Assembly (NCBI RefSeq): GCF_021023085.1
Contig: NZ_PGCK01000011.1
Span: forward strand, 62,001-126,000
Length of the DNA: 64,000 bases
From: Methanooceanicella nereidis
GTDB taxonomy: Archaea > Halobacteriota > Methanocellia > Methanocellales > Methanocellaceae
Direction: 5' to 3'
The translations under genes and the position numbers were made by a program. Every line of letters starts with the position of its first letter. The first letter of the stretch is position 1. Shown piece by piece: positions 1 to 64,000 of the stretch. The notes under the pieces were generated by a model, which made no database searches, was not told the origin of the DNA, and worked only from the letters and a program-made list of their open reading frames with translations.

Positions 1-324
1 AAGGAAGTATATGTTGTGACCGAGATGAGCCATCCCGGCGCTATTGATTTTATACAAAAGCATGCTATGGATCTTGTGGACGTCGCGATAAAAAACGGGG
101 CGTCAGGCATAATTGCGCCCGCGACCAGGCCTGAGAGGTTATCCGAGATAAAAAGGAGATCAAAGGACTTAAAGATACTTTCTCCGGGAGTCGGTGCACA
201 GGGGGGCGATGCCCGTACCACTTTAGACGCAGGGGCCGATTTTATCATAGTGGGAAGAAGTATATATAATGCAAAAGACCCATATCAAGCAGCGATAGAC
301 CTGATAGGACAACTGCGCCGATGA
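1..324 (+). CDS. pyrF: Orotidine 5'-phosphate decarboxylase, C-terminal part
   Basis: The reading frame is open through the left edge, so only the C-terminal 107 residues are here. It decarboxylates OMP to UMP, the last step of pyrimidine nucleotide synthesis, in the cytoplasm. Seen: the TEMSHPGA loop typical of archaeal enzymes, then a barrel end with the phosphate-binding loop SPGVGAQGGD and VGRSIYNA, whose Arg contacts the phosphate in this family. The catalytic Asp/Lys cluster lies upstream of the window. The internal GTG at 16 is not the true start. Confidence 0.93.
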   Translation, partial: KEVYVVTEMSHPGAIDFIQKHAMDLVDVAIKNGASGIIAPATRPERLSEIKRRSKDLKILSPGVGAQGGDARTTLDAGADFIIVGRSIYNAKDPYQAAIDLIGQLRR

Positions 325-458
325 TGACAAAAATATCCTGATCAATGATGATCCCTATGAGTACTGAGGCTATGCAGTTTCATTAATACTGTCAGTACTT
401 TGATCGTTATCGGCCGGATCAAATATTTTTTTTATTTTTCCATACCGTCGGATAGTCA

Positions 459-788
459 TCACGCATTAAGGTTAATAAAATACTTAAGATACAGATAACC
501 CAGGAATATGATAATGCTGATAATCAACAAAAAAGCGTCCAGATATCCTCTATCCTTTTTGGACATCCGGTATTTAGGCTTATATAATTCCCCGCGGATA
601 GTGAGACCGCTGTATGTTATCAATACAAGGGCAGTGGGCACATCGATCCACGAGTGAATGGCCTGGACCAATACCTGTTCAATAATACCGCTAGAGCCCA
701 GATTGCTGACCATTAATTCAACGGTCACATAGATGACCAGTAACACGCCGGATATCTTTCTTACATAGTCAAGGCTGCGCCTGGCCAT
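459..788 (-). CDS. Small integral membrane protein, unknown function
   Basis: About 109 residues from the ATG beginning MARRSLDYVRK; an upstream in-frame ATG at 812 adds eight residues and is less likely. Three hydrophobic segments are visible. One contains an AIHSWIDVP stretch with His and Trp at the membrane edge, a little like small cytochrome-b-type anchors, but no haem motif can be proven. It lies convergent to pyrF with no operon partner. Function unknown. Confidence 0.6.
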   Translation of the reverse strand: MARRSLDYVRKISGVLLVIYVTVELMVSNLGSSGIIEQVLVQAIHSWIDVPTALVLITYSGLTIRGELYKPKYRMSKKDRGYLDAFLLIISIIIFLGYLYLKYFINLNA

Positions 789-964
789 ATTTATATTATC
801 ACCTATATACAATTAGTACCTTAAGGCTTTAAAACTTATTGGCTTAGATAATATGGGATAATATCAGTTTAATCAATTATTTGAAAAAACTTTTTTAAAA
901 AGTCAAAGATTGCGTTTAATATTTTGATTAAATATATCGGCATTCTACGCCTATTATTACCGGG

Positions 965-1603
965 ATGGATAACTTGAAAAAAAGCGTGAATTTCCTCATT
1001 ATCTTATTATTGACGGGCTCGTTCATGCTAAGTTCATGCGCTCTTTCAGTTAATATGCAGATCATACAGGAAGAGAGATATCAAGGCATCATCGAACCGG
1101 CACCGGTTTATGCCGTAGAGACCCTGGACAATTCCAAAATAATATTTTTGGAGCATAATTTACTTGCCAATGGTACGGTGGTTAAAGGAGATGCATATTT
1201 CAGGACCGTCGATTTCCCGAATTACTGGTTCAACGAAAACACGAGACAGCTAAATGGAAACATAGACTTTCCGATCAACGATTCATTAACGCTTGTATTC
1301 GGGGATATACTGACACTGACTGGCAATTTTGGCGCCGGCACCGGAAACAAATTATACGGGATCTATTCATTGCCCGTTAAAGCAAATGAAGCGACAGTTT
1401 ATTCGGTCGACCTGTTCGGAAGGATAACCCTCAGCATAAATAACAGGATGATAATTTTAGCTCCAGGGCAATCATATTCCTATACCCGGAACGAGACTTT
1501 AAAAGACAGGAACGCCACAATAGATATTTCCTATACGCACACTTATATAAACAAAGGCATACTGGATAAAAATAACATCAGGACGAGCATGGTCGCGATA
1601 TGA
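965..1603 (+). CDS. Predicted secreted lipoprotein, unknown function
   Basis: A 212-residue protein with a positively charged N-terminus, a hydrophobic segment and a lipobox-like LSSC ending at Cys25, so it is probably exported and lipid-anchored. The mature part is beta-rich and hydrophilic, with no other Cys after the anchor and no family I recognise. It is monocistronic, preceded by about 150 bp of AT-rich DNA, and followed by a convergent permease gene 15 bp away. Confidence 0.65.
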   Translation: MDNLKKSVNFLIILLLTGSFMLSSCALSVNMQIIQEERYQGIIEPAPVYAVETLDNSKIIFLEHNLLANGTVVKGDAYFRTVDFPNYWFNENTRQLNGNIDFPINDSLTLVFGDILTLTGNFGAGTGNKLYGIYSLPVKANEATVYSVDLFGRITLSINNRMIILAPGQSYSYTRNETLKDRNATIDISYTHTYINKGILDKNNIRTSMVAI

Positions 1604-1618
1604 CCATATAAGATAATA

Positions 1619-3436
1619 TTATGCTGCCTGCTGCGATTCAATTTTACCCGAGAAAGCGTTCCTGACTATCAGTATGGGCACATCAATGTTCTTGCGTATC
1701 TCGTCAACGGTCGGGGAAGGTTTACCTTCGAGCTTACCAAGGATCACGACCTTGACATTATGAGTCTCTATATAGCGTATTATGCCCGATGCAGCTTCTC
1801 TTGCGGCCTTAAACTCTACATGGACGTCTATGCCGCTTCCTTTGAACCATTCTTCGAACGTCTCGATCTCCTTTTTCTTTTGAAGGACCATCTCCTCCGG
1901 CAGGTCTTCCCAGAGAGGTACCAGAGTAGGTGTCTCGACGATGTTTAATATAGTGACGCTGCACTTGTATTCTTTTGCAAGGTTGGTGGCGATGTCGATA
2001 ATATGTCTTTCATGCGGCATTAGTTTGAATGACATCAATATTGTCGGCTCACGCTCGTCTATCTTTGAAACCGCAAGCACTTCTTTTTCAGGTATCCTGT
2101 GAATTTCCTTATTCGCGAACCGCGTATTTATCACATATATCAGCATGCCGATCGCTATCCATGATACTCCGACGATCAGGGTGATCCTCTGTGGTAAAAT
2201 AACGGCGCATAAAGAGAAAGCGCAGGCTACGAACCCTATCAAGCCGGTCAATGGCACCTTGTAATGTTTCTTACGGAAATTAATATCGAATACGAAAGGC
2301 ACCCTGAACATGGAGTCAAAATCCGCGTTCTTTAAGGCGATAAATGACAGGTTGATCAAAATATATGCGATCAGGGCACCAAATGCATATATGCCCGATA
2401 ATATTTCCACCTTGACGAATATCAGGGGTATGGCAAGTGCCGGGAAAATTATCACGGTGAACCAGGGGGTCTTATATTTCGGGTGAGTCCAGCTTAAGAT
2501 CTTCGGAAGCAGGTTATGTTTGGATAAGGAATACATAACCCTTGACGCGCCTATGATACCGGTGTTTGCAGATACGACGCAGACCAGGAATCCGGTGATA
2601 CCGGTGATGAGCACAAGTGTCTCGCCATATACAGGTATTTCTTTTGCGAACGCTACCAGAGCATTTTCTTTATTTTCCGAAAGTGTTTCCCATCCGACCG
2701 AGCCGACGGACAGTACTGAAAGCAATAAACAGAAAGTGACGACCAGTATTATAACGACCTTGATCGCTTTTGGAATGGTGTGGCTGGGACGCTTGGTCTC
2801 CTCCGCCGCCTGTGTGATGGATTCTATGCCTATGAAGGCGATAGAGCTAAGGCCGATGGCATATGCGAAATTTGTCCATGTGCTCTGCTGCTGGAACTCA
2901 AGGGCCTGGCTTATCAACCTGTCCGTATTGAACAATAGCATGTAAGCAAGGATGCTGATTACGATAATAAGAAATGTCGCGAACACCGTAAGGATATTAT
3001 TCAAAAAAGCGCTTTCGGCGATGCCCAGCAGGTTTAGTATGATCAATAATACGATGACGCCGGCAGCGATGAAATATACGTACTGGATATCCAGATGCAA
3101 TACCTGATTAAGATAGAATGAGCCTACGATAGTGAATAACGCTATATCCAGGATATAAGCCAGTATCAAACCCCATCCTGATACAAAACTCCAGAACTTG
3201 CCGAAGGCTTTTCTGGTAAAAGTCGACGCGCCGCCAGCCACAGGGAAAGCCGAGCCCAGTTCCGCGTATGCAAGTGCGGTGCATACATAAAGTATAGCCC
3301 CGATGAAGAACGCGACAGGAGTAAGGCCTGCTGCAAAAGCGGCTATTATACCGATCGCGATAAAGATATCCGCACCTACGTCTGCAAATCCCATCGCCAG
3401 AACGGAAAAAAAGGTCAGGTTCCTGCTCAATTTCAT
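1619..3436 (-). CDS. APC-family amino acid permease with C-terminal UspA domain
   Basis: About 605 residues. The first ~440 form 12 membrane segments with the family's N-terminal glycine-rich segment (ADVGADIFIAIG) and the GIESITQAAEET stretch typical of APC transporters. After a short linker, residues ~465-600 form a universal-stress-protein domain (DEREPTILMSF to DVPILIVRN), thought in this family to regulate transport by nucleotide binding. The substrate cannot be read from sequence. A GTG directly follows the stop of the upstream channel gene; the ATG four codons later sits about nine bases after a GGTGA Shine-Dalgarno and is preferred. Co-transcribed with the MscS gene. Confidence 0.85.
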   Translation of the reverse strand: MKLSRNLTFFSVLAMGFADVGADIFIAIGIIAAFAAGLTPVAFFIGAILYVCTALAYAELGSAFPVAGGASTFTRKAFGKFWSFVSGWGLILAYILDIALFTIVGSFYLNQVLHLDIQYVYFIAAGVIVLLIILNLLGIAESAFLNNILTVFATFLIIVISILAYMLLFNTDRLISQALEFQQQSTWTNFAYAIGLSSIAFIGIESITQAAEETKRPSHTIPKAIKVVIILVVTFCLLLSVLSVGSVGWETLSENKENALVAFAKEIPVYGETLVLITGITGFLVCVVSANTGIIGASRVMYSLSKHNLLPKILSWTHPKYKTPWFTVIIFPALAIPLIFVKVEILSGIYAFGALIAYILINLSFIALKNADFDSMFRVPFVFDINFRKKHYKVPLTGLIGFVACAFSLCAVILPQRITLIVGVSWIAIGMLIYVINTRFANKEIHRIPEKEVLAVSKIDEREPTILMSFKLMPHERHIIDIATNLAKEYKCSVTILNIVETPTLVPLWEDLPEEMVLQKKKEIETFEEWFKGSGIDVHVEFKAAREAASGIIRYIETHNVKVVILGKLEGKPSPTVDEIRKNIDVPILIVRNAFSGKIESQQAA

Positions 3437-3448
3437 GATATTATTCAC

Positions 3449-4198
3449 CTAATCGGATACGAACTCGCCCCTTACGATATTTAGCGCCTTATGCAGGTTT
3501 GATGTATCGTTCGATATGGATGCCGCGTCTTCGAGATTGATCGTCACTGCGAATCTCATGCCCTCCGGAGTCTGGCTATGCAGTATCTTCGCCCGCCTGT
3601 ACCCGAAAATGTCCAGCTCTTCTGTGATACGGGAATATACTTTAGTAATATCCTGTTCCTCGACATTAACGGTAAAAGACTCCTGAAGTTTGATATAATC
3701 AGCTTTAGTATAATTGATCACCATAGATCTGACAATGATCTCATTCGGTATGCAGATTATAGAATTATCGTCGCGCCTTAGCATCGTGTAGAGGCTGCCG
3801 ATCTTGAGGACCCTGCCTTTCTGGCCGATCACATCTATATAATCCCCTATCCCGAAGGCTTTGACGGTTAAAAGGCTTATTCTCGTAAAGAAATCTTTAA
3901 TGAAATCCTTAGCGGTATAAAGTACGGTAATGGTTAATAGCGCCAGCATTACCAGTAGGAACATTGAATTGGTGATAATTATATAGACCAGTAGCGTAAT
4001 GCCGACATATATTATAAGAACGGTGAATATCAACCGCATTGATTCTTTTGTGTCATCCGGGTATTCTACAAAAATATGTTTCACTACCCAGTCAGAGATC
4101 AATTTTGCAATTATCGATACTAAGATTATACCGATGATCAATACGATCTTATCGGTCTGGAAAGCCATGTCCCCGATCTCAAGCACGATAGTCACCAA
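3449..4198 (-). CDS. MscS-family mechanosensitive channel
   Basis: About 249 residues from the most upstream TTG; GTG or ATG codons within the first ten residues are alternative starts. Three N-terminal membrane segments are followed by the MscS beta domain, with KAFGIGDYIDVIGQKGRVLKIGSL-like residues around the pore-proximal fold and a C-terminal alpha/beta part. The family releases solutes during osmotic downshock. It lies directly upstream of the APC-UspA permease with no gap, suggesting a transport unit for osmotic or solute balance. Confidence 0.85.
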   Translation of the reverse strand: MVTIVLEIGDMAFQTDKIVLIIGIILVSIIAKLISDWVVKHIFVEYPDDTKESMRLIFTVLIIYVGITLLVYIIITNSMFLLVMLALLTITVLYTAKDFIKDFFTRISLLTVKAFGIGDYIDVIGQKGRVLKIGSLYTMLRRDDNSIICIPNEIIVRSMVINYTKADYIKLQESFTVNVEEQDITKVYSRITEELDIFGYRRAKILHSQTPEGMRFAVTINLEDAASISNDTSNLHKALNIVRGEFVSD

Positions 4199-4296
4199 GA
4201 CATTATAAGTACATAACTTTTATGTTTTTGTCATTATAAGATATACGTATTGATTATTATTAAAAACATTTTTCTATAATCACGTCTGCATTTACC

Positions 4297-6117
4297 ATGA
4301 TGAAAAAACCTCGACGCTGTAAATTTTTACCGGTATCAAGGGAAGAGATGAACGCTCTGGGATGGGACGAGTGTGACATAGTGCTGATTAGCGGAGATGC
4401 ATACGTAGACCATCCATCCTTCGGTGTCGCAATGATAGGCAGAGTGCTCGAGGATGCAGGATATAAGGTCGGCATTATCCCTCAGCCAGATATCAAAGAT
4501 AAAAGCTCTTTTACCATACTCGGAGAGCCGCGATTTTGCTTTGGAGTATCATCGGGTAACGTCGATTCAATGGTCAGTAATTATACCGCAAACAGGCGTA
4601 TCAGGTCGGAAGATGACTATAGCCCGGGAGGCAGAGGAGGAAAAAGGCCGGACCGCGCGGTAACAGTTTATTGTAACAAGATAAGGGAGACCTATAAGGA
4701 AAAGCCGATTATCATCGGCGGTATAGAGGCCAGCCTGAGACGTTTCGCCCATTATGATTACTGGGACGACCGGGTAAGGCAATCAATACTCGCTGACGCT
4801 CCGGCTAGCATGATAGCTTACGGGATGGCAGAAAAACCCATGATAGAGATCATGAAAGGGCTGGAAAAAGGCGATGACATAAGCGAGCTTACAAATATCC
4901 GGGGAACGGTCTATAAGACCAGGGAGATATCCAGACTTGAGGACTATGTGGAATTACCGGATTATAACGAAGTCTCAAAGAATAAGATATCCTTTGCTAA
5001 CTCATTCAAAACTTACTCGGACGAACAGGACCCCATCCATGGAAAAACATTAGTACAGCGCCATCCGAAGACGATAATTGTCCAGAATACCCCTTCCTAC
5101 CCCTTGACAACTGAGGAGATGGACAATATCTATGAACTGCCATATGCAAGAAAACAACACCCGTCATATAAAGAAGAGATCCCGGCTTTAAGGACAACCC
5201 TATTTTCTATAACCAGCCACAGGGGATGTTTCGGAGGCTGCTCTTTTTGCGCCATCGCAAATCACCAGGGGAGAATTATACAGAGCAGAAGTAAGGGTTC
5301 CATAATAAATGAAGCAAAACTGCTTACTAAAATGCCCGAATTCAAGGGAGTTATCACTGATGTCGGCGGACCTACGGCTGACATGTATATGATGGGATGC
5401 GCAAAACAGGCAACTCAGGGTACATGTAAAGACCGTATGTGCCTTTATCCGGAACCTTGCCCGAACCTGAAAAGAGATCATGAACATATAGTACAGCTCT
5501 TAAAAGCTGTAAAAAGCGTACCGGGAGTGAAAAAAGTCTTCATAGGCTCAGGGATAAGATACGACCTGGCTATGCTTGATGAAAGCTACCTATACGAGAT
5601 ATGCAAGAATAACATAAGCGGCCAGCTTAAGGTCGCGCCGGAACACGTCTCTAAAGAAGTCACGGATCTTATGTGCAAGCCTTCCATCGAGAGGTACAGG
5701 CAATTTGTGGAGAAGTATAGAGAGCTAAATAAAAAACTTGGAAAGGAGCAATATATAATACCATATTTCATATCGGGACACCCGGGAGCGACACTTGAGT
5801 GTGCCATTGAGCTGGCAGAGTATGTTCGCGATATGGGATATTATATAGAACAGGTACAGGATTTTACACCGACTCCGTCAACCCTTTCCGGATGTATGTA
5901 TCATACCGAATATAATCCTTACACGGGGAAGAAAGTATACGTGCCAAAAAGCAAAGAAGAAAGAAGGATGCAGAGAGCGCTTTTACAATATAAGAACCCT
6001 GATAATTATGATCTGGTGAAAGAGGCGCTTATGAAGGCCGGCAGAAAAGACCTCATAGGCAATAGTGAAAAATGCCTTATCCCGAGGTCAAGGCCTCTCG
6101 GGTACAGGAGAAAATAG
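4297..6117 (+). CDS. YgiQ-family radical SAM protein
   Basis: A 606-residue protein of normal length for the YgiQ/UPF0313 family. It has an N-terminal cobalamin-binding-like region (DIVLISGDAYVDHPSFG), then a radical SAM core with CxxxCxxC at C311, C315 and C318 (SHRGCFGGCSFCAI), which should bind the [4Fe-4S] cluster that cleaves S-adenosylmethionine. The C-terminal DUF3362-like tail includes DFTPTPSTLSGCMYHTEYNPYTG. The substrate of the family is not known to me. Two ATGs (4297, 4300) are possible starts. It is monocistronic. Confidence 0.93.
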   Translation: MMKKPRRCKFLPVSREEMNALGWDECDIVLISGDAYVDHPSFGVAMIGRVLEDAGYKVGIIPQPDIKDKSSFTILGEPRFCFGVSSGNVDSMVSNYTANRRIRSEDDYSPGGRGGKRPDRAVTVYCNKIRETYKEKPIIIGGIEASLRRFAHYDYWDDRVRQSILADAPASMIAYGMAEKPMIEIMKGLEKGDDISELTNIRGTVYKTREISRLEDYVELPDYNEVSKNKISFANSFKTYSDEQDPIHGKTLVQRHPKTIIVQNTPSYPLTTEEMDNIYELPYARKQHPSYKEEIPALRTTLFSITSHRGCFGGCSFCAIANHQGRIIQSRSKGSIINEAKLLTKMPEFKGVITDVGGPTADMYMMGCAKQATQGTCKDRMCLYPEPCPNLKRDHEHIVQLLKAVKSVPGVKKVFIGSGIRYDLAMLDESYLYEICKNNISGQLKVAPEHVSKEVTDLMCKPSIERYRQFVEKYRELNKKLGKEQYIIPYFISGHPGATLECAIELAEYVRDMGYYIEQVQDFTPTPSTLSGCMYHTEYNPYTGKKVYVPKSKEERRMQRALLQYKNPDNYDLVKEALMKAGRKDLIGNSEKCLIPRSRPLGYRRK

Positions 6118-6118
6118 T

Positions 6119-6691
6119 TTAATTCTTTACCTTTGAATAATTATCCATCATCTTAAATATGCTGCTGCGGTTTTTCTTTATCAATAATATCCTGTATATG
6201 TATGGTTTTGCATTCTCGTAAGAAAAGGTATGGTAATTGCTATAGTATGCGGTCGTCAGTATCATAGAGACCATATAACTTTCTCTCGTTTGGTCATCCT
6301 CGTTTATCTTTTCTCCGGGCCTGATGCGCTGTATGGAACATGTCTGCGGCATCTTCGACTTCAGGTATTGTATGCTACCGAACATAGTGGATGGTGAGTT
6401 CTTACATATTCCGGGCTTTACAAAATTGATCGAGCATAGATTATCCTCGAGGAAACAGCACCCATCTTCACCCCTTTTAAGATATGGCATCGGAATATTG
6501 GTGTCTCCGCAGGGTACCTCTATACAATAATTACTGAAAAAGTCATCAGTGTCCATATTCAGGTAATCGCTTATCCGGTAAATATCATCAAGCGTCAAAG
6601 GTATCTGCTTGTTCGTCCTGCAGCAGTTACCGCATTGTCTGCATTCGAACTTTTCAGTGATATCCTGTTTTTTGATAATTTCCTGATACAT
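6119..6691 (-). CDS. YkgJ-family cysteine-cluster protein
   Basis: A 190-residue protein with an N-terminal CxxCxxCC motif (ECRQCGNCC) and further Cys residues (EVPCGD, GCCFLEDNLCSIN, GICKNSP), the pattern of the zinc/iron-chelating CxxCxxCC family (YkgJ, PF03692). Members are thought to bind Fe-S or Zn; their reaction is unknown. It is convergent with the radical SAM gene, with adjacent stop codons. Confidence 0.88.
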   Translation of the reverse strand: MYQEIIKKQDITEKFECRQCGNCCRTNKQIPLTLDDIYRISDYLNMDTDDFFSNYCIEVPCGDTNIPMPYLKRGEDGCCFLEDNLCSINFVKPGICKNSPSTMFGSIQYLKSKMPQTCSIQRIRPGEKINEDDQTRESYMVSMILTTAYYSNYHTFSYENAKPYIYRILLIKKNRSSIFKMMDNYSKVKN

Positions 6692-6883
6692 AAGACGACC
6701 TTTTTAGATGCATAAGATGTATCGAATAACTAATCTTTGTTAAGATAGTTATGATAAATCGCTTGATTTTCTGCATTTATCACGAAACTAATACAATTTA
6801 AATAATTAAATTACTAAAATATTAGAGCAGTTATCTTAAGCAAGCAGTTATTGAAATATGCTGTCGATAATTTACACATTATG

Positions 6884-7702
6884 CTATTTACTCATAGGAT
6901 GGGTGCGGCCGTACATCTCTTTGAGGTCATCCACACTATAATGAGTGTATATCTGAGTCGTGTTAAGGGATGTGTGGCCGAGCAGTTTTTGTATGGCGAC
7001 GACATTGCCGCCGTTTTGTAGCATATGGGTTGCAAAGCTATGCCTGAGTTTATGAGGAGTTATCTTTTTATTGATGCCTGCTCGCGCAGCAAGCGATTTA
7101 ATATCTCTCTGTATCGTCCTGGGAGTCAGGTCAAATAATTTTTCTTCCCCTTCCATTTTTGTACAATATTCCTGTAGATCCCCTACAAGGCTTTCAGGTA
7201 TCAGGACTATACGTTCTTTTGCACCCTTGCCAAACACTTTTATTGTATATCTTTCAAAATCGATATCTTTCTTTTTTATGTTGACTAGCTCAGACACCCT
7301 CACACCCGTGGCATATAACATTTTTATTATTATTCTGTCCCTTGTTTCAATGGCTGTCGAGATAAGATCGTTTAGTTCGGATATAGTAAGATATACAGGA
7401 GCTTTTTTATCTATCTTTATATTATTGATGCCTTTTGTCGGATTAGCGTCGACATACTCGTTTTCCAGCAAAAAAGAGTAAAATGATTTTATGACGCTCA
7501 AAATATTGGAAACAGTAGTCCTTGAAAGGTTTTTCTCGAACATCAGGTAGTTCAAATACCTGATTATTTCCGGACGTTTAACTGTATTAAGAGGCCTTCC
7601 GATAAATTTCTTAAAATTGTTCAGGATCAGGTTATACTGCTTGATCGTACCAGGACTTGAAGATAATCTTTTTTCATCGATGAATAACTCTACCTGGTTC
7701 AT
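6884..7702 (-). CDS. xerA: Tyrosine recombinase, XerA-like
   Basis: About 272 residues, the size of archaeal XerA. An N-terminal SAM-like core-binding domain precedes a catalytic domain with the full set of residues: R135 (GVRVSEL), K162 (GAKER), H217 and R220 (HKLRHSF), H243 (LGHTSL) and nucleophile Y252 (QIYTHY). The ATG at 7702 follows a GGGAAGAT Shine-Dalgarno; the ATG eight codons upstream has none. XerA resolves chromosome dimers at dif; integrases of the same fold are the alternative. No other phage or plasmid gene is nearby, and a 28-bp near-palindrome lies ~165 bp upstream of the start, favouring a Xer role. Confidence 0.88.
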   Translation of the reverse strand: MNQVELFIDEKRLSSSPGTIKQYNLILNNFKKFIGRPLNTVKRPEIIRYLNYLMFEKNLSRTTVSNILSVIKSFYSFLLENEYVDANPTKGINNIKIDKKAPVYLTISELNDLISTAIETRDRIIIKMLYATGVRVSELVNIKKKDIDFERYTIKVFGKGAKERIVLIPESLVGDLQEYCTKMEGEEKLFDLTPRTIQRDIKSLAARAGINKKITPHKLRHSFATHMLQNGGNVVAIQKLLGHTSLNTTQIYTHYSVDDLKEMYGRTHPMSK

Positions 7703-7868
7703 ATATCTTCCCTGCCTTATACCCATATTAATTAAAGTGATAACATATTTTAAAACTTGCCGGTTAACCAGTTGATATATTAAAGGATATGGTTATAGGC
7801 TAATAATATCCCATGTGAATTAACCAAATAATGCTTAATTCATAATGCTCCTGTTTAAGAGCTTATTT

Positions 7869-7896
7869 ATGTCGTAAAATACCTATTTTGCGACAT
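7869..7896. other. dif: Candidate dif/Xer recombination site
   Basis: A 28-bp near-perfect inverted repeat: left arm ATGTCGTAAAATA, a CC centre, right arm TATTTTGCGACAT, with one mismatch between arms. Read as a Xer site it gives two 11-bp arms around a 6-bp centre (TACCTA), the 28-bp layout of known dif sites. It lies in AT-rich DNA just upstream of the tyrosine recombinase. A regulator operator or autoregulatory site of the recombinase is an alternative. Confidence 0.5.
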
Positions 7897-8300
7897 CATT
7901 ATTTTTAACAGGTAAAACAGTAGGCATATCATTTTCAAGGATAATAATATTACATAATTATGAAAATAATTATCGAAAATTTACTTATTGAATAAAAAAA
8001 TATATACAATATATTATACTAATTACCATAGTAAACGTAAGCCAATATACCTAGGGTAAACAGGCAATAAAAATATTAATAAAAATAATGATATTCTAAA
8101 AATATTATATGTAAATATTTAGATATGTATAATACATTATATACATATTATGTATTACTGTAATTTGTATATTAAGTATTATACATATTATATTAGACAT
8201 TAATAAGCTTTTAATTACAATATAATAAAATAAATTATATCCTTGAAAAGTAGATGAGAGCTTTATCCTTTACCAGACAATATATTAGCCCAAGTTCAAG

Positions 8301-8308
8301 TTTATATA
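8301..8308 (+). promoter_or_regulatory. TATA box for the pentapeptide-repeat gene
   Basis: TTTATATA lies about 45 bp upstream of the ATG at 8349, placing a transcription start near 8330. Confidence 0.5.
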
Positions 8309-8348
8309 CCAGAAAGTAAGATACTATTTGTATCATGGGGCTTTCAAA

Positions 8349-9023
8349 ATGTTGACCGACGCGGAAATAAAACGAATGCAATTCTTATTACAATTAAGAG
8401 AGACTCATTTTACAGACGGCATCAGGAACATGGATTTCTCCGGCGCCGACCTGAATAAAGCGGATCTTCACGGCATGCAGCTCGTCAACGTTAACTTTGA
8501 AGGCGCCATACTTGACGGCGTAAACCTCTATGATTCCCAGCTCGTCAATTGTAATTTTAATAACACAAGCCTAAAACGTGCGATACTGAGGAAGTCAAGC
8601 ATACTGGACTGTAGTTTTAAAAATTCTAAATTATCCCAATCAGATTTAAGTGATTCGGGGATATACAACTCCAGATTTATTGATACAGATATGCATTTTA
8701 CGAAGCTCATAAATTCAAAGGTCGTTAATACTACATTTGAGAACTGCCTGTTCTCAAATTCCAATATATCAGGCATATGCATGACAGGCATAATAATGGA
8801 CCGATGCGACCTTCAATATTCTATCATCGACAAATCATTCATCTGCGGATGCACATTAATGAACTCTAAATTTAATTATGCGTCACTGAACAGTGCCATA
8901 ATATATGACAATAAGATCGAAAATTCTGATACAGAGAATGTTTTAATGCTTGATGCGAAAATTGACCAGAACTTCGCAAAATTAAATAATATAAGACAGA
9001 TAGACGTTAAGATCATCACATAG
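8349..9023 (+). CDS. Pentapeptide-repeat protein
   Basis: About 224 residues. From residue ~25 on it consists of A(N/D)LxX-type pentapeptide repeats (DFSGADLNKADLHG, VNFEGAILDGVNL, CSFKNSKLSQSDLS), expected to fold as a quadrilateral right-handed beta-helix. Such proteins can mimic DNA or act as scaffolds; nothing indicates which applies here. No signal peptide is visible, so it is probably cytoplasmic. A TTG seven codons upstream is in frame, but the ATG at 8349 follows a GGGG stretch at suitable spacing. Confidence 0.85.
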   Translation: MLTDAEIKRMQFLLQLRETHFTDGIRNMDFSGADLNKADLHGMQLVNVNFEGAILDGVNLYDSQLVNCNFNNTSLKRAILRKSSILDCSFKNSKLSQSDLSDSGIYNSRFIDTDMHFTKLINSKVVNTTFENCLFSNSNISGICMTGIIMDRCDLQYSIIDKSFICGCTLMNSKFNYASLNSAIIYDNKIENSDTENVLMLDAKIDQNFAKLNNIRQIDVKIIT

Positions 9024-9132
9024 ACTAAGTTTTTTTAATGCGCCTGAAATTTTCTTATTATACCAATTAATTTTTAAAAAAAAATAAATCCTATCACAAA
9101 AAAAATATACGGCTACAAGATAACCGCATATA

Positions 9133-9873
9133 TTATTTTACGATAGGGGAAGCAGACTGATCGAAAGGATTAGTCCTCATAGCCAGCGAGAACAGATAGG
9201 GGTAATTATTCTTCATATGCATCATATAATTAAGCCATTCTTTTACCAGTAATGTATATGCCCTTTTAATATCCCCTGCAAGATGTATATAGTCAGTATC
9301 CGGCAACCCTTTAAGGCTGGTTCTCGACTGCAGTTCCTCTGATAAATGGAAAACCGACCTTAAAAGCTCTGTAAATGTCTCATGCTCCAGCAATACAGGG
9401 TTTTCAAGCAGCCTTAACAGAAAATCCCTGTTTTGCAATAAAGTCTCATTTACCCTTTCTATGTCAATGTTTTTAATGTCGACATTATAGTCATATTTAT
9501 TCAGTTTCTTCTTTACCCGGTTGAATTCCTCTTCTGTCCACTCATTTTTAATAATAAGTTCATTCTTGATCTTATCCAGGTTCGGGTCGTAATCGGAGAA
9601 ATATACAAGCAGGTTAGTTCCAACTACACTATAGAACGCTCCAATGACCATGTTCAATTTTTCGAGCTTTTCACGCTTTTCACGTATTTCCAGTAACTGG
9701 TCGATTATCAATGTTACCAGAACAACTTCGAGCGGTATTAGTCCCAGATAGAACAAAACGTATTTAGAAAGGAAGTAGCTATCATGGAATATATATAAAT
9801 GCAGGCCAAAGACTATTATGGTGAATATCAATAGTGCGGCTGCGATCCCTATTATCCAGTGGATTCGCTTCAT
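9133..9873 (-). CDS. Two-TM membrane protein with helical cytoplasmic domain
   Basis: About 246 residues from ATG at 9873 (MKRIHW). Two membrane helices near residues 5-25 and 38-60 are followed by a charged segment (LLEIREKREKLEKLN) and a long helical domain containing LLQNRDFLLRLLENPVLLEHETF. I know similar uncharacterised proteins as a conserved type in prokaryotes but no function. It is transcribed divergently from the trpF-like gene with about 80 bp between them. Confidence 0.65.
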   Translation of the reverse strand: MKRIHWIIGIAAALLIFTIIVFGLHLYIFHDSYFLSKYVLFYLGLIPLEVVLVTLIIDQLLEIREKREKLEKLNMVIGAFYSVVGTNLLVYFSDYDPNLDKIKNELIIKNEWTEEEFNRVKKKLNKYDYNVDIKNIDIERVNETLLQNRDFLLRLLENPVLLEHETFTELLRSVFHLSEELQSRTSLKGLPDTDYIHLAGDIKRAYTLLVKEWLNYMMHMKNNYPYLFSLAMRTNPFDQSASPIVK

Positions 9874-9953
9874 TGTACAAAACCTCGGATCATTCAAATC
9901 ATCTAATATATTATGGCTTAATTTAAAACCGTATCGATTAAGAGGTCTACGCT

Positions 9954-10598
9954 TTGAGAATAAAAGTATGCGGTATCCGGGACATTAATGATGCAATGAC
10001 ATCCATAAACGCGGGTGTCGACGCCATCGGATTCCTTGTGGGCATAACACATGAAGCAGAAGACCGGATTGAGATAATATCCGCAAAAAAGATCATTTCA
10101 TCGTTGCCACCGTTCATAACATCTGTTGCCGTAACACATCTTCAGGACCCTTACGAGATCATAGACATCATGGAAGATACCGGCGCAAATGCAATACAGA
10201 TACAGAATGATGTCACTCCGGAAACTATAGAGACCATAAAAGAACGGTCAACCGGTCAAAAGATAATTAAATGCATACATGTAACTGGGCCGGATTGTAT
10301 TGAGAATGCGATGATATTTGACACTGTAGCCGATGCGTTGATACTTGATTCCAGGACGCCGGGAAGACTTGGCGGCACAGGTAATGTACATGACTGGAAC
10401 ATAAGCAAGGAGATAGTAAAGAAAGTAAAAAGCCCGGTAATACTTGCCGGCGGCTTAAATCCCGAAAATGTCAAAGAAGCGATAGAGAAAGTACATCCTT
10501 ATGCAGTGGACGCAAATTCGGGACTTGAGAATAAAAACGGTTATAAGGACATCATTAAAGTGCGGGATTTTGTTAAAACCGCTAAATCTTTTTTATAA
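9954..10598 (+). CDS. trpF: Phosphoribosylanthranilate isomerase-like protein
   Basis: 214 residues, the normal TrpF length, starting at TTG after an AAGAGGT Shine-Dalgarno. The (beta/alpha)8 fold is marked by KVCGIRD with the family's catalytic Cys6, LDSRTPGRLGGTG carrying the catalytic-type Asp, and LAGGLNPENV for phosphate binding. The usual DVSSGVE end is here DANSGLE. TrpF converts phosphoribosylanthranilate to its carboxyphenylamino-ribulose isomer in tryptophan synthesis. No other trp gene is nearby, so it could be an orphan paralog with a different substrate. Confidence 0.82.
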   Translation: MRIKVCGIRDINDAMTSINAGVDAIGFLVGITHEAEDRIEIISAKKIISSLPPFITSVAVTHLQDPYEIIDIMEDTGANAIQIQNDVTPETIETIKERSTGQKIIKCIHVTGPDCIENAMIFDTVADALILDSRTPGRLGGTGNVHDWNISKEIVKKVKSPVILAGGLNPENVKEAIEKVHPYAVDANSGLENKNGYKDIIKVRDFVKTAKSFL

Positions 10599-10740
10599 AT
10601 GCAATAAACCAATATTATTCTTAATAACTACTAGAAAAATATATTTATCATGAATAATATTTATATATATTATTAGTATTTAGAAATTTGAAAACTAATA
10701 TAAATAAAAAAATGAGTGTTAAAAAGGTGTATAAAACGTG

Positions 10741-10971
10741 ATGGATCTTGAATATACATACGTTGAATGGTGTGATGAATTCGCAGGACATGTGATCGAA
10801 AGGATATATAATTGTATGGATTGCAATTATGTATTAAGACCTAGCGAACAGCGCCGCAATATAGTATCAAGGTCTATATTGTGTCCCAGATGCGGTAGCC
10901 CGAACCTGATGGTGACATTATGGGACCGCACGGAGAGTTGTGACTTTACGGCCTGGGAAAATGGCTGTTAG
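10741..10971 (+). CDS. Small zinc-ribbon protein
   Basis: 76 residues from ATG 10741 (a GTG directly precedes it), after AAAAAGGTG. Two CxxC pairs, CMDC and CPRC, are spaced as in a zinc ribbon, with extra Cys near both termini (EWCDEF, ESCDF and a C-terminal Cys). Probably a small metal-binding cytoplasmic protein. Role unknown. Confidence 0.65.
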   Translation: MDLEYTYVEWCDEFAGHVIERIYNCMDCNYVLRPSEQRRNIVSRSILCPRCGSPNLMVTLWDRTESCDFTAWENGC

Positions 10972-11001
10972 ATCGCTATCATAGATTCAGAAAAATAAAT
11001 T

Positions 11002-11523
11002 TTATGTTTTTCTTTTTTCCAACATTTTCAATTTTTCTTTTACCTCTAAGAAATCAGGATTAATCCTTTCTGCTTCTTTAAGCTCCTTTATCGCCTCATT
11101 TATCGATCCTTTCTCAGCAAGATGATTACCAAGGTTATAATGGGCTTCGTCAAAATCAGGTTCAAGTCTAATCGATTCCATAAATTCTTTGATCGCTTTA
11201 TCTATCATGCCATTCTGCGAAAGAGCCAATCCGAGCTTGTTATGGTATTCTGCATTTTCAGGTTCAAGCGATATTGCTTTATTATATTCCATTATAGCAT
11301 CTTCGAATTTTCTGCGCATATGAAATACAGTAGCTTTATTGTAATATGCTTCAGCATAATCCTGCCTTAGATTTATAGCGATATCAAACTCCTTAATTGC
11401 TTCTCGATAAAGACCTTTTTTACCCAGGGCGATACCGAGGCTATTATGCAATTCCGGCACATCAGGGTCTTTTTTTATAAGTTCAATATATTCTCTGATC
11501 GTCTCATCTATCTGGCTTATCAT
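11002..11523 (-). CDS. Tetratricopeptide-repeat protein
   Basis: 173 residues made almost entirely of four TPR units (for example DVPELHNSLGIALGKKGLYREA, YAEAYYNKATVFHMRRKFEDA, NAEYHNKLGLALSQNGMIDKA), each with the usual small residues at positions 8, 20 and 27. No signal or membrane segment. It probably serves as a protein-interaction scaffold. The TPR style resembles the C-terminus of the beta-helix protein at 16749-19187. Confidence 0.88.
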   Translation of the reverse strand: MISQIDETIREYIELIKKDPDVPELHNSLGIALGKKGLYREAIKEFDIAINLRQDYAEAYYNKATVFHMRRKFEDAIMEYNKAISLEPENAEYHNKLGLALSQNGMIDKAIKEFMESIRLEPDFDEAHYNLGNHLAEKGSINEAIKELKEAERINPDFLEVKEKLKMLEKRKT

Positions 11524-11709
11524 AAATTACTATACCCCAATAATATTATATTTTATTAATATATAAAAATTGCATTTAAATAAAGACATCTATTTTAGTG
11601 TAAAGCGGATCATATATTTATCAGGGCACTTGTTACCAAAAATCCTTTATAATATTTCCCTGCAATATTACAATTTTGTATATAGGTGTATTGAGAGATA
11701 TTGATCATT

Positions 11710-14397
11710 ATGGCGGGAAGTATAGATCACGATCATGAACATGGTCAAAGGGAACATTTTTTTAAAGATAAGGATAAAACTATTTTATTTTTAAACAATA
11801 CAGAAAAAGAAGACATCAATAAGATCGGAGGTAAAGCGCTAAACCTTTCCATTTTGATAAAAGGAAAGTTTCCTGTGCCTGAAGGTTTTGCCATCACTGT
11901 TGACATTTATGAAAAATTTCTTTTCGAAAACGGATTAAAAGAAAAAATAATTAAACGCCTGGATAATTGTGATATAAGTAATGAGACAGAACTACAATCC
12001 TGTTCTGAAGAAATAATACAGTGGATAAACAATGGCCGCATACAGGAAGAAATTTTAAATGAAATCGAGAATACGATAAAGATCATCGACGACGATACCT
12101 TATGGGCGGTGCGCTCTTCTGCCGTGGCCGAGGATCTGCCTGAAGCATCATTTGCCGGCCAGCAGGACACATTTTTGAACGTGAGGAGAGAAGATGTGCC
12201 GGAATATGTTAAACGATGCTGGGCTTCGTTCTGGAACTTCAGGGCTATCGCATATCGGCATCAGGCGAATATACCACAGGTAGATTCCGGGATCGCTGTG
12301 GTTGTACAAAAGATGGTAGATGCAAAGATATCCGGCGTTATGTTCACCGCAGATCCCGTAAATCCCGTGAATGATAATATTATTATAGAATCTAGCTGGG
12401 GACTCGGTGAATCTATAGTTTCCGGCATAGTAAGCCCTGACAAATTTACCTGCGATAAAAAAACAGGCAATATCACAGGTAAAAAAGTCAACAAAAAAAC
12501 TAAAGGCATATTTTTATCCATGGACGGCAAAGTCGTTGACATTGAAACGACAAGACAGATGTTACCGTCCCTGACAGAAAACGAGGCTAATAAGCTTGCG
12601 ACGATAGGAATGGAAATAGAACGTTATTTCGGGTCCCCGCAAGACATCGAGTGGGCGATATCCGGGGAAGATATCCATATTTTACAATCAAGGCCTATCA
12701 CGACTCTTGAAAAGAAAAATGAGACGTTATGGACAAGGGCATACGGTGATGAATACTGGGCGGATGTGACATCGCCTTTATTTTTCTCTCTGCTGGGCGA
12801 ATATCTATCCAAATACGTTCTTGGCGAAGGAAATCAGATCATGGGATATCATGAGCTCAGAGATAAGCAGCTATTGAAACTTCACAAAGGGCATATCTAC
12901 TTTAATTCCGAAGTGCTCGAGATAGTGTTCACATTTAATCCGAAGTTTTCAAGGACGAAAGAGCTGCTGAACTATTTCCCGGAAAAAGACCAGCCAAGGA
13001 TACAAAATGCCCCTACGAAAATCTTCAGGAGGCTGCTGGCAGAGCTAAGGATCGCTATCCTTGACAGGGACGGTATGATAACAAAGACAAACGATGCCTA
13101 CAACAAATGGGCTGAAAATTATATTTATGTGATGAAGAGATATGACGCCCTCGACCTGAAAGAGTTATCCGACGCAGAGCTTTATGACGAATATAAAAAT
13201 ATGGAAAACGCGTTCATAAAACATTTCCGGCTGATACGTTACGGGATGGTCACACACAGCATCGGCACCAACTTAATGATAAAAAGATGGCTTACGGACT
13301 GGCTCGATGATAAGTCCGGCCAGCTGTATTCCGGGCTTATATCAGGGCTCAAGGAGAACAAGACCATACAAACCAATATCGCGATCTGGAAGGTCTCAAG
13401 AGCGATAAGGGAATGCTGCGATGATATCGATCAACTGTTGAAAGAAGATCACAATAGCTTCATTGACAGGATTCATACCGATCCCACGATGAAAGAAGCG
13501 TCTTTAAAATATGACGAGTTCATCAGGGAATACGGCCACAGGTCCCATACAAGGGAAATCTATTTCCCGAGATGGGCGGATGACCAGTCCCTAATCGTCG
13601 ACGTGCTTAAAGCATTATTATCATCTCAGGATCTTGACCTGGTAAAAATCGAAAAGGAAAAGATCCAGGAAAGGCTAAGTACGGAGAAAGACGTTCTTGA
13701 TAAAGTTTCTAAGCTTAAGTTCGGCTTCTTTAAAAGGGCTATCTTTAAGATAGTGTTAAAATATGCCCAAACTTACCTCATATTCCGTGAAAACCAGAGA
13801 TTCTACCTGGACCATATCCTGTTCAGAGAAAGAAGGCTGTTCATGGAATATGGGAGAAGGTACGCTGAAAAAGGGATCATCGACGATATTGAAGACATAT
13901 TTTTCCTGTCGAAAGAGGAAATTTTCTCTATAGGGCGCGGAGAAAAATCCCCTGAAAAAGAAGTCATAAGATACAGAAGATCGGAATTTGAGAAATATAA
14001 GGATATATTGCCGCAAAAATTCCTGAAGGGTAAAACGGAATTTGACGATACCGTGATACATGATGAAAATATAATGAGGATCACAGGAACATCCGCAAGC
14101 CCGGGTATAGCAACAGGCATCGTGAGAGTCGTTGAATCGATTAAAGAATTGTCAGTTGTAAAAGAGAATGAGATCCTTGTTACGTCAAACACCGACCCGG
14201 GATGGACGCCGGTATTCTCAAAACTCGCAGGGCTTATCACTGAAACGGGCGGCATACTCTCACACGGCGCGGTCGTGTCGCGCGAATATGGCATACCTGC
14301 AGTGACAGCTGTAAAAAATGCTAGAAAGCTACTGAAAACCGGACAAAAGGTCACCATAGACGGAAACGACGGCATAATATACATAATGGAGAAATGA
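11710..14397 (+). CDS. PEP synthase-like / rifampicin phosphotransferase-like enzyme
   Basis: About 895 residues. Order: a His-rich leader (DHDHEHG), an ATP-grasp pyruvate/phosphate dikinase N-domain (~25-335, with GGKALNLS, VRSSAVAEDLPEASFAGQ, QDIEWAI), a long helical middle domain (~345-775), and a C-terminal swivelling phosphohistidine domain with catalytic His near residue 852 (ILSHGAVVSREYGIPAV). The PEP-binding TIM barrel of true PEP synthase is missing. This is the layout of rifampicin phosphotransferases, which move a phosphate from ATP through the His to a small molecule. The acceptor is unknown. Its stop overlaps the start of the next gene (ATGA), so the two are translationally coupled. 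Confidence 0.85.
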   Translation: MAGSIDHDHEHGQREHFFKDKDKTILFLNNTEKEDINKIGGKALNLSILIKGKFPVPEGFAITVDIYEKFLFENGLKEKIIKRLDNCDISNETELQSCSEEIIQWINNGRIQEEILNEIENTIKIIDDDTLWAVRSSAVAEDLPEASFAGQQDTFLNVRREDVPEYVKRCWASFWNFRAIAYRHQANIPQVDSGIAVVVQKMVDAKISGVMFTADPVNPVNDNIIIESSWGLGESIVSGIVSPDKFTCDKKTGNITGKKVNKKTKGIFLSMDGKVVDIETTRQMLPSLTENEANKLATIGMEIERYFGSPQDIEWAISGEDIHILQSRPITTLEKKNETLWTRAYGDEYWADVTSPLFFSLLGEYLSKYVLGEGNQIMGYHELRDKQLLKLHKGHIYFNSEVLEIVFTFNPKFSRTKELLNYFPEKDQPRIQNAPTKIFRRLLAELRIAILDRDGMITKTNDAYNKWAENYIYVMKRYDALDLKELSDAELYDEYKNMENAFIKHFRLIRYGMVTHSIGTNLMIKRWLTDWLDDKSGQLYSGLISGLKENKTIQTNIAIWKVSRAIRECCDDIDQLLKEDHNSFIDRIHTDPTMKEASLKYDEFIREYGHRSHTREIYFPRWADDQSLIVDVLKALLSSQDLDLVKIEKEKIQERLSTEKDVLDKVSKLKFGFFKRAIFKIVLKYAQTYLIFRENQRFYLDHILFRERRLFMEYGRRYAEKGIIDDIEDIFFLSKEEIFSIGRGEKSPEKEVIRYRRSEFEKYKDILPQKFLKGKTEFDDTVIHDENIMRITGTSASPGIATGIVRVVESIKELSVVKENEILVTSNTDPGWTPVFSKLAGLITETGGILSHGAVVSREYGIPAVTAVKNARKLLKTGQKVTIDGNDGIIYIMEK

Positions 14398-15311
14398 TCA
14401 TGCACACTGACATTATACACGAATACGGTGAACACACAGAATGGAACGAGAGCTTCTATTTCAGCTTTTACGATAAACAAAAAGACATATGCGGGTTCAT
14501 GAGGATAGGGCTGAAACCCAACAAGAATGAAAAAAGTGTTTTCTGCTTTTTTATGATGCCCGATAATAACCTGGTAGGCATAAAAGACAATGGCACCTAT
14601 GATACTAATGAACTATCGGTTAAAGGTTTAAGTTTTAAGATGGTCAAACCGGAAAGATCATGGAATATTACATATTCGGGGATGATGGGGAAGATCATAG
14701 GAAAAACCGCAGAGCCGGTAAAAGTATCGTTTTCATTTGATTATGAAACTTTAAATGACGTTTTCAATTATAGAGAGTGCGTAAGCGGCATTAAAGAGGA
14801 AATATCGCAATGCGTGGCATCCGAGCACCTGGAACAATTCGGAAGCATGAAGGGCAAGCTTGTCATAGGCAATAACGAATACATGATAAACGGGCTTGGA
14901 GAGAGGGACCATTCCTGGGGTATCCGTGACTGGAACGCGCCGAAGATGTGGATATGGCTGACTGCGCAATTTTCGGAGAACTGTGCTCTCAATGTTACAA
15001 AACTCGTTGTGGAGCAGGGAGAAGTTGATGCCGGTTTCATACACATTGACGGGACGAACATACCGCTGGACGCCGCAAAGATCGATACTATCTATAACGA
15101 AGACGGAAGCCCTAGGTCTTTTGCGATGGTGCTTACGGATAAAGAAGGCAAAACATATGATGTTAATGCGAATATCATTAAAAATGCCATGCTGCCATTT
15201 GTAAGCCAGGACGGTAAGAACATTTCAGTCATGCACGAGACCCTGGCAAAATATGAATTCAACGGCCTGGAAGGGTACGGCATAGCAGAGTACCTTGTCA
15301 GAAAATCCTGA
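14394..15311 (+). CDS. DUF7064-like / AttH-lipocalin-like protein
   Basis: About 305 residues; ATG at 14394 or 14400. The N-terminus (WNESFYFSFYDKQKDICGFMRIGLKPN) and the central GLGERDHSWGIRDWNAPKMW block match uncharacterised lipocalin-like proteins of the AttH/hydroxyneurosporene-synthase type (DUF7064-like), some of which act on isoprenoid lipids. It overlaps the Rph-like gene by four bases. Together they suggest a two-step modification of a small or lipid substrate; that role is inference. Confidence 0.65.
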   Translation: MIMHTDIIHEYGEHTEWNESFYFSFYDKQKDICGFMRIGLKPNKNEKSVFCFFMMPDNNLVGIKDNGTYDTNELSVKGLSFKMVKPERSWNITYSGMMGKIIGKTAEPVKVSFSFDYETLNDVFNYRECVSGIKEEISQCVASEHLEQFGSMKGKLVIGNNEYMINGLGERDHSWGIRDWNAPKMWIWLTAQFSENCALNVTKLVVEQGEVDAGFIHIDGTNIPLDAAKIDTIYNEDGSPRSFAMVLTDKEGKTYDVNANIIKNAMLPFVSQDGKNISVMHETLAKYEFNGLEGYGIAEYLVRKS

Positions 15312-15369
15312 GCTTTTTCCCCATATTTTTTTATTTTTCAGTTCGGATGATCTGACCAGAAAAATAAAA

Positions 15370-15406
15370 TGACCGTATCATAGCCTTATAGGAGGCTTCA
15401 CGGTCA
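15370..15406 (-). terminator. Terminator of the MFS gene
   Basis: Arms TGACCGT and ACGGTCA enclose an inner stem AGCCT/AGGCT. Read on the minus strand the hairpin is followed by TTTTATTTTT. It overlaps the last codons of the transporter gene. Confidence 0.6.
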
Positions 15407-16631
15407 CTTTTTCTTTTTCATTGACGATACCGCCATTCTTTGCCAGGTAAGATATCACGAACGCTCCTACGATAGATAAGAAAGCTGTACCGATATATGG
15501 CAATCCGGTATATATGTTAAATGCAAATCCGCCTACAGGGGGACCGAGTATTCTCCCGAGGCTGCTAAAAGAGCCTAAAATGCCCATCACAGCACCCTGG
15601 TTTTCGCTATCGGTGCCCTTTGAGACCAGCGAGTTCAGGCAAGGGTTCGCCAGACCGCTTCCCACGACGATAAGGCAAGTGTACAGCACAAGCGTCTCAA
15701 GACCTGATGCGAAGATCAAGAAACCGAGTCCAACGGCAACAATGATCAGTCCTGCGATAATAGTCTTTTCCTCGCCGAATCTCAGGATCAATTTACCCAC
15801 AAGCACACCCTGTACTATGATACCCATGATGCCTATGAACGTGAATACAATGGCCATGACGCCCGGACCTGTCATCGTTATGCTGCCGTTAAAGAAAGGA
15901 ATATCCGATGATTCCTCTGAAAGCCCGAACTTATCCATCACAAAGAACGCGAACGTGCCGTCTATGCATGCCCCTGCGAAACTTATGAGCAGCATCAGCA
16001 GGAACAATGCGCCTAAAGGTGTTTTTAAAGCCGCGATCATTGATATTTTATCAACGCTTTTATTCCCGGGGTTAAATGAGCGTGATTCGGGAAGAAGGAT
16101 AAACGTAAGTACCATCGTGAATATGGCCACGCCTGCCGCCCCGAAGAATGGCGCCGACAGGCCCCATATTGTCAATACGCCGGATATGGCCGGTCCGAAA
16201 ATTATGCCGAATCCAGAAGCCGCCCCCATAAGACCCATCAAACCTCCCCTCTCGGAAGGTTTTGTGATGTCGGCGATAAATGCTAGCACCGAGGGCCATA
16301 TGCCGGCAGACAGGGCCCCTCCTATCAGCTCGGATACGAATAACATCCATAACGCTGTAGATAACCCGGTTATAGTAAATGAAAAGCCAAACCCGAATAG
16401 ACCTATCATCATCACGGGTTTTCTGCCGATCTTATCGGATACTCTTCCCCAGAACGGGGCGCATACGAATTGCATGACCGAGAATGTGGCCATAAGAAGG
16501 CCTAACTCAAATGCGGTAGCGCCGAGATTCCCGGCATAATAAGGCATTACCGGTATGATAATACCGAATCCTAATGTAAATATGAACATTGATAATGCAA
16601 GGATAATCACTTGCTGTGATCTTACTTCCAT
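15378..16631 (-). CDS. MFS drug/metabolite exporter, TetA-like
   Basis: 417 residues with 12 predicted membrane helices. The loop 2-3 motif GRVSDKIGRKPVM is the MFS signature A, and a GxxxGPxxGG-type motif (GRILGPPVGG) is present near helix 11. Overall it resembles TetA/MdtG-type proton-driven exporters. Substrate unknown. It is convergent with the DUF7064-like gene. Confidence 0.88.
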   Translation of the reverse strand: MEVRSQQVIILALSMFIFTLGFGIIIPVMPYYAGNLGATAFELGLLMATFSVMQFVCAPFWGRVSDKIGRKPVMMIGLFGFGFSFTITGLSTALWMLFVSELIGGALSAGIWPSVLAFIADITKPSERGGLMGLMGAASGFGIIFGPAISGVLTIWGLSAPFFGAAGVAIFTMVLTFILLPESRSFNPGNKSVDKISMIAALKTPLGALFLLMLLISFAGACIDGTFAFFVMDKFGLSEESSDIPFFNGSITMTGPGVMAIVFTFIGIMGIIVQGVLVGKLILRFGEEKTIIAGLIIVAVGLGFLIFASGLETLVLYTCLIVVGSGLANPCLNSLVSKGTDSENQGAVMGILGSFSSLGRILGPPVGGFAFNIYTGLPYIGTAFLSIVGAFVISYLAKNGGIVNEKEKVTVKPPIRL

Positions 16632-16748
16632 AATAAATCACTTGCTTTAAATAAAATTCCCCGATAAATACCTTTCGTAGTATAACGGATTATACTTGTT
16701 TTTTAATCCTTAAAACCGGATATAAGGCGGGACAGAGTATAGAAAAGA

Positions 16749-19187
16749 TCATTGATAGGATTCTTTTTGTACGTTTGATATTGCATTCTGTGCCTTGATA
16801 TATCCAGGGTATATCATCAATGCTTTTTTATATTCCTTGATGGCTTCTTCTATCCTGACCATGCGCTGATAGATATTACCCTTATAGTAATGCGCGCAGG
16901 GGTCGTCATCGTTCAGCTTTATCACTTTTTCGAAATGACCCGCGGCTTTATTCGACTTTTTGTCTTCAAGATAAATGATGCCTAACTCCCTGTGAGCTAT
17001 TATAAGGTCAGGGTTAAGTGTAAGGGCTTTCTTAAATAGCCTTACTTTTTCTTTTGTATTATCCTTGAAAGTTCCGCAGATATAATAAGAGAAAGCATTG
17101 GAGGGATTTATCCTTATGGCGTTATTGATCTCTGTTTCCGCCCCGGAACGGTCACCTTTATGGTAAAGGTTGATCGCATAGGCTCTGCATACCTCGCAAT
17201 AGCTTTTATCGATCTCGTATGCTTTTTGGCTGAAATGAGCTGACTTTTCTATGAACTCATGCCCATCGTCCTCGTTTTCTTTTTTCCACTGCCCGATCAT
17301 AGCATAAGCTTCGCTTAATCCTGCAAGGACCAGCGGATTTTCAGGAGACCTCTCCAGTATCTTTTCATATATGCTTATAGCGCTCAAATATCCTTTTTCC
17401 GTGAAAAGCAAAAAGTGTTTTCTACCCTCGAGATAATCGACGATGTATTGCTGTTCGTTCAGATCCCTCATCCTCAGCCTGTAAGTGTCAGTATCGATCT
17501 CGTTATTGGTCAGCTTTGACTCCAGATGCCTTTTATTCATGTCAATATCTTCGCGCAGCAGCTGGATATCGCCTTCGAATCCCAGGTCGTATTGTATGTT
17601 CTCCACTTTTCCAATGACATTGCCTTCGATTATAATGCCTATGAAATACATTATGACGAACTGTAAAGTGATAGGGATCAGGTATGGTAATTTCCATATG
17701 CCGATAAATCTTAAAGCATAGTAGATCGAAACTCCGATCAGCATCATTGATCCGAAGTAGATAGCATTTCTGATCAGGAACTCCTTATCCTTTAACAGAA
17801 GGTCAAAAAACCTTACCTGCTGCAGAGCTATGGGATTAGATAATATCTTTATAGGCGACCTCATCCTTATGATGCTGAATATCCTGTTCCCTGAGAGGAA
17901 ATGTATGAACGTGATGTTAAAGCGGGAGTTAATGTGCGCGTTATAGTAATCGTTTCTCCGTATGTTAAACATCGATATCAGCCTATTGATGGGCTTAAGG
18001 ACGTACTTCGATATTGGCTGCCGGAACGGGGCGGCCATACCTCCGAATATGTTAGAGATTATGAATCTCTGGAGATCTATCATAAAAAATATTTTGTCGA
18101 TAAATGCAAAAAATATGGAAATAAATGAGATCTCCAGGAAAGAAAGGCTCTTTTCAGGAATGAAATAGTCATCCTTTCCGTTCCCGCTTGCAATGTTCCC
18201 GGTCTTATCGGCGATAACGGTATCGCAGTTCTCATCTATATAGAACCCGTAGCCACCGTTAAAGCTCGCGTTGTTTTGAAAAAGTACGCTATTGTTCGAG
18301 CTATTTATGTATATTCCATTATCTCGGTTATTTATTGCCGTATTATAGAGGATCTGATTATCATGGCTAAATGATGTGACATAAATACCGTCTTTCAAGT
18401 TGAAAGTGACCGTGTTATTTTTAAGGATGTTCGTCTTTGAAAATTCCACTGCGATACCGATCGAATTATGATCGAACCGGTTATTCTCCAGGTAGTTCTT
18501 ATCGCTTGAACCCGCTACCCAGATACCTTTGTTCTTATTATTGCTAGCCTCATTATTTAACAGGTAATTCTTATCCGAGGAATATAGATAAATTCCGTTG
18601 CCGTCGTTGTAATTGATAATGTTCCCGGATATCAGGTTATTATTTGAAGAATCGATAAACAAGCCTTCATCATTAAATATTACCTGGTTTTTTTCAACGA
18701 TACAATGCTCACAGCCATCCAGAATAATGCCGAAATAACAATCGGTTATCTTATTGTTTTTTATTATGGAATCATCCGAATTGATCCATAGACCGTAGTA
18801 TTTCTTATTTTTATATACCGGATCTCCGCAGTCATATAGCTCGGAATTGATCAATTGAAAACTGCTGCCTTCATCCACTAAAAAGATGTACGGGTATTCC
18901 GCATTGGATGAGGATATCATGGAATCATTGATATATAATCTCCCGCCATCCATGACCTCTATCCTGTACAGCCTGTCATGAGACGCATTTATTTCCAGCG
19001 TTACGTTATCTAACACCAGCCATTCTCCGCGTTCTATGATGAGGTCTTCATCGAGCTTTATGGTGATATCCTTGTAAGAGTCGTATTTCGTAATGTTCGC
19101 TGCCGATGCATTACATACCGGTGAGAAAAAGATGATGAGAGTTAGAAGAGATAATACACTGAAAAATGAGAATAAATATCTCTTCAT
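16749..19187 (-). CDS. NosD-like beta-helix / membrane / TPR fusion protein
   Basis: 812 residues, ATG after a GGGGTAT Shine-Dalgarno. Signal peptide (1-30), then beta-helix repeats of the NosD/PbH1 type (~100-330: NNLISGNIINYNDGNGIYLYSS, NYLENNRFDHNSIG), a long membrane region with helices near 350-370 and 470-530, a charged coiled-coil-like stretch, and a C-terminal series of TPR repeats (~600-800). The beta-helix should face outside and the TPR the cytoplasm. NosD-type domains bind carbohydrates or assist metal-protein assembly; the combination here has no assigned function. Confidence 0.75.
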   Translation of the reverse strand: MKRYLFSFFSVLSLLTLIIFFSPVCNASAANITKYDSYKDITIKLDEDLIIERGEWLVLDNVTLEINASHDRLYRIEVMDGGRLYINDSMISSSNAEYPYIFLVDEGSSFQLINSELYDCGDPVYKNKKYYGLWINSDDSIIKNNKITDCYFGIILDGCEHCIVEKNQVIFNDEGLFIDSSNNNLISGNIINYNDGNGIYLYSSDKNYLLNNEASNNKNKGIWVAGSSDKNYLENNRFDHNSIGIAVEFSKTNILKNNTVTFNLKDGIYVTSFSHDNQILYNTAINNRDNGIYINSSNNSVLFQNNASFNGGYGFYIDENCDTVIADKTGNIASGNGKDDYFIPEKSLSFLEISFISIFFAFIDKIFFMIDLQRFIISNIFGGMAAPFRQPISKYVLKPINRLISMFNIRRNDYYNAHINSRFNITFIHFLSGNRIFSIIRMRSPIKILSNPIALQQVRFFDLLLKDKEFLIRNAIYFGSMMLIGVSIYYALRFIGIWKLPYLIPITLQFVIMYFIGIIIEGNVIGKVENIQYDLGFEGDIQLLREDIDMNKRHLESKLTNNEIDTDTYRLRMRDLNEQQYIVDYLEGRKHFLLFTEKGYLSAISIYEKILERSPENPLVLAGLSEAYAMIGQWKKENEDDGHEFIEKSAHFSQKAYEIDKSYCEVCRAYAINLYHKGDRSGAETEINNAIRINPSNAFSYYICGTFKDNTKEKVRLFKKALTLNPDLIIAHRELGIIYLEDKKSNKAAGHFEKVIKLNDDDPCAHYYKGNIYQRMVRIEEAIKEYKKALMIYPGYIKAQNAISNVQKESYQ

Positions 19188-20160
19188 TTTGATACCCCTA
19201 TGATAGTATAATACTTCGATAACAATAATTATTCATTTGATTAAAACTTTTCTTATTCATAGATAAATGGTCTGTACTATAAACTTATTTTCAAAATACA
19301 TATTAACATAAAAAAGTACTTTGTGTCCCTTTATCGCCGTTGTACGCTACCGTTAAAAACTGCATGTAACATCTATTATGGGATCGATGTTCTGCCGTTG
19401 TGCCTGTCGGATGGCAGGTAGGCACGTAACCTCACAGAAACACAGAACCACAAATTTTTTTTAGAATTTAAGGTCACGAAAACCCAAAGGTTCACTCACC
19501 AAACCACAAATGGCTCCAGTATCACCGTCAACGCACTAAAGTCTCTAATGCACGGCTTAATGCTCGAAGTGCTCTAATTCACCAACGCTAAAACAAGACC
19601 CGAACATTCTCCAAAAACACTAAAGTTTAACTGCACGGTTGACGCTTACACGACAAATATATCACTGCTATAGGTCAAGGAGAACACAAACCGGGATATT
19701 AGACTTTCGTGCTTTGGGGAATGTTCGTGTCTTGTTTTAGCGTTGGTGACTTAGAGCAGGTTGGTGCGTTGAGCCGAGCGTTAGAGGTGTTAGTGCGTTG
19801 ACGGTGATACTTGAGCCCTTTGTGGTTTGGTGAGTAAATTCTTAGTGCTTTTTGTGCCCTTAAAAAATCATATAAAAAAATTTTGTGTTTCCGTGTTTCT
19901 GTGAGGTTACGTGCCTGCCTGCCATCCGACAGGCACAACCATAAAAACTTCATCTCAAAGACCAGTAAGTACGACACGTACTTTCATTCTTAAAACCTGA
20001 GCAAGACCCCGTTCATCAAAGATTTTGCGGTTAATAGTTCGTGTTCCTTAGTCGCATTTGTGCCTTAGTCGTGAAAAAAGAAATAATATTTTCAGGAATT
20101 AAGAAGACATAGCACTTTAGGCAAACGATTATTATTGGCATTGTGTTTAAACAAATAAGC
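19188..20160. other. Gene-free region holding a long palindromic repeat
   Basis: No supported gene. The region is dominated by the element at 19397-19939. At about 20040-20075 lies a further GTTCGTGTTCCTTAGTCGC / GTGCCTTAGTCGTG stretch that resembles a single remnant arm of the same style. The ORF at 19699-19977 on the minus strand lies inside the repeat and is not considered a gene. Confidence 0.6.
19397..19939. repeat. Long imperfect palindromic repeat, copy A
   Basis: About 543 bp. The left end (GTTGTGCCTGTCGGATGGCA, then TAACCTCACAGAAACACAG) matches the reverse complement of the right end. The match continues with small gaps for about 250 bp towards the centre near 19650, including shared blocks CTCACCAAACCACAAA, TATCACCGTCAACGCACTAA and CACCAACGCTAAAACAAGAC. 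It has no credible ORF. The same family recurs at 30658-31105. Confidence 0.85.
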
Positions 20161-21666
20161 TCAGAAAGCTTTTTCTACCTCCTCTATAACGGTCTTCAAA
20201 GTCTTGATCCTTGCATAATACTTATCGTTTGATTCGATTATGGTCCAGGGGGCGTAAGTTGTGCTGGTCCTTAACAGCATTTCATCGATAGCCACAGCAT
20301 AATCATCCCACTTTGATCTGTTCCTCCAATCCTCGTCCGTTATCTTCCACTTTTTATGCACGTCCTGTTCCCGGAATTTAAACCTTTCGAACTGGACGTC
20401 CCTGTCTATATGAAGCCAGAATTTGATCAGGACAGATCCGAAATCCACAAGTGTCTCTTCCATCTCGTTTATCTCGCCGTATGCCCGCTTCCACTCTTCC
20501 TGGCTGCATAGCCCTTCCACCCTCTCGACAAGAACCCTTCCATACCAGCTTCTATCGAATATGGTGATATGGCCTGCCTTCGGGAATTCCTTCCAGAACC
20601 TCCAAAGATAGTGGTGAGACCGTTCGTAGTCGTCAGGCGAAGATATCGGTACTACTTCATAGCCTCTCGGGTCAAGGTTTTCTGTCAGTCTCTTAATATT
20701 CCCGCCTTTTCCCGATGCGTCCCATCCCTCGTATACTATGATGATAGGTATTTTCTTTATGAATGCCTCATATTGTATCTCTTTAATCCTGTCCTGATAG
20801 ATCTTCAGCTTTTTCTTATACTCGTCAGCCGTCAGGGATCTTGACATGTCAACTTTTTCCAGTATCGAAGTGCTCATGTTTTTTATCCCGGGGATCTCAG
20901 ACCGGATATCCTGCTTATCGTTCGTTCTTTCCGAGTCCAATTGTTCCAGCTTATTTTCTATGGCTTTGATCACTGTATCGAAGATCTTCACTCTCGCGAA
21001 CCTTTTATCGTTCGCCTTGATTATCGTCCAGGGAGCATATTCCGTATCCGTGCTTTCGATAATCTTCTCGATCACTGGAACGTATTTATTGTAATTTTTA
21101 TGAAGGTTCCAGTCCTCTTTCGATATTATCCATGATGTAAGGGAATTTTTCTCCAATTTATCGAATCTCTTTTTTTGCTCCTTTTTACTGATATGAAGGA
21201 ACAGTTTTATGATGACATAGCCTTCGTTAGCCAGTTGTTTTTCAAAATAGTTCACCTTATCAAAACATTCGAAATTCTTGACAGATCTTAAAGGGTCTTT
21301 CTTTTTTAAGTCGATGTCGAGTTTTTCTGCAAGTGTGCGCCTGTACCAGCTTTTTTCAAAGACAGCTATCCTGCCCCCGGCAGGGGTCCTGGTCCAGAAC
21401 CTCCAGAAAAAAGGCCTTAATGATTCCTCTTTATCAGGCTTTGATATTTGATAGACGTTAAATCCCCTGGGGTCCAGAGGCAATATGAGATCGTTGATCA
21501 GCTCACCTTTTCCGGAAGCGTCCCAGCCTTCAAAAACTATCATTATGGGCACTTTTTTATCCCTTGCCTGCCTTTGAAGCTCACCCAGCCTTATCTCCAG
21601 ATCAGGGAATATACGATCATATTCTTTTTTATCCATTTTTTTAGTGAGGTCGATCTTTTCAAACAT
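20161..21666 (-). CDS. pap: Polyphosphate:AMP phosphotransferase (class II PPK2)
   Basis: 501 residues made of two tandem PPK2 domains (~1-235 and ~265-501), the size of class II PPK2 enzymes that make ADP from AMP and polyphosphate. Both have Walker A (VFEGWDASGKGE and VYEGWDASGKGG). The lid-region motif is intact in the second domain (FDRSWYGRVLVERVEG) but altered in the first (FEKSWYRRTLAEK), consistent with the known situation that the C-terminal half carries activity. Expected role: energy recovery from polyphosphate. Confidence 0.88.
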   Translation of the reverse strand: MFEKIDLTKKMDKKEYDRIFPDLEIRLGELQRQARDKKVPIMIVFEGWDASGKGELINDLILPLDPRGFNVYQISKPDKEESLRPFFWRFWTRTPAGGRIAVFEKSWYRRTLAEKLDIDLKKKDPLRSVKNFECFDKVNYFEKQLANEGYVIIKLFLHISKKEQKKRFDKLEKNSLTSWIISKEDWNLHKNYNKYVPVIEKIIESTDTEYAPWTIIKANDKRFARVKIFDTVIKAIENKLEQLDSERTNDKQDIRSEIPGIKNMSTSILEKVDMSRSLTADEYKKKLKIYQDRIKEIQYEAFIKKIPIIIVYEGWDASGKGGNIKRLTENLDPRGYEVVPISSPDDYERSHHYLWRFWKEFPKAGHITIFDRSWYGRVLVERVEGLCSQEEWKRAYGEINEMEETLVDFGSVLIKFWLHIDRDVQFERFKFREQDVHKKWKITDEDWRNRSKWDDYAVAIDEMLLRTSTTYAPWTIIESNDKYYARIKTLKTVIEEVEKAF

Positions 21667-21848
21667 CGGAATACCTGTGTATCATGGTTTTGACTTAAAT
21701 GCTGTTTTCGTTCGCCCGAGTATAAAATGTATATTTTATCGGGAAATGATATAATTATTGTATCCGTTTATTATTTTACTTATACTATGTAGTAACAATA
21801 GCTCTGAAAACAATAAAAAGCCTAAAAATATGCAAGGCAGGCATTTAG

Positions 21849-23210
21849 ATGAAGATCGCGGTAATGAACGGAAGCCCTAAAGGGGATAATAGTATAACTC
21901 TGCAATATATCGGCTACATTAAAAACATGGTCAAGGGCCATGAATTTGAAGTCATTAACGTAGGCCACGATATAAAAAAGATAGAAAATGATACTACGCT
22001 GTTTTTATCCATCATGGAAAAAATACAAAATTCAGATGCGGTGATCTGGGCTTTTCCTGTATACCATCTTTCGGTTCCGTCACAGCTTAAAAGATTCATC
22101 GAGCTTATGTTTGAGCATTACAGAAACGGAGACCTAAAAGATAAATACACGACTTCAATAACGACTTCGGCTCATTTTTTTGATAATCTCGCCCATGAAT
22201 ATATGCATTCGATATGCGAAGATCTCGATATGAGATATGTGGCGGGATTCTCTGCGGACATGATGGACCTGTTGAAAAAAGAAGAAAGGGACAACATGAT
22301 CAAGTTCGCAAAAAACTTTTTAGAGCATGCGGAGAACAGGCTGCCTGTAGAAAAAAGATATCAGCCGATATCATATGATACTAAAGAGTTCATGCCGGCA
22401 GAGACCTCAAAGATACCAGCGGCTAAAGATCATAAGATAGTTCTTGTGACCGATGCGGGGGAAAATGATACTAACCTGAACAGGATGATCGAAATTTTCT
22501 TAAAAAGCATTCCGTGTAACGTTGAAGTAGTCAATATCAATGACGCTGATATTAGGGGAGGATGCCTTGGCTGTATGAAATGTGCGTATGACGGCACATG
22601 TGTCTATAAAGACGATGTGACAGGCATCTATAAAAATATCATTTTTCCGGCTGACGCCATGATCTATGCGACCAAGACCCGTGACAGGTACTTTTCGTCA
22701 AGGCTTAAGATGTTCTTTGACAGGTCTTTTTTTAACGGGCACCGGCCAATGGCTCAAAATAAACAGATGGGCTATATCATATCAGGCCCGCTCAGGCAGC
22801 TGAATACATTAAGGCAAGATCTTGAGTCAAGGGCTATGGTAGGTAACACTAATCTGGCAGGTATAGTAACGGATGAATATGATGACTCCGTTTACCTGAC
22901 CTCGTTGATCCAAAACTTTTCAGGACAGCTTATAAAGAGCCTTGATGAGCAGATGAATAAGCCGCCTATGTTCCCCGGAGTCGGCGGGCACAAGATATTC
23001 AGGGACCTTGTCTATTCTTTAAGCGGCATATTCAGAGAAGACGATAGATTCTATAAAACCAACGGGCTATATGATTTCCCACAAAAGGACATCCGCGGAA
23101 GGGCTTTTAATCTCGCATTGAGATGGTCGTTAAAAATACCATTCATAAAGAAAGAGTTATACAATAACATGAGCAGGTACATGATCGAGCGGCTTAAAAA
23201 AATAAGTTAA
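21849..23210 (+). CDS. Fused double flavodoxin-fold oxidoreductase, Isf-like
   Basis: 453 residues. The N-terminal half starts MKIAVMNGSPKGDNS, an FMN-phosphate loop of the NADPH-dependent FMN reductase family. A second flavodoxin-like domain begins near residue 195 (KIVLVTDAGENDTNLN) and carries C239-x2-C242-x2-C245-x5-C251, the compact cysteine motif that holds a [4Fe-4S] cluster in methanogen iron-sulfur flavoproteins. Fusion of two such domains is uncommon. Likely an electron-transfer protein or quinone/FMN reductase. Monocistronic. Confidence 0.8.
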   Translation: MKIAVMNGSPKGDNSITLQYIGYIKNMVKGHEFEVINVGHDIKKIENDTTLFLSIMEKIQNSDAVIWAFPVYHLSVPSQLKRFIELMFEHYRNGDLKDKYTTSITTSAHFFDNLAHEYMHSICEDLDMRYVAGFSADMMDLLKKEERDNMIKFAKNFLEHAENRLPVEKRYQPISYDTKEFMPAETSKIPAAKDHKIVLVTDAGENDTNLNRMIEIFLKSIPCNVEVVNINDADIRGGCLGCMKCAYDGTCVYKDDVTGIYKNIIFPADAMIYATKTRDRYFSSRLKMFFDRSFFNGHRPMAQNKQMGYIISGPLRQLNTLRQDLESRAMVGNTNLAGIVTDEYDDSVYLTSLIQNFSGQLIKSLDEQMNKPPMFPGVGGHKIFRDLVYSLSGIFREDDRFYKTNGLYDFPQKDIRGRAFNLALRWSLKIPFIKKELYNNMSRYMIERLKKIS

Positions 23211-23305
23211 CAAAAGATCTAAATTTTTATTGCTGAACCAGATAGCTATCAGTAAAACTCATTTTTTTAAAACAAAATTTATCCAATAAATATTTAACAT
23301 TATTA

Positions 23306-23875
23306 ATGAAAATCAATAGTGATACAATGATACCTTTAAACCGGATCTCATCGCTGGATATCGACATATCGAAAGAAATAGACAGGATAATCGGATCATG
23401 TGGAAAGCATTCGATACCTAAAGACCGTGCAGCTATTCAAAAAGTATCTCAAACATATGAAAACCTAAAAACACTGGGATTTTTCGACCTTGTTGCCAGG
23501 AAATTTAATAATAATGAACATCTGACAAGAAGATTATTCCGGTATTATGACATGTTCGAGGGTGACGCAGTATCCGGAAAAATATTTTTTATCGTCGAAT
23601 TCACAAAAGAGGCAATGGAAGCCTTTTTAGACGACGGCCAGGTAGCGTTAAAATTAAGAGAATGGCTTGTATCCTCATATAAAGAGCTATTTGATCTGAA
23701 AAATAATGAAAAGGACCTAAATAATCTGGAGCTGTGGAATAAAACATTTAGCGGGAAAAATTCTCGCTTACCTTCGGGCGTTAAGGCGATACCGTTCTAT
23801 AAAGAGGATCTTTGCGACGGGATACCTGCATTGATCATCGTGCTCGTAAAGGAAACTGAACATAGTAATGCTTGA
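23306..23875 (+). CDS. Conserved-looking cytoplasmic protein, unknown
   Basis: 189 residues, mostly helical at the N-terminus (KEIDRIIGSCGKHS, VSQTYENLKTLGFFDLVARKF) with a beta-rich C-terminal third. No signal, membrane segment or motif I recognise. No clear Shine-Dalgarno precedes the ATG; another ATG lies seven codons in. It is followed about 65 bp later by the TfoX-like gene in the same direction. Confidence 0.5.
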   Translation: MKINSDTMIPLNRISSLDIDISKEIDRIIGSCGKHSIPKDRAAIQKVSQTYENLKTLGFFDLVARKFNNNEHLTRRLFRYYDMFEGDAVSGKIFFIVEFTKEAMEAFLDDGQVALKLREWLVSSYKELFDLKNNEKDLNNLELWNKTFSGKNSRLPSGVKAIPFYKEDLCDGIPALIIVLVKETEHSNA

Positions 23876-23940
23876 CATAACGAATATTTAATAAATAAAT
23901 ATAGTAAACTCTTGTGTTAGATCTTATCGGTGGTATTATC

Positions 23941-24312
23941 ATGGAGTGGGAAAAGGTATCGGACGAAAAAAGCGAATTACTGGGATCAAGCATTAAGGAT
24001 CTTGTCACCGAAAAAAAGAAAATGTTCGGATGTCCGGTATATTTTGTCAATAATAATATGTTCACGGGCGTGCATGGAAGTAACATATTCTTAAGGCTAT
24101 CAGAGGAAGATAGGGAAAAGATACTATCAGAATTCGAAAGCGTCAGTATATTCGAGCCCGTGAAAGGGCGAAAGATGAAAGAATATGTCGTACTGTCGCC
24201 AGCAATATTTAATGATAATGATCTTTTTAAACAATGGCTTTCACGTTCGCATGAATATGTTTCAGGTATGCCGGAAAGATCGCCTAAGAAGAGTAAAAGT
24301 AAAAAACCTTAG
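23941..24312 (+). CDS. TfoX/Sxy N-terminal domain protein
   Basis: 123 residues. The TfoX N-terminal fold is recognisable: KKMFGCPVYFVNNNMFTGVHGSNIFLRLSEEDREK, then a phosphate-loop-like strand and PAIFNDNDLFKQWLSRSHEY. The C-terminus is a basic Lys/Ser tail. The ATG at 23941 has GGTGG nine bases upstream and is preferred over a GTG at 23914. In bacteria Sxy relates to competence; archaeal single-domain homologs have no known role. Confidence 0.82.
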   Translation: MEWEKVSDEKSELLGSSIKDLVTEKKKMFGCPVYFVNNNMFTGVHGSNIFLRLSEEDREKILSEFESVSIFEPVKGRKMKEYVVLSPAIFNDNDLFKQWLSRSHEYVSGMPERSPKKSKSKKP

Positions 24313-24388
24313 ATCGGCTATAATTACATTTTTTGTCCGGCGGCACAATTATGAACATAGGCCGGATAAAAAATGTTAAAATATTCTT

Positions 24389-24952
24389 TTATTCTTCCCT
24401 GTCCAGCTTCATTATTTTATATGCTATTGCACCTATCACGGCAAGGATCATTCCCGGCAGTAACGTGACAGGGAAACAACAGATCACATGCCCGATCATC
24501 GTCGATAGTATCGCATCAACTGAGACTATGTTAAACGACGAAAATAAGCTTAATGCCATATCCACGATTATCGCTACAGGCCTGTGAATGATCTCGGCCA
24601 CGACAGCAGAAAATGCCCCTATGCCGGCCGCATCGCTTTTTGTATTGATATACTCTGCAGCAAATTTTACCGATAACATCCCGGAAATGAGAAATACTAT
24701 CAGTGTGAGGCTCATGAACAACAGGTAAACTACACTGAGCAAAGCAGTGTTCCCCGCGGAAGGTTCGGGCATGCTCATAGTAATATTTTCATTGCTGGTG
24801 TAATTGTCCGCCCAGGAAATAGCATCATCATTAAAGTCAGTGCCGCCGACGACATTGACTATCAGGGAGTTTATAATGGTAAGGAAAATAAGCGCGGCCC
24901 CGCATATGATACCTGCTTTTATTGCCTTTACATATTTTTCTTCCGTGAGCAT
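24389..24952 (-). CDS. Membrane protein of a KYxxAIKAG paralog family (DUF5518-like)
   Basis: 187 residues with five hydrophobic segments. The N-terminus EEKYVKAIKAGIICG matches two paralogs in the window at 45462-45965 and 63077-63490. It differs in having a hydrophilic loop (SWADNYTSNENITMSMPEPS) after the first helix. The ATG at 24952 lies only one base after GGAGG; an in-frame ACG two codons later has ideal spacing and would give the same N-terminus as the paralogs, so the exact start is uncertain. Function unknown. Confidence 0.7.
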   Translation of the reverse strand: MLTEEKYVKAIKAGIICGAALIFLTIINSLIVNVVGGTDFNDDAISWADNYTSNENITMSMPEPSAGNTALLSVVYLLFMSLTLIVFLISGMLSVKFAAEYINTKSDAAGIGAFSAVVAEIIHRPVAIIVDMALSLFSSFNIVSVDAILSTMIGHVICCFPVTLLPGMILAVIGAIAYKIMKLDREE

Positions 24953-25105
24953 ACCTCCGCGATGATAAAAATGAAACGATTAACTGGTTATTAATTATTA
25001 AATAATGTTCACTGTTTATAACATTTATCGATATGACCGATACAAAGGTAACCAGTGGTATATAAAAAGGCAGGGATTTATTAAATGAAAATTATCCGGA
25101 GATGA

Positions 25106-25285
25106 TCAAATGTCGTCTTCTTCATCGATGCTCACGATGTCCAGCGATTCGTCATGAAAGGGCTTAATATCCGAATCTATCTCGTCAAGACTGACATCTT
25201 CCGCGGAGTGAACATCTACGTCCGTATTTAATATGTTCGCCTTTTGCTTTCTGGCAAAGCAGAAATAGTTGGCGAAGTCATTCAT
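25106..25285 (-). CDS. Small acidic protein, unknown; start uncertain
   Basis: 59 residues from the only in-frame ATG (MNDFANYFCFARKQKANILN), with a strongly acidic C-terminus ending VSIDEEDDI. The frame stays open upstream for another 18 codons, giving TYISLAAHKNELVIIGD before the Met, up to a perfect AGGAGG at 25347-25352. Seven bases after it is an in-frame ATC at 25337-25339. The true product may therefore be about 77 residues with a non-standard start. No family recognised. Confidence 0.5.
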   Translation of the reverse strand: MNDFANYFCFARKQKANILNTDVDVHSAEDVSLDEIDSDIKPFHDESLDIVSIDEEDDI

Positions 25286-25620
25286 ATCCCCTATGATGAC
25301 TAATTCATTCTTATGTGCGGCAAGCGAAATGTAAGTGATTGCTATTCCTCCTATATCTAATATAATATATATTTTTTAATAGGACAAATAGTTTTAGTGT
25401 AATAAAAAAAATGATATAAAGAAAATAATTATAATTAATAATAATGTAGATAATGCCATAAAAACAAAATTGGTCATTGTGCGTCCCGGATAATATTGTA
25501 TTAGCATTACAGGATGTCGTAGATGATAATCACACAAGAACTTGGGATCATAAATAATGATTAAAAATAAAATGCCCTAAAGATCACGAAGGGCAAAAAA
25601 TGATACTGCCCATATCAGTA
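25286..25620. other. AT-rich intergenic region
   Basis: Holds the possible 5' extension and Shine-Dalgarno of the small acidic gene, then AT-rich DNA, and a hairpin near the 3' end of the next gene (25573-25595). Nothing else was recognised. Confidence 0.4.
25573..25595 (-). terminator. Hairpin terminator of the 25621-26028 gene
   Basis: TGCCCT and AGGGCA form a stem; on the minus strand it is followed by TTTTATTTTTAA. A second inverted repeat (TGATACT/AGTATCA) at 25601-25623 overlaps the stop codon. Confidence 0.5.
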
Positions 25621-26028
25621 TCATTCAGTATACTGGATCGGCTTTTCGTTTATCATGTCCCATCTGGAATCCATAATGGCAGAAATGACCTTACCTTTAG
25701 ATACGATTATCCTTGCATTATGGTGTGTCAATGCCTGTGTCACAGGAACCCCTGTGCGGTCACCATATCCGCCATGCGCGGACGTGAATTCTGCTGCAAT
25801 GGCATATGTATACGGCATACGCAACGTATCCCAATAATAAACGTTCAGCGTATCAGGTATCCCGTCGAATTTATATGTCTCGTCGTTCATGACGAAATTT
25901 TTTGCCACCAGCACAGCATGATCAGGCGTATATATCTCATGCGGCTTTTTATCGGTCATGATGATCCCTGCAAGCCCTGCGACCAGGATCATCGATATTA
26001 TGCTCAGCGATACTACGAACTTATCCAT
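25621..26028 (-). CDS. Small secreted or membrane-anchored protein, unknown
   Basis: 135 residues. One N-terminal hydrophobic segment (FVVSLSIISMILVAGLAGIIM) acts as signal or anchor. The exported part starts HEIYTPDHAVLVAKNFVMNDETYKFDG, similar in style to small secreted proteins with a single PepSY-like alpha/beta unit, but I cannot assign a family. It has no Cys in the mature part. Confidence 0.6.
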   Translation of the reverse strand: MDKFVVSLSIISMILVAGLAGIIMTDKKPHEIYTPDHAVLVAKNFVMNDETYKFDGIPDTLNVYYWDTLRMPYTYAIAAEFTSAHGGYGDRTGVPVTQALTHHNARIIVSKGKVISAIMDSRWDMINEKPIQYTE

Positions 26029-26107
26029 TTTATATCTCTATAAAGCATCAGACATGATGAATAATAAGCATTACTTTAGGTACGAAAAAAATGGTAGCTA
26101 AAAAAGA

Positions 26108-26593
26108 TCAAACACCGGTATCCAGCTGCCTTAATTTATTCGCGATATCCGTGGCCGGAATGACATCGCCCGTATCACTTAAGGTCTGCTTGTACCTTAT
26201 TATACCCGTCTTATCGATGACGAATACTGTGATCGCCAGTTCATCCTTATCGGCATTATATACACGATATTCGTCTATTATCCTGTGCCGGGGATCGCTT
26301 ATCATCTTGAATTTTATTCCAAGCCGGTCGGATATTTCTTTCAGAGATCTTTCATCATTCATGCTGATAGCGACTACCTCGCCATCCTGATAACTGATAC
26401 GGTTATAATCCCGGTTAAGTTCTTCAAGTTCCTTCAGGCTTATCTCCGAGCCCTTGCCCTTATGAAATAACAGGACAAGGTTACCTCTTCCCGTATACCC
26501 CCGGGAGTTAAAGGCCATCCCGTTGATATCAGTAGCTTCGAACATCGGTGCTATGATACCTTCATGGACTTTTACCTTACTTATACCGACCAT
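26108..26593 (-). CDS. Peroxiredoxin-like protein without catalytic cysteine
   Basis: 161 residues with the AhpC/TSA thioredoxin fold: GIIAPMFEATDINGMAF, GNLVLLFHKGKGSEISLKELEELNRDYNRI, GEVVAISMND, KFKMISDPRHRIIDEY, VFVIDKTGIIRY. Where peroxiredoxins have the PxxxTxxC active site there is HKGKGSEIS, and the whole protein contains no Cys. It therefore cannot act as a thiol peroxidase and may be a binding or regulatory relative. It is separated by ~80 bp from the secreted protein gene downstream. Confidence 0.8.
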   Translation of the reverse strand: MVGISKVKVHEGIIAPMFEATDINGMAFNSRGYTGRGNLVLLFHKGKGSEISLKELEELNRDYNRISYQDGEVVAISMNDERSLKEISDRLGIKFKMISDPRHRIIDEYRVYNADKDELAITVFVIDKTGIIRYKQTLSDTGDVIPATDIANKLRQLDTGV

Positions 26594-26771
26594 AAATATT
26601 CACCAGAACGGAATCTGATATGCCGGTTTAAAAGCATAATTCAGGAAAAAAACAAAAGTTGTCATATTCTCTGGCTTTCACTCGAGATCATTTAGTTTTT
26701 AAATATATCAAGCACCAGAGCATACACTCCGATAAGCGAATATGCGCAGGATACCGGCGGCATTATGATCT

Positions 26772-27176
26772 TCAAGGCATGGCCTGGCTTTTATCGCCGA
26801 GCCTTAAACCTTTGTCGACATTATCCATAGCTTCCGTGTCTTTGATCCCGAATAATGATATCACTCTGTTGCGGGCTTTTTGTTTCGCCTCCTCATCGAC
26901 ATATTTGGAGACCAGCATTAAAGTGCCCATAAGCACTGTGATATCATCCGTATATCCCATACCGATCAGTATATCGGGAACAGCGTCCATGGCAAATATG
27001 AAATATCCCAGTGCAGCTATTATAGCCAGCCGGGACTTTATCGGCATTTTTTCATTCTGAAGGGAATAATACAGCACAAGCCCGCTATAGACTGCTTTCA
27101 TACCGGCTTTTTTACCGTATTTTTTTATCTTACCCTGGAATGAGCTGTCAGAATAATGCTTTTCATACTCGACCAT
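26772..27176 (-). CDS. YkvA/DUF1232 family membrane protein
   Basis: 134 residues. The DUF1232 core MPIKSRLAIIAALGYFIFAMDAVPDILIGMGYTDDITVL is clear, with the family's DxxPD and G(Y/F)xDD motifs and one hydrophobic helix pair. Function unknown in any organism I know. Monocistronic. Confidence 0.88.
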   Translation of the reverse strand: MVEYEKHYSDSSFQGKIKKYGKKAGMKAVYSGLVLYYSLQNEKMPIKSRLAIIAALGYFIFAMDAVPDILIGMGYTDDITVLMGTLMLVSKYVDEEAKQKARNRVISLFGIKDTEAMDNVDKGLRLGDKSQAMP

Positions 27177-27420
27177 TATTTTATTATCCTCCGAGACCCT
27201 TTTTAACGTTCAATATCTACCATAACCCATACTTTATCTTCATTATCGTTGCGATGCATACAGTACTTTTTAATGATCAATTAATTAGATTCGCTAATAG
27301 TATAAAAACTAATTATTTAACTTAAATATAAACGATGACACATATAATATTTTACTTATGATAGCAGGTATACTGAAAAGATTTTATCCGAATACTACCA
27401 TCAATGTACCCGGATAACTT

Positions 27421-27792
27421 ATGAACAATGTTGATGATTTCGACGAAGAACAGGCTGCTGTATCGGTTTTTTCCTACCTGATAAGGGGGCTTGCCGGTGA
27501 AAGCCGGAATATTAACGAAGAGAAGAGAAAAGTCATCAAAGCAGAGCTTATAGAAAAAATGGCGCCCATGAAAAGATTATACGCCATGTCTGATGAATTA
27601 TTCCCGATATACGTCGATTTTTGCATTGCCAATAAAAAATTCCTGAAGATACCTGAAACAATAAAAGTGTTCGGGGATGCGATATCGGCTAATAAAGTAT
27701 CCGCAGGGGAAGAGAAGGTAATGATGGAATGGGTAAAGTACATTATGAACAATACAAAGACGACAGGGAATATTAAAACAAAAAGACGATAA
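27421..27792 (+). CDS. Small helical cytoplasmic protein, unknown
   Basis: 123 residues, predicted all-helical and charged (NINEEKRKVIKAELIEKMAPMKRLYAMSDELF), with a basic C-terminal tail (GNIKTKRR). No motif or membrane segment is visible. About 260 bp of AT-rich DNA separates it from the following kinase gene. Confidence 0.5.
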   Translation: MNNVDDFDEEQAAVSVFSYLIRGLAGESRNINEEKRKVIKAELIEKMAPMKRLYAMSDELFPIYVDFCIANKKFLKIPETIKVFGDAISANKVSAGEEKVMMEWVKYIMNNTKTTGNIKTKRR

Positions 27793-28052
27793 GAATAATT
27801 TCCAGCCTATTACATAAAATATATAAAACGGTACATGTTGATTCGGATCAACACTAATTAATCAGGTCTGTATTCTAAAAATAGATAAAAAGCATTTATT
27901 AAATATTAATGAACAAATTATATCCATATATAAAAATATTAATTTTATAAATATTTGTATAAAAAAATTACCCATTTATTCTAATTAAACCATATAAAAA
28001 GTTTTAATACAGCGGGATAGCATAATAGCTAAATCTGGGATAAACGGGAAAT

Positions 28053-30101
28053 GTGAAAAAGTTGTCGCCGGTTTTTAATGAGGATATAAAAGATGAAGAT
28101 AAAACAAAAGAGCAACTTATAGCGGAGCTTGTCGAATTACGAAGACTGACAGCGAAACAAAACGGATCCTGGAAGAAAAGCCGTCCGGCAGAAGAGATGT
28201 TGAACTGGGAAAACATTCTCCTCCATAACATGTCCGATGGCTTACCTGTTGCAATATATTTTGCAGATCATGTCAATGATAAAATATTATATTTTAATAA
28301 TAATTTCCTAAAATTATGGAATATCGAGCATCTGGAAAAAAAATTAAGATCAGGCGAGCTTAAACATTCTGACATAGTATCAAATTTATTATTACGGGTA
28401 AAAGATAAAGTATCATTTGCAAGAACAATGGAATTGCTTCAAAACGAAAATTGTAGCCATATAGCAGAGGAAGAGACCCTGCTGACTGACGGCAGGGTTA
28501 TAAGGCTATACTCATTTATGATGAGAGACGCAGGTAACAGGTATCTGGGAAGATCATATAGTTATAATGATGTGACCGCGCGAAAGATCGTACAAGATGC
28601 GGAGAAGAAAAACCTGAACTTCCTGCAAGTGCTCATGAACACTATCCCGTTACCGATCTTTTATAAAAACCGGGAAGGCATATATATTGGCTGTAATGAA
28701 GCCTTTGAAAAATACCTGGGATTTGACAGAGACAGTATTATTGGAAAAACAGTATTTGACCTCGCCCCGGAAAATTTAGCGAAGATATATAAAAATGCCG
28801 ATGATTCGCTCTTTAATTCCGGAGGTATACAGGTATATGAATCCCGGGTGAAAAATGCAGACGGTTCGGAACATGATGTCATATTCAATAAAGCTACCTA
28901 TTTAAATCCCGACGGTAGTATAGGCGGCATGGTAGGCACAATACTGGACATAACCGAACGCAAACGATCCGAAAATGATATACTTAAGATGCACAGGGAG
29001 CTTGAAACGAGAGTAGCAGAAAGAACGTCAGAGCTAAAGAGGATCAACGAAGCGTTGCAGACGGAAATAAAAGAACGTAATAAGGCAGAAGAGGAACTGG
29101 AAAAAAGCATTAAAAAATATAAAGAGCTGGCAGATCTCCTGCCGCAGATAGTGTTTGAAATAGACATTAACGGCAACATTACGTTTGTAAATAAAAGTGC
29201 TTTTGGACTAACGAAATATAATGAAGAAGATTTCAAAAAAGGCCTGAATGCTTTCCAGATAATATCCCTGGAAGACAGAGACAGGCTTAAAGAGAATATG
29301 TCAAATGCATTAAAAGGTAATAGCGAAGGCGGAGAATACAGGATAAGAAGGAAAGATGGCAGCACATATCCGGGTATGATACACGCAAGCGTCATTTATC
29401 AGGATGACAGGCCGGCCGGGCTGAGAGGTTTCATAATCGACATTACGGAACTTAAACAGGCTGAAAAGCGCATACAAGCATCACTGGCTGAAAAAGAAGT
29501 GCTTATAAAAGAGATACATCATAGAGTAAAGAATAATCTACAGATAATATCCAGCCTTCTGAGCCTTCAGTTCGATTATATCCGGGATGAAAAAGACCTG
29601 GAGATATTCAAGGAAAGCCAGGACAGAGTAAGGACGATGGCATTGATACATGAAAAAATGTATCAGTCGAAGGACCTGGCAAACGTCGATATTTCAGAAT
29701 ATATGGATAATCTGACATCATATTTATTCAGGTCTTATGGAGTTGACAGGAATATCATAGGCCTTGAAATCGAATCGGGCGAAGTATATATGAACGTTAA
29801 CACTGCCGTTCCCTGCGGGCTGATCATCAATGAACTTGTGTCGAACAGCTTAAAGTATGCTTTCCCTAATGGCAGAAAAGGTAAGATATCAATAAAGTTA
29901 AAACCAAAAAACATTGACAGGATGGTATTGACAATAATGGACGACGGCATAGGCCTGCCGGAAGAGAAAAATATCGATAACAATAAATCACTGGGTTTAC
30001 AGCTTGTTCATGCGCTGACTGAACAGATAAACGGGTCCATCAGGCTTTACAGAAATGACGGCACAAGGTTCGAGATAGAGTTCCCGCATTCAAAAATATG
30101 A
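28053..30101 (+). CDS. PAS-domain sensor histidine kinase, HisKA_2 type
   Basis: 682 residues, GTG start. An N-terminal charged region and PAS-like domain (~50-170) are followed by a second PAS (~185-310), a coiled coil (~310-345), a third PAS (~350-470) and a HisKA_2 domain. The phospho-acceptor sits near residue 490 in EIHHRVKNNLQIISSLL. The HATPase_c domain has NELVSNSLKYAF, DDGIGLPEE and LGLQLV. No membrane helix is predicted, so it senses a cytoplasmic signal. No response regulator lies nearby. Confidence 0.9.
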   Translation: MKKLSPVFNEDIKDEDKTKEQLIAELVELRRLTAKQNGSWKKSRPAEEMLNWENILLHNMSDGLPVAIYFADHVNDKILYFNNNFLKLWNIEHLEKKLRSGELKHSDIVSNLLLRVKDKVSFARTMELLQNENCSHIAEEETLLTDGRVIRLYSFMMRDAGNRYLGRSYSYNDVTARKIVQDAEKKNLNFLQVLMNTIPLPIFYKNREGIYIGCNEAFEKYLGFDRDSIIGKTVFDLAPENLAKIYKNADDSLFNSGGIQVYESRVKNADGSEHDVIFNKATYLNPDGSIGGMVGTILDITERKRSENDILKMHRELETRVAERTSELKRINEALQTEIKERNKAEEELEKSIKKYKELADLLPQIVFEIDINGNITFVNKSAFGLTKYNEEDFKKGLNAFQIISLEDRDRLKENMSNALKGNSEGGEYRIRRKDGSTYPGMIHASVIYQDDRPAGLRGFIIDITELKQAEKRIQASLAEKEVLIKEIHHRVKNNLQIISSLLSLQFDYIRDEKDLEIFKESQDRVRTMALIHEKMYQSKDLANVDISEYMDNLTSYLFRSYGVDRNIIGLEIESGEVYMNVNTAVPCGLIINELVSNSLKYAFPNGRKGKISIKLKPKNIDRMVLTIMDDGIGLPEEKNIDNNKSLGLQLVHALTEQINGSIRLYRNDGTRFEIEFPHSKI

Positions 30102-30124
30102 TTGGTGTAGATGTTAAATTTTTT

Positions 30125-30265
30125 TTATTCATGGACCTTTTGTTCGTTAATTATCTCACCATTCATTATTTCATAAATATAGGTGCATCCGGTATTTACA
30201 CAATGTACCATTGAGATGCTAACATCGTTCCTGACATCGTTGAGACTACTTTTTTTTGCTGTCAT
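30125..30265 (-). CDS. Small 46-residue protein with two cysteines
   Basis: Starts ATG after GGTGATATAC, the Shine-Dalgarno style used elsewhere in this window. It reads MTAKKSSLNDVRNDVSISMV, then a CVNTGC pair and a charged C-terminus. Short and convergent with the kinase gene (stop codons ~24 bp apart). Could bind metal through the Cys pair. Function unknown; a chance ORF cannot be excluded. Confidence 0.45.
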   Translation of the reverse strand: MTAKKSSLNDVRNDVSISMVHCVNTGCTYIYEIMNGEIINEQKVHE

Positions 30266-31244
30266 GTATATCACCAGTTTTACTATATTCTTATTAAATA
30301 ATGATGATAATTCTTGCTGATAATATATATTATTTTTCTTAGCGTATTGAAAGTTATTAAATTCAATTACATCGGTTTACTAAAAAAGAAATATTTACAG
30401 ATGGCAATAAAAATATTCGATGCAAATAGTATAGAATTGGACGGTATTTGTAAAAAAAACGGGATATAATATAGTTATATTGTGTATGTAAAAAGATTTT
30501 AATATATTTATAATAAAAGGACGCTTAGACCGTTAGATATATAACGGGAGCATAATTGAGAAAACAATAATATAATTAATTATTTTTGAAGGTATAATGA
30601 CTCTAAAAATATAATAATTTTTTAGTTCTTCGGCTTTTTTTAGGTGATGTTCTTTGTGTTGTCCCTTTCGGATGGCAGGTAAACACTAACCTCACGAAAA
30701 CACGGAACCACATAAATTTTTTTTATATGATTTTTAAGTGCACGAAATCACTAACGCTAAAACAACCTCCGAACCTCCCCCAAAGCACGAAATTATAATG
30801 GCACAGTTTGTGTTGCGCCTTATTGATCAACATTATTTAAAGTATGCTCGAACGTGTTGAACGTCAACCGTGCTATTAAACTTTGGTGGTTCGGGGAGTT
30901 TCGGGATTTGTTTTAGCGTTAGTGAATTATAGAATTTAGTGTGTTGAGTTGAGCGTTTTGGCCGTTAGTGCGTTAACGGTGATACCAGGGCCTTAGTGAC
31001 TTGGTGAGTGATTTTTGGTGATTTTGAGGTCTTAAAATCTGAAAAATTTTTGTGTTTCTGTGTTTTCGTGAGGTTAGTGTTTACCTGCCATCCGAAAGGA
31101 ACAACATAAAAACATCACTCCAAAGATCTGAGATGAACCAAATTTTTAAATAAGCGCAAAATAAAACGTATTCGATCATTATTTTATTAAATTATATAAA
31201 TAAGAAAAATATACTAAATAGAGTTAACTTTATGGGGGAACTGT
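30266..31244. other. Gene-free AT-rich region with palindromic repeat copy B
   Basis: About 980 bp. AT-rich DNA to ~30650, the repeat at 30658-31105, then a short promoter region for the chaB-like gene, whose ATG follows GGGGGAACTGT. No ORF or RNA gene was found. Confidence 0.5.
30658..31105. repeat. Long imperfect palindromic repeat, copy B
   Basis: About 448 bp, the same family as 19397-19939. Ends: GTTGTCCCTTTCGGATGGCA on the left; the right end's reverse complement begins GTTGTTCCTTTCGGATGGCA. Both continue AGGTAAACACTAACCTCACG. The arms are unequal: the left arm lacks about 100 bp, jumping from TGCACGAAATCAC to TAACGCTAAAACAACC, while the right arm keeps the intervening segment. No gene inside. 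Confidence 0.85.
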
Positions 31245-31478
31245 ATGCCATATCAAAGTCTTGAAGAATTACCTGACCGAGTAAAAGAGAATTTGCCCGT
31301 GCACGCGCAGGAGATCTATCAAAATGCATTTAACAGCGCATGGGATCAATACGCAGACCCTGAAAAACGCAGAGGAAAAGAATCTCGAGAGGAGGCTGCT
31401 CACAGGGTAGCATGGGCTGCAGTAGAAAAGAAGTATAAAAAGGATGAAAAAACAGGCGAATGGAGAATGAAATCGTAA
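31245..31478 (+). CDS. chaB: ChaB family protein
   Basis: 77 residues. The ChaB fold is evident: LEELPDRVKENLPVHAQEIYQNAFNSAWDQY followed by AAHRVAWAAVEKKYKKD. Named for a putative cation-transport regulator in E. coli; the actual role is not established. Small, soluble, monocistronic, directly after repeat copy B. Confidence 0.9.
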   Translation: MPYQSLEELPDRVKENLPVHAQEIYQNAFNSAWDQYADPEKRRGKESREEAAHRVAWAAVEKKYKKDEKTGEWRMKS

Positions 31479-31601
31479 ATAATCATATTTTGAATGTTCA
31501 TATACATAACAAATTAAAAATAGTATAATATATACAATATTATGCATATATTACAAAAAAACCAATAGATTTATTTATCATTAAATAATCACAAAATCTA
31601 A

Positions 31602-33815
31602 ATGTCAAATCCAAAAATGGCCATTTATTCAAAGCTTTTAGACACTGCTTTAATATTTATCTTAATTCTTATAGGTATTAATATATATCTATATATCAGG
31701 TCATCACTGGACACTAAACTATTATATGGAACTATAAGTGTCCTGGGATTGTTTTTCTGTACGCTGCTTTCATTAAAATTGTATAGCCTTTTTGAGAATA
31801 GATACTCAAAACAAATAACAGTGGGGCTTACATGCTCACTTTTCCTGTGGACGATATATTATTTTTTTAATACCATTATCCTGTATTATTATGATTTAGA
31901 CTGGTTATATTATTTTACAAAGATATTTTCAATACTCAGGTATATACCGCTAACATTTGTGATAACCTTACAACTGATGGAGCAAAAAAAGCACGTTGAC
32001 AGGCATGTTTCAAAAATATTCTCCTCCATAGTAGTGATCTACTCCATCATACTGATCTTCTTTATTTCCAGGGCGGTGTTAGAGAATAACCCCCAGGTTT
32101 TTAATATCCTGATATTATCGGCCTATTTGTTTTTTGAGAATATCATCAATAACATTTTGTTAGTTCTTATCACGGTAAAAAGAAACGACAATATAAAACA
32201 CCTTTATACGACGCTGATAATCAGCATAATCTTACTTTTCATAGGCGATAACGCGGAGATAATCGAAAAGATGATATCGCCAAACCTGCCGCAGATATTT
32301 ACGGACTTTGGCGTCCTTCTCTACAGTTTTGGTTTCTTATTCCTTACAGTGGGGCTGATCCTGGCCGCCATAATCCATGTAAAAAGACGCGCAGACGATA
32401 TGAATAAAAACTTAAACGACACGCTCCAGTTCATGGATGACCTGATAATGCAATCCCCGGACGGTGTATGTATTTTCGATGTCAGGGGCAATATTATCAA
32501 GACAAATGATAATTTTATTCAAATAATGAATATAAAAACTACCGAAGAGCTAAAAGACATTAATTTATTTAAAAGTCCCAAAGAATTTGACATGATACCA
32601 CAGACATATATTGATAAGGTCAAAAACGGAGAGGCCGTATCCATACCCATGTCATATCTATCCGGCGCGGAAAATAACGGAAAGGACATTTATCTTTACA
32701 TCAAGATCTTCCCGGCGAATAACTCCGAAGGCAGGATATCCGGATATATTCTAATAGCGGATGACGTCAGTGATATAAAAAGATGGGAGGATGAGAAAAA
32801 AGAGAGTGAAGAGAAATACCGCCGTATAATAGATACTTCTGAAGAAGGTATTTGTGTCATAGATGAAAATCTTAACACATTATTCGTAAATCAAAAGCTA
32901 TCCGAGATCACAGGCTATACCGACACTGAGCTGATAGAGGGGAACCCATTGGACCTGGTAGATGGGCAGTACATGGATATTTTATTGACGAACCGGGACT
33001 TGAACAAAAAAGGTATAAAAAAGCAATTCGACCTCAAATGCGTTAAAAAAGACGGATCAATTTTCTGGGTGATAGTGTCATCAAGCCCCATACTGGACGA
33101 TAATTCCGCATATAAGGGCTCGCTGTACATGATAACTGACATCACGGAGCGTAAAAAAGCAGAAGATGAGATCAAAAGGGCCCTGGATGAAAAAGATATT
33201 TTACTAAAAGAAGTCCACCATAGAGTGAAAAATAATCTTCAGATAATCTCGAGCCTCCTGAACTTACAGTCAGCCCAGATTAAAGATAAGCATGACCTGC
33301 AATTATTCAAGGACAGCCAGAACCGAATCAGGTCAATGGCATTGATTCATGAGAAGCTATACGGGAACGATACGTTTTCAACCCTGAATTTTCAAGATTA
33401 TGTACGATCACTTACTACTTTTCTGTTTAACTCATACTCAAACAATAAAAACTTACGATTAAATTTCAATATAAACGAGATCAACCTAAATATCGATACG
33501 GCCATACCATGCGGTTTAATAATAAACGAGCTCGTCTCTAACTCGTTAAAATATGCTTTTCCCGATAACAGGGAGGGAGAGATAAGGATAGATGCCTACA
33601 TTGAAAACGATATGTTCAATTTATGTGTTTCGGATAATGGTATAGGTCTTCCGGTGGATTTTGATCCGAATGGCTCGGAGACGCTCGGAATCCAGCTAGT
33701 TAATGCACTGGCAACGCAGTTAAATGGTAAAATGGAGATCAATGGCAATAACGGCACTGATTTCAGGTTAGTTTTTAATTATTCAAAGACATCGATGATC
33801 GAACCTAAAAAATAA
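31602..33815 (+). CDS. Membrane sensor histidine kinase, HisKA_2 type
   Basis: 737 residues. The N-terminal ~265 residues form seven to eight membrane helices (a 7TM-like sensor), followed by two PAS domains (~280-395, ~400-520) and a HisKA_2 domain with the acceptor His near residue 539 (EVHHRVKNNLQIISSLL), then HATPase_c (NELVSNSLKYAF, DNGIGLPVD, LGIQLV). The kinase half is closely similar to the one at 28053-30101, suggesting duplication. It lacks a neighbouring response regulator. Confidence 0.9.
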   Translation: MSNPKMAIYSKLLDTALIFILILIGINIYLYIRSSLDTKLLYGTISVLGLFFCTLLSLKLYSLFENRYSKQITVGLTCSLFLWTIYYFFNTIILYYYDLDWLYYFTKIFSILRYIPLTFVITLQLMEQKKHVDRHVSKIFSSIVVIYSIILIFFISRAVLENNPQVFNILILSAYLFFENIINNILLVLITVKRNDNIKHLYTTLIISIILLFIGDNAEIIEKMISPNLPQIFTDFGVLLYSFGFLFLTVGLILAAIIHVKRRADDMNKNLNDTLQFMDDLIMQSPDGVCIFDVRGNIIKTNDNFIQIMNIKTTEELKDINLFKSPKEFDMIPQTYIDKVKNGEAVSIPMSYLSGAENNGKDIYLYIKIFPANNSEGRISGYILIADDVSDIKRWEDEKKESEEKYRRIIDTSEEGICVIDENLNTLFVNQKLSEITGYTDTELIEGNPLDLVDGQYMDILLTNRDLNKKGIKKQFDLKCVKKDGSIFWVIVSSSPILDDNSAYKGSLYMITDITERKKAEDEIKRALDEKDILLKEVHHRVKNNLQIISSLLNLQSAQIKDKHDLQLFKDSQNRIRSMALIHEKLYGNDTFSTLNFQDYVRSLTTFLFNSYSNNKNLRLNFNINEINLNIDTAIPCGLIINELVSNSLKYAFPDNREGEIRIDAYIENDMFNLCVSDNGIGLPVDFDPNGSETLGIQLVNALATQLNGKMEINGNNGTDFRLVFNYSKTSMIEPKK

Positions 33816-33906
33816 ATAACTTAGTACATTGTGTCATTCGTCGTTTATTTTTAATTATCGGGCAAAATATGGAATGATAGTTAACAGGAATACCCGATCC
33901 TGGCAC

Positions 33907-34023
33907 GATGCATCTTAAAATCAAATGCTCAAAATACTTCCCAAAGAACTAAACGTTTCATTTAATAAAAGAAGCTTTGAGTTCTTTGAGATGACCTTTG
34001 AGCCTATGAGATGAAAATGCATC
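33907..34023. repeat. Imperfect inverted repeat, ~117 bp
   Basis: The left arm from GATGCAT through GCTCAAA and CAAAGAACT pairs with the right arm (AGTTCTTTG, TTTGAGC, ATGCATC), with scattered mismatches over about 55 bp per side. A third GATGCATCT lies just outside at ~34090. It differs in sequence from the long palindromes elsewhere in the window. Confidence 0.65.
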
Positions 34024-34153
34024 ACATCCATGTATAACACAATATCGTAGCCATATACGGCAATTACCATTTAAATCAACGGATTAAAGTGATGCATCTC
34101 TAAGTGGTAATTAACATCATAAGTATATACATTGATTTAGAATATTACAAACA

Positions 34154-34170
34154 ACTTTGCATCACAAAGT
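34154..34170. promoter_or_regulatory. Operator candidate of the membrane protein/HTH pair
   Basis: ACTTTG-CATCA-CAAAGT, a perfect 6-bp-arm palindrome about 30 bp downstream of a TATA-like box and 42 bp before the ATG, where a repressor would block initiation. The winged-helix protein encoded two genes on is a plausible ligand (inference). Confidence 0.45.
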
Positions 34171-34211
34171 AATAAATACCTGAACCATCATAACATATTT
34201 TGAGGATAGCA

Positions 34212-34838
34212 ATGTCAAATGATATTGACCTAAAACAATTAGAGAAAAAAGCTTACCTGTCTTATCACCAGGACGGCCTTATTGATATTTGCGCGGGACT
34301 TATACTGATAGGATTTGGCATAGCGATGGCCTATGATCTTGCCTGGATGATAGGCATATGGATTGTCACAGGTTTACCTGTTTATGCATCAATGAAAAAA
34401 GCGATAACTATCCCTCGTCTTGGATTTGTAAAATTTAAGCTGAAAAAAGAAGAGGAAGAAAAAAAGAAAAAAATGATATTGTTTAGCATCATGACCATCG
34501 TGGGTTCGTTGTTTTTTATATTCACCTTGATAATAATGAACGATATGCTGCCATCCTGGATAAATGATATGATCAAAGAATATTACCTGGTCATACTTGG
34601 AGCAACAGGAGCGTCTTTCTTCGCCATGGCAGCGTACATGTTTGAATTAAAACGTTTCTATCTTTACTCCTTGACAGTACTGGCAATATTCATAATACAA
34701 CACATTATCGATATCGAGCCATACTGGGCGATGATAATATCGGGCTTTATCATTACGTTGACCGGATTATTTATAATGGTCAGGTTCATACAAAAATATC
34801 CAATCCAAAAAGATATAGAATTTAAAAGGGAGTCTTAG
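34212..34838 (+). CDS. Membrane protein paired with a winged-helix regulator
   Basis: About 208 residues from ATG 34212 (MSNDIDLKQLEKKAYLSYHQ). Five to six membrane helices, with a basic/acidic loop EEEEKKKK between helices 2 and 3. The next gene starts at the base after its stop, so they form one unit. Such membrane-protein/HTH pairs occur in methanogens; the function is unknown to me. It may sense a membrane signal or be the regulated product. Confidence 0.7.
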   Translation: MSNDIDLKQLEKKAYLSYHQDGLIDICAGLILIGFGIAMAYDLAWMIGIWIVTGLPVYASMKKAITIPRLGFVKFKLKKEEEEKKKKMILFSIMTIVGSLFFIFTLIIMNDMLPSWINDMIKEYYLVILGATGASFFAMAAYMFELKRFYLYSLTVLAIFIIQHIIDIEPYWAMIISGFIITLTGLFIMVRFIQKYPIQKDIEFKRES

Positions 34839-35168
34839 GTGGCCGCAGATAAAACCGATGAAATCGACGCGCAGCCAATAGAGAATATAGACAGGCTGAT
34901 ACATGAACCGGCGAGGCTTTTGATCATGTCATATCTTTATGTTGTGGAAAGTGCGGACTTCACATTCCTCATGCGACAGACAGGTTTGACATGGGGAAAC
35001 CTTTCCTCGCATATGAGCAAACTGGAGGATGCCGGATATATAAAAGTGATAAAAGAGTTCGTGGATAAAAAACCTCACACGATGCTAACTCTCACAGATG
35101 CAGGAAGGGAAGCTTTTCGTGCGTACAGAAAAAGTATAAAGCAGGTACTCGACGAGCTTCCGGATTGA
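34839..35168 (+). CDS. Winged-helix transcriptional regulator
   Basis: 109 residues, GTG start immediately after the upstream stop. HEPARLLIMSYLYVVESADFTFLMRQTGLTWGNLSSHMSKLEDAGYIKV is a MarR/ArsR-like winged helix with its recognition helix around GNLSSHMSKLED, and the wing follows at KKPHTMLTLTDAGREAF. Likely a local repressor of its own operon. No ligand-binding domain or Cys. Confidence 0.85.
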   Translation: MAADKTDEIDAQPIENIDRLIHEPARLLIMSYLYVVESADFTFLMRQTGLTWGNLSSHMSKLEDAGYIKVIKEFVDKKPHTMLTLTDAGREAFRAYRKSIKQVLDELPD

Positions 35169-35178
35169 TGCCTTAGTA

Positions 35179-35652
35179 TTATTTGTTTTTTATTTCTTCT
35201 ACGAAACCTTTTAATTTTTGTCCACAAAGATCTTCTTTGAGTTCTGCGTTTTTTAATCCCAGAAATGATAAGGCTTTTTTACCGCTGAGCACTTCAATTT
35301 CAGACATAGCCGAATCGGCTCCCACAGAGCCACACGTGCAAAAAATCGCGACCTTATTAAACCTATCCCTGTACTTATGGATAAAAGACCTTACAGGTGA
35401 TGCCATTGTCCATGCCCACACCGGAGTGCCGATAATTATCATATCGTATGAAGCAGGATCCTTACTTAGATCGTTTATATCGATCAATTCTTTATCCCTG
35501 GCCTGGCGTCCCGATCTTAAGAATCCAATCGGACCCGACCGGTCTTCTTTGTCGGTGATCTCTTCGATATCACATCCGAGCATTGAAGATAGCTTATGTG
35601 CTACCATTCTTGTTTTTCCGGTCCTTGAGTAGTAAACGATCAGGGTTTTCAC
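35179..35652 (-). CDS. Flavodoxin-family protein
   Basis: About 157 residues from the GTG at 35652 (VKTLIVYYSRTGKTRMVA), preceded by GGTG; an ATG eight codons upstream is in frame. The FMN phosphate loop is YSRTGKT, with IIGTPVWAWTMASPV and FCTCGSVGADSAMSE for the flavin ring. Cys residues occur in the second half. Electron carrier or flavin reductase. Convergent with the HTH gene. Confidence 0.85.
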   Translation of the reverse strand: MKTLIVYYSRTGKTRMVAHKLSSMLGCDIEEITDKEDRSGPIGFLRSGRQARDKELIDINDLSKDPASYDMIIIGTPVWAWTMASPVRSFIHKYRDRFNKVAIFCTCGSVGADSAMSEIEVLSGKKALSFLGLKNAELKEDLCGQKLKGFVEEIKNK

Positions 35653-35881
35653 TTTAACACCAAACCGACTTATCATAAAGAATAAAATTTTTTCTATAAA
35701 AAGATATCCCGGTCTGGAAAAATACGCTTAATAGCACAGGAAAAATGCAATTATAAAATAATTAAATACAAACATATAATTTCAATATTACACCAAAACA
35801 AATAAAAATTGGATTATTACATAACCACGTATAATAAATTGTAAAATTTTTTGTGGGGGGTTAACATATTGAGGTAGACCC

Positions 35882-36787
35882 ATGCCGGAAAATATGTCGA
35901 CCCAAAAAAAGAAATATAAGTTCCTGAAAACGCTGAAGAACGAGATAATATATGGAGGGCATCTTAGCTCACTGGTTGCGCCTGCATTCATATTATCGGT
36001 ATCGATCTTAATGAACAGGCCGGTGGATCTTACGATACTGGCTATAGCATACCTGATGCCCCTTATTGTTTATAGCTATGATTATTACGGGGAAATCGAT
36101 AAAGATCGGACAACAAACCCTGAGCGAGTCGATTATATCGATAAAAAGATCAAAATATTCCCATACCTTATCTGCTTTTATATAGTGCTTCTTGTATCGC
36201 TGCTATTTGTTTACGGGAATTATGGATTGATGATCTGCGTATTTATTTTGACTTTAAGCGGAATAGTATATGGCCGCTTTTTTAAGGACCTTACAAAGAA
36301 AATAATCGGATTTAAGAACATATACACAGCGCTAATATGGGCATCGACGGGAACTTTTCTGTTATTGTTCTCAAACTCGGTCGAGTTCAGCGTCGCTTTC
36401 GTCCAGATATTTAACTTCATTTACTTTAAAGTGATAATAAACGTGATATTCTATGACCTGAAAGACCTTGAAAGCGATAAGGAGCATGGATTGAAAACAT
36501 TGCCCGTGATGCTCGGAAATGACGGTACTTTAAAATTTTTACACGCATTGAACTTATTCGCATTCCTGCCCCTGGCTATAGGCGTGTATATCGAGATGAT
36601 CCCGGTATATGCTCTTTCGCTGATCGTGCTTTACTTTTACGACTTATACTATCTGGTCAGGGCAAACTCAGCCAACAGTAAAAAGATCAGGACAGTATCA
36701 TGCATTTTAGCTGATGCGGAATTTATACTCTGGCCGATACTGTTAGTGATCGGAAGAGTCGTCTGCAGTTCGGCGGGAATAATATAA
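35882..36787 (+). CDS. UbiA-family prenyltransferase-like membrane protein
   Basis: 301 residues with about eight to nine membrane helices. The second Asp-rich motif is clear (YDLKDLESDKEHGLKTLP); the first is the weaker YSYDYYGEIDKDR. These bind the Mg-diphosphate of a prenyl donor in UbiA enzymes, such as archaeal geranylgeranylglyceryl phosphate synthases and quinone or haem prenyltransferases. The acceptor is unknown. A short thioesterase gene follows ~60 bp later. Confidence 0.82.
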   Translation: MPENMSTQKKKYKFLKTLKNEIIYGGHLSSLVAPAFILSVSILMNRPVDLTILAIAYLMPLIVYSYDYYGEIDKDRTTNPERVDYIDKKIKIFPYLICFYIVLLVSLLFVYGNYGLMICVFILTLSGIVYGRFFKDLTKKIIGFKNIYTALIWASTGTFLLLFSNSVEFSVAFVQIFNFIYFKVIINVIFYDLKDLESDKEHGLKTLPVMLGNDGTLKFLHALNLFAFLPLAIGVYIEMIPVYALSLIVLYFYDLYYLVRANSANSKKIRTVSCILADAEFILWPILLVIGRVVCSSAGII

Positions 36788-36849
36788 GGAAAAGTTAACG
36801 GAGGTTATTTAATACATTTAATATAAACTAGGATATACAGGAGAAAGAT

Positions 36850-37251
36850 ATGGAACATATTAAAGAGTTGTTCAAGAAAGATAAGTTTGCAGAACATGCA
36901 GGCATAGAGATACTGGAGGTTTCCGGGGGAAGGTCCAGAGTAAAAATGGATATAAAAGATCACCACCTCAACGGGCTAAAAACAGTGCACGGAGGCGCAA
37001 TATTCACTCTGGCTGACCTTGCGTTCGCTGTCGCTGCTAACACCCATGGTAATGTCGCGGTGGCCATCAATGCTAATATTTCCTATATGAAGGCAATATC
37101 GGAAGGTACGTTATATGCAGAGGCGGAAGAGATATCGATCAATCCAAAAATTGCCACATATACGGTCAATATTACAGACGATAATGGCGATATCATAGCA
37201 ATATTCCAGGGTATGGCTTACAGAAAAAAGAATAAAGTAAATGGTAACTAA
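36850..37251 (+). CDS. PaaI-family hotdog thioesterase
   Basis: 133 residues. The hotdog signature HHLNGLKTVHGGAIFTLADLAFAVAANTHG carries the catalytic-type Asn/His-Gly-Gly and Asp of PaaI-type acyl-CoA thioesterases. The ATG follows CAGGAGAAAGAT. It may clear stray acyl-CoA. No fixed partner is evident. Confidence 0.9.
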   Translation: MEHIKELFKKDKFAEHAGIEILEVSGGRSRVKMDIKDHHLNGLKTVHGGAIFTLADLAFAVAANTHGNVAVAINANISYMKAISEGTLYAEAEEISINPKIATYTVNITDDNGDIIAIFQGMAYRKKNKVNGN

Positions 37252-37511
37252 GTAAATTTTTTAATATGTTTAACGAATAGTCATTCTTTAAATCATTAAT
37301 TATCCGGTCCAAGTAATTATAATCTTTTTGCATACGCATTTTATTAATATGGTTACAGTAGCTTATTCCAGAGTATTTTTTCTACCGGTCATTAAAAATA
37401 ATTTTCACATAAGCTAAATACCAGCTCATACTGTACAAAACATTTCATATATGCTTAAAACGATTTTTTATTTTAGTACATTATATAATTATACCGGTCG
37501 AAAGGAACTGG

Positions 37512-38207
37512 ATGGTGAAAAACATGAAAACGATTAAAGAGTCACAAAATGTTTGGGGCTTATTCTTCAGCAGTCTTGTCCAGGTCTCTGCGCCAAGGAT
37601 ATCGGGAAGGCTCGAAAAAGGACTAAGGGAGATCTCTGCGACTGAAGAGCTATCAAGGGAACATGCCATTCTTACAAGGTTGATCATAGCCATGGAAAAT
37701 GTCCTGACAAGACTCTCGTCAGATATGAAAACCGATCTGACGCCTTTGAACCAGTCAGCGTTGATCATTAAAAATATCGTGATAGACCATCACATGAAAT
37801 TCGAAGAAGAGAACATCTATCCCAAATTCAAATATGATAAGACCTTAATGGAGGTTGCGGATAAATTGCAGGCACAACATGATATGGCAAGGGAGACAAC
37901 AAAAAGAATGCTGGAACTTACGAAGTCAAAAAAGATCGGGAATGAAAAAGAAAGGGACGAACTTATACAGTCCGGCATAATGATGTCAGACCTGATAAGA
38001 GTGCACATCGCCTGGGAAGAATCCGTATTATTTACTGCGCTGCAGGCTGCGTTACCGAAGAGTTCAATTGAAGAGCTCGACAGGAAGATGCTCGAGGACG
38101 AGGCAAAGTTTATCGGCGACGAGGGCCTAGAGAAGTTATTTGATGATCTATCACGAATAGAACGAGCTGCAGGCACTCATGATATATCGGCATTTCCGTT
38201 CAGATAA
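37512..38207 (+). CDS. Hemerythrin-like HHE-domain protein
   Basis: About 231 residues (ATG 37512; ATG 37524 also possible). The HHE metal-binding pattern is visible: SREHAILTRL, VIDHHMKFEEENIYP, LQAQHDMARE and HIAWEESVLF give the His and Glu ligands of a di-iron four-helix bundle. Possible oxygen, NO or iron sensing or storage. It ends at a strong bidirectional hairpin. Confidence 0.88.
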   Translation: MVKNMKTIKESQNVWGLFFSSLVQVSAPRISGRLEKGLREISATEELSREHAILTRLIIAMENVLTRLSSDMKTDLTPLNQSALIIKNIVIDHHMKFEEENIYPKFKYDKTLMEVADKLQAQHDMARETTKRMLELTKSKKIGNEKERDELIQSGIMMSDLIRVHIAWEESVLFTALQAALPKSSIEELDRKMLEDEAKFIGDEGLEKLFDDLSRIERAAGTHDISAFPFR

Positions 38208-38237
38208 AAAATCATAAAAAAATAACAGGAGGATAAT

Positions 38238-38267
38238 GGAAAGCAGTCATTGGCTACGCTGCTTTCC
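38238..38267. terminator. Bidirectional terminator hairpin
   Basis: GGAAAGCAG and CTGCTTTCC form a perfect 9-bp stem with a 12-base loop, between two convergent genes, with AT-rich flanks. Confidence 0.65.
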
Positions 38268-38294
38268 GGTTATATAATTTTAATTTTACCGCAT

Positions 38295-38957
38295 CTAAGC
38301 AATATTTGCTCCTTTTAATATGGCCTTCTTATAGAACCATACATAGAGATATGCTCCGGATACAGTGCCAAGAAAACCGGTCCAGGGTGCCGTTATTACG
38401 ATCGCGCCTAATACGGACAAGAATATACCTATTAAGAAAGTACCGACAAGTACGCCTATGTAACCGAGAGGCTCAGTCATGAACAGTTTGATGCCATTCA
38501 ACGGGTTAAGTGCTTTTCCAAGATCGCCGGTAGCCGCATAAACGAGCCAGGACAGATAGAACAGCAATCCCAGTAAGCCCCCTATAAGCATTATCGGTAA
38601 CAGGAATATTACTCCGGCTGCAAGCATTATATTGCTGTTAAAAATATCTCCAGCGATAAATAACGGGCATACCAGTACGTACAATAATCCGATAACAAGG
38701 GCATAGACTATAGCCAGGAGTATCACTACCAGGCCGTCTTTAAACAATCCGCCCCAGTCATCCCATGCAGGCATTTTGCCATTACCCTTGATCAGTTCCT
38801 TTCCGCATCTCGTTATATACCCTAAAAGGAAGGGTATACCGATGATGAAAGCTGATAAAATTGTGAATAAGCCGCCTATCAGGAAGGCTCCGAGATCTGA
38901 AACGCCATATTTTATTGAATTGACCATTGCGTCAATAAATCCTTCATTTTGTTCCAT
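38295..38957 (-). CDS. DUF4013 membrane protein
   Basis: 220 residues with five to six membrane helices. The DUF4013 pattern shows: an IKYGVSDLGAFLIGG start, LLGYITRCGKELIKGNGKMPAWDDWGGLFKDG in the first loop, and an NPLNGIKLF-type motif near the end. Function unknown, but common in methanogens. A palindrome and TATA box lie upstream. Confidence 0.88.
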   Translation of the reverse strand: MEQNEGFIDAMVNSIKYGVSDLGAFLIGGLFTILSAFIIGIPFLLGYITRCGKELIKGNGKMPAWDDWGGLFKDGLVVILLAIVYALVIGLLYVLVCPLFIAGDIFNSNIMLAAGVIFLLPIMLIGGLLGLLFYLSWLVYAATGDLGKALNPLNGIKLFMTEPLGYIGVLVGTFLIGIFLSVLGAIVITAPWTGFLGTVSGAYLYVWFYKKAILKGANIA

Positions 38958-39395
38958 TCTAATTACCTCTTATTTTCGGTATTCAACATACCTATCATAC
39001 ATAGGTATATAGATTAACTATGTATATATAAAGCTTTTGCACATATGGTACATATGGTAGGGAAGATATAGCATTCTTTACCGGGCAAACACTAGAAAAT
39101 TAAGTTAGAATAGAGCGCTATACATGCATTTTTAAATTCAAATATTATGAGATAAAAAAGCTAGCATAAATGTAAAATTTTTTATCAGTCCAGTACATTA
39201 ATTCACGATACTGAGGGCTAAAACGATCATGATAATGGACAATGATATGATCATATATCTCAAAAAAATTAGCTTTAAAAGAGAAATGGTCAGTTTTTTA
39301 TTTCAATCCAATTGTTACATACCTGATCGAATAATAATAAGTAATTCCATTATTCGTTAATTAAAAAAGTTACGAATATGTAAAAAGTTTAAATT
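38958..39395. other. Intergenic region with promoter and palindrome
   Basis: Holds the TATA-like TGTATATATAAAG near 39021-39033 (minus strand) and the operator candidate at 38988-39008 for the DUF4013 gene. A direct repeat CATATGGTA/CATATGGTA lies at 39042-39059. The rest is AT-rich with no gene. Confidence 0.5.
38988..39008. promoter_or_regulatory. Operator candidate upstream of the DUF4013 gene
   Basis: ATACCTAT-CATAC-ATAGGTAT: 8-bp perfect arms with a 5-bp spacer. It lies 15-35 bp downstream of the minus-strand TATA box, overlapping the expected transcription start, the classic position for an archaeal repressor. Confidence 0.55.
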
Positions 39396-39986
39396 TTATT
39401 TTGTATTTTTTGGGATAAGAAATCCGGTATTTTTCTTATATTCCAGATATTTTTGACCGTAACGGATCTCCAGATCCTTTTCCTCTGCGATACACATATA
39501 ATAATAGATCGGGACCCATATGAATGAGAACACAAAGAGGAACGGGGAGTTCAATAAAAGTGATATGACCCATACGAACGGCAGTTCACCGAGTGCCTGC
39601 GGATGTCGGATCTTATCATATATCCCTCCGTACATCGTATGTTCCTTTTTCACGATCATGGACTCTTCTCCGGCATCCAGCACGCCCCTTAATAATATAT
39701 ATCCCGAAGGTATGGCCAGGATGACCGCCAGGACTGCGGAGAACCGCCAATCCCACGGGAAGGTCTGCGGGACAGGGATCGGTAACGGAAAAAAATAATA
39801 GACTACATAGCACAGGAAGCTGATAGTCATGAATATCCCGGATAACATCCGGTATTGAGTACATTTTTTATATGCATTCTTCCCGATCTTTTTTTCAAGC
39901 GCTGCAGGACCCACGCTTTTGATGTAAAAGTAAAAACTTAACAGGCATGTAGCTGTCATTATTATTACGTTTATCCATTCAATCAA
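39396..39986 (-). CDS. Isoprenylcysteine/phospholipid methyltransferase-like membrane protein
   Basis: 196 residues, five membrane helices. The C-terminus carries the PEMT/ICMT signature: GGIYDKIRHPQALGELPFVW followed by EEKDLEIRYGQKYLEYKKNTGFLIP, which binds SAM at the membrane face in that family. The substrate may be a lipid or prenylated molecule; not determinable. Confidence 0.85.
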   Translation of the reverse strand: MIEWINVIIMTATCLLSFYFYIKSVGPAALEKKIGKNAYKKCTQYRMLSGIFMTISFLCYVVYYFFPLPIPVPQTFPWDWRFSAVLAVILAIPSGYILLRGVLDAGEESMIVKKEHTMYGGIYDKIRHPQALGELPFVWVISLLLNSPFLFVFSFIWVPIYYYMCIAEEKDLEIRYGQKYLEYKKNTGFLIPKNTK

Positions 39987-40134
39987 CTTATCTACCAGCT
40001 TGATGTTTATTTATTTTCATGATCCGGATGATAGCTTATTGATCATGCTTTTTTAAAAAAGTTGTATCTTATCATATAAAATAATTAATATGAATTCCTG
40101 TTATCCGGAACATATTTTTAAGCTCCGATATATG

Positions 40135-40590
40135 TCACTTACTGATAAGGATGGATCTTTCCAGTTTCCCCATCTCATTCCCATCGATGGTTATCTTTAT
40201 CTCGAACCGATATTTTCCTTCTATCAAAGGCACATCAGGAATTAAAAATTGAGGCATGGAACCCGGCGGGAAGATCAATTCTTTCGTTTCACCGGGCTTG
40301 ATCCTGAGACCCTTAATATAATCCGAGACTTTATAATCCCCCTCGTGCACCTTTATTTCACCGAACACGGTTTTTCTTTTTACCAGCACTTTAGCATTAG
40401 CGTCCTTTATATCTTTTTCACCGGTATTTTTAATCTTTATAAAAGCTGTTACGGCATCGCCTACACGATAATGGTCCTTGTTAGTCCCCCATTCAATGAT
40501 ATCCACATGGTGCCCTTTTACGGATGCCGGTAAAGGTAAAGACACTGACAGGAAAGAACGCCAGATATTAACGAAATTATTCTTCATCAT
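40135..40590 (-). CDS. CARDB-like beta-sandwich protein
   Basis: 151 residues. The region KDHYRVGDAVTAFIKIKNTGEKDIKDANAKVLV resembles a CARDB-type immunoglobulin-like domain (VGDxVxxxxxIKNTGxxxxxxxxV), and the protein ends in FEIKITIDGNEMGKLERSIL. A weak hydrophobic N-terminus may be a signal. Possibly an adhesion or assembly module; role unknown. Confidence 0.65.
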   Translation of the reverse strand: MMKNNFVNIWRSFLSVSLPLPASVKGHHVDIIEWGTNKDHYRVGDAVTAFIKIKNTGEKDIKDANAKVLVKRKTVFGEIKVHEGDYKVSDYIKGLRIKPGETKELIFPPGSMPQFLIPDVPLIEGKYRFEIKITIDGNEMGKLERSILISK

Positions 40591-40917
40591 CGTTATTTTA
40601 ACTATTATATTGATGAAATTTATCGCTTAAAATATCTGACAAATATGTCAAAAATAATAAATTATCGTAGAATATGCATTTCCGGATAATACAGAAAACA
40701 CTTTTGAACATACACCATAGTTTCCGGGACCGGGAATGACTATTAAGGAATTACCAACATCCTGGACAATCGGTTATGTAAATACACTTTAAAATAACAT
40801 AATTATAGCCAAATATAACAAGCATTCAGTAATAAAATGCATAATTTATCCGCTCATACGCTTTTAATTTTAACATTCTATAAATAAATCTAATCAATTA
40901 TTTGATTGGGGGATGAA
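40591..40917. other. Intergenic promoter region of a secreted-protein gene
   Basis: AT-rich. A TATA-like TTCTATAAATAA is seen near 40877-40888, and AATCAA-TTAT-TTGATT, a perfect small palindrome at 40892-40907, sits between it and the GGGGGATG Shine-Dalgarno of the next gene. No other gene seen. Confidence 0.45.
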
Positions 40918-41403
40918 ATGAAAATATCAAAAATCGTATTAGTATTAGTCGTGTTTTCAATAACGGCTGCATTTGTGCTTCCGTCCAGCGCTTCGTTCTT
41001 TAGTCCCTATGGGGGATACGGGCTGGGATCGCCGGCAGGATGCGGATATGGTTATGGAAGTTGCGGTACTCCATGCGGATACGGCCTCGGAGGATTCCCG
41101 TCATCATCACCAGGATGCGGACTGGGCGGATTCCCGTATGGAGCAGGCTATGGTATGGGAGGATTCCCATTCGGTTCAATGTTCGGCCTCGGCAGTTCAC
41201 TCTTTGGCAGCGGCCTCGGTCTTGGTGGATTCCCGTATGGAACAGGCTTAGGCTTAGGTGGCTACGGCCTTGGACAGTGCGGAACAGGCTTAGGCTTAGG
41301 TGGCTACGGCCCGGGACAGTGCGGAACAGGCTTAGGCTTAGGTGGCTACGGCCCGGGACAGATCGCAACACCATACGCATCGACAGCTGGCGTTTCACAG
41401 TAA
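40918..41403 (+). CDS. Glycine-rich secreted protein with 14-residue repeats
   Basis: 161 residues from ATG 40918 with a signal peptide (KISKIVLVLVVFSITAAFVLPSSA). The mature protein is dominated by Gly, Tyr, Leu, Phe and Cys. Near the C-terminus the unit GTGLGLGGYGLGQC repeats three times (42 bp each, 41252-41377). It probably assembles into a surface or structural layer (inference). It ends at an A/T-rich terminator and is followed by a related secreted gene. Confidence 0.8.
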   Translation: MKISKIVLVLVVFSITAAFVLPSSASFFSPYGGYGLGSPAGCGYGYGSCGTPCGYGLGGFPSSSPGCGLGGFPYGAGYGMGGFPFGSMFGLGSSLFGSGLGLGGFPYGTGLGLGGYGLGQCGTGLGLGGYGPGQCGTGLGLGGYGPGQIATPYASTAGVSQ

Positions 41404-41423
41404 GTTGATAAGCCAGTATATAT

Positions 41424-41457
41424 AAAATGGTCAAGAGACTTACTTGGCCATTTTTAT
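41424..41457 (+). terminator. Terminator of the glycine-rich gene
   Basis: AAAATGGTCAAG pairs with CTTGGCCATTTT (one G-U), followed by more T. Very similar in design to the one at 41862-41890. Confidence 0.65.
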
Positions 41458-41497
41458 AATAATGTCAGTAAAAATACCTTTTAAAAAGAGGGATGAT

Positions 41498-41848
41498 ATG
41501 AAAGTATCAAAGATCATATCACTGTTAGCAGCATTAATTTTAGCCACGGCCTTAGTGCTTCCATCCTGTGCAGGGGTTTTCGGACAAGGATATTGCAGTT
41601 GCGGGACACCGTTCGCATATGCGCCGTTCAATATCCCGTTATGCGGGCTATGCCCTTCGCCGTATACGTACAATAATTTTGCCGCTTATGGATTTCCTTA
41701 CGCAGGAAGTTTCGTACCCGGCACATTCGGGTTCGATCCGGGCGCATACCAATTCGGTTCATCATGGTGCCCGGGAATAAACCCGTCAGCATTCGGATAT
41801 GGCGCGAATAATGCAATACCTCTGACTGCGACAGGTGCATGTCAATAA
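41498..41848 (+). CDS. Secreted Tyr/Phe/Cys-rich small protein
   Basis: 116 residues from ATG 41498 after GAGGGATG, with a signal peptide (KVSKIISLLAALILATALVLPSCA) clearly related to the preceding gene's. The mature part (CSCGTPFAYAPFNIPLCGLCP, NNFAAYGFPYAGSFVPGTFG) is aromatic and Cys-containing. Probably a tandem relative of the glycine-rich protein with a similar surface role. Confidence 0.72.
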   Translation: MKVSKIISLLAALILATALVLPSCAGVFGQGYCSCGTPFAYAPFNIPLCGLCPSPYTYNNFAAYGFPYAGSFVPGTFGFDPGAYQFGSSWCPGINPSAFGYGANNAIPLTATGACQ

Positions 41849-41861
41849 AAAAGATAAATAT

Positions 41862-41890
41862 ATGGCCAGGTATCTATCTTGGCCATTTTT
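41862..41890 (+). terminator. Terminator of the second secreted-protein gene
   Basis: ATGGCCA and TGGCCAT form the stem, followed by TTTTT. Confidence 0.6.
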
Positions 41891-41902
41891 AACCATATTA
41901 AA

Positions 41903-42160
41903 TTAAATCAGATACTTATACAGTGCAAATACCACGACAAGATATCCGATCAATCTTGCTACGAATGTCAACATTTCAACATTCTCGAAGCCCAGAACCA
42001 TTACCAGATACGATAAGCCTAAAAGGCCGAATGCAATAGCGATCAATAACGGTACTTCACTGCGTTTTTTATGGTATCCGAGATAGCCTATAATCAATAT
42101 GAAAACACATAGAATAAGGTCCATCACAGTTAATGGATCAAGATTTAAATTAATGGCCAT
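41903..42160 (-). CDS. Small three-helix membrane protein, unknown
   Basis: About 85 residues from the ATG at 42160 after GGTGTGTAAT; a longer in-frame extension upstream has Asn-rich, low-complexity sequence and is probably not translated. Three hydrophobic helices, few charges (HKKRSEVPLL between helices 1 and 2). Unknown family. Confidence 0.6.
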   Translation of the reverse strand: MAINLNLDPLTVMDLILCVFILIIGYLGYHKKRSEVPLLIAIAFGLLGLSYLVMVLGFENVEMLTFVARLIGYLVVVFALYKYLI

Positions 42161-42300
42161 ATTACACACCGTATTATTATATAAAATATTATTTATAATA
42201 ATGTTATTACAATTAATTTTATAATCATCCCGGTCAAGAACTTTGTTAGAACGCAAAATACGCGGTCAATAACTTAAGAAAATTTTAAAATAAGAAAATA

Positions 42301-42319
42301 TTGATCGATCTCAGATCAA
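42301..42319 (-). terminator. Terminator of the racemase gene
   Basis: TTGATC and GATCAA form a short stem overlapping the stop codon; on the minus strand it is followed by TATTTTCTTATTTT. Confidence 0.45.
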
Positions 42320-43008
42320 TTCAAAGCCATATCTACTGCGGAAACGGCATGTATCGTCATAGTATCGAAAACAGGCACGTTCACATCCTCTTGCTTTATG
42401 ATAAGCGGTATTTCCGTACATCCCAGGATTACGCCTTCGGCGCCACTCGAGACAAGTTTCGCGATGACTTCTTTGAATCTGGCTTTTGAAGATCGCTTTA
42501 TCACTCCCGCACATAATTCTTCAAAGATGATACGGTGGACTTCTTCACGGTCATTTTCGTCGGGAATGATAGCCTCAATGCCATAATTTTCCTGCAGCCT
42601 CTTTTTATAGAAGTCCTTTTCCATCGTGAATTTCGTACCGAGCAGGCCGACTTTCTTCAAGCCTTTTTCTTTTATGTTCTGCCCGGCTGCGTCGGCGATA
42701 TGTATCAATGGTATATCGGCTTGATCGCGGACATCGTCGGCCATTATATGCATCGTGTTCGTACAGATAATGACAAAATCAGCGCCTGCGGTCTTTAACT
42801 TTCTTGCTGCCCCCACCATTTTTTCAGTCAATTCTTTCCAATCGCCCTCGCGCTGCAGTTTTGCGATCTCTTCAAAATCGACAGAGCACATAATACATTT
42901 CGCGGAATGTAAGCCGCCAAGCCTGTCCCTTACCGATTCATTGATGATCCTGTAATATTCTATGGATGATTCCCAGCTCATTCCGCCTATCAGCCCTATT
43001 GTTTTCAT
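42316..43008 (-). CDS. Aspartate/glutamate racemase family protein
   Basis: 230 residues, the RacD/hydantoin racemase fold. GLIGGMSWESSIEYYR at the N-terminus and the two catalytic Cys, C82 (IICTNTMH) and C197 (LGCTEIPLI), which act as the acid/base pair in cofactor-free racemases. Probably makes D-aspartate or a related amino acid for surface polymers or signalling. Monocistronic. Confidence 0.9.
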   Translation of the reverse strand: MKTIGLIGGMSWESSIEYYRIINESVRDRLGGLHSAKCIMCSVDFEEIAKLQREGDWKELTEKMVGAARKLKTAGADFVIICTNTMHIMADDVRDQADIPLIHIADAAGQNIKEKGLKKVGLLGTKFTMEKDFYKKRLQENYGIEAIIPDENDREEVHRIIFEELCAGVIKRSSKARFKEVIAKLVSSGAEGVILGCTEIPLIIKQEDVNVPVFDTMTIHAVSAVDMALN

Positions 43009-43188
43009 GTATGAAGCTCCTGTGTCATTATATATTAACAGATAATGAATGAAAATCTTATTCCCTGAAGTATTAAAATATTTTTTTATATTGCTCAGGC
43101 GATAACACCTAAAAGATATAAGATCTCAAGCGCATAAGTGGCCGGATAACAATACATCCGTTATGAGACCGTTTTCATGACCATCAGG

Positions 43189-43560
43189 CTATGACAGGGT
43201 GAACGTATAAAGAATAGCCCCCATCGCGGATAATAAGAAAGCGAATAAGATCGAGATGAGAAATTTGCTATCTGTTACCTTATAATACAGGTCCCGCTTA
43301 AAGGATAATATCGCTAAAGACATCGGCATGATCAAAAAGGATACCGCAAAAGTGATCAGTAAGGCGGCAAGAACATCGCCGCAAAATAAGCTATTAAAAT
43401 TAAGGTAGATCATCGATAACGGGATTAGAGGAGATATAAGATAGAATGCCGGATTATCTTCGACGTTATAAATAAAGCTTCTAAAATTTATGCCGTGGGG
43501 AGAGCAAAAAGTCTGGTTTGGTATATGATATATCGATTCATCAAACTCTTCTTCATGCAT
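43189..43560 (-). CDS. Small membrane protein, unknown
   Basis: 123 residues. A hydrophilic N-terminus (MHEEEFDESIYHIPNQTFCS) is followed by three membrane helices. The ATG follows GGTGAGATCAT. No family recognised. Confidence 0.55.
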   Translation of the reverse strand: MHEEEFDESIYHIPNQTFCSPHGINFRSFIYNVEDNPAFYLISPLIPLSMIYLNFNSLFCGDVLAALLITFAVSFLIMPMSLAILSFKRDLYYKVTDSKFLISILFAFLLSAMGAILYTFTLS

Positions 43561-43814
43561 ATGATCTCACCGAATAGATGCCATAGGCCCATGATCTTGA
43601 ATTATCCATGCTTTCGATTCTGCAGTTAAAACGACCGCTTAAAGCTTCTTTATAGACGATATTCCCTTAATAAGAAGCATATTATGCCGATAATGAAATA
43701 GTTGTTGGTCATAAAAAATGAATTAATATAATATGTTTTATTTGAAAAACAAACTTGATATTAGACGGAAAGATATATTATATTATTAGCCTATCATCAA
43801 ATGCGGAGATGACA

Positions 43815-44882
43815 ATGATGGATCCGATCTTAAAAAAATACGGCTGGAACAGCTTTTTTGAAGAGAGTTTTAAAGACTACCCCGACGGATATGAGGCAGG
43901 AAGGGTATCCATTGAGTACAAGAATGGTTTTAAAGTCCTGACCAAAGACGGCGAAGTGCGGGGGAAGGTCTCCGGGAAATTACGACAGACCGGAATACGG
44001 CCTTCAGTGGGGGACTGGGTTGTGATCTTAAGGGACGATAGCAGGACCGCATCGATCCATTCAATACTGCCCCGTAAAAGCAAGTTCTCCAGAAAAGATC
44101 CGGGAAGAGTCGCCGGCGAACAGGTAATAGTGACTAACGTAGATCATGTGTTCATAGTCACATCGCTTAACAGGGACTTTAACCTGAGAAGGCTGGAAAG
44201 ATATGTGGCCATAGCGAAAGAAAGCGGGGCCGTCCCGGTAGTAATACTAAGTAAATCAGATATTTGCGATGACCCTGAAGAAAGAAGAAAAGAAGTCGAA
44301 GAGATAGCCCCCGGCATCAGCGTACACGTTATTAGCGCTATAAAGAATACGGGCATAAGCGAACTCATGGACTATTTCAGCGCAGGGAACACTGTTGCCC
44401 TATTGGGTTCATCCGGTGTCGGAAAATCAACCCTTATAAACATGATCATGGGCTATGAAAGGCAAAAAGTGAGCGGGATAAGAGAAGACGACGACAGGGG
44501 CAGACATACTACAACCGAGAGAGAACTGATTTTACTCGACGGAGGCGGGATCATCATCGATAATCCCGGCATGAGAGAGCTGCAATTATGGGAAGCCGGG
44601 GAAGGCCTGAAAGAAACTTTTAGCGACATCGAAGAGCTTTCCAGACTATGTAAGTTTTCTGATTGTAAACATGATACAGAGCCCGGATGTGCTATAAAGA
44701 AGGCCATAAAAGAAGGCACGCTCTCAGAGAAAAGGTATCAAAGTTACTTAAAGCTTCAGAGAGAGTTCTTAGCTGTCGAGATGAAAAAGAACATAGGATT
44801 AAAAAACATGGAAAAGAAAAAGTGGAAACAGATAAGTAAATATGCAAACCAGATAAGAAAAAATAAAGAGAAAGGCATATAG
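43815..44882 (+). CDS. rsgA: Ribosome small-subunit-dependent GTPase A
   Basis: 355 residues from ATG 43815 (43818 also possible). N-terminal OB-like domain, then the circularly permuted GTPase: G4 SKSD comes before G1 GSSGVGKST (~198-206), then G3 DNPGMREL, and a C-terminal zinc domain with CKFSDCKHDTEPGC. RsgA is a bacterial assembly factor for the 30S subunit; copies in methanogens are probably old transfers. The ATG at 43809 abuts the GGAG Shine-Dalgarno and is unlikely as a start. Confidence 0.93.
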   Translation: MMDPILKKYGWNSFFEESFKDYPDGYEAGRVSIEYKNGFKVLTKDGEVRGKVSGKLRQTGIRPSVGDWVVILRDDSRTASIHSILPRKSKFSRKDPGRVAGEQVIVTNVDHVFIVTSLNRDFNLRRLERYVAIAKESGAVPVVILSKSDICDDPEERRKEVEEIAPGISVHVISAIKNTGISELMDYFSAGNTVALLGSSGVGKSTLINMIMGYERQKVSGIREDDDRGRHTTTERELILLDGGGIIIDNPGMRELQLWEAGEGLKETFSDIEELSRLCKFSDCKHDTEPGCAIKKAIKEGTLSEKRYQSYLKLQREFLAVEMKKNIGLKNMEKKKWKQISKYANQIRKNKEKGI

Positions 44883-44902
44883 ACATCGATAGAGGCCGGA
44901 TC

Positions 44903-45430
44903 ATGAATATACCTGAAAAATTATTGACTGAAAGGTTAATAATAAGAAAATTCCAGAATAAGGATCTTGAGCCTTTCAGGAAATTTATGAAGGATGAAAA
45001 TGCAACAAAATACCTGCTTTTCAACCCGGAACAAAAAACAGAAAAAGGCATAAAGGAGCTATTTGACTGGACGATAAGCTCCTATGGTACATCGGACCAG
45101 GTCTTTTCTTTAGTCGTGGCGGATAAAAATACGGATGAGTATATCGGTTCCATAGGAGTGGCACCGGATCCGGAGAGTTCGGATCACCAGATATACTGGT
45201 CGATATTGCCGGAACATTGGAGAAAGGGATATGCTGCAGAAGCTACCGCGGAATTAATTTACTATCTTTTTGAGACCGGTATAAAAAGAATAGTAGCATA
45301 TTCTCACCCGGAAAACATAGCTTCGACAAAAACCGCATTAAAGGCAGGAATGAAACATATGGGCAAGATCCGCGTAGAATGGGCGGAAAACGAAGCTGAC
45401 CATTTTATAATTGAAAAAATTAAGAAATAA
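44903..45430 (+). CDS. GNAT-family N-acetyltransferase
   Basis: 175 residues, RimJ/RimL-like: TERLIIRKFQNKDLEPF start, IGSIGVAPDPESSDHQIYWSILPEHWRKGYAAEATAELI with the acetyl-CoA-binding RxxGYAxE loop, then NIASTKTALKAGM. It transfers acetyl groups to an N-terminus or small amine. It begins 20 bp after rsgA, so they are likely co-transcribed. Confidence 0.9.
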   Translation: MNIPEKLLTERLIIRKFQNKDLEPFRKFMKDENATKYLLFNPEQKTEKGIKELFDWTISSYGTSDQVFSLVVADKNTDEYIGSIGVAPDPESSDHQIYWSILPEHWRKGYAAEATAELIYYLFETGIKRIVAYSHPENIASTKTALKAGMKHMGKIRVEWAENEADHFIIEKIKK

Positions 45431-45461
45431 ATAAGGATACCTGAAGTACCCGTATTTCGAT

Positions 45462-45965
45462 CTATTTTATCTTTAACTGTGTGTACGCGTATATAGCTCC
45501 GCCTATCGCCGCAAATATTATAGTGAACAATATGCTGAATGGAGCACAGCAGCATGCAGATCCTACAGCGCTACCAAGTCCGAGCCCTAGACCTGTGCCC
45601 AGGCCTTCAGTTATGGTCGAAGTATATTCATATGTGGTACCCAGCAATATCGGCTCTATAAAGGCGATTATCATTTGCGCTATCGCACTCAGGATACCGG
45701 CCACCAGACCGGCCACTGCAGATAACGAAAGAGCGTCGTTAATTCCCGTAATGTAAGGCGCAGCATAGCGCGTCGCGAGAGCGCCCGTACCGGCCGCGAT
45801 TACCATTAAGAATATCCAGATACAACATCCAAGTAACCCGATGATAGTAACTGCTTCTATCCACGATATTACGACGTTTATCACTAACATAAGCACATGG
45901 CTCAATGCGAGCAGTATACCGCCGATAACACCTGCCTTAACTGCCTGAGCGTATTTTGGTTCCAT
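45462..45965 (-). CDS. Membrane protein of the KYxxAIKAG family (DUF5518-like)
   Basis: About 167 residues from ATG 45965 after GGGGTG. N-terminus EPKYAQAVKAGVIGG, four to five helices, and a CCCAPFSI cluster near the end. Paralog of the genes at 24389-24952 and 63077-63490. Its glycine-rich middle (LGTGLGLGLGSAVG) is distinctive. Unknown function. Confidence 0.78.
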   Translation of the reverse strand: MEPKYAQAVKAGVIGGILLALSHVLMLVINVVISWIEAVTIIGLLGCCIWIFLMVIAAGTGALATRYAAPYITGINDALSLSAVAGLVAGILSAIAQMIIAFIEPILLGTTYEYTSTITEGLGTGLGLGLGSAVGSACCCAPFSILFTIIFAAIGGAIYAYTQLKIK

Positions 45966-46200
45966 AAAACACCCCATTATAATTAGCGCATAGAATATAA
46001 AAAATCATTGATTAAGCCGGTAATGATAAGGACTACGAAGAACCGTATCCATCTATAAAAAAAATTATGACAAATATCATCTTCAAATCGCAGATAAAAT
46101 TTTTATAGATAATAATAAATTTGGTTATTTAATTGTAAATACAATTATATAATAATTAATTCTATATTATTCTAATATTATGTAATTGGTGGAGATCCTG

Positions 46201-46965
46201 ATGAGACCTTATCAAATAATATTAACCTTTTTGATATTAGCGGCAGGTATAACTCTAGCTTTAGGCTGTACAGAACAGGTAACTCCTACTCCCACACCTG
46301 TACCTGAGGTATCGCCTGAGCCGACCGTGATACCGGGCAAAGAAGTGACAGCAACACCGCTGGGAACTGAGATCCCTGCCAGACCTACAGTCACTGCTCC
46401 CACCGCAACCGCAATAGTAATACCGACACCAACACCCGCAGCGACCGTAATACCAACTCCCGCGCCTACAGTGACACCCGTCCCGACTCCGGTAATGTCA
46501 CCTACGCCGACCCCTGAAGCGACGCCGACGCCAACTCCAACTCCAACTCCAACTCCTGCACCGACACCGACACCGACGCCAGTACCGACACCCCCGCCTT
46601 CACCTTCATATATGCAGGGGATAGATTCAGCATTACAACGAGGTCCTGTATTTATCCTGTTCGGAGCACCGTGGTGCCAGTATTGTAACGAAGAGAAACC
46701 GATAGTAAGCGAGCTATCTAAGGAATACCGGGGCATATCATTCCAGGAGGTAAACGTCGACGAAAGCAAGGACATAGCAAAAGCATTCGGTGTAAGCATG
46801 ATACCCCAGATGAATATCATTGTGAAGAGAAATCCTGACGGTAGCTACGTATACGTAACACCCGGAGGAGGGACTACTACGGATAGAGGCGGTTCAAAGA
46901 TTTTAGGCTTTAAGACCAAAGACCAGCTCAAACCATTACTGGACGCCGCCATGGGCGCCAGGTAA
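46201..46965 (+). CDS. Membrane-anchored thioredoxin with Pro/Thr-rich linker
   Basis: 254 residues from ATG 46201. Signal with lipobox LALGC (Cys23), then a long Pro/Thr linker (~25-137, runs of TPTP units), then a thioredoxin domain with the active site W158-C159-Q-Y-C162 and cis-Pro (SMIPQMNII). It should act outside the membrane in thiol-disulfide exchange, the linker spanning the cell wall or S-layer. The linker DNA consists of short repeated ACN-CCN codons. Confidence 0.88.
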
Positions 46966-46987
46966 GGACTTTGATCCCATCCGGAAA

Positions 46988-47018
46988 ATACCGTGAGAAT
47001 ATTACTTCTCGCGGTTTT
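46988..47018 (+). terminator. Terminator of the thioredoxin gene
   Basis: AAAACCGTGAGAA-like stem (AA..CCGTGAGAA with TTCTCGCGGTTTT), then TTATTT. Confidence 0.65.
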
Positions 47019-47241
47019 ATTTAAAATGATAATATAGGCATTATAAGGGGACTTTTAAATATTTTTATTTAAAAGTATTACTCCGATAATAAATTAAAAA
47101 GCAGTATGAATTTGACATGAACATTACTGCAGTAGTAAACTTTACAATGAGCCTCTTTTATCTCAATAATTATAGTATAGATCCATAAAGTCACTTTAAA
47201 TTACTTTGGTTCTACTCTGCGAGGATATAATGAGAAGCCCT

Positions 47242-47616
47242 TCATGCCATTTCTATCCGTATTTTCTTTACGCCCTTTACATTTTTAAGAATAGTAGCAT
47301 CCCCAATGACCTTACCCACAATATTCACCTCGCTTGCAGGAACGGGCTTCTCACCCTTGCTCATAGGTGTCGGGCCGAAAAATATGGCCATGGCCATACC
47401 CGGAGGCCAGTACCCGATGTCACCGATATTTACGTCCATGGTCGCCGTTTCGTCAAGAGGCATATTCACGGGGACTTCAAAATAAAACTCGTCGCCCCAT
47501 TTACGCGGTATGACCTCAAGAGGCAATTTAATGGCGATCTGATTACCGCAGGCTGTATCAAATAATTCGGCCTCGAGCATCAGATCATTAATGATAATCC
47601 TTACCGGCGTCGCCAT
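47242..47616 (-). CDS. Cyclophilin-like fold protein (PF04126 type)
   Basis: 124 residues, all-beta. The DEFYFEVPVNMPLD, VNIGDIGYWPPGMAMAIFFGPTPMS and ASEVNIVGKVIGD blocks are those of the small cyclophilin-like domain seen in TM1367-type proteins. Catalytic activity is not established. It follows the dehydrogenase gene by 9 bp and is probably co-transcribed with it. Confidence 0.82.
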   Translation of the reverse strand: MATPVRIIINDLMLEAELFDTACGNQIAIKLPLEVIPRKWGDEFYFEVPVNMPLDETATMDVNIGDIGYWPPGMAMAIFFGPTPMSKGEKPVPASEVNIVGKVIGDATILKNVKGVKKIRIEMA

Positions 47617-47625
47617 AAACTCTCC

Positions 47626-48480
47626 TTAATAGTCCTTCATGACTTTATAGACCGCTGAAAAATCTAACCTGTCAAGGTCTTTTGAGTATGTCATACCGTA
47701 TAGTTCCTTGATCATGCTTCCGGTGAACAGAGGTCTTTTCATAGACTTAGCAAGATCCTGGAGATAATGAAGGTCTTTGTATATTAGCGACGATGAAAAA
47801 TGCGTCGAAAAGTCTTCTTTGTTCAGCTTCTCCTTTTTACCATTGAGTATAGCGCAATTTCCGGCACCTGCAAGAAGGATGTCAATTACCTTACTCTTTT
47901 CAATTCCTGCGTTTTCACCGAATACCACTGCTTCCGCACAGGTTGCCATTATGGAGCCTAGGACAAGATTATTGATGAGCTTCATTTTAGTCGCCATGGA
48001 CGGCTCTTCAAGGTAAAATATGGTCTTGCCGAACTTTTCGATTATAGGCTTTGCCTTTTCATATGCGCTTTTATCTCCGCTGACCAGTACTGTCAATGCC
48101 CCCTGTGAAGCTGGTACAACGCTCCCCAGCACAGGCGATTCAAGATAATGTGCATCATGTTTTCGAGCTTCTTCATAGAATCCCGCGACACGGTCAAAAT
48201 GATTCGTTGATGTGTCGACAATGATCTTACCTGAACAATCGCCGCTTAACAGCCCGTTCTCCCCGGCAATCACCGAAGAGACTGCATCGCTATCAAAAAG
48301 GTTCAGGAACACAATATCGACTTCAGACATAAGTGCCTCAGGGCTTTCTGCAACAGGCACGCCCAGGTCGGCAGCTTTCTCCTTTGTCCTGTTCCATACT
48401 CTGAGCTCAATGCCTTCGCTTATGAGCCTTTTAGCGATCGTCTTGCCCAGGTAGCCCAGACCGATAAAACCGACTTTCAT
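47626..48480 (-). CDS. 3-Hydroxyisobutyrate dehydrogenase-family NAD(P)-dependent oxidoreductase
   Basis: 284 residues. Rossmann start MKVGFIGLGYLGKTIAKRL, WNRT for cofactor choice, then SPVLGSVVPASQG and KLINNLVLGSIMA with the family's catalytic Lys. Beta-hydroxyacid dehydrogenases act on small hydroxyacids or, as in GLYR-type members, semialdehydes. First gene of a two-gene unit with the cyclophilin-like protein. Confidence 0.9.
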   Translation of the reverse strand: MKVGFIGLGYLGKTIAKRLISEGIELRVWNRTKEKAADLGVPVAESPEALMSEVDIVFLNLFDSDAVSSVIAGENGLLSGDCSGKIIVDTSTNHFDRVAGFYEEARKHDAHYLESPVLGSVVPASQGALTVLVSGDKSAYEKAKPIIEKFGKTIFYLEEPSMATKMKLINNLVLGSIMATCAEAVVFGENAGIEKSKVIDILLAGAGNCAILNGKKEKLNKEDFSTHFSSSLIYKDLHYLQDLAKSMKRPLFTGSMIKELYGMTYSKDLDRLDFSAVYKVMKDY

Positions 48481-48997
48481 GAAATGTCTCCCTGTGATTT
48501 AATCATAGTTAGAAAATCAATTTTATTTTAAAAGACATAAGCATATCTATATGGAACCGGTTTATGGCACAATTATGACCGGGTTTTTAGCTAAAACAGG
48601 TTGGACTATCAAATATCTAACAAATCAGTCTGCCACAAAGGCAAACAAGGAACACAAAACGTTAACCACAAAGCGCACAAAGGCAAACAAGGAACACGAA
48701 AAAATTTTAAGTATATGATAACCTTCTAAAAAAAGTCCTTTGTGTACCTTGTTCGCCTTCGTGCGCTTAGTGGTTAACAAAAATAGTGTACCTTCGAGCA
48801 CTTTGTGGCAAAATAGAAGATATAATAAACAAGGAATTAGCGGGACAATCTATTTAGTATTACCATATTTCTTAAAAACAATGTTTTTATTAGGTATATG
48901 ACCACGGACTTAGAATCTCAGGATAACCGGACTAAGCAAATAAATTATTTCCTGAGATCATAAAGTCATCGGGTTTGATCTGATATCCTTATTTTAT
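48481..48997. other. Gene-free region with a palindromic repeat
   Basis: About 517 bp. It contains the 178-bp inverted repeat at 48632-48809 and AT-rich DNA. No gene. Confidence 0.5.
48632..48809. repeat. Imperfect palindromic repeat, third family
   Basis: The left arm contains GTTAACCACAAAGCGCAC and AAGGCAAACAAGGAACACG; the right arm contains the reverse complements with few mismatches (GTGCGCTTAGTGGTTAAC, CCTTGTTCGCCTTCGTG). Ends GCCACAAAG / CTTTGTGGC. Arms about 85 bp around an A/T-rich centre. Similar short words (CACAAAG, AACACGAA) recall the other two long palindromes, but the alignment is different. Confidence 0.8.
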
Positions 48998-49336
48998 CTA
49001 GACGGTTTTTAAATACCCTTTTTTCTCAAGCCAGTTAGCCTGCGGGCCCGTGTATCTCCATACTACGTCAGCCTTTTCGTCCTGGAACTCCCAGGGTACG
49101 ATAATAACGATGTCGCCTTCACGGATCCAGGTCCTCTTCTTCATCTTCCCCTGTATCCTGCACATTCTGGTCGTACCGTCAAGACACCTTACTGTGACAC
49201 GGCTTGCTCCCAGCATATTCGTAACTGTGCCTAAAACTTCCCTTTCCTTTTTATTGGGCGTTCTTACTCTTACGATCTCGCCATCCTGGCCGGTTGTTGA
49301 CTTTCCGCCCTTACGATTATTATTTGGTTTATACAG
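48998..49336 (-). CDS. eif1A: Translation initiation factor eIF1A, CTG start
   Basis: 112 residues. OB fold with GEIVRVRTPNKKEREVLGTVTNMLGASRVTVRC, then IQGKMKKRTWIREGDIVIIVPWEFQDEKADVVWRY, near the archaeal norm. It helps place the initiator tRNA at the start codon on the 30S subunit. In frame upstream is a stop, then a CTG (49334-49336), followed by YKPNNNRKGGKS. No ATG, GTG or TTG exists before residue 41, which would cut away a strand of the OB fold. GGTGAT precedes the CTG at the same spacing as ATG in the gene at 58357. Confidence 0.92.
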   Translation of the reverse strand: MYKPNNNRKGGKSTTGQDGEIVRVRTPNKKEREVLGTVTNMLGASRVTVRCLDGTTRMCRIQGKMKKRTWIREGDIVIIVPWEFQDEKADVVWRYTGPQANWLEKKGYLKTV

Positions 49337-49794
49337 TTAATCACCTTCAAGCTTTTAGTAATACTTTTCCTTTCAACCCCTATACCTGGTAATTTCACGG
49401 GGGCATAACCATAATACAGAGGATATAGTAGCTTCAATCCAGTATTCAAATGATAGAAGCTTTATTAAACTCCATTTCAACTGTAATTACAGTCTTTATT
49501 TGTTAGCAGACGAGAACCTCAAAAGTAGTTGCATTGGTACGAAGTAATGAACGTGCTAGCAAATTACCCGGCCAATAATTCTTATTTGAAGATACCTCAT
49601 TATCTTACCTGTGAAGATCCGCACACAAAATGTAATCTTCCGGTATTATAAAATGATCTGACTTATATAACTAGATTTACGGGCTAGTACATAGCTTTTG
49701 TGCATAGTATTATAGTAAAAAGGCTATAAAACCGGTAAAAATTAATAATTAATATAGATTTCACGGTTCTTTGTAGATACATTCTTTAGTATAT
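49337..49794. other. Intergenic region, no gene seen
   Basis: About 460 bp between divergent-facing units, AT-rich. It contains a perfect 14-bp palindrome at 49480-49493. No ORF, RNA or repeat family was recognised. Confidence 0.4.
49480..49493. promoter_or_regulatory. 14-bp perfect palindrome
   Basis: ACTGTAATTACAGT. It lies ~145 bp upstream of the eIF1A start and could be a regulator site; chance occurrence in AT-rich DNA is possible. Confidence 0.25.
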
Positions 49795-50274
49795 TTATAC
49801 CCTTTTATACAGTCCGACGATCCCGGCTTCGGCAAGTATGTGCCTTTTCATCAAACTCATCACGTTATTTTTAGTTACTCCCGAAGGCAGGTCTAACTTA
49901 GTGTCAAGCGCATAAATACGGAACCTGTACCGGTGAGGTTTTCCTTTCGGCGGGCACGGCCCCCCGTATCCTTGCATCCCGAGATCATTCTTTCCCTGTG
50001 AACCGCCTTTTTTTATTATCTCAAAAGCTGCCATACCTTCTTCAAGTTCCACCATATCAGCCGGAAGATTATAGACTACCCAGTGAGTAAATTCTTTACC
50101 GGGAGCGTCCGGATCGTCTACGATCAATGCATACGACACAGTACCGGCAGGAGCTCCGCTCCAGGAAAGCTGCGGCGATATGTCTTCCCCATCGCATGTA
50201 TATTTAGCCGGGATCTTTCCGCCGTTCACGATAACTTTACTGTAGATAATAAAATCATTGGCTGTTTCTGGCAT
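49795..50274 (-). CDS. YbhB/YbcL family PEBP-like protein
   Basis: 159 residues from ATG 50274, which follows GGAGGGAGTTC. The PEBP core is clear: PAKYTCDGEDISPQLSWSGAPAGTVSYALIVDDPDAPGKEFTHWVVYNLP, and GGPCPPKGKPHRYRFRIYALD for the anion pocket. Phosphatidylethanolamine-binding fold; function in archaea unknown. Cytoplasmic. Confidence 0.92.
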   Translation of the reverse strand: MPETANDFIIYSKVIVNGGKIPAKYTCDGEDISPQLSWSGAPAGTVSYALIVDDPDAPGKEFTHWVVYNLPADMVELEEGMAAFEIIKKGGSQGKNDLGMQGYGGPCPPKGKPHRYRFRIYALDTKLDLPSGVTKNNVMSLMKRHILAEAGIVGLYKRV

Positions 50275-50519
50275 GAACTCCCTCCTGTGCAATACAGGTT
50301 TTTGGAGCGTTATTATACTATGTCGGTATTTAGTGATTTAGCCATAATTGCCTGAATTAACGGTTTTTAAGAGATAATTGAACAATAATAAGTTATTTTT
50401 ATCTTACGAATATGTCATTAATATAGATCGGGACACTTAAAATAGGTATATCAAATCAAGACGCGGCTATATCATTATAAGCTAAAAGACGATAATCATT
50501 AGTTACAGGATGATCCATC

Positions 50520-51329
50520 GTGAACAGTTCGTCACAAAAGGCTATGGCGTTCATTGAAGTGTTATTTATCTTTTCTTTAGTCGTTATCATATATCGGGCG
50601 TTATTGACCACTTCACTTAATGTCTGGGAAAACCGGATATTCGACAGGAATTTTTTAGAATACCTGATCATAGCGGCCATACCTCTTGTATTCTTAATTA
50701 TTAAAAGAAAGAAATTTTCTGAGTATGGAATCTCAACTGGTAATGTTAAGTATCAACTGGACATCGTGACAATATGCGCCATACCCATTATTGTGCTTTC
50801 CATCTCTCTTTTCATACTTGACTGGAAACATTGGGAAGGAGCTTTGATCGTATCCTCGATAGAGATAGTGCTATTGTATATAATTGCATGGTCTTTGAGA
50901 AAAAAACCCGCTGCAGGCAATGTCAACACATCGTGCATGTCCGTTTTTTTGATGTCAGGCATATTATTATCCGGATCGGCCTCGTTGATAGGAAACATAG
51001 CTCTGACTTTCATCTTTTTCTTCGTGTTCGTCGGCCCTGCTGAAGAGATCCTGTTCAGGGGATACATCCAGTCAAGGCTTAATGAGGTGTTTGGCCGACC
51101 GTATTGTTTTTTTGGTGTGAACTGGGGTATGGGATTGATAATCGCTTCACTGATATTCGGACTGTGGCATGTCTTAAATCCCTTCAACCCGTTCCTCGGA
51201 AAATTTGATCTTGCATGGCAATGGGGCCTGTGGACGTTCTTTGCCGGACTGATATTTGGCTTCATCCGTGAAAAGACCGGCAACATCACAGCTCCTGCCA
51301 TACTTCATGGATTGCTGAATTTCCTTTGA
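50520..51329 (+). CDS. CPBP-family intramembrane metalloprotease
   Basis: 269 residues, GTG start after AGGATGAT. About eight membrane helices, with motif 1 EEILFRGYIQSRL and motif 2 FGLWHVLNP; the Glu-Glu and two His expected at the active site are present. These proteases are related to Rce1 and Abi proteins. Substrate unknown. Confidence 0.87.
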   Translation: MNSSSQKAMAFIEVLFIFSLVVIIYRALLTTSLNVWENRIFDRNFLEYLIIAAIPLVFLIIKRKKFSEYGISTGNVKYQLDIVTICAIPIIVLSISLFILDWKHWEGALIVSSIEIVLLYIIAWSLRKKPAAGNVNTSCMSVFLMSGILLSGSASLIGNIALTFIFFFVFVGPAEEILFRGYIQSRLNEVFGRPYCFFGVNWGMGLIIASLIFGLWHVLNPFNPFLGKFDLAWQWGLWTFFAGLIFGFIREKTGNITAPAILHGLLNFL

Positions 51330-51350
51330 AGTTAAAATAAGGCCTGCGGA

Positions 51351-51911
51351 TCAACCTTTAATATTTTTTAGCCAGTTATATTCCATTTTTATCTCATCTT
51401 CATTTTTATAGATACCCATGACCTTGCCGATAGCTATCGCGAATTCGACGAATGCCTGTCCGGTGGCCGTTATCTTATTTCCGTCAATGACGACGTCTTC
51501 ATTCACTAAATGTGATTTCTCGTATAATGGGAAGAAACGGGAATCGGGAGCTACGCCGGAACCTGAGCCGGTACACTTTTTACCGTCAAGAAGGCCGTAT
51601 TTTGCCATAAGGAAAGAGCCTCCGCATATGCCTGCGATCCACTTATTCTTTTCATCAAGCGCCTTAATGAAATCTTTAAGGACAATATTATCGTACAGAT
51701 GAGAAGGATCTCCTCCGGGTATGATAAAAATATCAATATCATCAGGAATAAGCTCGCCAATCGTTTTGTCCGGTAAATATTTTTGTTTTTCCTCGCTAAT
51801 GTATATGCGATCCTCCAGAGCTGCAAAGATAAAGTTTACCGGCCGGCCCCATATGGATAAGACTATCTCAGACTCGCAAAAACCATCATAATAAAAAACG
51901 CAAACATTCAT
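51351..51911 (-). CDS. DJ-1/PfpI family protein
   Basis: About 186 residues from ATG 51911 (MNVCVFYYDGFCESE). The nucleophile elbow AGICGGSF places Cys96, with PGGD upstream as the Glu/oxyanion region. The superfamily includes proteases, chaperones and glyoxalases; the His partner cannot be assigned with certainty. Convergent with the CPBP gene. Confidence 0.85.
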   Translation of the reverse strand: MNVCVFYYDGFCESEIVLSIWGRPVNFIFAALEDRIYISEEKQKYLPDKTIGELIPDDIDIFIIPGGDPSHLYDNIVLKDFIKALDEKNKWIAGICGGSFLMAKYGLLDGKKCTGSGSGVAPDSRFFPLYEKSHLVNEDVVIDGNKITATGQAFVEFAIAIGKVMGIYKNEDEIKMEYNWLKNIKG

Positions 51912-52025
51912 AAATCCCACTAACTTATTTATTATAGATATACATTTTTATTTTGTTAGAAATTTATTATTAAAAATAAATATCGTCAGGCGCTTATCAA
52001 AATCATTTATATTTATAATTAAAAT

Positions 52026-52640
52026 CTATGATTTATCATACGTTTCATCCTGTTTAGCAGGACAGAAATTACAGATAGATCGTTCGACGTCTTTTTCTTT
52101 ATCCCGGATAGGACAGTAATATTCCCCGTTTATTTTCTGTACGGTAAAACCGCCGGGAAAAGGCGTACCCACAGGATGGCCTGGCTCGTCCAGCACGAAC
52201 ATGTAAAAACAGCTAAGCAGATAATAATAAAGACTGTAAAAAGGATCGTTCATCGTTATCCTGTTTTCCGATCCCTTATCATATTCCAGTTCAAAGCTTA
52301 TGACAGTACTACAATAATCCCTGAACATCTGCTTATCATTTATCTCTTCATCCCTATCGCTGAAAGCACCGTTATTGTATATGGCCAGTATATTGTAATA
52401 CCTTCCAAAATATTGCTCTATAAAGTACGGGCGAATATTTTCCCCGTAAGGTGATGGTAAATTATTGATCTCCCTCTCCAAAAATGCGCTCATGACCTGA
52501 AGATCGTAAAGTGAAAATCTTTTTATCTCCTGCGCTAAAGTTCTTGCAAGTTCCGATTTTTTATCGATAGTTGCCAGCCTTGCAAATATACTTTTATGCT
52601 CGTTAAACGTTCCGGATACATCCTGTTCGTTAGCAAACAT
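52026..52640 (-). CDS. DUF2115 (UPF0305) family protein
   Basis: 204 residues. The C-terminal block GHPVGTPFPGGFTVQKINGEYYCPIRDKEKDVERSICNFCPAKQ is typical of this methanogen-associated family, with three Cys (YCP, CNFC) that could bind metal. The N-terminus is helical. Function unknown. Confidence 0.85.
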   Translation of the reverse strand: MFANEQDVSGTFNEHKSIFARLATIDKKSELARTLAQEIKRFSLYDLQVMSAFLEREINNLPSPYGENIRPYFIEQYFGRYYNILAIYNNGAFSDRDEEINDKQMFRDYCSTVISFELEYDKGSENRITMNDPFYSLYYYLLSCFYMFVLDEPGHPVGTPFPGGFTVQKINGEYYCPIRDKEKDVERSICNFCPAKQDETYDKS

Positions 52641-52683
52641 GGCGAAGGTGCCTCGTTAGCGATATATCATATGAGTTAGATTA

Positions 52684-53286
52684 TCACACTTTTGTCATAC
52701 TGTCCATCATTTTTAATACGATCTTTGCTTTATCGGCTGTAGACGGCCGATACCTATCAAATTTTGCCAATAGCCCTTCAGGTGTCTCATCTACCATTAT
52801 CATGGAACGATGATCGGGGTCGATGAATTGCTGGCTGACTGAATGTTCGAGGAAATTGATGATGTTATCGTAATAATTATTTATGTTCAGTAAGCCGCAA
52901 GGTTTTTTGTGGAACCCGAGCTGGGCCCATGTCACGATCTCAAAAAACTCCTCAATCGTACCAAGCCCTCCGGGTAACGCTATGAAGCCATCGGATAGTT
53001 CCGACATCAAAGCTTTACGCTCATGCATCGTTTCAACGATTCGCAGGTCATTGAGCCCGAAAAAAGCCACTTCCTTATCGACCAATCCTTTTGGGATCAC
53101 TCCGGTGACTTCGCCGCCTGATTCCAGTACGGCACTTGCCAGATAGCCCATCATACCGACTTTCGCTCCGCCGTATACAAGCCCGATGCCGTTATTTGCC
53201 AGCACAGTCCCGAGATGTCTGGCAGCTCTTACATACTCCGGTCTTGAACCGGGGCTCGAGCCGCAGAAAACACAGATGCGCTTCAT
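52684..53286 (-). CDS. LOG-family (TIGR00730) nucleotide phosphoribohydrolase
   Basis: 200 residues. Starts KRICVFCGSSPGSRPEYVRAA, has the PGGLGTIEEFFEIVTW motif and GLVYGGAKVGMMG of the lysine-decarboxylase-like LOG fold. Members hydrolyse N-glycosidic bonds of 5'-monophosphates. Probably nucleotide salvage or housecleaning. Confidence 0.9.
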   Translation of the reverse strand: MKRICVFCGSSPGSRPEYVRAARHLGTVLANNGIGLVYGGAKVGMMGYLASAVLESGGEVTGVIPKGLVDKEVAFFGLNDLRIVETMHERKALMSELSDGFIALPGGLGTIEEFFEIVTWAQLGFHKKPCGLLNINNYYDNIINFLEHSVSQQFIDPDHRSMIMVDETPEGLLAKFDRYRPSTADKAKIVLKMMDSMTKV

Positions 53287-53431
53287 TTTAATATCTCCGT
53301 GAATACTAGAGATAACGGCGATGATGAAATAGTTTTTCGAGATATACTATGATGACAGGGATAAGAATGATACAACAAAAAAATGATTTCAGTTAGCAGG
53401 CTAACAGAAGAACATTAAAATTTAACTCGTA

Positions 53432-54055
53432 TTATCTCTTTTCTATTATCTTTGCGTCCGTCGCATGTTTTTTAACGTATTCGGAAACAGCATCGAAATT
53501 ATCCCGTGTACAATACAACGCAAATGGATTTATCAGCATTTTACCTCTCAGGTAAATAACTCGACCGCGGTTATACAACTTGACAGAGCCTATTTCATTC
53601 CATTTCATATAGCCTGAATCCCGAGATGCTGCCAACATTCCTGCACCGGCTGCCGTGGGAGACCCTGATAATGAGCCAAGTATAGCAAGCCCGTGGCCAA
53701 CTTTTTTAGAAGTTCGTCCTGACTCGTATCCCACACCCTTATCGTCAAAGTAAAACACCGTTTCTACCCCGCGGCCATATATGATCTTTAGGATTATCAA
53801 AGCGATGACAATAAGGAAAAATAAAAAGGCAGAGACTGATCCCAGTATCATGAATATCATTAAAAGGTCTTCTCCGCCCATAATAAATAGTAACAATATA
53901 CCCAGAAATATGACAGGTATGCCGAAAGCAAGTAAAAGATCCCTCCAAAGGACCGAATTTTTTATAAGCGGAATATGATAGGTCCATGAGAATCCGGTGT
54001 TTTTATCAGTAGTTGAATCCCCATGTCTCGTCATAATATCATTATCCATATCCAT
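53432..54055 (-). CDS. Membrane protein with C-terminal beta domain, unknown
   Basis: About 207 residues from ATG 54055 after a GGGGGAAATC Shine-Dalgarno. Two helices (residues ~35-100) are followed by a cytoplasmic beta-rich part (VETVFYFDDKGVGYESGRTSKKVGHGLAILGSLSGSPTAAGAGMLAASRD). This reminds me of PH-like membrane domains, but no firm family. Unknown. Confidence 0.6.
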   Translation of the reverse strand: MDMDNDIMTRHGDSTTDKNTGFSWTYHIPLIKNSVLWRDLLLAFGIPVIFLGILLLFIMGGEDLLMIFMILGSVSAFLFFLIVIALIILKIIYGRGVETVFYFDDKGVGYESGRTSKKVGHGLAILGSLSGSPTAAGAGMLAASRDSGYMKWNEIGSVKLYNRGRVIYLRGKMLINPFALYCTRDNFDAVSEYVKKHATDAKIIEKR

Positions 54056-54211
54056 GATTTCCCCCAATTTAAAGTATGCTAAGATTATAATGTCTAAGCC
54101 ATTATGTATTATGGTCATGTTAGATATTCTTTTCATTACTTATCTTTAAAATTTAAAGGAATTACACATAAAATTTAAAAAGTTTTCCAAAATTAAAAGA
54201 AATAAAAAGAA

Positions 54212-54248
54212 AAGTAGACAGAAGCATTACGCTTCCGTATGTCTACTT
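54212..54248 (-). terminator. Strong terminator after glnK
   Basis: AAGTAGACA pairs with TGTCTACTT (9 bp), with a second stem GAAGC/GCTTC inside. On the minus strand it is followed by TTCTTTTTATTTCTTTT. It contains the glnK stop codon. Confidence 0.8.
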
Positions 54249-54572
54249 CCACTCCTCGTCAGTCCTTACCCTGGCCACCATATCGACAGGGAGGACGAAT
54301 ATCTTACCGTCACCCATCTTTCCAGTACGTGCACTGGCACGGATGACCGAGATTATTGTATCGACGTCTTTATCGTCGATGACTATCTCGAGCATGATCT
54401 TCGGGAGTATATCAACCTCGACCTTCTTTCCCCTGTATAAAAGGGTGATGCCTTTCTGTTCACCCCTGCCGCTCATCTCAATGATGCTCATGGCATTGAA
54501 CCCTTTTTCTTCAAGGGCTTTTTTAACGCTCTCCAGCTTCTCAGGCCGGATTATTGCTTTTACCATCTTCAT
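54243..54572 (-). CDS. glnK: PII nitrogen regulatory protein GlnK
   Basis: 109 residues. KAIIRPEKLESVKKALEEKG, T-loop GRGEQKGITLLYRGKKVEVDILPK and ARTGKMGDGKIFVLPVDMVARVRT are the PII signatures. It senses ATP/ADP and 2-oxoglutarate and blocks AmtB. The T-loop has Tyr46 but Val at position 51, where many PII proteins have the modified Tyr. It is 10 bp downstream of amtB in one operon. Confidence 0.95.
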   Translation of the reverse strand: MKMVKAIIRPEKLESVKKALEEKGFNAMSIIEMSGRGEQKGITLLYRGKKVEVDILPKIMLEIVIDDKDVDTIISVIRASARTGKMGDGKIFVLPVDMVARVRTDEEWK

Positions 54573-54581
54573 GCTATCACC

Positions 54582-55787
54582 TTAATGATAAGCCCGTTCT
54601 CCATGCTGTGAGACATCGAGACCGACATATTCCTCTTCCTCCTTGACCCTGAGGCCGATCGTCATATCGATGACTTTCGCAAGGACGAATGAGACCACGA
54701 ACGCGTATACCATAGCGGCGACTACTGCTATGATCTGTGCTATGAACTGGTCTACGTTACCGTAGATAAGCCCTGTGTAGCCGTTGATCGCTGCGACCGC
54801 AAAGATACCAGTCGCGATGGCACCCCATAAGCCGCCCATACCGTGAATAGCCCACGCATCAAGGCTTTCATCAAGACCTTTCTTTATCCTGAAGAGCATA
54901 GCCCAGTAACAGAGCAGTCCTGCCACTAATCCTATCACGATCGCTCCCATTGCATCGACATATCCTGCCGCAGGAGTGATCGCTACAAGACCGGCTATAG
55001 CGCCGCTCACTATACCCAGCGATGCGGGCCTTGAATCTTTCCAGCTCATAAGCATCCATGCGACCGCGCCCGCTGCCGCAGCTACGTTAGTGACTACAAA
55101 TGCGTTAGCTGCAAGACCGTTAGCTGCAAGGGCGCTGCCTGCGTTGAAACCGAACCATCCGAACCATAGTATGCCCGCTCCGAGCAGTGCTATAGGAATG
55201 TTGCTCGGTTCCATGAGATCCCTTCCGAAGCCGACGCGCTTGCCTATCACGAACGCTATTGCTAGCGCCGAGAAACCCGAGCTTATGTGAACTACAGTTC
55301 CGCCAGCGAAGTCAAGCGCTCCAAGGGACGCCAGCCATCCGCCTCCCCATACCCAGTGGGCGAGCGGGTCATATACCAGCGTCGACCAGAGTATACCGAA
55401 TATTATGAATGAAGAGAGCTTTACTCTCTCGGCGAACACCGATGTCAGTATAGCTAGAGTCAGCGCTGCGAATACAAGCTGGAATACCATGAATAATATC
55501 GGAGGTATAGTGGCGCCGTCAGGAGTCTCCAGGCTTACGCCGGCCAGACCAATATAGTCCAGTCCGCCTATAAAGCCCATAATGTCCGAGCCGAACGCAA
55601 GGCTGTACCCGAACAGTACCCACTGGAGGGTGATCACAGCCAGCGCTACGAACGCCATCGCTATCATCGAAATAATGTTCTTCTTTCTTACAAGTCCCCC
55701 GTAGAAGAATCCAACACCGGGAGTCATCAGCAAGACCATTGCTGTTGAGACTAGAATCCACGCAGTATCTCCTGTGTCCAAAGGCAT
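54582..55787 (-). CDS. amtB: Ammonium transporter AmtB
   Basis: 401 residues, 11 membrane helices. Key residues: the pore twin histidines ([11 protein letters not shown] and [13 protein letters not shown]), [12 protein letters not shown], and [11 protein letters not shown]-like segments. It conducts ammonium at low external nitrogen and is gated by GlnK. The leader carries two NrpR-type operators and a TATA box, so transcription should rise when nitrogen is limiting. Confidence 0.96.
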
Positions 55788-55888
55788 GATATCACCTTAT
55801 TTGCTGCCCCATTTTTATAGGAGCGATGTGTCGATAGTTTGTAATTTATGATCCATCGTGTTGATGCTCATCGAATGGGCCTTATGTA

Positions 55889-55902
55889 GGAAGCTATTTT
55901 CT
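55889..55902. promoter_or_regulatory. Second, degenerate NrpR-type operator
   Basis: GGAA-GCTATT-TTCT matches seven of eight conserved positions of GGAA-N6-TTCC. Its centre is 40 bp from that of the perfect site. Confidence 0.45.
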
Positions 55903-55928
55903 TTAATATACAAACTATACTTTTCTAC

Positions 55929-55942
55929 GGAAGTATTATTCC
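55929..55942. promoter_or_regulatory. NrpR-type nitrogen operator of amtB-glnK
   Basis: Perfect GGAA-GTATTA-TTCC, matching the GGAA-N6-TTCC consensus of the methanogen nitrogen repressor NrpR. It overlaps the predicted transcription start about 20-25 bp after the TATA box. Confidence 0.75.
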
Positions 55943-55950
55943 TACTTTTT

Positions 55951-55960
55951 CATATATAAA
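55951..55960 (-). promoter_or_regulatory. TATA box of amtB-glnK
   Basis: TTTATATATG on the minus strand, followed about 10 bp downstream by the perfect operator, and about 163 bp before the amtB start. Confidence 0.6.
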
Positions 55961-56233
55961 GCTAACTGTTCATAAATTTTATTATTACTTATGGATAAAT
56001 ACCTATTTTCGATGCTGGTACGAAAAATAAGTCTCTATTATCCGAATCTTATTTTTGATTCGGCTTTCTTGTTTGAAGATAGATGAAAATCGATATATTT
56101 TCATGACAGGTCAAAACAGTAAAATAAAATTTTATAATAATGTTTTAACAGGAGCTAAATGACATAAAAAAGATAAGGTATTCTTTATTAATCGATCATT
56201 TACTGTCAGTATCCGAAAAAGATAATATGCAGG

Positions 56234-56767
56234 TTATTCTGCTTTGATGACTCCGCAAACGACCCTGTCGCCACTGTTGCCGGAAGGATCGCTTATCTGG
56301 TCATCTGGCCCGGAGTGGATAACAATGGCGCTTCCATCCTGATCGAATAACGTTGTAGGGCCGGGTGAAAGTGTCGCCAGGTCGGTAGTAGTGTTCAGGT
56401 ATCCTTTGCCATCCTTATTTACTCCCATATTGGGCAGGTCGCCGGCATGCGGGCCTTCAGGATTACTAAGACCGTGTTTTTTTCCAAGAGGGTTATAATG
56501 ACCGCCTGCAGCTGCGAATGTCGGACTGCAACTGCCGACTTCGTGGATATGGATACCATGCAGTCCGGGGGATAGACCCTCAACATTAACTTCGACACGG
56601 ACCAAACCACTTTCATCTTCAGTGAAGCGAGCTAAACCAACTTCTTTGCCATTTGTATCTTTCAAGACTGCAGACGCTTGCCTGACATCTTCATTTCGGG
56701 CATATGCGCTGGCTGAAAAGGCGATGACCAGTAATATCGTTAAAACGAAAATCGTTTTTTTCATCAT
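56234..56767 (-). CDS. sodC: Secreted Cu/Zn superoxide dismutase
   Basis: 177 residues with a signal peptide (KKTIFVLTILLVIAFSASAYA). Metal ligands are intact: GIHIHEVG (two His), GGHYNP, GPHAGDLPN and AIVIHSGPDD. The disulfide Cys pair (GSCSP, VVCGV) and the active-site Arg (GDRVVCG) are present. It dismutates superoxide outside the membrane. Rare in methanogens, so likely acquired. Confidence 0.93.
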   Translation of the reverse strand: MMKKTIFVLTILLVIAFSASAYARNEDVRQASAVLKDTNGKEVGLARFTEDESGLVRVEVNVEGLSPGLHGIHIHEVGSCSPTFAAAGGHYNPLGKKHGLSNPEGPHAGDLPNMGVNKDGKGYLNTTTDLATLSPGPTTLFDQDGSAIVIHSGPDDQISDPSGNSGDRVVCGVIKAE

Positions 56768-57052
56768 ATTCCCATTTAAAAATAGACTTTTTTGCTGTTA
56801 AAGTAGTTTGCCGGTATAATATTATGATTCCGTAATAATTTTAAAGATAATCATTGTCATGATCCGGATGAGCTATCTTTGATAGCTGTCCTTGCATCGT
56901 TTTAATTATCTATCATTTATAAAGTGTATCACAAATAACAGTCATTAATGATATTATTCTTTTTACGATATATTCCAAAGAAAAATCGTATTCACATAAA
57001 CAAAGGAAAAACGGATGTTCAAAATTTTGCTTAAAATACAGGAGATGTGATC

Positions 57053-57943
57053 ATGATCAAATATGATAAAATAAAGATCGACGGGCTCGACATTTTTTAT
57101 CGCGAAGCAGGCATGCGGAATTTACCTGCCATACTATTGCTTCATGGTTTCCCTGCCTCGTCCCATATGTTCAGAAGGCTGATCCCTGCATTACAGGACC
57201 GATTTCACCTTATAGCGCCTGACTATCCGGGTTTCGGGAACAGTTCCATGCCAGCCGTGGACGAGTTCGAATACAGCTTTGACAATATTGCGAACATAGT
57301 CGGAAAGTTCATCGAAAAAATGGGCCTGGAGAAATTTGGCCTCTATCTAATGGACTATGGGGCTCCCGTAGGTTTTCGTATAGCTGTCAACGAGCCTGAA
57401 CGTATAGAATCGCTTATTATACAGAACGGGAACGCTTACGAAGAAGGCCTTCGTGAGTTCTGGATACCCCTAAAAAAATACTGGAAAGACCCCACACCCG
57501 AAAATGAAATGGAATTAAGAAAATTTTTGACACTCGAATCGACTATATGGCAATATACAAATGGAGTACGGGACATAAGATCAATAAGCCCTGATAACTG
57601 GAACATGGATCAGTCATTCCTGGACCGCCCGGGAAATGACCTGATACAGCTTCGGCTATTCTACGATTATCGCACTAATCCTCCGGCGTATCCGGAGTGG
57701 CAGGACTATATGCGAAAGCACCAGCCGCCTGCGCTAATCGTGTGGGGAAAGAATGATCTGATATTCCCTGCGGAAGGGGCGTATCCTTTTAAAAATGATC
57801 TTGAAAATATTGATTTCAACCTGCTGGATACCGGACACTTTGCACTGGAAGAAGACTGCGAAGTAATAGCCGATAAGATAATACGGTTCTATGATACCAG
57901 AGTCGCCCCCACAATAGAGGCCCCGAAGGCGGAAGCGAGATAG
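57053..57943 (+). CDS. Alpha/beta hydrolase with Asp nucleophile
   Basis: 296 residues from ATG 57053 after GGAG (a GTG six bases upstream is too close). HGFP oxyanion region, nucleophile elbow LMDYGAPVG with Asp101 in place of Ser, and the catalytic His in [11 protein letters not shown]. An Asp nucleophile points to the epoxide hydrolase/haloalkane dehalogenase branch. Substrate unknown; monocistronic. Confidence 0.87.
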
Positions 57944-58356
57944 TAAAACATTTTTTATTATCCTTTTAGACTGTGAAAATTATTTACACTCATTAATTTA
58001 ACGATAAGGAACTAAAACATTTCTTTACAAATTTTTTTAATAGGGGTGATGTGACTGTATTGTATAATGTCCTCGATGAAGTTTTAGGATGATCGATAAG
58101 AATAAAGCGCTTAAGTCAATTTAATTTTATAAATAACAAATAGTTTGGTAAGAATTCGATTTGTTCCACCAATAGCAGACGATAAATTTATTAGCACAAT
58201 TATTATAATAATATGTAATTAAAATACTTTCTGTATCAGATGTCACCTAGCTTACTTTCGGGAGAAGATTGCATCAACCGTCGGTTTTGCATTTCTTATC
58301 CGGGCGCCATCTTTCATTCTTACTACAGAGGGAAAACAAACATCAGAGGTGATCAC
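57944..58356. other. Intergenic region, no gene seen
   Basis: AT-rich. It holds a 13-codon GTG ORF after GGGGTGAT at 58051, too short to be called. The ORF that extends upstream of 58357 to 58240 has no start signal and is treated as non-coding. Confidence 0.4.
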
Positions 58357-59190
58357 ATGCTAAAATCGAAACGAATATTGATAATAATGCCTTGCATATT
58401 GTTAGGAACAATTGTTTTGACATGCTTTGCGATGTCCGCCGCACTGGCACAAACGGAGGATAACGCGACGATAGTAGGGCTCGTCACGGTCGACGGCGCG
58501 GCCGTGAACGGTGTTTCTGTAACTTGCGGCCCCGGTTCCGCGACAACATCCAATTTTAACGGACAGGACGGCATATACGTCATCAACGGGCTGCCTTACG
58601 GGACCAGCATGCCGTTTTCGGCCAGCTATCAAGGCCATACGTATACAGATACCGTTGACCCGTTGAGTCCCGGACAACAAATTTACCAGATGCCTGCCGT
58701 AGATATTAATACAACGGTGGCTACCCCCACACCGACACCGACACCTACGCCCACACCTACGCCCACACCGACACCATCTACTAATGCCACCATAACACCA
58801 ACACCTAACGCGACAGCAACACCAACTCCGGAACCCAATTCTACAGCGACACCGACACCGACACCCACAGCAACTCCGACACCTACGCCAACTGTGACGC
58901 CTGTACCTACAAGCGTACCTTCTCAGTCCGGATCCCCACCATCGACATACTACTATAATTATGATCCGTCACAGAATACCGACGTAAAAAAATCAATAGA
59001 CACGGAGCCATCCCCAAGCCCCACGCCAATGCCGACATTAACGCCTACACCGATGCCGTCGCCGCCACCGGAGCCGTCGCCAAGTCCGTTACCATCTCCG
59101 ACAATGACAAGCTCGCCCGGTTTTGAAGGCTTACTGGCACTAATTTGCCTGCTGGGAATAATTTACATGGTGATTAAGAAGGATCGCTAA
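58357..59190 (+). CDS. PGF-CTERM surface protein with Pro/Thr linker
   Basis: 277 residues from ATG 58357 after GAGGTGATCAC. Signal peptide, then a carboxypeptidase-regulatory-like beta domain (GLVTVDGAAVNGVSVTCGPGS ... GIYVINGLPYGT), a long Pro/Thr/Ser-rich stretch (~120-250), and a C-terminal PGFEGLLALICLLGIIYMV-KKDR tail. This PGF motif plus helix plus basic end is the archaeosortase A (ArtA) sorting signal, which removes the tail and attaches the protein to a lipid. The linker probably spans the S-layer. Confidence 0.85.
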   Translation: MLKSKRILIIMPCILLGTIVLTCFAMSAALAQTEDNATIVGLVTVDGAAVNGVSVTCGPGSATTSNFNGQDGIYVINGLPYGTSMPFSASYQGHTYTDTVDPLSPGQQIYQMPAVDINTTVATPTPTPTPTPTPTPTPTPSTNATITPTPNATATPTPEPNSTATPTPTPTATPTPTPTVTPVPTSVPSQSGSPPSTYYYNYDPSQNTDVKKSIDTEPSPSPTPMPTLTPTPMPSPPPEPSPSPLPSPTMTSSPGFEGLLALICLLGIIYMVIKKDR

Positions 59191-59213
59191 AAACATCCTT
59201 CTCATATTTTTTA
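59177..59213 (+). terminator. Terminator of the PGF-CTERM gene
   Basis: AGAAGGAT and ATCCTTCT form a perfect stem, then CATATTTTTTATTTT. The stop codon lies in the loop. Confidence 0.7.
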
Positions 59214-59568
59214 TTTTACTATGATCACATAAATACAAAATAAGATCAAGCCATACATTTTAAGTGATCAAATTTGGATAGGCCGGATCTGAATAATATA
59301 AAATGTAAGATCATTGTTTTAAAAGAAACTATTGCCGGAACAGTTTATTCGATACTCGGATAATTCTTTAGATAACCGTTAATAAATACACATAAACAAT
59401 ATATAAATTATAATTTATAATAAAAATCGAAAAGCTACTTTACGGTGTTTAACGTCCATGGACCGGTCCTGCAATAATAATTAATACCGGACAAGTATGT
59501 CCTTGATATTTTGTAGATGCAAGGGATCGGCATTATAATACCGTCCATCATTTGAGGAGAATGAGGCA
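59214..59568. other. Promoter and leader region of the sulfatase operon
   Basis: About 355 bp, AT-rich. Contains a perfect 18-bp AT palindrome (59402-59419) and a GGACA/TGTCC pair in the presumed leader near 59489-59502. No gene was recognised. Confidence 0.4.
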
Positions 59569-60882
59569 ATGACAAATAAGATCCCTGCACGGATACATGT
59601 GCTGGCAAAACCAACAGGGGCAATATGTAATCTTAACTGCTCTTATTGCTTCTTCCTGGATAAAGAAAGTCTCTATCCTGACAGTGATTTTCGTATGAGC
59701 GATAAAGTCCTGGAGACTTATATACGCCAGCTTATAGAGTCCCATAAAACTAAAGAAGTGACAGTAGCATGGCAGGGCGGAGAGCCCACATTAATGGGCA
59801 TCGATTTCTTTAAGCGGGCTATCGAATTCCAGGAGAAATTTAAAAAGCCGGGCATGATCTTTCATAATACCCTGCAGACCAACGGCACATTGCTGAACGA
59901 TGAATGGTGCAGGTTCTTTCGTGATAACGACTACCTGATCGGCATAAGTATCGACGGCCCGAAAGAGTTACACGACATTTACCGTAAAGATAAAGCCGGC
60001 AGGCCTACTTTTGACAGGGTGATGCGCGGCTTAAGGCTGCTGCAAAAGCATAACGTGGAATACAATGTACTCACAGCGGTAAACAAGATTAACGCTGAAC
60101 GGCCGCTTGACGTGTATAGATTTTTACGGGACGAGGCCTGTACGACATGGATGCAGTTCATCCCGGTCGTTGAGCGCATAAATGAAGAAGGAACACGCCT
60201 TTACCAGAGAGGGGACGTAGTTTCCGACCGTTCAGTCATGCCCGGACAGTTCGGCAATTTCCTGAACAGGATATTCGACGAATGGGTAAGGCATGACGTG
60301 GGCAGGATATTTGTCCAGACATTTGAAGCCTCAATAAGAAACTGGCTGAGATTGCCGTCATCCGGCATGTGTGTATTCGATCCCGTATGCGGTTATGGAA
60401 TGGCTCTCGAGCATAACGGGGACCTCTATTCATGCGATCATTTTGTAGAGCCGGACTATCTGCTTGGCAATATCAATGAAACCCATTTAAGCGAAATGGC
60501 AGCTTCAGACAGACAGCGAAAGTTTGGCGATGACAAACTTAAGACATTACCAAAATATTGCCTGGATTGCGACGTACGCTTCGCATGTCATGGTGAATGC
60601 CCTAAAAACAGATTTCTTATAGCACCTTCCGGGGAGCCGGGCTTGAATTATCTTTGTGACGGATACAAGTCGTTTTTCCACCACATAGATCGCCCGGCGA
60701 ATCTGATAGCAGGATTATTATTGAGAGGCTATCCGGCTGAAAATGTCATGAAGCTGATGGCCGAGGAAGACCGCAAGCATTTCAAAGCCGGCAGAAATGA
60801 CCCCTGTCCCTGCGGAAGCGGTATAAAATTCAAAAAATGTCATGGACGCCCCTCTGTGGGTGTATCTCAAAGATATGACTGA
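59569..60882 (+). CDS. Anaerobic sulfatase-maturating radical SAM enzyme
   Basis: 437 residues. Radical SAM motif C20-x3-C24-x2-C27 ([12 protein letters not shown]), then a SPASM region with auxiliary-cluster Cys ([29 protein letters not shown]). The C-terminus has a SEC-C type motif ([16 protein letters not shown]), seen in some maturases. The enzyme oxidises a Cys (or Ser) of sulfatases to formylglycine. The next gene is a Cys-type sulfatase, so it is the likely client. Confidence 0.92.
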
Positions 60883-60911
60883 CTATAATAAAAATTCATG
60901 GGGATGATATT

Positions 60912-62399
60912 ATAGCGACAAAAAAACCTAATATTTTGGTCATCTGGGGAGATGACATCGGCTACTGGAACATAAGCGCCTATAGTAAGGGCATGATGGG
61001 CTATCGTACGCCAAACATAGACCGCATAGCGAATGAAGGCATAATATTCACAGACTACTATGGCGAACAAAGCTGTACGGCTGGCAGAGCGGCTTTCATA
61101 ACAGGCCAGAGCGTTTTCCGCACAGGATTAAGTAAAGTAGGAATGCCAGGGGCTGACCAGGGCATTCGGGCTGAAGACCCGACTATTGCGGAATTGTTGA
61201 AACCTCTCGGATACGCGACAGGCCAGTTCGGGAAAAACCATTTTGGCGACAGGGATGAGTTCCTGCCGACCAACCACGGCTTCGACGAGTTCTTCGGCAA
61301 CCTCTATCACCTGAACGCGGAGGAAGAACCGGAACAAAGGGATTACCCCCCTGAAAAGGATTTCCCGGACTTCAAGAAAAAATTCGGCCCTCGCGGAGTG
61401 CTTCACTGTTATGCGGACGGCCGTATAGAAGATACTGGCCCGCTGACTAAAAAGCGGATGGAGACAGTGGACGAGGAGTTCCTTAAGGCCGCGAAGGATT
61501 TCATCGAACGCCAGCATAAAGCAGGAAAACCGTTTTTCGTATGGTTCAACACGACGCACATGCACTTCCGCACACATGCCAAACCAAAGAGTATCGGCCA
61601 GTCCGGAAGATGGCAGTCCGAATACCACGACGTTATGATAGACCATGATAAGCATGTGGGAGAAATGCTCGACCTGCTGGATAAGTTAGGTATAGCGAAC
61701 GATACGATAGTCATGTACAGTACGGATAACGGGCCGCATATGAATACATGGCCTGACGCGGGAATGACACCTTTCCGCAACGAAAAGAACTCGAACTGGG
61801 AGGGGGCTTTCAGGGTTCCGTGCATGGCAAGATGGCCCGGAAAGATCAAGCCAGGCACCGTGTCAAACGATATCGTTAGCCATCTTGACTGGCTGCCGAC
61901 TTTGCTTGCGGCAGCAGGGGAGCCGGAAATAAAAGAGAAACTTCTCAAAGGCCATAAGGCAGGTAATAAAAAATTCAAAGTACACCTTGACGGCTTCAAC
62001 ATGCTTCCATACCTGACAGGCAAGGAGAAAAAGAACCCACGCCAGGGATTCATATATTTCTCGGACGACGGAGATCTTGTAGCCCTGCGATATGATAACT
62101 GGAAAACAGTGTTCATGGAACAGCGAGCAGAGGGCACACTTCGTATATGGGCAGAACCTTTCGTACCGCTGCGTGTTCCGAAGATCTTTAACCTGCGAAC
62201 GGACCCGTTCGAGAGGGCGGATATTACATCGAACACCTATTATGACTGGTTGCTGGATCACGCGTTCATGCTTGTGCCTGCGCAGGACATGGTCAGGAGG
62301 TTTATGGAAACATTTAAGGAATTCCCTCCGCGGCAGAAGGCTGCAAGCTTTACCATCGACAAGGGCCTCGAAATGATGAAGAAAGGCATTGGTGATTAA
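60912..62399 (+). CDS. Arylsulfatase, Cys-type
   Basis: About 495 residues. The formylglycine motif is S-C55-TAGR (Cys type), N-terminal metal Asp pair in WGDDIGYWN, plus TDNGPHMNTWPD and SHLDWLPTLLA typical of this family. No signal peptide is visible, so it is probably cytoplasmic. Frame and homology (KKPNILVIWGDD) extend upstream of the TTG at 60936. The best-placed start is the ATA at 60912 or ATT at 60909, just after GGATGAT; no ATG, GTG or TTG lies between there and the stop upstream. Cotranscribed with the maturase (29 bp). Confidence 0.88.
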   Translation: MATKKPNILVIWGDDIGYWNISAYSKGMMGYRTPNIDRIANEGIIFTDYYGEQSCTAGRAAFITGQSVFRTGLSKVGMPGADQGIRAEDPTIAELLKPLGYATGQFGKNHFGDRDEFLPTNHGFDEFFGNLYHLNAEEEPEQRDYPPEKDFPDFKKKFGPRGVLHCYADGRIEDTGPLTKKRMETVDEEFLKAAKDFIERQHKAGKPFFVWFNTTHMHFRTHAKPKSIGQSGRWQSEYHDVMIDHDKHVGEMLDLLDKLGIANDTIVMYSTDNGPHMNTWPDAGMTPFRNEKNSNWEGAFRVPCMARWPGKIKPGTVSNDIVSHLDWLPTLLAAAGEPEIKEKLLKGHKAGNKKFKVHLDGFNMLPYLTGKEKKNPRQGFIYFSDDGDLVALRYDNWKTVFMEQRAEGTLRIWAEPFVPLRVPKIFNLRTDPFERADITSNTYYDWLLDHAFMLVPAQDMVRRFMETFKEFPPRQKAASFTIDKGLEMMKKGIGD

Positions 62400-62409
62400 G
62401 ATCGTTCAA

Positions 62410-62427
62410 GGCGGCTTCACTGCCGCC
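62410..62427 (+). terminator. GC-rich hairpin after the sulfatase
   Basis: GGCGGC-TTCACT-GCCGCC, a strong stem 10 bp after the stop codon; the T-tract is weak. Confidence 0.55.
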
Positions 62428-62539
62428 TGAATTATCTATTGCCATAAGATCAAAAATCCCGTATGGATCTAAATTAAAGGAATGATGAGTAAGCTGACCG
62501 TAAGGTAACGGCCCATAATATAAGAATCCAGGGATCAAT

Positions 62540-62893
62540 ATGATAGACGTTGAATATTATATCATTAACGGCGCGTTGTGGATAAAACAGATCGCCGAAC
62601 TGATAAGTATCATTTTAATAGCTGCAGGTATCATTGTAGCTTCATATAAAATTTTACAAATTATCAGATCACCGAGCCTGAAAAGTTATAATCTTGCACG
62701 ACTGGCTTTTTCAAGATATCTGGTGTTGGCCCTGGAGTTCATGCTCGCTGCGGATATACTGGTAACGGCGATCGAGCCGACCTGGGAAGATCTGGGTATG
62801 CTGGCTGCTATTGCGGCGATAAGGACGTTCCTTAACTTCTTTTTACAGCGCGAGATGAAAGAAGAAGAGATGGCGGTAGAAAAAAGTGCTTGA
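62540..62893 (+). CDS. DUF1622 membrane protein
   Basis: 117 residues, three helices. LARLAFSRYLVLALEFMLAADILVTAIEPTWEDLGMLAAIAAIRTFLNFFLQRE is the DUF1622 pattern with its conserved Arg, Glu and Asp in the second helix. Function unknown. Confidence 0.9.
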   Translation: MIDVEYYIINGALWIKQIAELISIILIAAGIIVASYKILQIIRSPSLKSYNLARLAFSRYLVLALEFMLAADILVTAIEPTWEDLGMLAAIAAIRTFLNFFLQREMKEEEMAVEKSA

Positions 62894-63035
62894 CTTTCCA
62901 AGTTTTATCGCTTCAAAATATGCCGCTAAGAATATTTTAATTAATGATATTCATCTTTATGGATTAAAAATACAATCATATGAAAGAAAGATCAAATAAA
63001 CAAAAAAGCATAAAGCCCATATTAAAAATAATAGA

Positions 63036-63053
63036 ATAGGCATTTAAGCCTAT
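63036..63053. terminator. Bidirectional terminator
   Basis: ATAGGC-ATTTAA-GCCTAT, T-rich on both sides. It sits between the end of the DUF1622 gene and the convergent membrane gene. Confidence 0.55.
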
Positions 63054-63076
63054 CACTTTTTTGAGCTAATGCGTCT

Positions 63077-63490
63077 TTACTTCGTGATCTTCATGACCAG
63101 GAACGCATATATCACGCCTGCGATAACGGCGAAGATAGTGGCCATAACGATCGCGAAGAGCATGCTTATAATGCCGGCGAAAAAGCTGGCACCAGCGCCT
63201 GAAATGGAACTGGAATAAAGGCTGCCGCCCAGTGTTATCAATAACATTATGACAATGCCGTCTATAACGCCTGCAATAGCGCCGGATATACCGGATATTA
63301 CTACAGCGTCAATAAGCTTTGTTACAAAGTTTGCACCTAAATAGAGCGCAAGCACTCCTACACCCATCATGGTTATTGGTACTATTAAGCAGCCGATGCA
63401 CGGTATAAAATTAGATATCAATTGAATTACTGATAAGATCACTCCACCAATTACACCGGCCTTGATAGCCGATATATATTTTTCATCCAT
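63077..63490 (-). CDS. Membrane protein of the KYxxAIKAG family (DUF5518-like)
   Basis: 137 residues from ATG after GGTGATATA. N-terminus DEKYISAIKAGVIGG, four helices, and a short CIGC pair in the first loop. Third paralog in the window; the shortest copy and probably nearest the family core. Function unknown. Confidence 0.82.
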   Translation of the reverse strand: MDEKYISAIKAGVIGGVILSVIQLISNFIPCIGCLIVPITMMGVGVLALYLGANFVTKLIDAVVISGISGAIAGVIDGIVIMLLITLGGSLYSSSISGAGASFFAGIISMLFAIVMATIFAVIAGVIYAFLVMKITK

Positions 63491-63756
63491 TATATCACCA
63501 GGAATGTAATCGCATTTTTAGTATAAAATCGTTATACAAATACTTTTAATAGAGGATACCGGAAAAGATCATCTTTTTGACTGATACCGATATTCATTTA
63601 CCAGCAGATCGTTGCACGCTTGATAAGAAAGAATCACCAGTAAGGGATTCCTTGAAGGCTGATAAAAAATTATGCCTGGTTCGCTTAATTCCGCCATATA
63701 ATCGGCTTTATTTTTTATCTTTTAATGTAACATTAGCAATTGTAGGGGGGAATCAA

Positions 63757-64000
63757 ATGGATCTTAAAAAACTGATAATTCTTGGCGCGATAGTTGTGAC
63801 TGTGCTGGTCATGACAGAGCCGGCTAATGCATATCTATGGCCTCCTGCCATAGGAAGTTGTGGTTTCGGCGGACTGTTCGGAGTCTATGGACCGAACGGA
63901 TTATGGGGTCAGCCCATACCGGTCCCTGTACCCGTACCTGTACCTGTCGCGGCTCCGGTACCTGTGGCTGCTCCTATTCCGTATTGCGGAGGATTTGGCG
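63757..64000 (+). CDS. Secreted Pro/Val/Gly-rich protein, cut by window end
   Basis: 81 residues visible; the frame runs off the right edge. ATG follows GGGGGGAATCAA. Signal peptide ends after PANA (residue 25); the mature part has Gly-rich GFGGLFGVYGPNG, then PVPVPVPVPVAAPVPV. It resembles the glycine-rich secreted proteins at 40918 and 41498 in design but not in detail. Confidence 0.75.
   Translation, partial: MDLKKLIILGAIVVTVLVMTEPANAYLWPPAIGSCGFGGLFGVYGPNGLWGQPIPVPVPVPVPVAAPVPVAAPIPYCGGFG

Follow-up and report, generated by a model that had tools for sequence, protein, structure and literature searches.

The window examined here, a 64,000-bp stretch of a contig from Methanooceanicella nereidis, contains a palindrome upstream of a tyrosine recombinase gene, and this raises the question of whether the palindrome is the site at which the recombinase resolves chromosome dimers. 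An earlier note, made from the letters of the window, had described a near-perfect 28-bp palindrome with 13-bp arms and a CC centre and had taken it for the chromosome-resolution site. The analysis reported here leads to the same answer. The palindrome is very probably the chromosomal dif site, and the adjacent gene very probably encodes its recombinase, XerA.

The symmetry of the palindrome is as described, with 12 of the 13 arm positions pairing around CC. Read in the 11-6-11 layout of archaeal dif sites, the sequence is ATGTCGTAAAA-TACCTA-TTTTGCGACAT, where the arms pair at 10 of 11 positions and enclose the 6-bp centre; the whole 28-mer is ATGTCGTAAAATACCTATTTTGCGACAT. By itself this symmetry is only moderately unusual. 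Palindromes of the 11-6-11 type with 10 or more pairs number five in the window, where 40 dinucleotide shuffles predict 0.98, and those of the 13-2-13 type with 12 or more pairs number three, where the shuffles predict 0.075. Most of these are plain AT-rich repeats, and among them the putative dif site alone has three or more G/C in an arm. It rises above chance because it is conserved in all four genomes of its family and occurs once in its own genome. The single copy that the earlier note had expected was confirmed by a search of the 3.19-Mb draft genome, in which the 28-mer has a single match when up to 3 mismatches are allowed. The features of the region are collected in Table 1.

Table 1. 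Features at and around the putative dif site, in window positions
Feature	Position	Strand	Description or basis
xerA, archaeal Xer tyrosine recombinase, 280 aa	6884..7726	-	NF040815 and structure alignment; diverges from the dif site
Putative dif site	7869..7896	.	28 bp; arms 7869-7879 and 7886-7896, 6-bp centre TACCTA at 7880-7885
TTTCAAGG, conserved flank motif	7933..7940	+	sole 8-mer common to the four 120-bp downstream flanks
ATATACAA, half of an imperfect inverted repeat	8002..8009	.	invariant in four-genome alignment A1
Pentapeptide-repeat protein gene	8328..9023	+	Pfam PF00805 and synteny

The product of the recombinase gene scores 289.9 bits with the NCBIfam XerA_Arch equivalog model NF040815, which has a cut-off of 220. 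The closest solved structures are those of XerA from Thermoplasma acidophilum and Pyrococcus abyssi (5hxy and 4a8e). Motif inspection and alignment to these two structures bear out the complete catalytic set that had been claimed for the enzyme, R143-K168-H225-R228-H251-Y260, and the residues are situated in the motifs GVRVSEL, GKGAKER, HKLRH, GHTS, and YTH. Each of the four Methanocellaceae genomes contains one full-length xerA above the cut-off. Besides the intact gene, the genome of the window species has a second, degraded xerA-like fragment that is interrupted by stops (G000:C6:95557-95904). The site had been placed about 165 bp upstream of the recombinase. It does lie upstream, but the distance to the annotated start is 142 bp, and the figure of 165 bp corresponds to the second Met codon.

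The family set consisted of the window species (G000), Methanocella paludicola (G001; 2,957,635 bp), Methanocella arvoryzae (G002; 3,179,916 bp, which we take to be strain MRE50), and Methanocella sp. PtaU1.Bin125 (G003). Conservation in relatives, which the earlier note had asked for, was found throughout this set. An orthologous site is present in all four genomes, and a reversed control pattern gave 0 matches. The site reads GTGTCGATAAATAGTAATTTATCGACAT in M. paludicola (G001:1488890), ATGTCGCAAAATAAGCATTTTGCGACAC in M. arvoryzae (G002:206946), and ATGTCGCAAAATTGTTATTTTGCGACAT in PtaU1.Bin125 (G003:C185:67357). The arm blocks TGTCG..CGACA, which contain G/C, are identical letter for letter in the four genomes. 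In each case the site is situated in a divergent intergenic region, and one of the flanking genes is a pentapeptide-repeat gene. A class-wide search with the site pattern, in which these four genomes were the only representatives of the class, gave no further sites. When the phylum was searched with the pattern at 2 mismatches, the matches were mostly scattered, together with a conserved genus-level set that on inspection was linked to xerA. A near-perfect palindrome, TGTCGTATAATNNNNATTATACGACA, was also observed at L143 and L144 (G189 and G035), conserved in a distant genus of the phylum. In these two drafts it shows no link to a full xerA, and it is possibly the dif site of its own genus.

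The linkage between site and gene varies within the family. In M. paludicola the distance is about 100 bp, close to that in the window species, and in M. arvoryzae and PtaU1.Bin125 xerA lies about 10 kb from the site, so that the two are directly linked in two of the four genomes. The separation corresponds to an inversion of about 10 kb that has one of its ends exactly at the dif site (L025 6349-16946 versus window 16-7869). Relative to the window species, the inverted block in G002 and G003 spans xerA, a radical-SAM gene, and beyond, and the site has remained with the pentapeptide-repeat gene. Where xerA has moved away, the site is conserved equally well or better. We infer that xerA originally lay beside dif in this lineage, because the arrangement recurs in Methanomicrobiales, and that the inversion separated the two later. 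The suggestion that a recombinase beside its site would be unusual does not hold. Adjacency is common in Methanocella and Methanomicrobiales, and it has already been reported for Sulfolobales (PMC2958812) and for XerS/difSL and XerH/difH (PMC5357621).

A dif site is expected near the replication terminus, as the earlier note had pointed out, and the position of the site was compared with that of orc1/cdc6-1 in the two complete relatives. The orc1/cdc6-1 gene is at about 1.2 kb in M. paludicola and at 1,792.8 kb in M. arvoryzae, which places the site 178.9 and 179.5 degrees away, respectively. The sequencers of M. paludicola assigned the origin to the same cdc6 gene (PMC3146512). GC skew is too weak for placing the terminus, and none of three genomes shows a clear switch at the site; in M. 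arvoryzae the skew changes sign clearly near orc1-1 and dwindles across a wide region surrounding the site. Third-position skew is likewise too weak as a terminus marker. A 4-mer word skew, with scores trained on DNA far from the site, has in M. arvoryzae a mean of -1.9 to the left and +2.7 to the right of the site over 200 kb per side, with large scatter, and in M. paludicola it had no predictive power by leave-one-out. The draft genome of the window species consists of 41 contigs, and the site (C11) and orc1-1 (C8) are on different ones. The terminus assignment is therefore based on the antipodal position in the two complete relatives rather than on the window's own draft or on the skews, of which the word skew in M. 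arvoryzae is suggestive.

Related 28-mers were found at xerA in a further set of genomes that, judged from relatedness and sequence, probably belong to the order Methanomicrobiales. At all eleven loci of three families (L172-L177 and L180-L184), the 28-mer ends 30-33 bp before the xerA start codon and adjoins a TATA-like stretch. At two loci of a fourth family it is 0.7-1.2 kb upstream of xerA, and two further loci, L187 and L188, have no related 28-mer. Across all compared sites eleven columns are invariant: C5, G6, A10, A11, T12, A17, T18, T19, C23, G24, and A27. In seven Methanomicrobiales genomes, angles of 86-166 degrees separate the xerA-linked site from orc1-1, so a terminus position is not general for xerA-linked sites. 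In six of these seven (G153, G172, G139, G073, G048, and G055) a second orc1/cdc6 gene is located 43-106 kb from the module of xerA and site. Possible reasons are extra active origins in these chromosomes, relocation of the module, or an added role of the site in xerA regulation.

Such a regulatory role could also be the whole function of the palindrome, which would then be an operator in the xerA promoter, bound by XerA or by a repressor to control xerA transcription and not involved in chromosome resolution. The short distances to xerA in the window species and M. paludicola agree with this, as does the arrangement in Methanomicrobiales, in which the site abuts the TATA region some 33 bp ahead of the start codon and bound XerA could repress xerA. 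However, the site is not merely an xerA operator, because it persists in M. arvoryzae and PtaU1.Bin125, kept as well or better with the gene about 10 kb away. An operator would also not be expected to retain a position opposite the origin or to have exactly the layout of a Xer site, and we consider this explanation improbable. Only a recombinase site accounts for both settings, the one tied to xerA and the one free of xerA yet at the terminus, as in M. arvoryzae. It is possible that the site has a dual role, in which XerA acts at dif and also dampens its own promoter, especially in Methanomicrobiales.

The constant neighbour of the site in Methanocellaceae is the pentapeptide-repeat gene, which is always divergent and 400-590 bp away, with conserved sequence in between. 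That the palindrome regulates this gene is nevertheless very improbable. An archaeal operator would be expected closer to its gene, better operator candidates exist in the conserved flank motifs nearer to it, and in Methanomicrobiales the related site is directly at xerA, with no pentapeptide gene among the neighbouring open reading frames listed at six loci. Hardly any weight can be given to a transcription terminator or a chance AT-rich palindrome, although the window does contain other AT-rich palindromes of similar symmetry. Blocks with G/C that are identical in four genomes largely refute a chance origin, and since the genes on either side of the site diverge in all four, no transcript reads into it from upstream that could be terminated.

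The reading as a chromosomal dif site is supported by the single copy, the conservation in four of four genomes, the terminus position in two complete genomes, the linkage to an intact xerA, and the persistence of the site where xerA has moved away. By analogy with XerA/dif of Pyrococcus and Thermoplasma, the site would act as follows. Homologous recombination would fuse the replicated chromosomes into a dimer that carries the site twice. XerA monomers would bind both 11-bp arms of each site, and four monomers would synapse the two sites. Strand exchange would occur across the centre TACCTA by means of Y260, with the cleavage positions presumed from the analogous systems, and the dimer would be resolved into monomers near the replication terminus.

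Outside the core site, TTTCAAGG is found on the pentapeptide side only, at 36, 46, 36, and 47 bp from the end of the site in the four genomes. When the four flanks were shuffled, an 8-mer common to all of them appeared in 3 of 1000 trials. Further out on the same side, ATATACAA..TTGTATAT form an imperfect inverted repeat. With four sequences, TTTCAAGG fits both a possible accessory-protein site and a possible promoter element. Pentapeptide-repeat proteins can mimic DNA and inhibit gyrase, and the one encoded here could have a topological role near the terminus. Conserved flanks are known at the dif sites of Thermococcales, and a one-sided flank at those of Sulfolobales (PMC2958812).

The one-sided position of TTTCAAGG, its spacings, which differ by one helical turn, the inverted repeat beyond it, and the pentapeptide-repeat gene that stays on that side lead to a more tentative proposal. 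Here dif would be a polar site with an accessory region, where a host factor bound to the flank directs or times XerA in the manner of FtsK, and Methanocella plasmids or viruses would carry dif-like sites in order to use the same XerA. We regard this as possible but rather doubtful. Dif-like sites are indeed present on mobile elements of two relatives, as is expected of hitchhikers on the host Xer system. In PtaU1.Bin125, L027 (G003:C1) is a 16.4-kb contig whose 75-bp terminal overlap is consistent with a circular element. It has dif-like sites at 12419-12446 and 13826-13853, 1.4 kb apart, and a weaker third palindrome at 14519. The sites lie around small genes, one of which has a DNA-methylase-like DPPY motif. 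The arrangement resembles plasmid pdif sites or modules, which to our knowledge are not known from archaea. M. paludicola has a second, weaker dif-like site with one mismatch to the family pattern (L124 9021-9046; G001:C1:1779020), 290 kb from dif and inside an apparent integrated element that encodes a tyrosine integrase and a D5-type primase-helicase.

A scan of viral contigs with the site pattern gave 24 matches, and tblastn found no XerA relative encoded on any of these contigs. Of the proteins examined, two are phage-terminase-like and one is viral-DNA-polymerase-like, and the matches were rejected as Methanocella elements. Searches of the viral contigs and plasmids gave no relatives of the mobile-element proteins, and the recombinases found in the viral contigs are only distant ones. 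If the accessory-region proposal is correct, the Methanocella elements and their sites would be the archaeal equivalents of Xer-exploiting elements and of cer/pdif sites.

Archaeal dif sites have been tested experimentally in very few lineages. The predicted sites of Methanocellales and Methanomicrobiales can readily serve for such tests, and in many genomes site and enzyme share one short fragment. Linkage of xerA and dif turns up repeatedly in Euryarchaeota, the group in which the original description of dif had the site unlinked to the gene, and the one-sided conserved flank is a concrete place to seek a partner for a XerA that acts without FtsK.

The site shares its 11-6-11 layout with the XerCD/dif system of E. 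coli, which differs in having two recombinases, asymmetric arms, and FtsK control. Compared with what we take to be the E. coli dif sequence, the window site matches at 15 of 28 positions in either orientation, and the presumed E. coli centre, TGTATA, is the centre of the sites in one Methanomicrobiales genus (f22). In archaea, Xer/dif systems are established (PMC2958812), and a review mentions xerA/dif modules (PMC5357621). In the open-access literature no paper was found that names the Methanocella or Methanomicrobiales sites, and the window site is a well-supported new member of these established systems. The XerA/dif system of Thermococcales (Pyrococcus abyssi) likewise has a single XerA and a 28-bp 11-6-11 site that is present in one copy in the terminus region with conserved flanks (PMC2958812). 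In contrast, the Thermococcales dif is not beside xerA and lies 122-142 degrees from oriC (PMC2958812), whereas the Methanocellaceae site is beside xerA in two of four genomes and no more than 1.1 degrees off 180 in the two complete ones. The arm sequences also differ. In Sulfolobales, dif is predicted close to xerA and has a conserved flank on one side only, as here, but these archaea belong to a different phylum, have several replication origins, and have a flank of 13 bp (PMC2958812) where Methanocellaceae have an 8-bp motif 36-47 bp out. Among bacteria, XerS/difSL of Streptococcus and Lactococcus and XerH/difH of Helicobacter and Campylobacter also combine a single recombinase with a site next to or near its gene (PMC5357621). 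Unlike the archaeal system, both depend on FtsK and use recombinases of about 356 residues, and difSL has 31 bp with an 11-bp centre (PMC5357621), compared with 28 bp and a 6-bp centre for the site described here.
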